Positions 1 through 37,143 of a stretch of DNA of 37,143 nt are shown here, one piece after another. The notes beneath the pieces are model-generated. The model had not been told where the DNA came from. It was given only the letters and a program-made list of their open reading frames with translations, and did no database searches. Each line of letters starts with the position of its first letter. Position 1 is the stretch's first letter. This DNA comes from Bacteroidota bacterium (lineage in GTDB: Bacteria > Bacteroidota > Bacteroidia > Bacteroidales > VadinHA17), in the NCBI GenBank assembly GCA_011374625.1, contig DRPN01000160.1, positions 1 through 37,143 of the forward strand. Reading direction: 5' to 3'. The position numbers were made by a program, and so were the translations under genes.

Positions 1-25
1 AAAATAAATGGAATGATAAATAAAT

Positions 26-56
26 TTTGATATAAAAAAACCAATTTCTAAATTTG
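26..56 (+). promoter_or_regulatory. Bacteroidota-type promoter of rpsU
   Basis: The -33 element TTTG lies at 26-29 and the -7 element TAAATTTG at 49-56, with a 19-bp spacer. This matches the Bacteroidota housekeeping sigma consensus (TTTG, about 19, TAnnTTTG) exactly. It lies just upstream of the rpsU start at 78 and probably drives rpsU, xerC and hpf. Confidence 0.85.
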
Positions 57-77
57 CAGCTCATTTAAAAAAAAACT

Positions 78-269
78 ATGATCATAATACCAGTAAAAGA
101 AGGAGAAAACATTGAAAGAGCATTAAAAAAGTATAAACGTAAGTTTGAGAAAACCGGCATCATGCGCGAGCTGAGAGAACGTCAGGCTTATATGAAACCT
201 TCCGTGCGACGCCGCGAAATAAAAAAACATGCTGAATATATTCAAAAACTAAAGCAGACCAATGCATAG
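78..269 (+). CDS. rpsU: 30S ribosomal protein S21
   Basis: A 63-residue basic protein of the bS21 family, a late-assembling small-subunit protein that lies near the anti-Shine-Dalgarno end of 16S rRNA. The N-terminal MIIIPVKEGENIERALKKYK and the RRREIKKHAEY segment are typical of Bacteroidota S21. The ATG at 78 follows a perfect promoter and has no Shine-Dalgarno sequence, as usual in this phylum. It is followed 71 bp later by a xerC-type recombinase and then hpf, so all three may share one transcript. Length and composition are normal and nothing looks damaged. Confidence 0.95.
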   Translation: MIIIPVKEGENIERALKKYKRKFEKTGIMRELRERQAYMKPSVRRREIKKHAEYIQKLKQTNA

Positions 270-285
270 AGGATATATGTAGTGG

Positions 286-336
286 TGCGGGACGATTCTT
301 TTTCTGAATCTGTAAATTCAATCCCACAGTCCCGTA
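286..336 (+). other. Nested inverted repeats before xerC
   Basis: TGCGGGAC (286-293) pairs with GTCCCGTA (329-336). Inside this lies a second stem, GATTC (294-298) with GAATC (306-310). The RNA could fold into an extended hairpin ending four bases before the xerC start. It has no terminal T-tract, so it is not a standard terminator. A role in translation or processing is only a guess. Confidence 0.35.
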
Positions 337-340
337 GCTC

Positions 341-1219
341 ATGCAAATTATAAATAAATATATAGATTATTTAAGTTATCAGAAGAGATATTCTGCTCAT
401 ACAGTGCGTTCGTATCTCACTGATCTGGATCAATTCATTGCTTTTATTAAATTCCGGGAAAAATCCATGAAATGGACAGATGTTGAAGATACTCATGTGC
501 GAGACTGGATCGTATCTTTGATGGAACAGGGGATGTCAGCCAGAACAGTAAACCGGAAGCTTTCATCGGTGAAAGCATTTTACAGGTATTTGCAGAGGGA
601 AGGGATAGCTACAAATATTGCCGGATTGGTAAAAGGCCCAAAAACCGGGAAGCCGTTGCCTGTCTTTGTAAGGGAAAAAGAAATCAACCGTTTGCTGGAT
701 GATTTTGATTTTGGCGATGACTTTACGGGACTGAGAAATAAAATGGTCATTGAAATTTTGTATGAAACAGGGATAAGGAGCTCCGAGTTGGCAGGGTTGA
801 AAGATTCTGATTTGCGTTTAAGGGATCATGTGATCCGGGTGACCGGAAAGAGAAACAAACAAAGGCAGGTTCCCATCACCAGAGAACTGGAACAAGATCT
901 GCAGCATTATCTGGAAGAGAAACAAAATGTTTTTCCTGATACAGATTATTTATTTGTTACAGGGAAAGGAAAATCCCTTTATCCCAAGCTGATTTACCGT
1001 ATTGTTCACCAATATCTGGGGTTAGTTACCTCTTTGTCGAAGAGAAGTCCCCATGTTCTTCGTCATACCTTTGCCACCCATTTACTGAACAGGGGTGCTG
1101 ATCTGAATGCTATCAAGGAAATACTGGGTCATGCAAACCTTTCGGCAACCCAAATATATACACATAGTACATTTGAGAAGTTAAAGACCATATATAAACA
1201 AGCTCATCCGCGAGCATAA
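341..1219 (+). CDS. xerC: XerC/XerD-type tyrosine recombinase
   Basis: A 292-residue site-specific recombinase of the XerC/XerD size class, expected to resolve chromosome dimers at dif with a partner Xer protein. The N-terminal SAM-like DNA-binding domain spans about residues 1-100 and the catalytic domain about 105-290. All catalytic residues are visible: R146 (ETGIRSSE), K170, H238 and R241 (HVLRH), H264 (LGH) and the nucleophile Y273 (IYTH). It lies between rpsU and hpf with no repeats, att-like duplications or cargo, which argues for a chromosomal Xer protein rather than an integron or phage integrase. XerC versus XerD cannot be decided with certainty from sequence alone; XerC is my preference. 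Confidence 0.88.
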   Translation: MQIINKYIDYLSYQKRYSAHTVRSYLTDLDQFIAFIKFREKSMKWTDVEDTHVRDWIVSLMEQGMSARTVNRKLSSVKAFYRYLQREGIATNIAGLVKGPKTGKPLPVFVREKEINRLLDDFDFGDDFTGLRNKMVIEILYETGIRSSELAGLKDSDLRLRDHVIRVTGKRNKQRQVPITRELEQDLQHYLEEKQNVFPDTDYLFVTGKGKSLYPKLIYRIVHQYLGLVTSLSKRSPHVLRHTFATHLLNRGADLNAIKEILGHANLSATQIYTHSTFEKLKTIYKQAHPRA

Positions 1220-1223
1220 TAAT

Positions 1224-1231
1224 AAGGAGGG
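1224..1231 (+). promoter_or_regulatory. Strong Shine-Dalgarno before hpf
   Basis: AAGGAGGG sits 6 bases before the hpf ATG at 1238. It stands out because nearly all other genes here lack a Shine-Dalgarno sequence, as is usual for Bacteroidota. It supports the chosen hpf start. Confidence 0.6.
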
Positions 1232-1237
1232 CAAATT

Positions 1238-1540
1238 ATGAATATTCAGATTCATTCGTTGAAATTTGATGCAGATAAGAAACTGCTGGATTTTATTGAA
1301 GCTAAGATGAAAAAACTTGCACAATTGAATGAGAGTATGATCAGTGCTGAGATTTTTCTGCGTTTGGACAAATCGGATGTTCAGGAGAATAAAATCACAG
1401 AGATAAGAGTTGAAATGCCCCGGACATCACTATTTGCTAAAAAACAATGTAAGAGTTTTGAAGAAGCCACCGACCAGGCTATAGATGCTCTGAAAAAGCA
1501 AATTACCAAGCAAAAAGAGAAAATAAAAAAAAAGATTTGA
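1238..1540 (+). CDS. hpf: Ribosome hibernation promoting factor (short HPF/RaiA)
   Basis: A 100-residue HPF/YfiA-family protein. These proteins bind the 30S decoding region and silence or dimerise ribosomes in stationary phase or starvation. The sequence starts MNIQIHSLKFDADKKL, has the expected mix of beta strands and a helix (EEATDQAIDALKKQ), and ends in a lysine-rich tail. It is the short form, lacking the C-terminal dimerisation domain of long HPF, so dimer formation would need another factor. It starts 18 bp after xerC and has an unusually strong Shine-Dalgarno for this genome. The tRNA-cluster promoter follows downstream. Confidence 0.9.
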   Translation: MNIQIHSLKFDADKKLLDFIEAKMKKLAQLNESMISAEIFLRLDKSDVQENKITEIRVEMPRTSLFAKKQCKSFEEATDQAIDALKKQITKQKEKIKKKI

Positions 1541-1566
1541 TTAGAAAAAAAAATTGTGGTATTATT

Positions 1567-1597
1567 TTTGTGATATTCATAGTTTTTTCTACATTTG
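1567..1597 (+). promoter_or_regulatory. Promoter of the tRNA-tuf operon
   Basis: TTTG at 1567-1570, a 19-bp spacer, then TACATTTG at 1590-1597: a perfect match to the Bacteroidota consensus. It lies 46 bp upstream of the first tRNA and is the only strong promoter I see ahead of the tRNA/tuf/secE/rpl/rpo block. Confidence 0.85.
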
Positions 1598-1643
1598 CAA
1601 TCCGATTTTTGGAGGTGTCCTGATTATCAGAGTTCTTTGATAG

Positions 1644-1717
1644 GCCGATGTAGCTCAGTTGGTCAGAGCAGCTGATTTGTAATCAGCAGGTCGTGGGTTC
1701 GAATCCCTCCATCGGCT
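1644..1717 (+). tRNA. tRNA-Thr (anticodon TGT)
   Basis: A 74-nt cloverleaf. The acceptor GCCGATG pairs with CATCGGC; the anticodon loop TTTGTAA (1676-1682) puts TGT at 1678-1680; the T-loop is TTCGAAT. CCA is not encoded. The T-stem GTGGG/CCCTC has one T-T mismatch. Confidence 0.95.
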
Positions 1718-1739
1718 CCTTGACGCGGAGAAAAAATTT

Positions 1740-1822
1740 GGGGAGATACCAAAGCGGTCAACTGGGGCAGACTGTAAATCTGCTGGCGAATGCCTTCGTA
1801 GGTTCGAATCCTGCTCTCCCCA
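1740..1822 (+). tRNA. tRNA-Tyr (anticodon GTA)
   Basis: An 83-nt class II tRNA with a long variable arm. The acceptor GGGGAGA pairs with TCTCCCC. The anticodon stem GCAGA/TCTGC encloses CTGTAAA, with GTA at 1774-1776. The discriminator is A and CCA is not encoded. Confidence 0.95.
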
Positions 1823-1933
1823 CCTTTTTACAGGTGTTTCTTATTTTTTGGAAATAACCGGATTAAAAGGAAAGGCAGTCTGTGACCGACTATCAGCCTG
1901 CAACAGGTTCTTTCAAAGCTTGGAAATATTTTT

Positions 1934-2006
1934 GCGGGAGTAGCTCAGTTGGTAGAGCATCAGCCTTCCAAGCTGAGGGTCGCGGATTCGAGTTCCGTCT
2001 CCCGCT
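1934..2006 (+). tRNA. tRNA-Gly (anticodon TCC)
   Basis: A 73-nt cloverleaf. The acceptor GCGGGAG pairs fully with CTCCCGC. The anticodon stem TCAGC/GCTGA encloses CTTCCAA, with TCC at 1967-1969. CCA is not encoded. It is separated from tRNA-Tyr by 111 bp, in which I see no gene. Confidence 0.95.
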
Positions 2007-2014
2007 CTGTTGAA

Positions 2015-2087
<73 letters not shown>

Positions 2088-2147
2088 CAAATTTTATAAT
2101 AAAAAAAAAGAAGAATAGATTTTATTGAACATTTAATTTTTTTAATT

Positions 2148-3335
2148 ATGGCAAAAGAAAAATTCGAACGGACGAAACCGCATGTTAATATTGGAACTAT
2201 TGGTCATGTTGATCATGGGAAAACCACATTAACATCCGCCATTACCATGGTTCTGGCCGAAAAGGGACTGGCTCAGGTTAAGGACTTTGATTCCATTGAC
2301 AATGCCCCCGAAGAAAAAGAAAGAGGGATCACCATCAACACTGCTCATGTTGAATATGAAACCGACAAAAGACACTATGCACATGTTGACTGCCCGGGCC
2401 ATGCCGACTATGTGAAAAATATGGTTACCGGTGCTGCCCAGATGGACGGCGCTATTCTGGTTGTGGCTGCCACTGACGGTCCTATGCCACAGACTCGCGA
2501 GCACATCCTCTTGGCCAGGCAGGTAAACGTACCCAGAATTGTGGTTTTCTTGAATAAAGTGGACCTTGTGGATGATGAAGAGCTGATTGAACTGGTTGAA
2601 ATGGAAGTTCGTGAACTGCTGAGTTTTTATGGTTATGACGGAGACGAGACTCCCGTGATCCGTGGTTCCGCTCTGGGAGCTATGCAGGGTGACGAAAAAT
2701 GGAAAGATAAAGTACGTGAACTGATGGATGCAGTGGATGAATTTATTCCGGTGCCTCCGCGTGACGTGGACAAGCCTTTCCTGATGCCTGTTGAAGACAT
2801 ATTCTCTATCACAGGCCGTGGTACCGTAGCTACCGGAAGAATAGAAACAGGGGTTGTTCATACAGGTGACGAAGTGGAAATAATCGGTCTGGGTGCCAAT
2901 AAACGTAAAACAGTGGTAACCGGTGTTGAAATGTTTCGTAAGATCCTCGACGAAGGAGAAGCCGGCGATAACGTAGGCCTTCTGTTGCGTGGCGTTGACA
3001 AAAAAGAAATCAAAAGGGGAATGGTATTGGCAAAACCCGGTTCCATTACACCGCATACCAAGTTCAAAGCTGAGGTATATGTGTTGAAAAAAGAAGAAGG
3101 GGGTCGTCATACTCCTTTCCACAACAAATACCGTCCCCAGTTCTACCTGAGGACACTTGATGTGACCGGAGAAATCACCCTGCCGGAAGGAACAGAAATG
3201 GTCATGCCGGGTGATAATGTGACGATCACGGTTGAACTGATCTATCCTGTAGCCCTGAACCAGGGACTGCGTTTCGCTATCCGCGAAGGTGGCCGTACAG
3301 TAGGTGCAGGACAGGTAACTGAAATTATTGAATAA
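2148..3335 (+). CDS. tuf: Elongation factor Tu
   Basis: A 395-residue translational GTPase that carries aminoacyl-tRNA to the ribosomal A site. The G domain shows GHVDHGKT (P-loop, about residues 19-26), the switch I region with [13 protein letters not shown] (G3) and NKVDLVD (G4). The beta-barrel domains II and III follow, including the conserved [13 protein letters not shown] at the end. The length is normal. It sits 60 bp after tRNA-Thr with no separate strong promoter, so it is probably expressed as part of the tRNA transcript, and tRNA-Trp follows 52 bp later. The long open frames on the opposite strand are shadows. Confidence 0.98.
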
Positions 3336-3387
3336 TCGGGATATAAACAGGAGGGTTTTCTTTATCCTTTCCTTTTAACATTTTGAC

Positions 3388-3460
3388 ACGGGTGTAGCTC
3401 AGTTGGTAGAGCACTGGTCTCCAAAACCAGGTGTCGGGCGTTCGAGTCGCTCCTCCCGTG
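3388..3460 (+). tRNA. tRNA-Trp (anticodon CCA)
   Basis: A 73-nt cloverleaf. The anticodon stem CTGGT/ACCAG encloses CTCCAAA, with CCA at 3421-3423, and the discriminator is G as expected for Trp. The acceptor ACGGGTG/CTCCCGT has a T6-T67 mismatch. CCA is not encoded. The location between tuf and secE is conserved in many bacteria. Confidence 0.95.
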
Positions 3461-3555
3461 CAAATTATTCCGATTATTAAATGGACCTGTCCATAAAAGG
3501 ATGACCTCATCCACGAATAGGCTGGCCTGTTTTAACTAGGAGAAAAACGGATACG

Positions 3556-3747
3556 ATGAATTTAAAGTCTTTTTTTTCTGAGTCTTACAATGAGCTTGTG
3601 CATAAGGTGACATGGCCTACATGGAATGAGCTCCAGAACAGCGCCATTGTTGTGATGGTGGCAGGGGTCATTTTGGCATTGGTGATCTGGGTCTTTGATT
3701 TCACTTTTGAGCATCTGATGAACTTTGTTTACGGGCTTTTTTATTAG
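3556..3747 (+). CDS. secE: Preprotein translocase subunit SecE
   Basis: A 63-residue inner-membrane protein, the small essential clamp of the SecYEG channel. It has the short, single-span form usual outside enterobacteria: an amphipathic cytoplasmic helix with the conserved KVTWPTWNEL motif (about residues 17-26), then one transmembrane helix (about 30-50). An AGGAG lies 13 bp upstream of the ATG. nusG follows after 22 bp, the standard secE-nusG pairing, so the two are almost certainly cotranscribed. Confidence 0.95.
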   Translation: MNLKSFFSESYNELVHKVTWPTWNELQNSAIVVMVAGVILALVIWVFDFTFEHLMNFVYGLFY

Positions 3748-3769
3748 GCTTTGTTGAATTTGCAATATT

Positions 3770-4318
3770 ATGGCTGAGCAGGAGAAGAAATGGTATGTGT
3801 TGCGCGCGATTAGCGGGAAAGAAAAAAAGGTGAAGGAATATATTGAAAGCGAAATTGCCCGCCGTCATTTGGAAGACTATATCTCTCAGGTATTGATTCC
3901 TACCGAAAAAGTGTATCAGATTCGTTCCGGTAAAAAAATTAGTAAGGAGTTGAACTTTTTTCCGGGGTATGTCTTGGTGGAAGCTGCTCTCGTGGGAGAA
4001 GTGGCGCACACTTTGGCCAACGTCCCGAATGTGATCGGTTTTTTGGGAGAAGAAAAAGGGGGTAATCCCGTACCACTCAGACCGGCCGAAGTGAACCGGA
4101 TTTTGGGTAAGGTGGATGAGTTGGCTAGTAGTGATGAAGAAATCAATGTGCCGTTTTTCATTGGAGAGACAGTAAAAGTAATTGATGGGCCGTTTAACAG
4201 CTTTACCGGTGTGATTGAGGAAGTTAATGAGGAGAAAAAGAAACTGAAGGTCATGGTAAAGATTTTTGGTAGAAAAACTCCGCTAGAACTGAGTTTTATG
4301 CAGGTAGAGAAAGAATAA
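3770..4318 (+). CDS. nusG: Transcription antitermination factor NusG
   Basis: A 182-residue NusG. It binds RNA polymerase through the N-terminal NGN domain (starting KWYVLRAISGKEKKV) and contacts Rho or ribosomal protein S10 through the C-terminal KOW domain (VKVIDGPFNSFTGVIEEVN, about residues 135-155). The FFPGYVLVE segment in the NGN domain is the classic signature. The length is typical of the short NusG family, with no inserted domain. It lies between secE and rplK, as in most bacteria. Confidence 0.97.
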   Translation: MAEQEKKWYVLRAISGKEKKVKEYIESEIARRHLEDYISQVLIPTEKVYQIRSGKKISKELNFFPGYVLVEAALVGEVAHTLANVPNVIGFLGEEKGGNPVPLRPAEVNRILGKVDELASSDEEINVPFFIGETVKVIDGPFNSFTGVIEEVNEEKKKLKVMVKIFGRKTPLELSFMQVEKE

Positions 4319-4423
4319 ATAATATAAATATAAGAAATCAGCTTGGGTTATGAAAAATATAATGCTTCCTGAGTAACTGTAAGCTGGTGATGATTGATAA
4401 CCAGAATGTTGAAATCCTGAATT
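4319..4423 (+). promoter_or_regulatory. Leader upstream of rplK
   Basis: A 105-bp gap between nusG and rplK. It can form an 8-bp stem (ATCAGCTT at 4337-4344 with AAGCTGGT at 4381-4388, including one wobble). It also contains two tiny open frames: an 8-codon ORF from 4350, and a 20-codon ORF from 4390 that overlaps the rplK start. In other bacteria L1 represses its own rplK-rplA operon at a leader in this place. Whether this is such a site is inference. Confidence 0.35.
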
Positions 4424-4864
4424 ATGGCAAAAGAAGTTGCAGGAATTATTAAATTACAAATCCGTGGAGGTGCGGCCAATCCGTCTCCTCCTGTCGGACC
4501 GGCATTGGGTGCAAAAGGCGTGAATATCATGGATTTTTGTAAACAATTCAATGCCCGTACACAGGAAATGGTCGGAAAGCTGATCCCGGTGGTGATCACG
4601 GTATACAATGATAAATCGTTTGATTTTATCACCAAGACACCGCCCGTAGCTGTCCAGTTGAAAGAGATGGCCAAAATTAAATCCGGGTCGCCTGAACCTA
4701 ACCGTCAGAAAGTTGCTAGCGTATCCTGGGATCAGATACGCGCCATTGCCGAGGTCAAAATGCAGGACCTGAACTGCTTTACAGTTGAATCGGCCATGAA
4801 AGTGGTTGCCGGAACTGCACGGAGTATGGGAATTACCGTCAAAGGTGAGTTCCCGGGAAACTAA
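4424..4864 (+). CDS. rplK: 50S ribosomal protein L11
   Basis: A 146-residue uL11 protein of the GTPase-associated stalk base, also needed for the RelA response. The N-terminal domain has the proline-rich [19 protein letters not shown] segment at about residues 22-40, and the C-terminal rRNA-binding domain ends with [16 protein letters not shown]. Length and sequence are normal. The ATG at 4424 lacks a Shine-Dalgarno sequence. rplA starts 16 bp after the stop, so the genes form the usual L11-L1 operon. Confidence 0.97.
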
Positions 4865-4880
4865 TAAACCAAAGAGTAAG

Positions 4881-5573
4881 ATGATTAAATTGACAAAAAA
4901 CAGAAAGAAAGCTCTTGAGAAGTTTGAACCTGGGAAACCATACAAACTATCCGAGGCAGCAAAACTGGTGAAGGAAATAACCACCACCCGTTTTGATGCA
5001 TCGGTAGATATTGATGTACGCTTAGGTGTTGACCCAAGGAAGTCTAATCAAATGGTACGTGGTGTAGTCAACCTCCCACATGGTACCGGTAAAGAAACGA
5101 AAGTCTTGGTGCTCTGTACTCCTGATAAGGAAGAAGAAGCCAAAACTGCCGGTGCGGATTATGTCGGGTTGGATGAATATATCGATAAAATTAAAGGAGG
5201 CTGGACCGATGTTGATGTGATTATCACCATGCCTCCCGTGATGGGAAAGGTTGGACAATTGGGAAGGATCCTTGGACCGCGTGGTCTCATGCCTAATCCG
5301 AAAAGTGGTACGGTTACCATGGATATCGGGAAGGCCGTGAAAGAGGTGAAACAAGGTAAAATTGATTTTAAAGTCGATAAATACGGTATTATCCATGCTG
5401 CCATTGGAAAAGTATCTTTCGAACCACAGAAAATCGTGGAAAATGCCCAGGAGTTTATTGCTATGATCAATAAACTGAAACCCGCATCGTCCAAAGGAAC
5501 CTATATTAAGAGTATCTACCTCTCCAGTACTATGAGTCCCGGAATCAGGGTGGATACTAAAGCAATTGACTAA
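4881..5573 (+). CDS. rplA: 50S ribosomal protein L1
   Basis: A 230-residue uL1 protein of the mobile L1 stalk. In many bacteria it also represses its own operon by binding the mRNA leader. I chose the ATG at 4881 ([19 protein letters not shown]). The open frame extends back to 4806, but that would overlap rplK by 59 bases and add a stretch unlike any L1. Signature segments include [20 protein letters not shown] and [15 protein letters not shown]. It is followed 23 bp later by rplJ. Confidence 0.96.
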
Positions 5574-5596
5574 ACATGCTTAACCAAGATTAAACT

Positions 5597-6118
5597 ATGA
5601 CTAGGGAAGAAAAAAATGCAATCATTGATCAACTGACCGAGCGGATCAATACCTATGGTCATCTGTATATTGCCGATATCTCTACCATGAATGCCAGCGA
5701 AACCAGTGACCTGAGGAGGAAATGCTTCGAGAAGGAGATCAAGCTGATTGTTGTTAAAAATACCTTGTTGAAAAAAGCTCTTGAAAATGCAGAAAAGGAT
5801 TATTCTCCGCTCTTTGAAGTGTTGAAGTACCCTTCTTCCATTATGTTATCCGATACGGCAAACCTTCCGGCAAAATTGATCAAGGAATTCCGGAAGAGTC
5901 ATGAAAAACCGATATTGAAAGCAGCCTTTGTGGAAGAATCAGTATACATAGGAGATGAACAACTGGATGTGCTTGCCTCCCTCAAGTCGAAAGAGGAATT
6001 AATTGGCGATATCATCATGTTGCTTCAGTCCCCGATGAAGAATGTCTTATCTGCTTTACAATCGGGTAATAATATTTTAACAGGAGTTTTACAAACATTA
6101 TCAGAAAAAGAAAATTAA
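5597..6118 (+). CDS. rplJ: 50S ribosomal protein L10
   Basis: A 173-residue uL10 protein. It anchors dimers of L7/L12 to the 23S rRNA and forms the base of the stalk. The N-terminal RNA-binding domain includes KLIVVKNTLLKKAL; the C-terminal helix that recruits L7/L12 is represented by the last 30 or so residues (MKNVLSALQSGNNILTGVLQ). There are only 23 bases between rplA and this gene, so a long autoregulatory L10 leader like that of E. coli is not present in the gap. rplL follows after 30 bp. Confidence 0.95.
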   Translation: MTREEKNAIIDQLTERINTYGHLYIADISTMNASETSDLRRKCFEKEIKLIVVKNTLLKKALENAEKDYSPLFEVLKYPSSIMLSDTANLPAKLIKEFRKSHEKPILKAAFVEESVYIGDEQLDVLASLKSKEELIGDIIMLLQSPMKNVLSALQSGNNILTGVLQTLSEKEN

Positions 6119-6148
6119 AGAATTAATAACAATTAAAAATTTGTAACT

Positions 6149-6529
6149 ATGGCTGATTTGAAAAAGCTTGCAGAAGAATTAGTAAACCTAACTGTTAAGG
6201 AAGTTAATGAGCTAGCTGATATCCTGAAAGAAGAATACAATATTGAACCTGCTGCCGCAGCAGTAGCTGTGGCTGGTCCTGCCAATGGTGGTGCTGAAGG
6301 TGGCGCTGCAGAAGAAAAGACCAGTTTTGATGTGATCCTGAAAGCTCCGGGTGGGGCCAAATTACAGGTTGTGAAGCTGGTGAAGGAACTGACAGGCCTC
6401 GGCCTGAAAGAAGCTAAGGGTGTAGTTGATTCCGCTCCCGCCCCCGTGAAGGAAGGGCTATCCAAAGAAGAAGCTGAATCTATCAAAGCACAATTGGAAG
6501 AAGCTGGAGCAGAAGTTGAACTTAAATAA
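6149..6529 (+). CDS. rplL: 50S ribosomal protein L7/L12
   Basis: A 126-residue bL12 stalk protein that recruits translation GTPases. The N-terminal dimerisation helices (about 1-35) are followed by an alanine/glycine-rich flexible hinge (about 37-55) and the conserved C-terminal domain ([32 protein letters not shown]). The length is typical. A perfect palindrome plus T-run follows 24 bp downstream, before rpoB. Confidence 0.97.
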
Positions 6530-6553
6530 AAGTGAACAATTCTTTTTGTTTGG

Positions 6554-6588
6554 GGTTTAGGATCCCGTACGGGATCCTAAACCTTTTT
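6554..6588 (+). terminator. rplL-rpoB terminator or attenuator
   Basis: Two 15-bp arms (6554-6568 and 6569-6583) form a perfect 30-bp palindrome with no spacer, and TTTTT follows at 6584-6588. Only the central few bases would loop out. The structure fits an intrinsic terminator. As rpoB follows with no clear promoter of its own, partial read-through is likely. Confidence 0.8.
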
Positions 6589-6630
6589 GCTATTGTATTA
6601 CATTAATGTTTTTTTAATATATATTTTACG

Positions 6631-9600
6631 ATGCCGGTAACCAACCAACAACGTATTAGTTTTTCAACCATCAAGGATCAACTGGATTATCCGGATTTTC
6701 TGGACATCCAATTGAAATCCTTCGCCGAGTTCTTCCAGATAGAATCTACTGCTGAAGAACGAAAAAAGGAAAAACTCTATCAGGTTTTTACAGAAAACTT
6801 TCCAATAACAGATACGCGGAACAATTTTGTTCTTGAGTTTCTGGATTATGGCGTAGACCCGCCTAGGTACACCATTGAAGAGTGCCTGGAACGCGGCCTC
6901 ACCTATAGTGTTCCTCTCAAAGCTAAATTGAAACTGTATTGTACAGACCCTGATCATGAAGATTTTGAAACGGTTATCCAGGATGTTTATTTGGGAACCG
7001 TGCCTTATATGACCGAACGTGGTACCTTTGTGATTAATGGTGCGGAACGTGTGGTTGTTTCCCAGTTGCATCGTTCTCCCGGTGTCTTTTTTGGGCAGAG
7101 TCTTCATGCCAACGGAACAAAACTGTATTCTGCCCGTGTGATTCCCTTCAAGGGATCCTGGATCGAATTTGCAACAGACATTAACAATGTAATGTATGCA
7201 TATATCGACCGTAAGAAAAAATTACCCGTAACTACATTATTGCGGGCCATCGGATATGAGAGTGATAAAGATATCCTTGATATTTTCGGTTTATCCGAAG
7301 AAATAAAAGTGACCAAAACGGGACTGAAAAGAGTACTGGGACGAAAACTGGCAGCCCGTGTGCTGAAATCATGGGTTGAAGATTTTGTGGATGAAGATAC
7401 GGGAGAAGTGGTATCTATTGAAAGGAACGAGGTGGTAATCGATCGTGAAACGGTATTGGAAAATGAACATATTGACCTTATAATAGATTCAGACGCCAAA
7501 ACGATCCTGCTGCATAAGGAAGATCAAAACATTTCTGATTATGAAATTATTTTCAATACCCTGCAGAAGGATCCCTGTAACTCGGAAAAGGAAGCTGTTT
7601 ATCATATTTACCGACAATTGCGAAACGCTGAACCGCCAGACGAACCATCTGCACGTGACGTGATCGAGAAATTATTCTTTTCAGACAAACGGTATGACCT
7701 TGGTGAGGTAGGAAGGTACAAACTAAATAAAAAACTGAATCTCGATACCTCCATGGATACCAAGGTGCTAACCCGTGAGGATATTATTGAGATCATCAAA
7801 CATCTGATCCAGTTGATTAACTCTAAAACGGATGTGGATGATATTGACCACTTGAGCAACCGGCGTGTCCGTACAGTAGGTGAACAGTTATATAATCAGT
7901 TTGGTGTGGGCCTCGCCCGTATGGCCAGGACCATACGTGAGCGGATGAATGTGAGGGACAATGAGGTATTTACTCCAATCGAGCTGATTAATTCCAAGAC
8001 TCTTTCGTCGGTGATTAATTCGTTCTTCGGTACCAACCAGCTTTCGCAGTTTATGGATCAGACAAATCCACTGGCAGAGATGACCCACAAGAGAAGACTT
8101 TCTGCCCTGGGGCCTGGAGGACTCTCCCGGGAAAGAGCAGGTTTTGAAGTGCGTGATGTACATTATACCCACTATGGTAGACTTTGTCCTATCGAAACCC
8201 CTGAAGGACCGAACATCGGACTGATTTCTTCCCTTTGTGTATATGCAAAGATCAATGACCTCGGATTTATTGAGACACCTTATAGAAAAGTGGAGACGGG
8301 GCGTGTAAACCTGAGTAATGATGAGGTAGTTTATTTAAGTGCCGAAGAAGAGGAAAATAAAGTGATTGCTCAGGCAAATGCGCTTTACGACGACGAAGGG
8401 AAATTTGTCAACCAGCGTGTTAAAGCCCGTTTTGAAGGAGACTTCCCGTTTGAGGAAGCTCAGAAAGTAGACCTGATGGACGTGGCCCCGAACCAGATTG
8501 CTTCGATAGCAGCTTCACTAATTCCTTTCCTGGAACACGACGATGCCAACAGGGCTTTGATGGGTTCGAATATGATGCGTCAGGCTGTGCCGTTGCTTAA
8601 TCCTGAAACACCTATTGTAGGAACAGGTATTGAAGAGGTGGTAGCACGCGATTCACGCATGCTTTTTATCGCCGAAGGCGATGGTGTGGTGGAATATGTT
8701 GACGCTGAAAAGATTGTAATAAGATATTCCCGCAGCGAAGAAGAAAAATTCATCAGCTTTGATGATGATGTGCGTGAATATCATCTTACAAAATTCAGAA
8801 AAACAAACCAGAACACCTGTGTGAACATCCGGCCGATCGTTTCCAAAGGACAAAAGGTTGTGAAAGGACAGGTACTGACGGAAGGCTATGGAACGGTGAA
8901 TGGTGAACTAGCTTTGGGGAGGAACCTGAAAGTGGCTTTCATGCCTTGGAAAGGATATAATTTTGAGGATGCTATAGTGATATCCGAGAGTGTCGTACGG
9001 AATGATATCTTTACATCCATTCATATTGATGAATATGTCTTAGAAGTCAGAGATACCAAACGGGGTTTGGAAGAACTGACCTCTGATATACCAAACGTGA
9101 GCGAAGAAGCTACGAAAAATCTGGATGAAAACGGATTGATCCGCATCGGCGCCCATATCAAACCAGGTGATATCCTGATTGGTAAAATCACCCCGAAAGG
9201 GGAATCCGATCCCAGTCCTGAAGAAAAACTTCTGCGTGCTATTTTCGGAGATAAAGCCGGCGATGTGAAAGATGCTTCTTTGAAAGCAGGTCCGTCACTG
9301 GAGGGGGTTGTGATCGATAAAAAACTGTTCTCCCGCTCTATTAAAGACCGTCATGCCCGGGCTGCAGAAAAACCTCTCCTGGAGAAGATTGACAAGGAAT
9401 TTAATCAGAAAGCAGAAGAGTTGAAATCGAAACTGGTAGATAAGCTTTTCGTATTGGTGAACGGGAAGACATCACAGGGAGTGAAGGATTGCTATAATCA
9501 GGACCTGATCCCCAAAGGGAGCAAGTTTACATTGAAACAACTGCAAGAGATCGAGTTTTTGAATGTGAATCCGAACAAATGGACGACAGACAAGAAAAAA

Positions 9601-10440
9601 AATGAGATCATTAAAACCCTGCTGAATAATTACTTGATCAAGTACAAAGAAATCGACGGATACTATAAACGCAAAAAATATAATATCCAGATCGGGGATG
9701 AGTTGCCTGCTGGTATTATTAAGTTAGCCAAAGTTTACATCGCCAAGAAACGGAAGATCAAAGTTGGGGATAAAATGGCCGGACGTCACGGGAATAAAGG
9801 GATCATAGCCCGTATCGTCAGGATAGAAGATATGCCTTTCCTCGAAGACGGAACACCTGTTGACATTGTTCTGAATCCGCTGGGTGTGCCTTCCCGTATG
9901 AATTTGGGGCAAATTTATGAGACTGTTCTGGGATGGGCTGGCGAAAAACTGGGCGTGAAATTTTCCACGCCGATTTTCGATGGGGCAACCCTGAATCAGA
10001 TCACCGAGTATACCCGTAAGGCTGATTTGCCTGATTACGGCGTAACTCACTTATATGACGGAGGTACGGGAGAACGTTTTGACCAGCCTGCTACCGTCGG
10101 CGTGATCTATATGTTGAAACTGGGTCACCTGGTGGATGATAAGATGCATGCACGTTCTATTGGACCTTATTCGTTGATTACACAGCAACCGCTTGGTGGT
10201 AAAGCTCAGTTCGGAGGACAGCGTTTTGGGGAAATGGAAGTATGGGCCCTCGAAGCGTTCGGCGCTGCCAATATCCTGCAGGAAGTATTAACCGTGAAAT
10301 CTGATGATGTTCAGGGACGCGCACGTACCTATGAGACTATCGTGAAAGGGGAGAACATGCCAAAACCGGGAATCCCCGAATCATTAAATGTGTTGCTGCA
10401 TGAACTGAAAGGGCTCGCTCTGAGTATTAAACTCGAGTAA
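6631..10440 (+). CDS. rpoB: DNA-directed RNA polymerase subunit beta
   Basis: A 1269-residue beta subunit of RNA polymerase. The rifampicin-binding cluster lies at about residues 465-505 ([16 protein letters not shown], then [13 protein letters not shown]). The residues matching E. coli D516, H526 and S531 are the sensitive-type D, H and [19 protein letters not shown] follows, and the catalytic-region segments [15 protein letters not shown] and [15 protein letters not shown] appear later. The length is typical for Bacteroidota. It is preceded by a palindromic terminator-like element and followed 46 bp later by rpoC. Confidence 0.98.
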
Positions 10441-10486
10441 ATAACAACTAGGATATTTTTGTTTACGTAATTTAATTTTATCACAT

Positions 10487-13400
10487 ATGCCATTCAGGAA
10501 AGATACGAAAGTAAATTCTGATTTCACCAAGGTCTCTATTGGCCTTGCATCACCGGAAGAAATTTTGGAACAGTCTCACGGAGAGGTTCTGAAACCGGAA
10601 ACCATCAATTACCGGACTTACAAACCAGAACGTGACGGCCTGTTTTGTGAAAGGATCTTCGGGCCGGTAAAGGATTATGAATGCCATTGCGGGAAATACA
10701 AAGGAATCCGGTATAAAGGGATTGTTTGTGACCGCTGCGGCGTTGAAGTAACGGAAAAGAAAGTCAGACGGGAACGCATGGGCCACATCAACCTGGTGGT
10801 GCCCGTAGCCCATATCTGGTATTTCCGCTCTATGCCCAACAAGATTGGGTATTTGCTGGGATTACCAACCAAAAAACTCGACTCCATTATCTATTATGAA
10901 AGATATGTAGTTATTAACCCCGGCATAAAAGAAAAAGACGGAATCAAGTATATGGATTTTCTCACTGAGGAGGAATATCTGGAGATTATGGATTCTCTTC
11001 CGAAAGAAAACCAGTATCTGGAAGATGATGATCCCGAGAAGTTTATCGCCGACATGGGAGGACAGGCTTTGTATAAGTTGCTCTCTCGTCTCGATCTGGA
11101 TGAGATGTCCTATACGCTGCGGCACAAAGCCAATACGGAAACCTCCCAACAGCGTAAAAACGAAGCATTGAAACGTTTGCAAGTGGTCGAGGCTTTCCGG
11201 GCTTCCAAAAACGTGAATCGTCCCGAGTGGATGATTATCAAAGTAGTGCCTGTGATCCCTCCGGATCTGAGACCTCTGGTGCCGCTCGACGGAGGCCGGT
11301 TTGCCACTTCTGACCTGAATGATTTGTACAGAAGGGTCATCATCCGGAATAACAGGCTGAAAAGATTAATTGAAATAAAAGCTCCCGAAGTGATCCTTAG
11401 AAATGAAAAAAGGATGCTCCAGGAAGCAGTGGACTCTCTGTTTGATAACTCCAGAAAGTCCAATGTGGTGAAAACCGAATCCAACAGGCCATTAAAATCC
11501 CTGAGCGATAGTTTGAAAGGAAAACAGGGACGTTTCCGTCAGAACCTGCTGGGCAAACGTGTCGACTACTCTGCCCGTTCAGTCATCGTGGTAGGTCCTG
11601 AATTGCAAATGCATGAGTGTGGACTTCCCAAGGATATGGCTGCTGAGCTATACAAACCTTTTATTATCCGTAAGTTGATTGAAAGAGGAATTGTCAAAAC
11701 GGTAAAATCTGCAAAAAAAATTGTAGATAGAAAAGACCCCGTTGTCTGGGATATTCTGGAAAATGTGTTGAAGGGACATCCCGTATTATTAAATAGAGCT
11801 CCTACCCTGCACCGGTTGGGTATCCAGGCTTTCCAGCCGAAACTTATTGAGGGGAAGGCTATTCAGTTACATCCTTTGGCCTGTACGGGATTTAACGCCG
11901 ACTTCGATGGTGACCAGATGGCTGTACATTTGCCGTTGGGTAATGCAGCTGTGCTTGAAGCACAGTTGTTAATGCTGGCATCACACAATATTCTGAATCC
12001 TGCTAATGGAGCGCCTATCACCGTGCCTTCACAGGACATGGTACTGGGTCTTTATTATATTACCAAAGCCAGAAAAAGTTCGGGAAGGGAAAAGATTCCC
12101 GGGGAAGGAATGTCTTTTTATTCTCCCGAAGAAGTGATCATTGCTTATAACGAGAAGAAAGTTGACCTTCATGCTGTGATAAAAGTAAGAGTCGATGATA
12201 TAGAAAATGGAAAGCCAGTCAAAAAACTGATAGAAACTACTGTGGGAAGAGTAATCTTTAATGAGGTGGTTCCGAAAGAGATGGGTTTTATCAATACTCT
12301 CTTGACGAAAAAAGCTCTTCGGGATATCATCGGTACCGTACTGAAAAAAACCGGTACCGCCAAGACGGCTGAATTCCTGGATCACATAAAAGCAATGGGA
12401 TACGAGATGGCCTTCCGCGGCGGGTTATCCTTTAATTTGGGAGATGTGATCATTCCGGAAGAAAAGGAAAAATTCATAGAAGAAGGATATCAGCAGGTCG
12501 AAGAGGTAGTGAACAATTACAACATGGGTTTCATTACCAACAATGAACGTTATAATCAGATCATTGATATCTGGACTCATACCAATGCAAAACTAACCCA
12601 GGCCCTGATGAAACGCTTATCAAATGACAAGCAGGGATTCAATGCTGTGTATATGATGCTGGACTCTGGCGCTCGTGGTTCGAAAGAGCAGATACGTCAG
12701 TTGTCTGGGATGAGGGGGCTTATGGCCAAACCCCAGAAATCCGGATCTGCCGGTTCTGAGATCATCGAAAACCCAATCCTCTCCAACTTCAAGGAAGGAC
12801 TTTCGGTACTGGAGTACTTTATCTCTACACATGGTGCCCGAAAAGGTTTGGCTGATACCGCTCTAAAAACAGCTGACGCCGGTTATTTGACCCGTAGGCT
12901 GGTAGATGTATCACAGGATGTGGTTATCACGGAAGAAGATTGTGGTACCCTGCTTGGGTTGCAAGCAACAGCCATTAAGAAGAATGAAGAGGTGGTAGAG
13001 ACCCTGTATGACAGAATACTGGGGCGTACTACAGTTCATGATATCTATCATCCGATAAGTGGGGAGCTGATTATCAGCGCGGGTGAAGAGATCACGGAAG
13101 ATATTGCCCGGAAAATAGAGGATTCCCCCATTGAACAGGTGGAAATACGGTCGGTTCTGACTTGTGAGGCGAAACATGGAGTTTGTGCTAAGTGTTACGG
13201 GCGTAACCTTGCAACGGGTAAAATGGTCCAAATCGGGGAAGCTGTAGGTGTAATAGCAGCTCAGTCGATCGGAGAACCAGGGACACAGCTTACCTTGCGT
13301 ACTTTCCATGTCGGAGGTACTGCTTCCAATATTACTGCCGAATCTAATATCGTCGCCAAATATGATGGTGTCGTGGAAATTGAGGATTTACGTGTTGTGG

Positions 13401-14779
13401 AGACAAAAGATGATGCCGAAAAGAAAGTATCTATCGTGATTGGACGTTTGGGGGAACTAAAGCTGATAGATGAAAATACCAATATTGTCCTTACTACCCA
13501 TGCTATTCCTTATGGTTCGATACTTTATGTGAAACCAGGTGATAATGTAAAAAAAGGAGATCTGCTTTGTGAATGGGATCCTTACAATGCCGTAATCGTT
13601 TCGGAAACAGATGGTGTTGTTAAATTCGATAACCTTATTGAAGGTCATACTTACCATGGAGAAACAGACGAACAGACCGGTTTCCGGGAGAAAGTGATTA
13701 TCGAGTCGAGGGATAAGACCAAGAATCCGATGATCAAGATCATGTCGAAGGATAATGAAGAATTAAAGTCTTACAACTTACCAGTAGGTGCACACCTGAT
13801 TCCAGAAGAAGGAGATAAGGTGAAAGCCGGAGATATTTTGGTGAAGATCCCGAGAGCTGTTGGAAAATCCGGTGATATTACGGGCGGTTTGCCCAGGGTA
13901 ACTGAGCTTTTTGAAGCCCGTAACCCTTCCAATCCGGCCGTGGTGTCTGAAATTGATGGGGAAGTTTCTTTTGGTAAGATCAAGCGCGGTAATCGTGAGG
14001 TTATTGTGAAATCGAGAACCGGTGAAGTGAAAAAATACCTGGTTCCGCTGTCCAAGCAGATTCTGGTACAGGAGAATGATTATGTGCGTGCGGGTACTCC
14101 TATGTCTGACGGAGCTATTACGCCTGAAGATATACTGGCCATCAAGGGACCGACAGAAGTGCAGGAATATATTGTCAATGAGGTACAGGAAGTGTACCGT
14201 TTGCAGGGGGTAAAGATCAATGATAAGCATTTTGAGGTGATCGTTCGCCAGATGATGCGTAAGGTAGTGATCGAAGATCCCGGTGATACCAAGTTTCTCG
14301 AAAAACAGATTGTTGATAAGAACGAGTTCCGCGACGAAAACGATTGGATTTATGACAAGAAAGTTGTAGTGGATCCGGGGGATTCGGAGAACCTGAAAGC
14401 AGGGCAGATCATTACTGCCCGCCGTCTCAGGGATGAAAACTCCATGCTGAAACGCCGTGACCTGAAACTGGTGGAGGCCAGAGATGCTATCCCGGCTACT
14501 TCCAGCCAGGTACTACAGGGGATAACCCGGGCTGCTTTGCAGACCAAAAGTTTTATCTCGGCTGCATCTTTCCAGGAAACGACGAAGGTGCTTAATGAAG
14601 CTGCTATCAGTGGAAAAGTAGATCATCTGGAAGGACTGAAAGAGAATGTAATCGTTGGTCATCTCATTCCTGCCGGTACAGGCATGCGAAAATATGAAAA
14701 ACTGATCGTCGGCTCAAAAGAAGAGTATGAATTGCTTACTTCGGGTTCCCAGAATCAGGAAGAGAAAACAGAAGAATAA
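10487..14779 (+). CDS. rpoC: DNA-directed RNA polymerase subunit beta'
   Basis: A 1430-residue beta' subunit. Zinc site 1 is near the N-terminus ([20 protein letters not shown], about residues 66-85). The catalytic magnesium motif [12 protein letters not shown] is at about 469-480. Zinc site 2 uses the cysteine near 818 and [11 protein letters not shown] near 893-903. The trigger-loop region is followed by [20 protein letters not shown]. It is slightly longer than the E. coli protein, with extra sequence in the C-terminal jaw region. The DUF3467 gene starts 18 bp after the stop and is likely cotranscribed. Confidence 0.98.
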
Positions 14780-14797
14780 ACCAATAATGTCGGAATC

Positions 14798-15118
14798 ATG
14801 GATGATAAAGTGAAACAGAACCAGATCAATATTGAGCTGAATGACGAAGTAGCACAGGGGATATACTCTAACCTGGCCATTATTACCCACTCAAGCGCAG
14901 AATTTGTATTGGATTTTGTCCGGGTGATGCCGGGAATTCCTAAGGCCCGTGTACAATCCAGAATAATTCTTACCCCAGAACATGCCAAGCGTCTTTTATT
15001 GGCCATGCAGGACAACATTGCCAAGTATGAGTCGGTACACGGAAAAATCAAAGATGTACAAGGTGCTGGCGGACCGGTTATGCCGATGAACTTTGGTGGT
15101 CCAACAGCACAGGCTTAG
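14798..15118 (+). CDS. DUF3467 family protein
   Basis: A 106-residue soluble protein of the DUF3467 family, which has no firmly established function. The pattern INIELNDEVAQGIYSNLAIITHSSAEFVLDF, then PEHAKRLLLAMQDNIAKYE, is typical; the tail is rich in Gly and Pro (GAGGPVMPMNFGG). There is no signal peptide or membrane segment. It sits 18 bp downstream of rpoC and ahead of the operon terminator. This position suggests cotranscription with RNA polymerase genes but does not prove a transcription role. Confidence 0.85.
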   Translation: MDDKVKQNQINIELNDEVAQGIYSNLAIITHSSAEFVLDFVRVMPGIPKARVQSRIILTPEHAKRLLLAMQDNIAKYESVHGKIKDVQGAGGPVMPMNFGGPTAQA

Positions 15119-15425
15119 TTGTTTTTGCGGTAGTAAATTTTGATTTGAAGAGAGCTCCCCTTAGGAAGCTCTCTTTTTGGGTACGTATAAGTAGCGGAAT
15201 TTATTCCCTGTTTATCCCCTTTCCTAACTTACTAAAACAGGGGAATGGTGTAAAATATTAGTGTAAGCGGGGTTTATCCGGCAAGCTTTTCAAAAAAATA
15301 AAAAATAAATACATCAGATAATATTTCTGCATTTCACTGTCTCATAAATTGTTAATCGATGTTTGATATTCATTTCGGTCCATTAAGGCAGGTCTTAGGA
15401 ATTTGTTTATTGAAATTTAAGTTTT
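15119..15425. other. Convergent intergenic region rpoC operon/priA
   Basis: A 307-bp AT-rich gap with no gene. It holds the operon terminator (15148-15178) and a second hairpin, TTCCCTGTTT (15204-15213) with AAACAGGGGAA (15235-15245, one bulged G), which lacks a T-tract. I see no clear terminator for priA and no repeat or small ORF. Confidence 0.6.
15148..15178 (+). terminator. Intrinsic terminator of the rpl-rpo operon
   Basis: AAGAGAGCT (15148-15156) pairs with AGCTCTCTT (15167-15175), and the T-run extends to 15178. It lies 30 bp after the DUF3467 stop and closes the long plus-strand operon. Confidence 0.85.
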
Positions 15426-17888
15426 TTACAGAGGATCCACGTCATTGATAAACTGGATGCCTCTGTAGGCGGGGGTTTCCCGGAGGTATTGTTCGAACTG
15501 CTGCAGGATGGTCTTGGCAGTAGACTTGTCGGTATACTGTTCCAGTTTCAGGAGGATTTGTTTGATGTAACGGTTACGCACGCGGGGGATGAAGGCATAT
15601 TGCGGTCCCAGCACGTTGTTACGGAAGTTTTTTCGCAGCAGGGAGGCCAGCTCGTCTGCTGCCCGGTTGACGGCATCTTTTTTCCGGTGTTTCAGGGTGA
15701 TACGTATCAGTCGGTAGAAGGGAGGGTAGTGGAACAGCCTGCGTTCCTGTAACTGGGTGCTGTACATATGGAAATAATCATGTTTCAGCACGTCGGTGAT
15801 AATCGGATGCGCGGGGTCGTATGTCTGTATGAACACGTGTCCCCGTTTGTCTTTGCGGCCAGACCGTCCGCTTACCTGAGCCATGAGCTGGAAGCTGCGT
15901 TCACAGGCCCTGAAATCGGGAAAATGTAACAGGTTGTCGGCATTCAGGATGCCCACTACACGCACATGTCCGAAATCCAGACCTTTGGTAATCATCTGGG
16001 TGCCGATCAGTATGTTGGTCTTTTGTTTTTCGAAATCCTGAATGATAGACAGGTATTGTTTACGTGAGCGGGCTGTATCCAGGTCGAGGCGGGTGGAGTG
16101 TGCCTCCGGGAAAAGCAACCGTATCTCCTCCTCTATTTTTTCGGTTCCGAAGCCCCGGGTATGCAAATGGGTGGATTCGCAGGAAGGACACCGGGTTGGC
16201 ACGGGAATATTGTATCCGCAGTAATGACAGATCAAACGGTTGCTGTTTTTGTGGTAGGTGAGGGCTACATCACAATGTTTGCAGTAGGGGATCCAGCCAC
16301 AGTCGGCACATTGGATATAAGGTGAAAAACCCCGTCGGTTTTGGAACAGAATCACCTGTTCTCCTTCCTGCAGTGCCTCTTCTATGGCCTTATGCAGTTC
16401 ATGGGAAAGATGTCCGCGGACTTCTCTGCGTTTATACATTTTCTTCATGTCCACCACGCGTATCTCAGGCATGGCAATGCGGGTATAGCGTTCTTTAAGT
16501 TCTGCGAGACCGTATTTTCCGGTGCGGGCGTTGTAATATGATTCGAGCGAGGGGGTGGCAGATCCAAGCAAGACCTTTGCACCTGTCAGATGCCCCAACA
16601 TGACTGCAGCGTCGCGGGCATGATAACGGGGAGAGGTGCTGTCTTGTTTATAGCTGGTTTCATGTTCTTCATCCACAATGATCAGCCCCGGTTCCCGGAA
16701 GGGCAGGAAAACGGCAGCGCGCACGCCCAGAACGACTTTTAGGGGTTTGCCGGCGTCATTGCCCGAGAGGTTCAGCCAGGTTTCTATTCTTTCGGCATCG
16801 CTGTAACGGGAGTGATAGATACCGGCAAGATCGCCGAAAGCTTCTTTCAGACGGTGAATCATCTGGCCGGTGATGGTGATCTCCGGAAGTAGATATAGCA
16901 CCTGTTTCCCCTGAATTAGCTGCTCACGGATCAGGTGGAAATAGATCTCCGTCTTGCCGCTGGAGGTCACACCATGTAACAGGACGGTGTTTTTTTCCCG
17001 GAAAAGCTGCCGGATATTTTCCAGAACCTGTTGTTGTGCAGGAGTGAGTTGTTTCAAGTGAGCAGCTTTCTCCTCGCCTCTTTCCAGCCGGCTGACAGGC
17101 AGTTCATATTCTTCCAGAATCCCTTTTTCCTTCAGGGATGCCAGGGCCCCCGGGTAGGGATATTTATTCAACAGTTCTGACTTCAGAAAGGAGGGAGGTG
17201 TTTCTCCGGGTGACCAGTCAGCGGCACAGGCAGTAAACAGCTCCCATTGTCTTTTGGCCCGTTTCAGGGTCTCAGGCAGTTGTTGCAGAGTCTGTTCCGT
17301 AAGACCGGGGGAGATGCGTATATAACGCAGGGTCCTTGGTTTATAAGGATCTACCATCAGGCTTTTTTCTGTGATGGCCTCTTTCTCCAGGAGAGATCTG
17401 ATAAGTTTCGGGGTATTTCTCTTCCCAAATTTTTTCCCCAGCTCATCATCAGGGATACCGGGATGATGATGAATATAAAAGAACATATTTCTTTCCTTGT
17501 CTGTAAGGGCTCCCGGTTCTTTGAATCCGGTATTCACGGAATAGGAAAAATGATAGACCGGTTTCAGTCCGCCGGGCAAGGCGGCATCCATTACCTCTCC
17601 CAGGGTGCATAAGTAATAGTCGGACATCCATTCCCAGAACTGAAAATGGAACTCTTGGATCAGTGGTTTGTCATCCAGCACACGGTCTATTTCTTTGGGG
17701 AGGAATGTTCCGGGAGGTTCGGGTACGATCCGTCTTATCACACCGGTATAGGATTTTTTCTCTCCGAAGGGCACGATAATCCGTACGCCTGGGGTAGCTT
17801 TCTCTCTCAAAGAATCAGGGATATGGTATGTGAAGGTTCCTGAAACCGGCAGCGGTAATATTACTTCGGCATACGTTTCAGGTTCCAT
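15426..17888 (-). CDS. priA: Primosomal helicase PriA
   Basis: An 820-residue replication-restart helicase that recognises stalled forks and reloads the replisome. The N-terminal DNA-binding domain (about 1-270) precedes the superfamily 2 helicase core: Walker A GVTSSGKT at about 308-315 and DEEH at about 405-408. The zinc module at about 524-570 holds four CxxC pairs (CADC, CKHC, CHYC, CPSC), enough for two zinc ions. Later helicase motifs include GTQMITKGLDF and QVSGRSGR. The length is normal for Bacteroidota. It starts 35 bp after pfkA and is the last gene of the porQ-cmk-ispH-pfkA-priA series. Confidence 0.97.
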   Translation of the reverse strand: MEPETYAEVILPLPVSGTFTYHIPDSLREKATPGVRIIVPFGEKKSYTGVIRRIVPEPPGTFLPKEIDRVLDDKPLIQEFHFQFWEWMSDYYLCTLGEVMDAALPGGLKPVYHFSYSVNTGFKEPGALTDKERNMFFYIHHHPGIPDDELGKKFGKRNTPKLIRSLLEKEAITEKSLMVDPYKPRTLRYIRISPGLTEQTLQQLPETLKRAKRQWELFTACAADWSPGETPPSFLKSELLNKYPYPGALASLKEKGILEEYELPVSRLERGEEKAAHLKQLTPAQQQVLENIRQLFREKNTVLLHGVTSSGKTEIYFHLIREQLIQGKQVLYLLPEITITGQMIHRLKEAFGDLAGIYHSRYSDAERIETWLNLSGNDAGKPLKVVLGVRAAVFLPFREPGLIIVDEEHETSYKQDSTSPRYHARDAAVMLGHLTGAKVLLGSATPSLESYYNARTGKYGLAELKERYTRIAMPEIRVVDMKKMYKRREVRGHLSHELHKAIEEALQEGEQVILFQNRRGFSPYIQCADCGWIPYCKHCDVALTYHKNSNRLICHYCGYNIPVPTRCPSCESTHLHTRGFGTEKIEEEIRLLFPEAHSTRLDLDTARSRKQYLSIIQDFEKQKTNILIGTQMITKGLDFGHVRVVGILNADNLLHFPDFRACERSFQLMAQVSGRSGRKDKRGHVFIQTYDPAHPIITDVLKHDYFHMYSTQLQERRLFHYPPFYRLIRITLKHRKKDAVNRAADELASLLRKNFRNNVLGPQYAFIPRVRNRYIKQILLKLEQYTDKSTAKTILQQFEQYLRETPAYRGIQFINDVDPL

Positions 17889-17923
17889 ACGAACAGGAAT
17901 AAGACAATAAAAATCTTGGCCGG

Positions 17924-18904
17924 TCAGACAGACAGGATATTGGCTATTTCCAGGTAATCTTTCCGTACTTCTTTATGCAGTTTTACTGCTTTGCTGAAAG
18001 GTACGAGTGAGATCTCATTGTTTTGCAAACCTACCATAGCACTTTTCTGGTCGTCCAGCAGAGCATCGACGGCGGCATAGCCGAGACGTGAGGCTGTAAA
18101 CCTGTCGAAAGCTGACGGAGAGCCCCCACGCTGGATATGTCCCAATACGGTGACTCTCATCGAGTAGTCCTTGAAGTCTTTTTTGACAGCTTCTGCCACG
18201 CCGAACGCTCCGCCGGGATAAGCTCTTTCGGCCACAATGATAATGTTGCTGGATTTTTTTCGTTTGTATCCTTTTTCGAGATAAGCACGGAGGTTTTTGA
18301 CCTGATCTTTTACTTCAGGGATGATGATGGCTTCGGCGCCGCAGGCGATGCCGCTGCGTACGGCGATAAAACCCGCTTCGGCGCCCATTACCTCGATAAA
18401 AAACAAACGGTTATGGGCGCTGGCCGTATCGCGGATCTTATCAACCGCTTCGATCACGGTATTCAGGGCGGTATCGTATCCTATGGTATAGTCGGTGCCG
18501 TAAATATCATTGTCTATGGTACCTGGGATACCAATGAAAGGGATGTCGTATTCTTCGTTGAAGATACGTGCCCCGGTGAACGAACCATCCCCTCCGATTA
18601 CCACCACGCCGCCTATGTTACGATCTCTGAGGGTTTCGTATGCTTGTTTGCGACCTTCCGGGGTCTTGAATTCTTCGCAGCGGGCCGTTTTCAGGATCGT
18701 GCCGCCGCGCTGGATGATATCACTTACATGAAATGTTTTTAGTAATTTGAAATACCCATTGATCATGCCCTGGTAACCATGGCGGATGCCGATCACTTCC
18801 AGTCCGTTATAAATAGCTGTTCGTGTTACGGCGCGGATGGCTGCATTCATGCCCGGGGCATCTCCTCCGGAAGTTAATACGCCGATTCGTTTTATCTTAC
18901 TCAT
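17924..18904 (-). CDS. pfkA: ATP-dependent 6-phosphofructokinase
   Basis: A 326-residue cytosolic glycolytic enzyme that phosphorylates fructose 6-phosphate to fructose 1,6-bisphosphate. The N-terminus has GVLTSGGDAPGMNAAIR. GGDGS and PGTIDND carry glycine at the two positions that in pyrophosphate-using enzymes are Asp and Lys (GGDDS, PKTIDND), so ATP is the predicted donor. Substrate-binding motifs MGAEAGFIA and LGHIQRGGSPSA are present. The length is standard for the bacterial PfkA group. ispH lies 78 bp upstream on the same strand; the gap shows no perfect promoter. Confidence 0.97.
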   Translation of the reverse strand: MSKIKRIGVLTSGGDAPGMNAAIRAVTRTAIYNGLEVIGIRHGYQGMINGYFKLLKTFHVSDIIQRGGTILKTARCEEFKTPEGRKQAYETLRDRNIGGVVVIGGDGSFTGARIFNEEYDIPFIGIPGTIDNDIYGTDYTIGYDTALNTVIEAVDKIRDTASAHNRLFFIEVMGAEAGFIAVRSGIACGAEAIIIPEVKDQVKNLRAYLEKGYKRKKSSNIIIVAERAYPGGAFGVAEAVKKDFKDYSMRVTVLGHIQRGGSPSAFDRFTASRLGYAAVDALLDDQKSAMVGLQNNEISLVPFSKAVKLHKEVRKDYLEIANILSV

Positions 18905-18982
18905 ATTTATTTATTCTTATCTTAAGAATTTCCTCGGATGTCCGAAGCAAAGCACGAGAAAAAAACAAAAACCTAAAGATAG

Positions 18983-19876
18983 TCAAAGATGGTAAAACTC
19001 TTTGATTTTATCCCTGATTTTTTCCATCAGCCAGGAGGGTGTTGACGTTGCCCCGCTGATACCTATCCTTTGTGGACTTCCGGACAGAGGCAGTTGGAGT
19101 TCTTCGGGAATACTTACAAAGATGGTATTGGGATTGTTGCTCTTACATACATTATATAGATATTTGCCGTTTGAGCTGTTTTTCCCGCTTACAAAGATTA
19201 CCAGGTCATGATCCCGGGCAAATTGCTCAAGTTCGGTGGCCCGGCTAGATACCTGCGAGCAAATCGTATCGTAGGAAATGAAAGGAGGCGGTTCCCGGTC
19301 ACCGGTTTCCCGGAGCCTTTTCCGGATCTCCTGCTTGAGTTGCTCGTATTCGTGAATATCCCGTGTAGTCTGGGAGTACATGTAAATGGGATAGTGATAG
19401 TTCAGCTTGTCAAGATCTTCCCAACTGTTGATAACGACCGCTGTATTTCCGGTCTGTCCGATGAGGCCGATCACCTCGGCATGACCTTGTTTTCCGAAGA
19501 TGACGATCTGACCTTTTTCCTTAATGATTTCTTCATAACAGGTGCGGATCTTGTTTTGCAGATGGGCTACAATGGGGCAGGTGGCATCGATCAGGCTTAT
19601 GTTGTTTTCCCGGGCAATGCGGTAAGTTTCCGGAGGCTCTCCATGGGCGCGGATGAGAACGCGTGTGTTTTTTAGTTTTTTATACGTGTCATGATCGATG
19701 GTAAGGAGTCCCAGCTTTTCCAGGCGTCTGATCTCCATTTCATTATGTACAATCTGTCCGAGACAATATACTTTGTTTCCTGCCTTGAGTTCTTTTTCAG
19801 CAATTTTGATAGCATTTTCCACGCCAAAACAAAATCCTGCCCGTCTGTCCAGATCAATCTGCATTTTCTTTATCAT
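18983..19876 (-). CDS. ispH: 4-hydroxy-3-methylbut-2-enyl diphosphate reductase
   Basis: A 297-residue iron-sulphur enzyme, the last step of the MEP pathway, making IPP and DMAPP from HMBPP. The three cluster cysteines are visible in GFCFGV (about residue 16), DATCPIV (about 100) and TICSQVSSR (about 210). The frame opens at 19876, overlapping the end of cmk by 23 bases. An in-frame ATG at 19864 (MQIDLDRRAGFCFG) leaves an 11-base overlap and may be the true start. The overlap implies translational coupling with cmk. The product feeds isoprenoid and menaquinone synthesis. Confidence 0.96.
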   Translation of the reverse strand: MIKKMQIDLDRRAGFCFGVENAIKIAEKELKAGNKVYCLGQIVHNEMEIRRLEKLGLLTIDHDTYKKLKNTRVLIRAHGEPPETYRIARENNISLIDATCPIVAHLQNKIRTCYEEIIKEKGQIVIFGKQGHAEVIGLIGQTGNTAVVINSWEDLDKLNYHYPIYMYSQTTRDIHEYEQLKQEIRKRLRETGDREPPPFISYDTICSQVSSRATELEQFARDHDLVIFVSGKNSSNGKYLYNVCKSNNPNTIFVSIPEELQLPLSGSPQRIGISGATSTPSWLMEKIRDKIKEFYHL

Positions 19877-20573
19877 TTTGTTCTGCCAGTTTTTTACGGA
19901 TAATTCCTTTTATCCAATTCATTTGTTCCTCAACGGTCATTTTTGAGTTGTTCAGTACCAGGGCATCTTTTGCCTGCCGTAGTGGACTTACTTCACGTTC
20001 CGAGTCTATCCGGTCCCGTTCTATCACATTCTTCAGAACCTCTTCATATGTACTGTGTTCTTTCTTCTCCAACATCTCCTTGTATCTGCGCATGGCTCTT
20101 ACCTGCGGAGAGGCAGTCATAAAAATCTTAATATCAGCATGTGGGAAAACAACGGTTCCTATGTCCCTGCCCTCCATCACGACACCCTTGCGGCCTGCCA
20201 GTCTTCGTTGCAGATTTACCAGGTGTTCTCGAACTTGCGGGATCTTACTTACCTCGCTGACATGGTTGGAGACCTCAATACTGCGAATCTCTTTTTCAAC
20301 ATTTTTACCGTTGAGCCAGGTCTCTGTATTACCTGTGCGGGGATTTTTTTTGAATACTATGGTAATTTCCGGCAACAGGGATATCAGCTTTCCGGCATCC
20401 AGTTTTCCGTTTTTATATAAACCGTTTTGTAGGGCAAAGAGTGTGACAGCCCGGTACATTGCTCCGCTGTCGATGTGAATGTAATGAAGCCAGTGGGCAA
20501 TGGCTTTGGCAAAGGTGCTTTTGCCGCAGGAGGAATACCCGTCGATAGCGATGATCAAAGGTTTGTTTGTCAT
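19854..20573 (-). CDS. cmk: Cytidylate kinase
   Basis: A 239-residue nucleoside monophosphate kinase converting CMP and dCMP to diphosphates. I chose the ATG at 20573 (MTNKPLIIAIDGYSSCGKST), which puts the P-loop at residues 12-20. The frame stays open back to 20702, but those extra residues would overlap the 3' end of porQ and resemble no CMP kinase. GRDIGTVVFPHADIKIFMTA and the DSxRxVSPL-like segment (DSEREVSPLRQAKDA) support the family. It lies 37 bp after porQ and overlaps ispH at its end. Confidence 0.95.
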   Translation of the reverse strand: MTNKPLIIAIDGYSSCGKSTFAKAIAHWLHYIHIDSGAMYRAVTLFALQNGLYKNGKLDAGKLISLLPEITIVFKKNPRTGNTETWLNGKNVEKEIRSIEVSNHVSEVSKIPQVREHLVNLQRRLAGRKGVVMEGRDIGTVVFPHADIKIFMTASPQVRAMRRYKEMLEKKEHSTYEEVLKNVIERDRIDSEREVSPLRQAKDALVLNNSKMTVEEQMNWIKGIIRKKLAEQNDKENAD

Positions 20574-20610
20574 GCCTGAACCGTAAAATGAGGGGGTAAA
20601 GATACCAAAA

Positions 20611-21684
20611 TTATAATTTCTTTCCGGAGAATAGGTTACCCATGTTGAGGGATACGGAAAAATGATTGGATGCTCCGGCCAGATGGTAGGAAGCCCGGCC
20701 ATAGCTGATGCTGAAACGGGTCAGCCGCAGCTCAAATCCCCAGGAAAAACCGACCATGCCAATACGGGCAGGCACCTGCAGCTCTTTCCTTCGTTGGTAA
20801 TTATAACCCAGACTGAAAGTAAAACTTTTAAAAGGAAGAAATTCTATGCCAAGGAGGGTATGGCGAAAAGCATTTTCGGTGAAACGACCGAAACCTGTAT
20901 ATCCAGTGGTGCTATTGCCCGTTGTTGTGGAGGGGTTTTCCGGATCTTCAGGATAAGGATACAGCAGATCGGGTTTTTGAAGTTGCTGAAAGGTGAATAT
21001 AAACCGGAAGGGAGCATGGGCAAGTTTCTGTGAAAGGCCGGCCATGATCTCGAAAGGTATGGGTTCGTGATGTCCTTTTACATAGGGATCGATCTGGAAT
21101 CCTATATTACGTAACAGGACAGATGCTGTAAATAAGTTATCATGGTTGTGCCAGGAGGCCCCTGCATCCATGGCTATCCCGAAAGACTGGTATCTTTCCA
21201 GCACGGAGAGAAGAGGTTTGAGAGTTACTCCTATCGTAAAAAGAGAGTCGAAAATGCGGGCATAGGAAGCCTGGAAAATATATTCAGCAGCCGTAAAACG
21301 GCCTGTAATCTGTCCGGTCTCATCGGCGGCGATGAAAGAACCATAGTTGATGTAACGAAGACCTGCAGAGAAATATCCAGGTAAAGATGTCTTAAAAGCA
21401 TAGCCAACGCTTCCGAAATTGATGTCGCAGAAATAATTAACATAGTTAAGCACGAGGGTGTTGTTGGTATTCTCTCCCAACAATGACGGGTTGGAAAGGC
21501 CGAAATTCAGGTTTTCTACAGGCATGGATGCTACCTTGCCACCCAGCGCTGCTTCCCGGCTGCTGTAAGGAAGATCCAGAAAACGATAGGTGCGGGTACC
21601 TCCGGTCTGGGCCGTAAGGGAGGTGTTCCAGGAAAAAAATACCGGAGCCAAAAACAACAGGTATGAAAAAATCTTTTTGATCAC
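20611..21684 (-). CDS. porQ: Type IX secretion system protein PorQ
   Basis: A 357-residue outer-membrane beta-barrel protein of the PorV/PorQ kind. In Porphyromonas gingivalis PorQ works with PorZ, PorU and PorV in the complex that processes type IX cargo and attaches it to the surface. A signal peptide is visible (KKIFSYLLFLAPVFFSWNTSLTAQ, in two parts, residues 3-26). The mature start has RTYRFLDLPYSSREAALGGK, a typical PorQ feature, followed by alternating aromatic strands. It leads the porQ-cmk-ispH-pfkA-priA operon. No other T9SS gene or C-terminal sorting domain is in this window. Confidence 0.88.
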   Translation of the reverse strand: MIKKIFSYLLFLAPVFFSWNTSLTAQTGGTRTYRFLDLPYSSREAALGGKVASMPVENLNFGLSNPSLLGENTNNTLVLNYVNYFCDINFGSVGYAFKTSLPGYFSAGLRYINYGSFIAADETGQITGRFTAAEYIFQASYARIFDSLFTIGVTLKPLLSVLERYQSFGIAMDAGASWHNHDNLFTASVLLRNIGFQIDPYVKGHHEPIPFEIMAGLSQKLAHAPFRFIFTFQQLQKPDLLYPYPEDPENPSTTTGNSTTGYTGFGRFTENAFRHTLLGIEFLPFKSFTFSLGYNYQRRKELQVPARIGMVGFSWGFELRLTRFSISYGRASYHLAGASNHFSVSLNMGNLFSGKKL

Positions 21685-21882
21685 CCGGAATGGTTTCGTT
21701 TGTAAGAGAGCAACGTATAATTGCGGTTAAAAGTATATATTTCCCAAGATTATGGCAAGAGGAAATTGCCTCAGGGGTGCTAAAAGCATCCATTGCTTTG
21801 GCATAACGAAACTGGAGGCCGCTGGCCTTAAAACTTGCAGTTGATTCCATTTATCTTTTTTTTCCTTCCACGATGATTTTTT

Positions 21883-21890
21883 TACATTTG
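21883..21890 (+). promoter_or_regulatory. -7 element for the flavoprotein gene
   Basis: TACATTTG matches the TAnnTTTG consensus and ends 19 bp before the ATG at 21910. The expected -33 position (21860-21863) is TTTT, so only half of the promoter is strong. Confidence 0.6.
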
Positions 21891-21909
21891 CCTTTCTAAC
21901 CGTGTTCTG

Positions 21910-22938
21910 ATGAAAAAATATGATGTCATAATCGTTGGAGCTGGTCCGGCCGGATTACACTGTGCTGCTAAGCTTTCAGGACACGGACTGGAGGTGCTGG
22001 TACTGGAAAAAAAGAAAGCGTTTGGAGAGAAGGTATGTGCCGGAGGACTTACCCGAAAGGACCTGGCATTGCTGGAAGTGCCGGAAAATCTTTTTGAAAG
22101 GAAAGTATATGTAAGCCTGCTGGTTTCTTCCTTATTCAGGAATTATTCCCGTTTTCAAATGCCTGTACTCTATACGGTGGACCGGAGAAAACTGGGGGAA
22201 TGGATGGCTGAAGAGGTACGTAGTAAAGGTATTGAGGTTCGAACGGGAAGCAGAGTGAGCAGGGTTGAAAAAGACCGTATCTATACCGAAAAGGGAGAAG
22301 AAATAGGATATCGCTATCTTGTAGGAGCGGATGGGATAAATTCAGTGGTTCGTCGTTATCTTAGGTTGCCTGCCGAGAAAAAGATTTTTACCTTTCAGTA
22401 CCGGATCCCCTGGAAGGGGGAAAACCGTTTTGAAATCCACATGGATTCAAGGTATTTTCACTCGTGGTATGCCTGGGTCTTTCCGCATGATCGTTATCTT
22501 GTGATTGGCACAGGCGGGGATACCCGGTATATATCGCCGGCAAAGATGAAAAAACGTTTTTTCAAATGGGCGGAAAAACAGGGTTTTGATCTGAATAAGG
22601 CAACCTATGAAAGTTTTCCGATCAGCTATGACTATCGGGGATGGGATTTTGATCCGGTGTTCCTGACCGGCGAAGCCGCAGGACTGGCCTCGGGACTTAC
22701 GGGCGAAGGAATTTACCAGGCGTTAGTATCGGGAGAGGCGGCGGCAGCCAGAATCCTTGGCAACAAAGAGCCCTTGCCGGCCATGGAAAGAATGCTCCGC
22801 TACAACCGTATTCAGAATAATTTCCTGCGTATCATGATAAAAAGCGGACTTGTCAGAAATCTTATTTTCAACTTCATCCTTTTTCTGCTCAAGATCAATA
22901 CTCGTCTGAACAGAAGGGTAACAAAAGGTTTTTCTTGA
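21910..22938 (+). CDS. Geranylgeranyl-reductase-family FAD oxidoreductase
   Basis: A 342-residue flavoprotein related to geranylgeranyl reductases and other para-hydroxybenzoate-hydroxylase-fold enzymes. The FAD dinucleotide site GAGPAG is at about residues 10-15, KVCAGGLT at about 41-48, the second FAD motif LVGADGINSVVRR at about 140-152, and the third FLTGEAAGLASGLTGEGI at about 256-273. There is no signal peptide. A hydrophobic stretch near the C-terminus (about 315-330) could touch the membrane. Family members reduce prenyl double bonds in quinones, chlorophyll or lipids; the substrate cannot be told here. It stands alone, divergent from porQ. Confidence 0.8.
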   Translation: MKKYDVIIVGAGPAGLHCAAKLSGHGLEVLVLEKKKAFGEKVCAGGLTRKDLALLEVPENLFERKVYVSLLVSSLFRNYSRFQMPVLYTVDRRKLGEWMAEEVRSKGIEVRTGSRVSRVEKDRIYTEKGEEIGYRYLVGADGINSVVRRYLRLPAEKKIFTFQYRIPWKGENRFEIHMDSRYFHSWYAWVFPHDRYLVIGTGGDTRYISPAKMKKRFFKWAEKQGFDLNKATYESFPISYDYRGWDFDPVFLTGEAAGLASGLTGEGIYQALVSGEAAAARILGNKEPLPAMERMLRYNRIQNNFLRIMIKSGLVRNLIFNFILFLLKINTRLNRRVTKGFS

Positions 22939-22997
22939 CAAGTAACAATTTCGGCAGAAAAGTCGGAGGCCTTGAATTTATAAAAGAAAACAATAAA

Positions 22998-23087
22998 ATG
23001 ATATTAAACCCGGAAGTGCTCAAACTGGCACAAAAGGTTTGCAATTATCACCATCTACCCCGAAAGACCGGGGAAAAACGTGTATGA
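22998..23087 (+). CDS. Possible 29-residue small ORF
   Basis: An open frame of 29 codons starting MILNPEVLKLAQKVCNYHHL and ending in a basic tail (RKTGEKRV). I do not recognise it. The N-terminal half could form an amphipathic helix. No convincing promoter or Shine-Dalgarno sequence is seen. A short hairpin (CCCCG at 23058-23062, CGGGG at 23069-23073) lies within it. It could be a real small peptide, the decayed 5' end of a longer gene, or chance in the 195-bp gap between two convergent genes. Confidence 0.25.
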   Translation: MILNPEVLKLAQKVCNYHHLPRKTGEKRV

Positions 23088-23133
23088 AAGATCTTGTTGT
23101 AGGGAATATAAGTATAGGTGAGAAAAAGGGGGG

Positions 23134-23763
23134 TTATTTTTTTGGTACAAAATTATGTAAATATTTTGCTACGTCAGTATGTCCGTTCTTCCGGGCGAAA
23201 GATTCGGCATCGTCTCCGTCTTTTTCCCTGATCAAGGGATTGGCGCCATAAGCCAGCAATACCTTTACCACTTCCAGTTGTCCTTCAGCTGCGGCAAACA
23301 TCAGAGCGGTCCATCCGTCTCCTTTGGCAACAATATCCGGATCGGCCTTATGATCCAACAACACTTTCACGGTTTCGGGGAATGGCCCTGAAGCAGCATA
23401 GATAAGTGCAGATTGTCCCATATCGTCGAGGACATTAACTGTAGCTCTCTTTTCCAGCAAGTATTTTACAATATCGGTATGTCCGTTATAGGCTGCCAAC
23501 ATTAGGGCGGTACGTCCTTGCACACCAGCGGTGTTTACGTCCATGCCATTCCGGACTATCTGTTTTACCTTGTTGAGGTCTCCGTTCATGGCGGCATCCA
23601 AAAATGTTTCGACAATATCCATATTGTTTTCCTGTATGGCTGTCGGAATGTTTTTTTCTCCTGATTGTTTTTCCCTTTTGTTTTTGCAGTTATATGCTGC
23701 AGTAATTATCAGGATGAGGCTGAAAGAAAATACAAGGTGACGGATTTTTTGTGATTTTTTCAT
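23134..23763 (-). CDS. Ankyrin-repeat probable lipoprotein
   Basis: A 209-residue exported protein. A basic, hydrophobic N-terminus (residues 1-25) ends at AAYNC, a lipobox-like site with N rather than G, A or S before the cysteine, so lipidation at C26 is likely but not certain. Four or five ankyrin repeats follow from about residue 48, for example GRTALMLAAYNGHTDIVKYL and GWTALMFAAAEGQLEVVKVL. Ankyrin repeats mediate protein binding; the partner is unknown. The protein would face the periplasm or outer membrane. A -7 promoter element lies just upstream. The AI-2E-family gene upstream on the same strand ends 37 bp before it. Confidence 0.82.
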   Translation of the reverse strand: MKKSQKIRHLVFSFSLILIITAAYNCKNKREKQSGEKNIPTAIQENNMDIVETFLDAAMNGDLNKVKQIVRNGMDVNTAGVQGRTALMLAAYNGHTDIVKYLLEKRATVNVLDDMGQSALIYAASGPFPETVKVLLDHKADPDIVAKGDGWTALMFAAAEGQLEVVKVLLAYGANPLIREKDGDDAESFARKNGHTDVAKYLHNFVPKK

Positions 23764-23779
23764 TATAATAATTTTTTTA

Positions 23780-23787
23780 CAAAAATA
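23780..23787 (-). promoter_or_regulatory. -7 element for the ankyrin gene
   Basis: On the minus strand the sequence reads TATTTTTG, matching TAnnTTTG, 16 bp before the ATG at 23763. The -33 position is not a good match. It would let the ankyrin gene be transcribed separately from the transporter upstream. Confidence 0.5.
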
Positions 23788-23800
23788 TGTATTTTTTAAG

Positions 23801-24862
23801 TTATGAGTTACTTAATTGTTGTCTTTTTATGGATCGTAATTCGATACCATTGCCCAGGATGATGGATATCCATCGTGTTTCGGGTTGGGAATGCAGAATG
23901 ATTTTGATAACAAGTGTGATGGGTATAGAGAGGAACATCCCGACAGGACCAAGGATCCAGCCCCAGAAAATCAGCGAAAGGAAAACAATCAACACAGATA
24001 AGCCCAATCCTCTTCCCATGACACGGGGTTCGATAACACTACCGATCAAAAAGTTTATAGCCACATACAGGAGAGTGACAGCAATGGATTCTGGCAGACC
24101 GAATTGTACAAGGGTGAGAATGATAGGAGGGATAGCAGCGATCAGTGAGCCAATGCTGGGGATATAATTGAGCATAAAGGCAACGACACCCCACAGAAGT
24201 GCATAGTCAATGCCGGCAATGGCCAGGGCTCCTCCGAGAATGATCCCTGTGGAAGCGGAGGTAATGGATTTGATGAGCATGTAGTGATTTAATTGCTCGT
24301 TTATCTCATGGATATACTTTAATTTCTTTTCATCTCTGGCGATAAATTTTAGTTTGGCATTGAATATATTGGATTCGATAAAGATGAAAACAATCGTCAA
24401 TAAGATCAGCAAACCGTTGGAGAGAATATCACTAAAACTCTTCAGGGCAATGCCCACGAATCCCATGATCTTTGCGGGATCAAAGAAGTTATTCAATTGT
24501 TGCTGATCAATATGCATCCCGAATTTTTGGGATAACATGATGAGCTGATCCCTGTAGATGATGAGTTTTTCATTATAAAAAGGAATCCTGTCAGAAAAGT
24601 TCTGGACTGAAACAGTGATCATAGTGACCAGCAGACCGATAAAAACAAGAATAAACAAAAGAATAACGGCAAGAGACAGCCATCCGGGCACTCCCTTTTT
24701 TTGTAATGCATTGGCGAAAGGTTTGAATATAATAACAATGAAGAGGGCCATCAGAAAAGGAACGATGATGTTGGATGCTACTTTAATTCCTGCAAGGACA
24801 ATGACCAAAGAGGCCAGAATCCACAAGACAGATGACGTTTTTTGTTTGTTTATTGTTTTCAT
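23801..24862 (-). CDS. AI-2E family transporter, copy 1
   Basis: A 353-residue polytopic inner-membrane protein of the AI-2E/PerM/TqsA family. Members have been linked to autoinducer-2 export or cation/proton exchange, so substrate prediction is unsafe. Two N-terminal membrane helices flank IVPFLMALFIVIIFKPF (about 30-46); a soluble central part follows (about 85-150), then a C-terminal cluster of helices with the family signature LNYIPSIGSLIAAIPPIILTL (about 232-252, shown in part) and EPRVMGRGLGLSVLIVFLSL. It closely resembles copy 2 (25129-26157) along its whole length. The 266-bp gap between them suggests separate control. Confidence 0.88.
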   Translation of the reverse strand: MKTINKQKTSSVLWILASLVIVLAGIKVASNIIVPFLMALFIVIIFKPFANALQKKGVPGWLSLAVILLFILVFIGLLVTMITVSVQNFSDRIPFYNEKLIIYRDQLIMLSQKFGMHIDQQQLNNFFDPAKIMGFVGIALKSFSDILSNGLLILLTIVFIFIESNIFNAKLKFIARDEKKLKYIHEINEQLNHYMLIKSITSASTGIILGGALAIAGIDYALLWGVVAFMLNYIPSIGSLIAAIPPIILTLVQFGLPESIAVTLLYVAINFLIGSVIEPRVMGRGLGLSVLIVFLSLIFWGWILGPVGMFLSIPITLVIKIILHSQPETRWISIILGNGIELRSIKRQQLSNS

Positions 24863-25004
24863 GGATGTGTCGGATTAAATGTTATTTTTTAATTGAGCAA
24901 AACGGAAAAAAATCTCTGGATAAAGTTAACCCAACCGGGATGAAATAAAAAATTCCTGTGAGAATGAACCGAGCATAGCAAGCTCATGAACAGTTTTATT
25001 GTGA

Positions 25005-25016
25005 GTAACCGGTTAC
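25005..25016. repeat. 12-bp perfect palindrome
   Basis: GTAACCGGTTAC is a perfect palindrome in the gap between the two AI-2E-family genes. It could be an operator for copy 1, which starts at 24862, but it may be chance. The same gap is otherwise AT-rich and holds no recognised gene. Confidence 0.35.
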
Positions 25017-25128
25017 AGGGGTGAAGAAAAATTTTATTTTTTTCATTATTAATAAAATAAAAAATTTTGAACAGTTGAAAAAAGTCACACCAGCCGTGCC
25101 AAGGTATATTTGTATTTTTATGTTATTT

Positions 25129-26157
25129 TCAGAGTTCACTGATGTCCGATCCGTCTCCCAGTAAAACAGCGATCCAGCGTTTTTGGGGTTGTGCCTGCAT
25201 GATAATCTTAAAAACAAGAGTGATAGGCACTGAGAGCAACATTCCTACCGGTCCGAGTAGCCATCCCCAGAATATCAAAGATAGGAAGACAATCAGCACG
25301 GAAAGTCCCAGCCCTTTACCCATCACCTTTGGTTCGATATAATTCCCGATTACGAAGTTGATAACCAGGAAAATTACCGTGACACCAATGGCTCCGGGAA
25401 TTCCGAACTGAATAAGTGCTAGGATAATGGGTGGAATGGCAGCAATTAGGGAGCCAATGTTGGGAATATAATTCAGTAAAAAAGCAATAAGTCCCCACAA
25501 TATGGCAAAGTCCAGCCGGATCAAAGCCAGTGCTATTCCGATGATGATTCCTGTACCGGCCGAGATGACTGTTTTGATCATCATATAATTGTTTACCTGA
25601 TGGTTAATTTCATGAAAATATCTTAGGGTTTTTTCGTCTTTGGTTATGACTTTTATTTTGTCAGGGAATATGTTGGTTTCTATAAAAATAAAAATTACGG
25701 TCAGCAGGATTAGGATGCTGTTGGAAAGTATGTCACTGAAGTTGGTTAAAGCTCCTGCTACAAAACTCATGATCTTGGCAGGATTCAGAATCGAAGTCAG
25801 TTGGTCTTTTTCGGATATGCCTAATTTTCTTGATAACAGGACTAGTTCATCTCGGTAACTGTTTAGTTTTTCATTATAAAAAGAGAGATTTTCCGAAAAA
25901 CTTTGAACCGATACGGAAATAATTGTAACCACCAAGAACCCGAACAACAAAACGATGATTGAAATGATGGTGAAAGTCAACCAACGGGGAATACCTTTGT
26001 TTATCAATGAATCGGAGAAGGGTTTAAAGATGATCACAATAAACAGGGACAATAAAAAAGGGGTAATGATGGAAGCGGAGATCTTGATGCCGGCAAGGAT
26101 TATAACGATATAAGCTAAAGAATCCAGGCCTATAGTGGATCTTTCAATGTTTTTCAT
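25129..26157 (-). CDS. AI-2E family transporter, copy 2
   Basis: A 342-residue paralogue of copy 1 with the same layout: N-terminal helices around IITPFLLSLFIVIIFKPF, central soluble region, and C-terminal helices with LNYIPNIGSLIAAIPPIILAL-type signature and EPKVMGKGLGLSVLIVFLSL. It begins 35 bp after the stop of the octahaem cytochrome gene, with no promoter visible in the gap, so it may be the last gene of the respiratory transcript. Both proteins end in a short soluble tail (KRWIAVLLGDG here, TRWISIILGNG in copy 1). What they transport is unknown. Confidence 0.88.
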   Translation of the reverse strand: MKNIERSTIGLDSLAYIVIILAGIKISASIITPFLLSLFIVIIFKPFSDSLINKGIPRWLTFTIISIIVLLFGFLVVTIISVSVQSFSENLSFYNEKLNSYRDELVLLSRKLGISEKDQLTSILNPAKIMSFVAGALTNFSDILSNSILILLTVIFIFIETNIFPDKIKVITKDEKTLRYFHEINHQVNNYMMIKTVISAGTGIIIGIALALIRLDFAILWGLIAFLLNYIPNIGSLIAAIPPIILALIQFGIPGAIGVTVIFLVINFVIGNYIEPKVMGKGLGLSVLIVFLSLIFWGWLLGPVGMLLSVPITLVFKIIMQAQPQKRWIAVLLGDGSDISEL

Positions 26158-26192
26158 AAGAATGTATTTTTAATTACACTACATTTGGATAG

Positions 26193-28550
26193 TTATTTGC
26201 CGTTAAGGATGTTCAGAATATTTTTTCCGGCAGGATTCTGCGGATATTTTTCTGTCAGGAGGGAGGCATAGCGCCTGGCCTTGTCTTTGTCTCCCAAATG
26301 TAGGTAAAATGTAGCGGCGGCTAAGAGATAATCAAAATTGTCCGGTTCGGCCTGCAGACATTTTAACAGGTATTTTTCAGCTTCGTTTTTCTTCCCCATT
26401 TGTTGATACAGCAATGCAATATTATAGTTGATCCGGATATAGTCAGGCATGCGTCGGACAGCTTCCAGGAGATAACTCAGGGCTTTGTTATAATCTTTTT
26501 TCTCGGCCATGAGAAGTCCTAGATAATAGTATCCCTGATCAAAATCCGGTTCGTGGTGAATAACATCCAGAAGCATTTTCTCGGCTTTGTCATTTTGTCC
26601 GGTTTGATTGTACAGCAAAGCAAGATTGATCTTGGCCGGGAAAAAGAGATTGTCTATACGTATGGCTTCTTCGTAATTGGTTATGGCATTGGCTGTTTGT
26701 CCCAGGTTGGCATATAACATGCCCAGATTGTGCCGGCTGGAGGCAAAATCTCCCATATAGAGCATACTTTCCTGGTACTCTTTCAGCGTCTTGTCAAATG
26801 CTTTCTGGTATTTTCCGTTTATCTGACGACGGGGCAGGGAAGAGAGCCGGAAGGCAGCCTGTATCCTCACCGCCTTTACCGGATCGTTCAGCATGGGAAG
26901 GAGTGCTTCTTTGAATTGTTCTTGTGAAAGAATAGGAAGGCTGCGGACTGCTGCTTCACGGATAATGGATTCGGGATCACTGAAAGCCTGTTGGATGGCA
27001 TTAAAGCTTTTCTGGTTAGGGTAGTTTTGTAATAAGGCGACAGCCGTAGCACGTACAATAACCGGATGAAGAATGTCTCTGATGATCAGGATCAGGCTGT
27101 CCTGTGCTGCAGGATCGCTTTCTCTGCCGCGGGCCAGTATTTCCCCGTAATGGTGCCGTCGGCTCTTACCATACCATTCACGGATATATGATTCGGCCCA
27201 TGCAGGGGTTTTGTCTGTATGACATTGATTACAGGCGTTAGGGGTGCCATATTTCATTGACAGATCGGGACGGGGAATGCGCAGGCTGTGATCCCTGCGG
27301 AAATCCACTCCCATATAATACCTGCCGGGCATATGGCAGTTAACACATTTGGCTCCTTCGCCTACCTGCACCACCTTTTTCCCATGTTCCAGTACCAGAG
27401 GATTTCCGGGTTCTCCTGTTTTTTTGTGAAAAGTATGCTGATAGGTGTCATAAACATCAGCCCGGTGACACTGCAGACATAACTGGTTATCATCAATAGG
27501 CAGGATGGTTTTCAGGCTGTGTACATTGTGGCAGTCGCTGCAATGGACCCGCAAATGTTCCTGGTACATGTAACTTTGTGTAAACGATCCGTAAACATAG
27601 TCTTCATCGAGGATTTGTCCATCGGGGAAATATTGGGGTGCGAGAAGTAATTGAGGGATCATGTAATCCAGCAAATCCTTATGAAAATCATCCGGCGTAA
27701 AATCTCCCATCACCGAACGCCGGGCATGACACCGCGCACACTGCTTGACTTCTTCGACAGCATCGATTTCTGCGGTGTTGACCGTGAGGCCGTAGTTTAT
27801 ATTTTGCGGACGATCCATTTCGGGTAAATTGGCCCATTTGATGTGTTCAGACCCGGGTCCGTGGCATGCCTCACAGTTGACGTCAATATCTGTCCAGGTG
27901 GTATGGTACGTATGTTTGTCGGGATCATACCCTTTTTTCAGGTTGGTACTGTGACAGTCGGCACACATGCCGTTCCAGTTTTGTCCGTTATTTGTCCAAT
28001 AAAGCCAATTGTCCGGTGTCAGGTTTTCATTCTTGTAAATCGAATCCGGCAGGCTGAACCAGGAATGAGTGATGGTATCCCAGGCTATGGGCAGGCATTG
28101 CAGTCTTCCACTATCAAAAGGAACCAGATATTGTTGCAGGGGCCTGACCCCGAACGTATGGGTGATCCGGAAATCCCCGGGTTTTCCGCCAGGCCCTTTG
28201 GTATGCACATAAAACTTTCCTTCTTTTTTAAAAAAACGACTGGTGTCTCCTTTCATGTCAACAAAAATCGTGTTGTTAAAGTCTCCTTCCACACTTTTAT
28301 CTGTGGCATAGTCCATGGCACGATCATGGTCGGAGCCATGCCAGTCGTGATATTCATTCGGATGACAGTCGATACACTGATCACCCCCTACATAATATGC
28401 TGTCTCATTCGCGTTTCCGGATGTGGAATTGTTTCCGGTCAGGTAAAAATACGCCAGATACAATGGGAAAGAGATGAAGATGACCACGGTGGCAATGAAT
28501 CCTGCTTTTTTCCAGAGGTAGTTTTCCGGTGTATTTTTTGTTTCAGGCAT
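26193..28550 (-). CDS. Octahaem cytochrome c with HEAT-like and TPR repeats
   Basis: A 785-residue membrane-anchored periplasmic protein. One transmembrane helix spans about residues 15-37. Eight CxxCH haem sites follow at C59, C196, C226, C271, C337, C358, C402 and C440. The first (YVGGDQCIDCHPNEYHDWHGSDH) resembles cytochrome c554-type domains. HEAT-like helical repeats occupy about 485-570, and four or five TPRs about 600-780 (for example AITNYEEAIRIDNLFFPAKI). It overlaps the Rieske gene by 8 bases (28543-28550), so the two are coupled in translation. The likely role is to accept electrons from the Rieske protein and pass them on, taking the place of cytochrome c1; the acceptor is unknown. 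Nitrite or hydroxylamine reduction cannot be excluded. Confidence 0.87.
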   Translation of the reverse strand: MPETKNTPENYLWKKAGFIATVVIFISFPLYLAYFYLTGNNSTSGNANETAYYVGGDQCIDCHPNEYHDWHGSDHDRAMDYATDKSVEGDFNNTIFVDMKGDTSRFFKKEGKFYVHTKGPGGKPGDFRITHTFGVRPLQQYLVPFDSGRLQCLPIAWDTITHSWFSLPDSIYKNENLTPDNWLYWTNNGQNWNGMCADCHSTNLKKGYDPDKHTYHTTWTDIDVNCEACHGPGSEHIKWANLPEMDRPQNINYGLTVNTAEIDAVEEVKQCARCHARRSVMGDFTPDDFHKDLLDYMIPQLLLAPQYFPDGQILDEDYVYGSFTQSYMYQEHLRVHCSDCHNVHSLKTILPIDDNQLCLQCHRADVYDTYQHTFHKKTGEPGNPLVLEHGKKVVQVGEGAKCVNCHMPGRYYMGVDFRRDHSLRIPRPDLSMKYGTPNACNQCHTDKTPAWAESYIREWYGKSRRHHYGEILARGRESDPAAQDSLILIIRDILHPVIVRATAVALLQNYPNQKSFNAIQQAFSDPESIIREAAVRSLPILSQEQFKEALLPMLNDPVKAVRIQAAFRLSSLPRRQINGKYQKAFDKTLKEYQESMLYMGDFASSRHNLGMLYANLGQTANAITNYEEAIRIDNLFFPAKINLALLYNQTGQNDKAEKMLLDVIHHEPDFDQGYYYLGLLMAEKKDYNKALSYLLEAVRRMPDYIRINYNIALLYQQMGKKNEAEKYLLKCLQAEPDNFDYLLAAATFYLHLGDKDKARRYASLLTEKYPQNPAGKNILNILNGK

Positions 28551-29094
28551 AGGTCTCCTGTGATTTGTTAAAATGTTTACGCAGGATGGGTTTTTCCAGA
28601 TTCACCTTTATTACATCGTTTTCAATTTTGATAGGGTAAATATTAAGAGCCCGTGTAGCCGGAGGGTTTACGACTTCTCCACTGAGGGAAAACATAGAAT
28701 GATGGCAGGGACAAATAAATTCTTTTTTCTCTTCATCCCATTCCACGCTGCACCCCAGATGAGTACACTTGATGGATACAGCCAGAAACCCTCCGTCCTC
28801 AAGATGACAGATATAAAGTCGTCCTGACCGGTAAGGAAGGACAGATCCTACCGGTACATCCGATACCTGAGCTATCTCGATAAAATTTCCGGTTTCTTCT
28901 TTCTTTTGTTTTTTCCTGCCCGAGCTAATAAAAGGGATGCTCAGACCTGCCAGCTCAACGCCTGCAGCCAGGGCTACCCACCCCCAGATCTTCCTGAAAA
29001 AGCTACGACGGGAAGTGTCCGGAGTACCTTTGGATGCAAGTTTCTCCTTTTCAGGATGCGGATTTTGTTTAATATGAGATATCTTTTTTGTCAT
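28543..29094 (-). CDS. Rieske iron-sulphur protein
   Basis: A 183-residue subunit of a quinol-oxidising cytochrome b complex. The N-terminus has a twin-arginine signal/anchor (SRRSFFRK, residues 28-35, then a hydrophobic segment to about 57). The 2Fe-2S site is intact: CTHLGC at 110-115 and CPCHHS at 128-133. C110, H112, C128 and H131 bind the cluster, and C115 and C130 form the usual disulphide. The second box has H where most proteins have G (CPCHGS). The gene starts 18 bp after cytochrome b and overlaps the multihaem cytochrome gene. Confidence 0.93.
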   Translation of the reverse strand: MTKKISHIKQNPHPEKEKLASKGTPDTSRRSFFRKIWGWVALAAGVELAGLSIPFISSGRKKQKKEETGNFIEIAQVSDVPVGSVLPYRSGRLYICHLEDGGFLAVSIKCTHLGCSVEWDEEKKEFICPCHHSMFSLSGEVVNPPATRALNIYPIKIENDVIKVNLEKPILRKHFNKSQETYA

Positions 29095-29112
29095 AAGAAA
29101 AGGGTGTTAAAA

Positions 29113-30393
29113 TTAGATTTGCCAGGGCCACATAAGAGCCATGCCGGGTCCTCTGAAAAAAAGTCCTGTCAGGGATAGTACCGTATAAGTTATGAGAAAA
29201 TAAGCATATATAGCCTGTACGGTTTCATTGGTGGAAGGATCGTATTTTTTACGCAAGGAAAGCAAATACAGATAGAAGAAAAAACCATATAACAATACGG
29301 GAAACAACCCCTCTGAGAGAATGGAGGGGAGAGAAGGAAACCATAAGTTGAAATGGATGAGGTATTCATCGCTGACGATAAGCAGAGGATTCAAAAGAAA
29401 GGCAAAAATAACTGAAAAAATAACCATTTTTCGGCCTTTTGGGGAAGAAAACCAGAAGCCTGCATTGTTTTTGGGATAGTGAAGCCAAGGCAGGTAAAAT
29501 AAAAACCCCAGAAGAAAAAGTGGAATCAGAATTGCTCCGACAAACGGATGAAAGTGCATAAGCATTTCCTGTATGCCGATAAAGTACCAGGGAGCCTTAA
29601 CAGGATTCGGACTATAAGCCGGATTGGCTCGTTCGCGTAAGGGGGCATTCAGGAAAATGGCCAGGATAAAAACAAAAGCCAGTAGAATAAGACCCGCAGC
29701 TATTTCTTTAACAACCAGATTGGGGACGGTAGGAATGAGACCTTTCTCGTCCTCTTTCCGGACACGGGGCGGAGCCACACCCCCCGCTTTACGGATTTTC
29801 CAAAAATGGAAAATCATTAAAATAACTAATGTGAGCGGGATAATAGCTGTGTGAAAAGTGAAAAAGTTTCTCAGCGTATTTCCGGTAACATCTTGTCCTC
29901 CCCGGATGAAGACAGTGATAGAATTACCGATGAGCGGGATGTATGAAAACATATTGGTGACTACCGTAACGGCCCAGTAGGACAATTGGTCCCAAGGCAT
30001 CAGATAACCTGTGAAGTTGAAAAACATAATCAGCAGGAACATGCATATGCCAATGATCCAGTTGCTGCTGCGTACGGGAGGATGAAATGCTTCGGTAAAA
30101 AAAACACGCAGCATGTGAAGAAGAGCAAGGACAATCAGCAACTCCCCGGAAAGATGATGTATGTTACGGACATATTTTCCGAAAAGCACCTTGTCCTGAA
30201 GAAACAGAATGGAATCGTAGGCTTTCTCCGGTGATGGGATATACACAAACTTCAACAGGATCCCTGTGAAGATCTGCAAAAGGATCAACGTCAAAGTCAT
30301 TCCTCCCAGCCCGTAAGTATAAGTAAACCGGATGGAAGCTCTGGATACTTTTTGGGGATGAATGTGTAAAAGAAAAGTCAGTTTTTTTTTCAT
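29113..30393 (-). CDS. Cytochrome b (bc/b6f-type)
   Basis: A 426-residue integral membrane subunit with both the haem-binding N-terminal half and the subunit-IV-like C-terminal half in one chain. Haem ligands are the histidine pairs in HHLSGELLIVLALLH (13 residues between) and HTAIIPLTLVILMIFH (14 between, as in cytochrome b6). The quinol-site motif is APWYF where most have PEWY(F). I chose the ATG at 30393 (MKKKLTFLLHIHPQ): the frame stays open to a TTG at 30459, but that codon is part of the -7 promoter element. It is first in an operon with the Rieske and octahaem genes. Confidence 0.92.
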   Translation of the reverse strand: MKKKLTFLLHIHPQKVSRASIRFTYTYGLGGMTLTLILLQIFTGILLKFVYIPSPEKAYDSILFLQDKVLFGKYVRNIHHLSGELLIVLALLHMLRVFFTEAFHPPVRSSNWIIGICMFLLIMFFNFTGYLMPWDQLSYWAVTVVTNMFSYIPLIGNSITVFIRGGQDVTGNTLRNFFTFHTAIIPLTLVILMIFHFWKIRKAGGVAPPRVRKEDEKGLIPTVPNLVVKEIAAGLILLAFVFILAIFLNAPLRERANPAYSPNPVKAPWYFIGIQEMLMHFHPFVGAILIPLFLLGFLFYLPWLHYPKNNAGFWFSSPKGRKMVIFSVIFAFLLNPLLIVSDEYLIHFNLWFPSLPSILSEGLFPVLLYGFFFYLYLLSLRKKYDPSTNETVQAIYAYFLITYTVLSLTGLFFRGPGMALMWPWQI

Positions 30394-30456
30394 GAACTCC
30401 GGTTTCAATAATAAATCGGCTTTTGCCGGTGCAACACCTGCATAATTTTTTTCATG

Positions 30457-30464
30457 CAAATATA
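30457..30464 (-). promoter_or_regulatory. -7 element for the respiratory operon
   Basis: Read on the minus strand this is TATATTTG, a perfect TAnnTTTG match, 63 bp before the cytochrome b ATG at 30393. The -33 position is weak, which could mean an activator is needed. Confidence 0.6.
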
Positions 30465-30616
30465 TACAGATTGCCCGAAATAATTATATGCAGGTTCTCA
30501 CAAAGTGATCCCTGCTTACCAGCAGATAGGTCTTCGGGTCCTCCGGCTTTGTAAAACGATATTTTTTCAGAAGAAATGTAAATTTTTTTTATCAGAGGTT
30601 TACCTTTTGTATGGAT

Positions 30617-30666
30617 TTTGTTTCGGCTCTGTGGAAGGTATATATTTGTGAAAAATATTATATTTG
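30617..30666 (+). promoter_or_regulatory. Promoter region of the lipid kinase
   Basis: TTTG at 30617-30620, a 20-bp spacer, then TATATTTG at 30641-30648. A second TATATTTG follows at 30659-30666 without a clear -33 partner. Both lie just ahead of the ATG at 30682, and the first is the better candidate. Confidence 0.65.
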
Positions 30667-30681
30667 TGGGTAGGGAGATTT

Positions 30682-31575
30682 ATGAGAGAAGAAAGAGAAC
30701 AACAGAGATATACTTTTTTCATCAATCCGGTTTCCGGACACGGGAGTTGGTACCGGACTGTGAGAATAATCCGTAGTTTTTGCAAACGTAACCGGTGTGT
30801 GCCTGAATTCTATTTTACGGGAGATGATGAGAAGATACAGATGATCTTGGATGAAAAGGAAAAAGAAGGGGTAAAAGTTGTGTTTGCAGTAGGGGGTGAC
30901 GGTACAGTGAATCAACTGGCCCGGATGCTGGTAGGCAAGGAGATGATCTTGGGGATCATTCCGAGAGGTTCGGGCAACGGACTGGCAGGACATCTGCGGA
31001 TTCCGAGACAACCCAGAAAAGCGTTGGAGATGATAAAAAATGCCAAAGTGCAGGAGATTGACTATGCTCATATCAACGGAATCCCCTTTTTTACCACGGC
31101 CGGAATAGGCTTTGATGCAGAGGTGACCAGGCAGTTTAACCAGCGTTCGCGGCGGGGCCTGATCGGATACCTTGAAACAATCCTCAAAGTGGTTCAGAAA
31201 TATAAACCCGATGTGTATTCCATAGAATATGACGGAAAACATAAGGTGGTGAATGCCTTTCTGCTGACTTTTGCCAATGCTTCTGAATATGGCAACGGAG
31301 CCTATATAGCTCCTGAAGCAGATACTTCGGACGGATTGATTGATGTTTGCCTGCTGAAACCCTTTCCCCCTACCGCCGTGCCTGGTTTGGTGGTACGGCT
31401 TTTTACCAAAAGATTCACCAAAAGTAAATATGTGGAAACCATTCGTGCCCGTAACCTGACGGTGTGGAAAGCCAAACCTGGTAGTCTCCATTTTGATGGT
31501 GAAGGGGATTCGCATAATGGTAAGATCAATGTCACATCCATCCCTAGGAAGTTGAAAGTGATGACAAGGGAATAA
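30682..31575 (+). CDS. Diacylglycerol/lipid kinase family protein
   Basis: A 297-residue cytosolic or membrane-associated kinase of the DagK/YegS/LCB5 family, which phosphorylates diacylglycerol, sphingoid bases or related lipids. FFINPVSGHGSW opens the catalytic domain, the nucleotide motif GGDGT is at residues 71-75, PRGSGNGLAGHL follows, then the conserved TTAGIGFDAEV. I chose the ATG at 30682 because the open frame upstream begins at a TTG inside a promoter element. Bacteroidota make sphingolipids, so a sphingoid or ceramide substrate is possible, but the sequence does not decide. Confidence 0.88.
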   Translation: MREEREQQRYTFFINPVSGHGSWYRTVRIIRSFCKRNRCVPEFYFTGDDEKIQMILDEKEKEGVKVVFAVGGDGTVNQLARMLVGKEMILGIIPRGSGNGLAGHLRIPRQPRKALEMIKNAKVQEIDYAHINGIPFFTTAGIGFDAEVTRQFNQRSRRGLIGYLETILKVVQKYKPDVYSIEYDGKHKVVNAFLLTFANASEYGNGAYIAPEADTSDGLIDVCLLKPFPPTAVPGLVVRLFTKRFTKSKYVETIRARNLTVWKAKPGSLHFDGEGDSHNGKINVTSIPRKLKVMTRE

Positions 31576-31627
31576 TAAAAGGATGAATTTTAATAAAAAA
31601 CATCTTAGCTCCTATACGCTATATTTT

Positions 31628-31669
31628 ACTCTCAACTCTCAACTTTCAATTCTCAATACTCAACTACTC
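31628..31669. repeat. Degenerate 7-bp tandem repeat
   Basis: About five and a half tandem copies of a heptamer, best read as ACTCTCA with changes in the first four bases and constant TCA at the end, run from 31628 into the EamA stop codon. On the minus strand the unit is TGAGAGT. It lies in the 88-bp gap between two convergent genes. Confidence 0.7.
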
Positions 31670-32590
31670 CTGATAGGGTATTCCCGATATTCGGTTCATG
31701 AGCCGTTTGAAAAAAGTAGATCGTATTTGTGACAGAAACAGTCCGCCGATAACGATAAGGATACCAGCACCCTTCTGAAAGGTTAAGGGTTCCTGCAGCA
31801 GGAAAAATGCAAAAATGGCTGTGAAAGCCGGGATGATATTGGAGAAAATATTGGTGCGGGCTGCCCCGATAACTTTGATGCCAACGGCAAACAATACAAA
31901 GGAAAAAGAAGAAGCAAAGACTGCCAGCTCCAGGATAGGTCTGAAATAATGCCAAGACCAGATATCAGAAGGGAGGGAAGGCAGGTCTATCCATAGAAAA
32001 AGCGGTATGAAAAGGAAGGCGCCGAGGGCATTTTGCCAGGTTATAAGCGAAAGGGCGTTGTACCGGAAGGAAAGTTTGGTGAGCAGAATGGTGTAGGCTA
32101 TAGCACAAAATACGGCAAAGAGAAGAAATAACACACCTTTCCATGAGACCTCCCATCCGCCGGGATGATACAGAATCAGTAGTACGCCGGCGAAAGAGAG
32201 AAAAATGCCAAGATAATTCATCCGGGAAAGCCTTTCTTTGAGAAAATAATGGGCGGCAAAGGGGGTGAAAAGGGGAATGGTGGAGATGATAACAGCGCCG
32301 ATGGTGGAAGAAACATACGTGAGACCGTAGCTTTCGCCGATAAAGTAGAGAAACGGATTGAACAGGGTGAGTAGGACGATAGCTGAACGGTCTTTTTTTT
32401 GAAGAACCTGCAGGGTGCCGGTAGTTTTAGTGAAAATGTAAAGCAATACCGACGAAAGGATCAGCCTGCTCATGACAATAGTAATGGGGGGATAATGTTC
32501 ATTAGCCATCTTAAACCATATGAACGACAAGGCCCAGAAAATCATGGCCAGGATAATGCCTGTATAGACAAAAAACAATTTCCTTTTCAT
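31664..32590 (-). CDS. EamA/DMT-family transporter
   Basis: A 308-residue inner-membrane protein with about ten transmembrane helices in two EamA repeats (about 5-140 and 155-290). Signature segments are ALSFIWFKMANEHYPPITIVMSRLILSS in the first repeat (residues 20-47) and ARTNIFSNIIPAFTAIFAFFLLQEPL-type in the second. Members export amino acids or other metabolites, and the substrate is not predictable here. It converges on the lipid kinase and is followed upstream by tRNA-His on the same strand. I see no strong promoter. Confidence 0.88.
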   Translation of the reverse strand: MKRKLFFVYTGIILAMIFWALSFIWFKMANEHYPPITIVMSRLILSSVLLYIFTKTTGTLQVLQKKDRSAIVLLTLFNPFLYFIGESYGLTYVSSTIGAVIISTIPLFTPFAAHYFLKERLSRMNYLGIFLSFAGVLLILYHPGGWEVSWKGVLFLLFAVFCAIAYTILLTKLSFRYNALSLITWQNALGAFLFIPLFLWIDLPSLPSDIWSWHYFRPILELAVFASSFSFVLFAVGIKVIGAARTNIFSNIIPAFTAIFAFFLLQEPLTFQKGAGILIVIGGLFLSQIRSTFFKRLMNRISGIPYQE

Positions 32591-32629
32591 GATGCGAGAA
32601 AAACGAACGAAAGTTAATTCAATTCAGAT

Positions 32630-32659
32630 AAAAAGCCGGTTCCTTTGAAAACCGGCTTT
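32630..32659 (-). terminator. Intrinsic terminator after tRNA-His
   Basis: AAAGCCGGTT (32632-32641) and AACCGGCTTT (32650-32659) form a perfect 10-bp stem with an 8-nt loop. On the minus strand the T-run follows directly. It lies 8 bp beyond the 3' end of tRNA-His. Confidence 0.85.
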
Positions 32660-32667
32660 CAGAAATG

Positions 32668-32742
32668 GGTGGAAGATGGGACTCGAACCCACGACTCCTG
32701 GAACCACAATCCAGTGCTCTAACCAACTGAGCTACATCCACC
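32668..32742 (-). tRNA. tRNA-His (anticodon GTG)
   Basis: A minus-strand cloverleaf counted with the extra 5' G(-1), which pairs with discriminator C. The anticodon loop TTGTGGT places GTG opposite 32705-32707. The acceptor GTGGATG/CTTCCAC has a T6-T67 mismatch, like tRNA-Trp here. CCA is not fully encoded. Confidence 0.95.
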
Positions 32743-32891
32743 ATATAAATAAGAACATTTTCCTTTGCAGGACTGCAAAGATAAGGATAATTTTATTTTT
32801 CAAATAAAAATTTTGTGGTAATAACAAAATATTTTTATCATTCCGGTGTTTTGTGTTGCATAAACATGCATTTTTGTAAAAAATTAGTGGT

Positions 32892-34235
32892 TTGAAATTT
32901 CCGAAGTTATTAAATAACATCTCCGGCCTTCAGCTATACCAGCTGATGCGCTTCAGTGCTTTTTTGTTTATCAGCATTATCTTCACTAAGATAGGTCTTT
33001 CCCGGCATGATATTGGATTGTTTGAGGCTTTTATGTTCATTGCCAGTATGGTCAGCTTTTTCTGGGTAAACGGCTTGGTGCAGTCTTTTCTGCCCCTGTA
33101 CCACAGTAATCATACTTATAATGTATCCGGAGAACATGATGAAGAAAAATCACCTGAGATATTTAATGCGTTCCTTTTACTAACCTTTTTCAGCATAATG
33201 GCCTTTGTTTTCGGCCTCATCATCAAACATAATTTTTCCATTTTTCACATCAGTGGAAATGTTCCGTTTATCAATCTTATGCTGTTGTATTTATTGATCA
33301 GCAACCCCCCCATACTTATTGAATATATTTATTTGCTGAAAAACCGGCCGGAGATGATCTTTTGTTATGGACTAATCACTTATGTGATCCAGCTTGTGAT
33401 TGTTACAGGGCCTGTGGTTATTGGATATCCAATAATATGGGCTATCTATGGTGTGTTGTTGATGTCTATATTGAGATTTATCTGGTTGATTTTTGTGCTG
33501 ATCAAATATGCAAAGATAAAAATATCATTTCCTTTTATAAGAGAACACATCAGGCTGGGAGCTCCGTTGATCCTAAGTTCATTGTTGAGCGGGTCGGCCC
33601 AGTATATTGACGGGGTGATCGTAACCAGTAAGTTTGATGCAGCAACTTTTGCCATATTTCGCTATGGAGCCAAAGAACTACCACTGACAATTCTTCTGGC
33701 CAACGGACTAAGTAACGCCATGCTTCCCGAATTCGGAAAAAAATTCAAGTTCAGGGAAAACCTGGCCACCCTGCGGCATAAGTCTATGCGCCTGATGAAT
33801 ATTCTTTTTCCTCTCTCGATGGTAATTATGCTTTTCAGCAGGTGGTTGTACCCCCGCCTTTTCAATCCCTATTTTTTGAGAAGCGCCGATGTATTTATGA
33901 TCTACCTTTTACTGATTATCCCAAGGCTGGTCTTTCCCCAGACGATTCTTATCGGCCTGAAAAAGACAAGGATTGTCATGATTGCATCCGTTGTGGAAAT
34001 CGTCTTTAACGTGATACTGAGTTTGTATCTTGTACAATTTTACAATGTGGTGGGAATAGCCTTGGCGACTGTCATCGTTTTTGTTCTCGAGAAGGCCATT
34101 CTGGTGACTTACCTCTATCTTAAAATGGGTATACCGCCCAATATATATATTCCCGTAAAATCCTATTTGACCTACTCGGTGCTCATCATTATCATATTTG
34201 TGTTGATAGATCACAGGATCATTAATTTTGTATAA
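32892..34235 (+). CDS. Polysaccharide flippase (Wzx/MATE-like)
   Basis: A 447-residue membrane protein with about twelve to fourteen helices, of the oligosaccharide flippase / polysaccharide biosynthesis family that moves lipid-linked sugars across the inner membrane. Typical segments include LSRHDIGLFEAFMFIASMVSFFW near the N-terminus (about 36-58) and RLGAPLILSSLLSGSAQYIDGVIV in the middle (about 221-244). The frame begins at a TTG (32892); the first in-frame ATG is at 32946, inside the first helix region, so the TTG start is more plausible. Unlike most flippases it has no glycosyltransferase neighbours here, so the substrate is unknown. Confidence 0.82.
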   Translation: MKFPKLLNNISGLQLYQLMRFSAFLFISIIFTKIGLSRHDIGLFEAFMFIASMVSFFWVNGLVQSFLPLYHSNHTYNVSGEHDEEKSPEIFNAFLLLTFFSIMAFVFGLIIKHNFSIFHISGNVPFINLMLLYLLISNPPILIEYIYLLKNRPEMIFCYGLITYVIQLVIVTGPVVIGYPIIWAIYGVLLMSILRFIWLIFVLIKYAKIKISFPFIREHIRLGAPLILSSLLSGSAQYIDGVIVTSKFDAATFAIFRYGAKELPLTILLANGLSNAMLPEFGKKFKFRENLATLRHKSMRLMNILFPLSMVIMLFSRWLYPRLFNPYFLRSADVFMIYLLLIIPRLVFPQTILIGLKKTRIVMIASVVEIVFNVILSLYLVQFYNVVGIALATVIVFVLEKAILVTYLYLKMGIPPNIYIPVKSYLTYSVLIIIIFVLIDHRIINFV

Positions 34236-34287
34236 TCCGGACCGTTTTTGTGAGCTGATTTTTTCAGATCGAATGGATTAAAACCAT

Positions 34288-34295
34288 TATCTTTG
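34288..34295 (+). promoter_or_regulatory. -7 element for the Bax-inhibitor-like gene
   Basis: TATCTTTG matches TAnnTTTG and lies 25 bp before the ATG at 34321. The -33 element is not clear. Confidence 0.6.
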
Positions 34296-34320
34296 CAGAT
34301 CAAAATTAAAACTGGATATT

Positions 34321-35070
34321 ATGGAAAGAAGAGGAACAGGAAACCCCGTGTTGAGTGAAAAGTTTTTTACGCGGGCTGCAAATTATACCGGAGATAATGT
34401 GATGACCATCGGAGGAACCATGAACAAGACGATTTTGTTGTTCTTGTTACTGTTACTGGCTGCAGCTTATGTCTGGAAGCAGGTTATGGCCGGTATTCCG
34501 GGAGCCTTTGGCTATATGACGGCAGGTTTTGTTGTGGGTTTTATTCTGGCTTTAGTTACCACTTTCAAAGTGCAATGGTCTCCTTATACGGCACCATTAT
34601 ATGCCGTAATGGAAGGCTTGGCGTTGGGGGGCCTGTCGGCCATTTTTGAAGTGCAATATCCTGGCCTGGTTATGCGTGCTGTTGTCCTTACTTTTGGAAC
34701 CTTTTTCATGATCTTGTTTTTATATCGAAGCCGGATCGTTAAGCCCACTCAACGCTTTGTGATGGGAATTGTGGCGGCCACCGGTGGGATCATGATCGTT
34801 TATCTGGTAGGGTGGATAGCCAGTTTGTTCGGGGCAAGCGTCTCATTATTATATGGCAACAGTACTTTGTCTATTGGCTTCAGTCTTTTTGTGGTAGTGA
34901 TTGCTGCCCTCAATCTTATACTGGACTTTTCCTTTATTGAACAGATGTCAAAAACAGGAGCCCCGAAATTTATGGAATGGTATGCCGGCTTTGGTCTGAT
35001 AGTTACCCTGGTGTGGCTTTATATTGAGATATTGAGATTGCTGGTGAAACTGGCTGCCAATCGTGAGTGA
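34321..35070 (+). CDS. Bax inhibitor-1/YccA family membrane protein
   Basis: A 249-residue inner-membrane protein with about seven helices after a polar N-terminus (residues 1-38, rich in R, G and N). It fits the bacterial YccA-like branch of the Bax inhibitor-1 family: PLYAVMEGLALGGLSAIFE and LNLILDFSFIEQMSKTGAPKFMEWY are characteristic. In bacteria YccA modulates the membrane protease FtsH, and related proteins are calcium leak channels; the role here is not shown. It is monocistronic, with its own -7 element. Confidence 0.88.
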   Translation: MERRGTGNPVLSEKFFTRAANYTGDNVMTIGGTMNKTILLFLLLLLAAAYVWKQVMAGIPGAFGYMTAGFVVGFILALVTTFKVQWSPYTAPLYAVMEGLALGGLSAIFEVQYPGLVMRAVVLTFGTFFMILFLYRSRIVKPTQRFVMGIVAATGGIMIVYLVGWIASLFGASVSLLYGNSTLSIGFSLFVVVIAALNLILDFSFIEQMSKTGAPKFMEWYAGFGLIVTLVWLYIEILRLLVKLAANRE

Positions 35071-35142
35071 TATAAATGGAGAAACCGATGGTTTTTATTA
35101 CCCGCATAGAGTAATATACAATCATATTTTCTGAATTTTGCA

Positions 35143-35173
35143 TTTGTATTTATGAAAATAATGTGTACCTTTG
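35143..35173 (+). promoter_or_regulatory. Promoter of rpmE2
   Basis: TTTG at 35143-35146, exactly 19 bp, then TACCTTTG at 35166-35173: a perfect Bacteroidota promoter 32 bp before the ATG. Confidence 0.85.
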
Positions 35174-35205
35174 CAACCCTGAAAAAACGATCTAAGACAT
35201 AAAAA

Positions 35206-35469
35206 ATGAAAGAGGGAATACATCCAAAGAATTACAGGCTTGTGGTCTTTAAGGATATGTCCAACGGTTATACATTTATAACACGTTCTACGGCACCATC
35301 CAAGGAAACTATTAAATTGGACGACGGCAAGGAATACCCGTTGATAAAATTGGAGATATCCAGTACCTCACATCCTTTTTATACCGGCAAGATGAAACTG
35401 GTTGATACAGCTGGTCGCGTTGACAAATATATGAGCAGGTATAAAAATCATATTCATAAAAAGAAATAA
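35206..35469 (+). CDS. rpmE2: 50S ribosomal protein L31 type B
   Basis: An 87-residue bL31 protein of the zinc-independent type B. The CxxC cysteines of type A L31 are absent, and there is no cysteine at all. The [19 protein letters not shown] start and [24 protein letters not shown] are characteristic. In organisms with both forms, type B replaces the zinc-binding form under zinc limitation; in Bacteroidota it is often the only form. A perfect promoter precedes it and a strong terminator follows, so it is a single-gene unit. Confidence 0.95.
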
Positions 35470-35492
35470 AGCATACAAGCTTTGTTTTTGGA

Positions 35493-35524
35493 AGAAGTCG
35501 TCTGTAAACAGGCGACTTCTTTTT
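35493..35524 (+). terminator. Intrinsic terminator of rpmE2
   Basis: A 13-bp stem (35493-35505 with 35508-35520, one G-T pair) followed by T's to 35524, starting 24 bp after the stop codon. Confidence 0.88.
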
Positions 35525-35559
35525 ACTGGGATACCGCACTAGCAGGTAGATAATTTCAT

Positions 35560-35567
35560 TATCTTTG
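35560..35567 (+). promoter_or_regulatory. -7 element at the 5' end of lon
   Basis: TATCTTTG matches TAnnTTTG. It ends one base before the first in-frame ATG of lon (35569), so transcription would begin at or just after that ATG. The -33 region is weak. Confidence 0.55.
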
Positions 35568-35568
35568 T

Positions 35569-37143
35569 ATGCTCATAGCAGGAATTGATAACCAAGTGGG
35601 AGGACGTACATTGAAACAAAACAAAAATAACGGAATCGGAGATATTTTTATTTCTCCTTCATTGGAGGAGGAAGAAGGGGGTATTATTCAACTTATTTCG
35701 AATGAGGAAGAAATCGAAGATCCGGATCTTATAATACCGGACCCGTTGCCTGTTTTACCGTTACGAAATACGGTACTTTTTCCCGGAGTGGTATTGCCTA
35801 TCAGCGTGGGGCGTGACAAGAGTCTGCAACTGGTGCAGGATTATTACAAAAAAGATCGCATCATCGGAACCCTCTCCCAGAAAGATCCTTCTATCGATGA
35901 TCCTGCATTCGATGATATGAATACCATCGGAACGGTTGCCCTGATCCTGAAAATTCTGAAGATGCCCGACGGCGGAACCACCGTAATCATACAGGGGAAA
36001 TCCCGTTTTTCGGTCGAGTCACTGGTTGCTTCTGAGCCTTACTTTATGGTCAGAGCCCGGAAACTTACCGATACGTATCCGGAAGAAGACGATCCGGAAT
36101 TTGAAGCTATTGTACAGTCATTAAAGGAACTTTCCCTGAAAATCATCAGCCTTTCATCCAATATTTCGCAAGAGGCTTCTTTTGCAGTCAAGAATATTGA
36201 AAGTCCAAAATTCCTGATCAATTTCATCAGTGCTAATGCCAATGTTAAGAATCCGGACAAACAAAGACTTTTGGATATTAGTGATTTGAAACAACGTGCT
36301 ATCCTGCTGCTTGAATTCCTTACCAGTGAAGTGCAGATGTTGGAACTGAAGAATGATATCCAAGCCAAGGTGAAGCTTGATCTGGACCAGCAGCAACGGG
36401 AATATCTTCTTCATCAACAGATGAAGACTATCCAGGATGAACTGGGGGGAAGCCCTTTGGAACAAGAGATGGAGGAGCTCCGACAACGGGCTGAGAAAAA
36501 GAAATGGAGCAAAGAGGTTCTGAAAGTTTTTAACAAAGAACTGGATAAGCTTCAGAGGATGAACCCTGCTGTGGGAGAATATTCTGTGCAAATGAACTAC
36601 CTGCAGACCTTACTGGATCTGCCATGGTCAGAGTATACAAAAGACAATTTCGACCTAAAAAGAGCCGAGAAGATTCTGAATAAGGATCATTACGGTTTGG
36701 AAAAGGTCAAGGAGCGAATCCTGGAACACTTGGCTGTGCTTAAACTGAAAGGGGATATGAAATCGCCCATTCTGTGCTTGTACGGTCCTCCCGGTGTTGG
36801 GAAGACTTCTCTGGGGAAATCCATTGCCCGTGCTTTAGGCCGGAAGTTTGTGCGCATGTCATTAGGCGGGCTGCACGACGAGGCGGAGATACGCGGGCAC
36901 AGGAAAACTTATATCGGGGCTATGCCCGGTCGCATCATTCAGAATATCAAGAAGGCCAAATCCTCCAATCCTGTGTTTATCCTTGACGAGATCGACAAGA
37001 TAGGCTCCGACTTCAAGGGCGATCCGTCTTTTGCCTTGTTGGAAGTGCTCGACCCGGAGCAGAACAATTCGTTTTATGATAATTATCTGGAGTTGGAATA
37101 CGACCTGTCGAGAGTGCTTTTTATTGCGACAGCCAACTCGACT
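35569..37143 (+). CDS. lon: ATP-dependent protease Lon (5' part)
   Basis: The open frame runs from the ATG at 35569 to the window end with no stop (525 codons). The N-terminal substrate-binding LAN domain begins at LPVLPLRNTVLFPGVVLPISVG, a coiled-coil region (about 255-320) follows, then the AAA+ domain with Walker A GPPGVGKT at about 405-412 and Walker B FILDEIDK at about 471-478. The sequence stops at ATANST, before sensor-2 and the Ser-Lys protease domain. Lon degrades misfolded and regulatory proteins in the cytosol. The true start may be a GTG at 35596 or TTG at 35611, because a promoter element abuts the ATG. No heat-shock operator was seen. Confidence 0.95.
   Translation, partial: MLIAGIDNQVGGRTLKQNKNNGIGDIFISPSLEEEEGGIIQLISNEEEIEDPDLIIPDPLPVLPLRNTVLFPGVVLPISVGRDKSLQLVQDYYKKDRIIGTLSQKDPSIDDPAFDDMNTIGTVALILKILKMPDGGTTVIIQGKSRFSVESLVASEPYFMVRARKLTDTYPEEDDPEFEAIVQSLKELSLKIISLSSNISQEASFAVKNIESPKFLINFISANANVKNPDKQRLLDISDLKQRAILLLEFLTSEVQMLELKNDIQAKVKLDLDQQQREYLLHQQMKTIQDELGGSPLEQEMEELRQRAEKKKWSKEVLKVFNKELDKLQRMNPAVGEYSVQMNYLQTLLDLPWSEYTKDNFDLKRAEKILNKDHYGLEKVKERILEHLAVLKLKGDMKSPILCLYGPPGVGKTSLGKSIARALGRKFVRMSLGGLHDEAEIRGHRKTYIGAMPGRIIQNIKKAKSSNPVFILDEIDKIGSDFKGDPSFALLEVLDPEQNNSFYDNYLELEYDLSRVLFIATANST

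Follow-up and report, generated by a model that had tools for sequence, protein, structure and literature searches.

Three adjacent genes for cytochrome b, a Rieske protein and an octahaem cytochrome

The window analysed here is a stretch of 37,143 nucleotides from a Bacteroidota draft genome (contig DRPN01000160.1). As the initial annotation had claimed, three adjacent minus-strand genes encode a cytochrome b (cytB), a Rieske 2Fe-2S protein and a protein with eight CxxCH motifs plus HEAT and TPR repeats, which we call OctTPR; open reading frames, Pfam matches and the CxxCH motifs confirm this, and the reported 8-base overlap of the last two genes lies at 28543-28550. Pfam finds Cytochrome_B in cytB, Rieske in the second protein, and Cytochrome_C554, HEAT_2 and TPR in OctTPR, with the C-terminal domain of cytB at 19.7 bits, below the 20.7 cut-off. 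The start of cytB may be a TTG (30459) or an in-frame ATG (30393), the latter being the end given by the initial annotation.

29113-30459 (from TTG, 448 aa) or 29113-30393 (from ATG, 426 aa), minus strand: cytB, cytochrome b (ORF list, Pfam)
29584-29598, minus strand: Qo-site motif KAPWY of cytB, no Glu (conserved across loci)
28543-29094, minus strand: Rieske 2Fe-2S protein, N-terminus RRSFF twin-arginine-like (ORF list, Pfam)
28702-28767, minus strand: Rieske cluster ligands C110, H112, C128 and H131; second motif CPCHHSMF
26193-28550, minus strand: OctTPR (785 aa), a c-type cytochrome with eight haems plus HEAT and TPR repeats (ORF, Pfam, motif scan, model)
28440-28529, minus strand: predicted N-terminal membrane helix of OctTPR, residues 8-37 (structure model)
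28362-28376, minus strand: haem 1 CxxCH, residue 59 (motif)
28053-28316, minus strand: predicted beta domain between haems 1 and 2, residues 79-166 (model; PMC6703420, accessible text)
27951-27965, minus strand: haem 2 CxxCH, residue 196, aligned with OcwA haem 2, which is counted as the open haem of OcwA (motif, profile alignment)
27861-27875, minus strand: haem 3 CxxCH (CEACHGPG..H), residue 226 (motif, profile alignment)
27726-27740, minus strand: haem 4 CxxCH, residue 271 (motif)
27528-27542, minus strand: haem 5 CxxCH, residue 337, equivalent to OcwA haem 6 by alignment (motif, profile alignment)
27465-27479, minus strand: haem 6 CxxCH, residue 358 (motif, profile alignment)
27333-27347, minus strand: haem 7 CxxCHMP, residue 402 (motif, profile alignment)
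27219-27233, minus strand: haem 8 CxxCH, residue 440, with longer spacing in some relatives (motif)
26853-27059, minus strand: HEAT repeats, residues 498-566 (Pfam)
26232-26747, minus strand: TPR repeats, about residues 602-773 (Pfam, model, structure search)

Reading the open reading frames of the window revealed no c1-like or mono-haem gene beside the trio, in line with the initial annotation, and the draft genome has no match to PF00034, PF14537 or COX1. Matches to PF13435 and, below cut-off, PF02335 fall solely inside OctTPR. Thus, none of the families tried points to an obvious downstream c-type acceptor.

All eight haem motifs are kept in 80/80 named relatives of OctTPR when CX2-4CH is counted: the 75 aligned sequences have CX2CH at each of haems 1-7, and the spacing of haem 8 is CX2-4CH in 80/80. 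A seven-haem variant in some relatives was rejected, because a CX2CH count had missed the longer haem 8 spacings. Six histidines outside the motifs are also invariant (75, 236, 344, 372, 375 and 421). On the TPR part, a PHROGs search returned two families of unknown function, and a structure search with the full OctTPR model gave a match list filled by TPR folds.

Conserved features of cytochrome b and the Rieske protein

Conservation in cytB and the Rieske protein was counted from BLAST matches, without motif-based preselection. Two haem-b histidine pairs and a PF00033 match place cytB in the bc superfamily; among 63 loci, His 101 and His 115 (448-aa numbering) are present in 54/54 covered and His 203 and His 218 in 56/56 covered. 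The Qo motif of bc1 and b6f complexes is PEWY, whereas cytB carries KAPWY instead and lacks the glutamate, a motif that holds across the loci covered: K, A and W are found in 59 of 59, P and Y in 58 of 59. In b6f complexes a helix-A cysteine binds a covalent extra haem, but this cysteine is absent here: at that position, read off from an alignment with b6, 51 of the 53 loci covered have glycine, two alanine and none cysteine. Complexes of both types have a c1 or f subunit, whereas here an octahaem protein stands in that place.

The initial description of the Rieske cluster ligands as intact holds beyond the window: both Cys, both His and the disulfide Cys are conserved in 66/66 sequences covered, of 67 loci. 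Where the bc1 Rieske has Tyr, the window protein has Phe in CPCHHSMF, as do most relatives (Phe 64, Tyr 2 of 66 covered). One Rieske protein of Kuenenia also has Phe for Tyr, and its potential is given as +335 mV in the accessible text of PMC12954380, so that Phe is no proof of low potential.

Recurrence of the operon across bacterial phyla

Among the best 80 named of at least 588 relatives of OctTPR, cytB and Rieske genes lie upstream in 63 (as BLAST matches on the same strand within 4.5 kb of OctTPR), a Rieske gene only in 4 and neither in 4, and the contig ends first in 9; the figure of 63/80 thus applies to the closest relatives. This recurrence, together with the eight haem motifs kept in every named relative, makes the trio more than a chance arrangement. 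Of 20 relatives examined for gene order, 11 have that of the window. The initial annotation had pointed to Bacteroidota as the place to look for the arrangement, but the best 80 named relatives do not confine it there. We rejected a Bacteroidota-only distribution, as the record titles span Bacteroidota, Desulfobacterota, Ignavibacteria, Gemmatimonadota, Latescibacterota, Gammaproteobacteria and further groups. Cultured organisms are among them, and carriers of the trio include Thermophagus xiamenensis DSM 19012, Saccharicrinis aurantiacus, Labilibacter sediminis, two Desulfoluna species and strain NaphS2.

The genes are closely spaced and diverge together. Taking the nearest in-frame start, the distance from the Rieske stop to the OctTPR start is at most 20 b in 52/64 loci, so that the genes usually touch or overlap, and gaps up to 580 b were seen in true operons. 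Distance-matrix correlations among cytB, Rieske and OctTPR are 0.79-0.84 (51 loci), and the two halves of OctTPR give 0.81 (51 loci); spacings and correlations both come from loci whose cytB and Rieske genes were recovered by motif patterns. The alignments (A2/A3) hold 54 sequences, the window plus 53 of the best 80 named loci. These observations support the conclusion that a large OctTPR subfamily shares one operon with cytochrome b and Rieske genes across phyla and that the subunits diverge in step. A tree of 98 rows (80 named relatives, the window and 17 further) has five changes, with contig-end loci left uncounted and two divergent rows and the Rieske-only rows scored as operon.

Solitary forms and N-terminus types

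The initial annotation had asked whether the octahaem protein always travels with the b/Rieske pair, which it does not, and had taken a gene usually found apart from these neighbours as refuting its single-complex idea. Of 296 genomes of the phylum, 20 carry OctTPR, and 19/20 have no cytB match at E <= 1e-25, so OctTPR does not need the b/Rieske complex. Likewise, six remote relatives among the 20 examined have no adjacent b/Rieske genes, although one (L042) runs off the contig upstream and the contig of another (L040) is 4.8 kb long. The remote solitary form L038 also has HEAT and TPR repeats. We therefore rejected the suggestion that this part is a dock specific to the b/Rieske partner.

The type of N-terminus tracks gene context, with exceptions. 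A lipobox is found in 0/63 named operon forms and in 0/10 of a further set (six being the same records), and 62/63 operon forms have a hydrophobic N-terminal stretch, the frame of the other (L144) being cut. Solitary forms have a lipobox in 20/23 cases (4/4 named, 16/19 further). One protein (L148, genome G179) has no lipobox, yet its genome has no cytB. The contig-end loci weaken the link a little: six of nine (L103, L117, L123, L126, L133 and L138) show no Rieske signature in 230-730 b upstream, and L117 and L138 among them have a lipobox. For the four non-lipobox forms (L103, L123, L126 and L133) the stretch without a Rieske signature is 230-390 b, and that of L126 contains another gene; given the gaps seen in true operons, these four are not clear exceptions.

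In three genomes OctTPR is divergent beside a Rieske/cytB pair, which is then followed by another octahaem protein. In a genome of the same genus (G002), an octahaem protein resembling hydrazine dehydrogenase adjoins Rieske/cytB.

Relationship of the haem domain to OcwA and MccA

A profile search with the haem domain found OcwA (E 3e-22), 6qvm (2e-11), MccA (1.4e-5) and c554 (3.6e-5). By sequence, the OctTPR haem domain thus shows kinship with OcwA and MccA, both terminal reductases, in the NrfA/c554/HAO superfamily, so that OctTPR may do more than conduct electrons and be the terminal enzyme. Structural modelling weakly suggests the same fold as OcwA/MccA over the haem domain. With a haem-only model (pLDDT 65), a second structural comparison ranked OcwA (6i5b) first at Z 7.1 over 282 residues, followed by 6qvm (5.9) and 4rkm/4rkn (3.6), all Z below 8; plain Foldseek with this model, which is weaker than the full one, found nothing at E <= 0.001, and the 50 rows listed include no cytochrome.

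MccA sulfite reductase has an unusual CX15CH haem motif, which none of the OctTPR sequences compared has. OctTPR has eight haems to the nine of OcwA, and since OcwA haem 5 has no counterpart, it has the haem topology of MccA. OctTPR differs from both enzymes in adding HEAT/TPR repeats (which stand where OcwA has its C-terminal helices), a membrane anchor and the Rieske/cytb operon, and the His-His pair over OcwA haem 2 has no counterpart in it. OctTPR has its haem order in common with OcwA of Thermincola and with MccA, and the CEACHGPG..H and CHMP regions with OcwA (6i5b; PMC6703420, accessible text). According to the same text, OcwA and MccA of Wolinella (4rkm) share an active haem 2 and a beta domain between haems 1 and 2 (residues 75-156 in OcwA); the full OctTPR model has strands at 79-166, the feature expected of this branch. 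From the alignment, haem 2 of OctTPR is probably an open active site.

Discussion

Our results point to a menaquinol-oxidising Rieske/cytb complex in which the c subunit is an OcwA/MccA-type octahaem cytochrome that is probably itself a reductase, a reading we favour with some reserve. In the mechanism that we infer, the three proteins would form a physical complex in which cytochrome b oxidises menaquinol, the presumed quinone, at the Qo site. One electron would cross the b haems, as in a Q cycle, and the other would pass through the Rieske cluster to the octahaem domain of OctTPR, which would be tethered by its N-terminal helix in place of cytochrome c1/f. With an open haem 2 as active site, the complex would by itself act as a quinol:acceptor reductase. 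For its substrate, OcwA suggests nitrite and hydroxylamine as first guesses, with an extracellular acceptor as the alternative. Recurrence of the operon, tight spacing and co-divergence all favour the initial proposal that the octahaem protein replaces c1, but the family as a whole is not always found with b/Rieske genes.

Rieske/cytb complexes feed c-type partners of diverse kinds, and multihaem ones are already known. The accessible text of PMC12954380 describes two Kuenenia gene sets (Kuste4569-4574 and Kustd1480-1485) with Rieske and cytochrome b in which a hexa-/octahaem c protein replaces cytochrome f, one of the two complexes having an extra HAO-like octahaem subunit. Unlike in the window, cytochrome b is there of the four-helix b6-like type, subunit IV-like proteins are separate, and an NAD(P) oxidoreductase subunit is present; an OcwA/MccA-type HEAT/TPR octahaem is not among the subunits described there. 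The Geobacter ext cluster (ExtO Rieske, ExtP b, ExtQ) also combines Rieske/cytb with multihaem cytochromes, but with separate ExtP and ExtQ, 5-, 10- and 12-haem partners and a porin; the accessible parts of PMC5877670 and PMC2825233 describe no TPR octahaem. We rejected membership in the Ext family, as cytB scores below the NCBIfam cut-offs for ExtP (261 against 290 bits) and ExtQ (47.7 against 150). In Caldithrix abyssi, Rieske/cytb adjoins an octahaem nitrite reductase, with a proposed feed that is direct or via NapM, but the locus is an epsilon-Hao plus Nap locus, and no HEAT/TPR protein is described in the text accessible (PMC5317091). Methanoperedens resembles the window in the multihaem c partners of its menaquinol-oxidising Rieske/cytb complex, but these are two pentahaem cytochromes, and a cytochrome c1/f gene is said to be present as well (PMC4683180, in part). 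We found no account of the b/Rieske/OctTPR trio in the open-licence PMC literature, as far as its text was accessible, and the trio with an OcwA/MccA-type octahaem seems to be new and undescribed.

The initial annotation had seen OctTPR in the place of c1, possibly wiring menaquinol to a periplasmic or extracellular acceptor. In such a reading OctTPR would be the c subunit but a wire only, with all haems saturated and electrons leaving to another periplasmic or outer-membrane partner. The gene trio and the N-terminal anchor would fit this, the six invariant histidines could ligate most haems, and OcwA is itself a cell-surface electron-transfer protein that is slow on nitrite (PMC6703420, accessible text). 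However, the invariant histidines are fewer than the haems, haem 2 aligns with an open haem, and the genome has no other c-type cytochrome of the families searched to take the electrons; we consider this reading possible but rather unlikely. An arrangement in which OctTPR shares a transcript with b/Rieske but works outside the complex, as an independent reductase or electron carrier, with electrons moved by a diffusible carrier, would account for the solitary relatives, for the three divergent loci whose Rieske/cytB pair has its own octahaem protein, and for the anchored forms without an adjacent Rieske (L148 and perhaps the four contig-end cases). It seems improbable given that the lipobox is absent from all operon forms and gene spacing is tight, that the window operon has no other c subunit, and that a PF00034 mono-haem carrier is absent from the genome. 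Very unlikely, finally, is a complex running in reverse, with OctTPR oxidising a donor as its relatives HAO and hydrazine dehydrogenase do and electrons flowing toward menaquinone. The hydrazine dehydrogenase-like neighbour in G002 speaks for it, as does OcwA, which both oxidises and reduces hydroxylamine (PMC6703420, accessible text). Quinol oxidation, by contrast, is the normal direction of Rieske/cytb complexes, and some carriers are sulfate reducers, in which no donor of high potential seems evident.

If Rieske/cytb regularly has a membrane-tethered octahaem protein resembling terminal reductases as its partner across many phyla, the two would make up a respiratory module of a new kind, one that domain annotation displays only as TPR/HEAT and C554 matches. 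More tentatively, and on balance doubtfully, a single, widespread three-subunit complex may merge a bc complex with a terminal reductase, Rieske/cytb passing menaquinol electrons straight to an OcwA/MccA-type octahaem protein that has an active-site haem, and so combine quinol oxidation, proton translocation and terminal reduction in several phyla, sulfate reducers included, with the solitary lipoprotein as its free-standing version. The named strains that carry the trio make the proposal testable, and the anchored form with b/Rieske and the lipoprotein form without it offer a natural comparison for the recruitment of a terminal reductase into, or its release from, a bc complex.

The trio in the window and its genome

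The initial annotation described three adjacent minus-strand genes, for a cytochrome b (cytB), a Rieske protein and an octahaem protein with HEAT/TPR repeats (OctTPR). Open reading frames with Pfam and NCBIfam matches bear this out, and their coordinates confirm the 8-base overlap between the last two:

29113-30393 (alternative start 30459), minus strand: cytB
28543-29094, minus strand: Rieske protein
26193-28550, minus strand: OctTPR

The window, contig C13, belongs to a 2.72-Mb draft genome (205 contigs; completeness 97%, contamination 6%), in which this Rieske gene is the single PF00355 match. Downstream of the trio lie a tandem pair of AI-2E family transporters (23801-24862 and 25129-26157, minus strand), found there in 6/6 same-genus loci seen, and an ankyrin-repeat lipoprotein-like gene (23134-23763, minus strand), kept in five of six same-genus loci, the sixth being cut. 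An ankyrin-repeat gene also follows OctTPR within 80 bases in L073 and L074, and its product may be an accessory protein of the trio.

Recurrence among relatives

Among 40 genomes (this one and 39 relatives; E <= 1e-20), OctTPR matches occurred in 21, and 20 loci outside the window were inspected. Rieske and cytB adjoin OctTPR in 14 of these, at about 40% identity or more (in L028 and L029 the contig stops within cytB, and OctTPR is truncated in L035 and L037), and neither gene lies beside it in the other six, at 26-29% identity. The window's gene order is kept in 11 of the 14; in the remaining three (G009, G030, G037), Rieske and cytB are on the opposite strand, and the gene after them encodes another octahaem protein, one that carries C7-like and class-I cytochrome c domains. 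In these loci (L033, L034, L035), a lipobox-bearing OctTPR is divergently transcribed beside Rieske/cytB and the other octahaem gene.

When the best 80 of 588 OctTPR relatives in named genomes were taken, cytB and Rieske lay upstream (same strand, within 4.5 kb) in 63. Rieske without cytB was found in four, three of them at a contig end; one Rieske-only locus, L087, has a 100-base N run just upstream of Rieske. Neither gene was upstream in 13, nine of which lie <0.9 kb from a contig end: three offer <100 bases to inspect, and at the other six no Rieske signature was found in the 230-730 bases upstream. L081, L093, L127 and L146 have neither gene despite >5 kb of upstream sequence. Among these 80, the nearest relatives are Bacteroidales MAGs, and the groups given in the record titles are Bacteroidota, Desulfobacterota, Ignavibacteria, Gemmatimonadota, Latescibacterota, Thermoanaerobaculales, Xanthomonadales, Woeseiaceae and a Caldithrix MAG. 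The majority are MAGs, in which misplaced contigs are possible; six named strains (Thermophagus xiamenensis, Saccharicrinis aurantiacus, Labilibacter sediminis, Desulfoluna spongiiphila, D. butyratoxydans and NaphS2) all fall within the 63.

The rule that the octahaem protein always travels with the b/Rieske pair held largely for this subfamily but not for the family. In a phylum sample of 296 genomes (OctTPR E <= 1e-60, cytB E <= 1e-25), OctTPR was found in 20 and cytB in 109, and only the window's genome had both. No Rieske or cytB lay beside OctTPR at the other 19 loci (up to 6 kb inspected on each side), so constant association fails for the family. One solitary OctTPR (L154) has cydB and a cydA-like gene, identified by reading, in its vicinity, one gene lying between. 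A quick tree covered 98 haem domains; with the two divergent and the Rieske-only loci coded as operons and contig-end loci excluded from the count, it required five changes between operon and solitary forms, some solitary forms falling outside the operon group and some nested inside.

In a raw count, 11 of the 80 named loci, from several phyla, encode a specific sulfatase no more than 6 kb from OctTPR (L076, L084, L090, L096, L099, L113, L114, L119, L127, L130, L133); ten are at least 56% identical to the reference, L127:4153-5688, two being partial. A HAD-family protein accompanies it in four, and distant sulfatases (23-32%) occur near six further named loci and 6/19 phylum-sample solitary loci. 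This proximity is a possible functional or co-transfer link.

The N-terminus and joint inheritance

It is the N-terminus that separates operon from solitary forms. Scored by one common rule, a lipobox was absent from all 63 named operon forms and from all 10 scored in the unnamed set (six of these records recur among the named loci). In 62 of the 63, the N-terminus includes a hydrophobic stretch; the frame of L144 starts late. A lipobox was present in 4/4 named solitary, 3/3 divergent and 16/19 further solitary forms. L161 and L165 fail the rule, yet a Cys follows their hydrophobic stretch; L148 is a true exception, lacking a lipobox although no cytB was detected in its genome. Four loci close to a contig end (L103, L123, L126 and L133) have no lipobox and no Rieske in the 230-390 bases upstream (another gene occupies this stretch in L126), and may be further exceptions or wider-gap operons. 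In the predicted model of the window protein, the helix spans residues 8-37, about 18 residues ahead of the haem domain's first helix, and would hold the haems near the membrane surface, at the c1/f position.

Distance matrices were compared over 51 loci: those for cytB, Rieske and the OctTPR haem part correlate at 0.81-0.84, the OctTPR repeat part correlates with the others at 0.79-0.81, and the haem and repeat parts correlate at 0.81. Rieske stop and OctTPR start are within 20 bases in 52/64 loci, the nearest in-frame start being assumed. Correlated distances are also expected from shared descent; therefore, these results show that the three genes are jointly inherited, not that their products are in contact.

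Cytochrome b, Rieske and known layouts

A helix-A Cys is a feature of b6f, and PEWY is the Qo motif of bc1/b6f. The trio's cytB retains both haem-b His pairs at every locus covered, lacks the helix-A Cys at all 53 covered loci and has KAPWY as its Qo motif, so that, judged by sequence, the putative complex is neither bc1 nor b6f proper. Rieske ligands and the Ser are all retained (66/66 covered), and Phe replaces Tyr in 64/66. A Kuenenia Rieske protein with the same Phe is reported at +335 mV (PMC12954380), so a low potential is not claimable from the window sequence. We assume menaquinone as the quinone, from the lineage.

Rieske/cytb complexes with multihaem partners are described in anammox bacteria (PMC12954380), Geobacter (PMC5877670, PMC2825233), Caldithrix (PMC5317091) and Methanoperedens (PMC4683180), and no account of the cytB-Rieske-OctTPR trio was found in the open-access literature searched. 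Such partnerships are already known, and we rate the OctTPR trio as a new version of them. A same-genus genome, G002, and genome G008 each carry a second Rieske/cytb locus (L065, G002:C93; L066, G008:C117) encoding another type of octahaem protein, 509-512 aa long, which in L065 resembles hydrazine dehydrogenase/multi-haem cytochromes (E 1.4e-17, far under the cut-off). In the same family, L067 (G018:C65) is a Rieske - ferredoxin-like - b6 - subunit IV - 844-aa octahaem - mono-haem cluster.

The octahaem protein and its acceptor

A haem-domain profile built from 54 sequences matched OcwA (6i5b, 3e-22), 6qvm (2e-11), MccA (4rkm, 1.4e-5) and c554 (3.6e-5). Hemes 1-4 and 6-9 of OcwA are reported to correspond to MccA, with a common beta-sheet domain and the active site at haem 2 in both; the open haems of OcwA are 2 and 5 (PMC6703420). 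By motif count in the alignments shown, OctTPR haems 1, 2-3 and 5-8 match OcwA haems 1, 2-3 and 6-9, and haem 4 matches haem 4 only through a negative-score stretch; by remainder, OcwA haem 5 would be the one missing from OctTPR. The MccA alignment leaves OctTPR haem 2 uncovered. In the full OctTPR model (mean pLDDT 86.5), the segment from haem 1 to haem 2 contains beta strands. A structural second look, with a weak model, ranked 6i5b first (Z 7.1, 282 residues), 6qvm second and MccA seventh and eighth; Foldseek alone gave no OcwA/MccA-type match among the 50 matches listed. Unlike OcwA, which has a His-His pair above haem 2, OctTPR has no counterpart. Between haems 4 and 5, the residues D310, G311, E316, S322, F323 and M328 are among those that do not vary, and six non-motif His are invariant in the 54 sequences, versus eight haems. 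Haem 2 is likely, though not proven, to be open.

In the window's own genome, a fragmented draft, we found no mono-haem cytochrome c by PF00034 and neither PF14537 nor COX1; similarity to C554, and to NrfA below the cut-off, was confined to OctTPR, and a CydA match lay in a 113-aa frame. Over the families tried, this outcome favours OctTPR as the end point of electron flow. Because OcwA turns over nitrite, slowly, and hydroxylamine (PMC6703420), these two would be first guesses for the OctTPR substrate.
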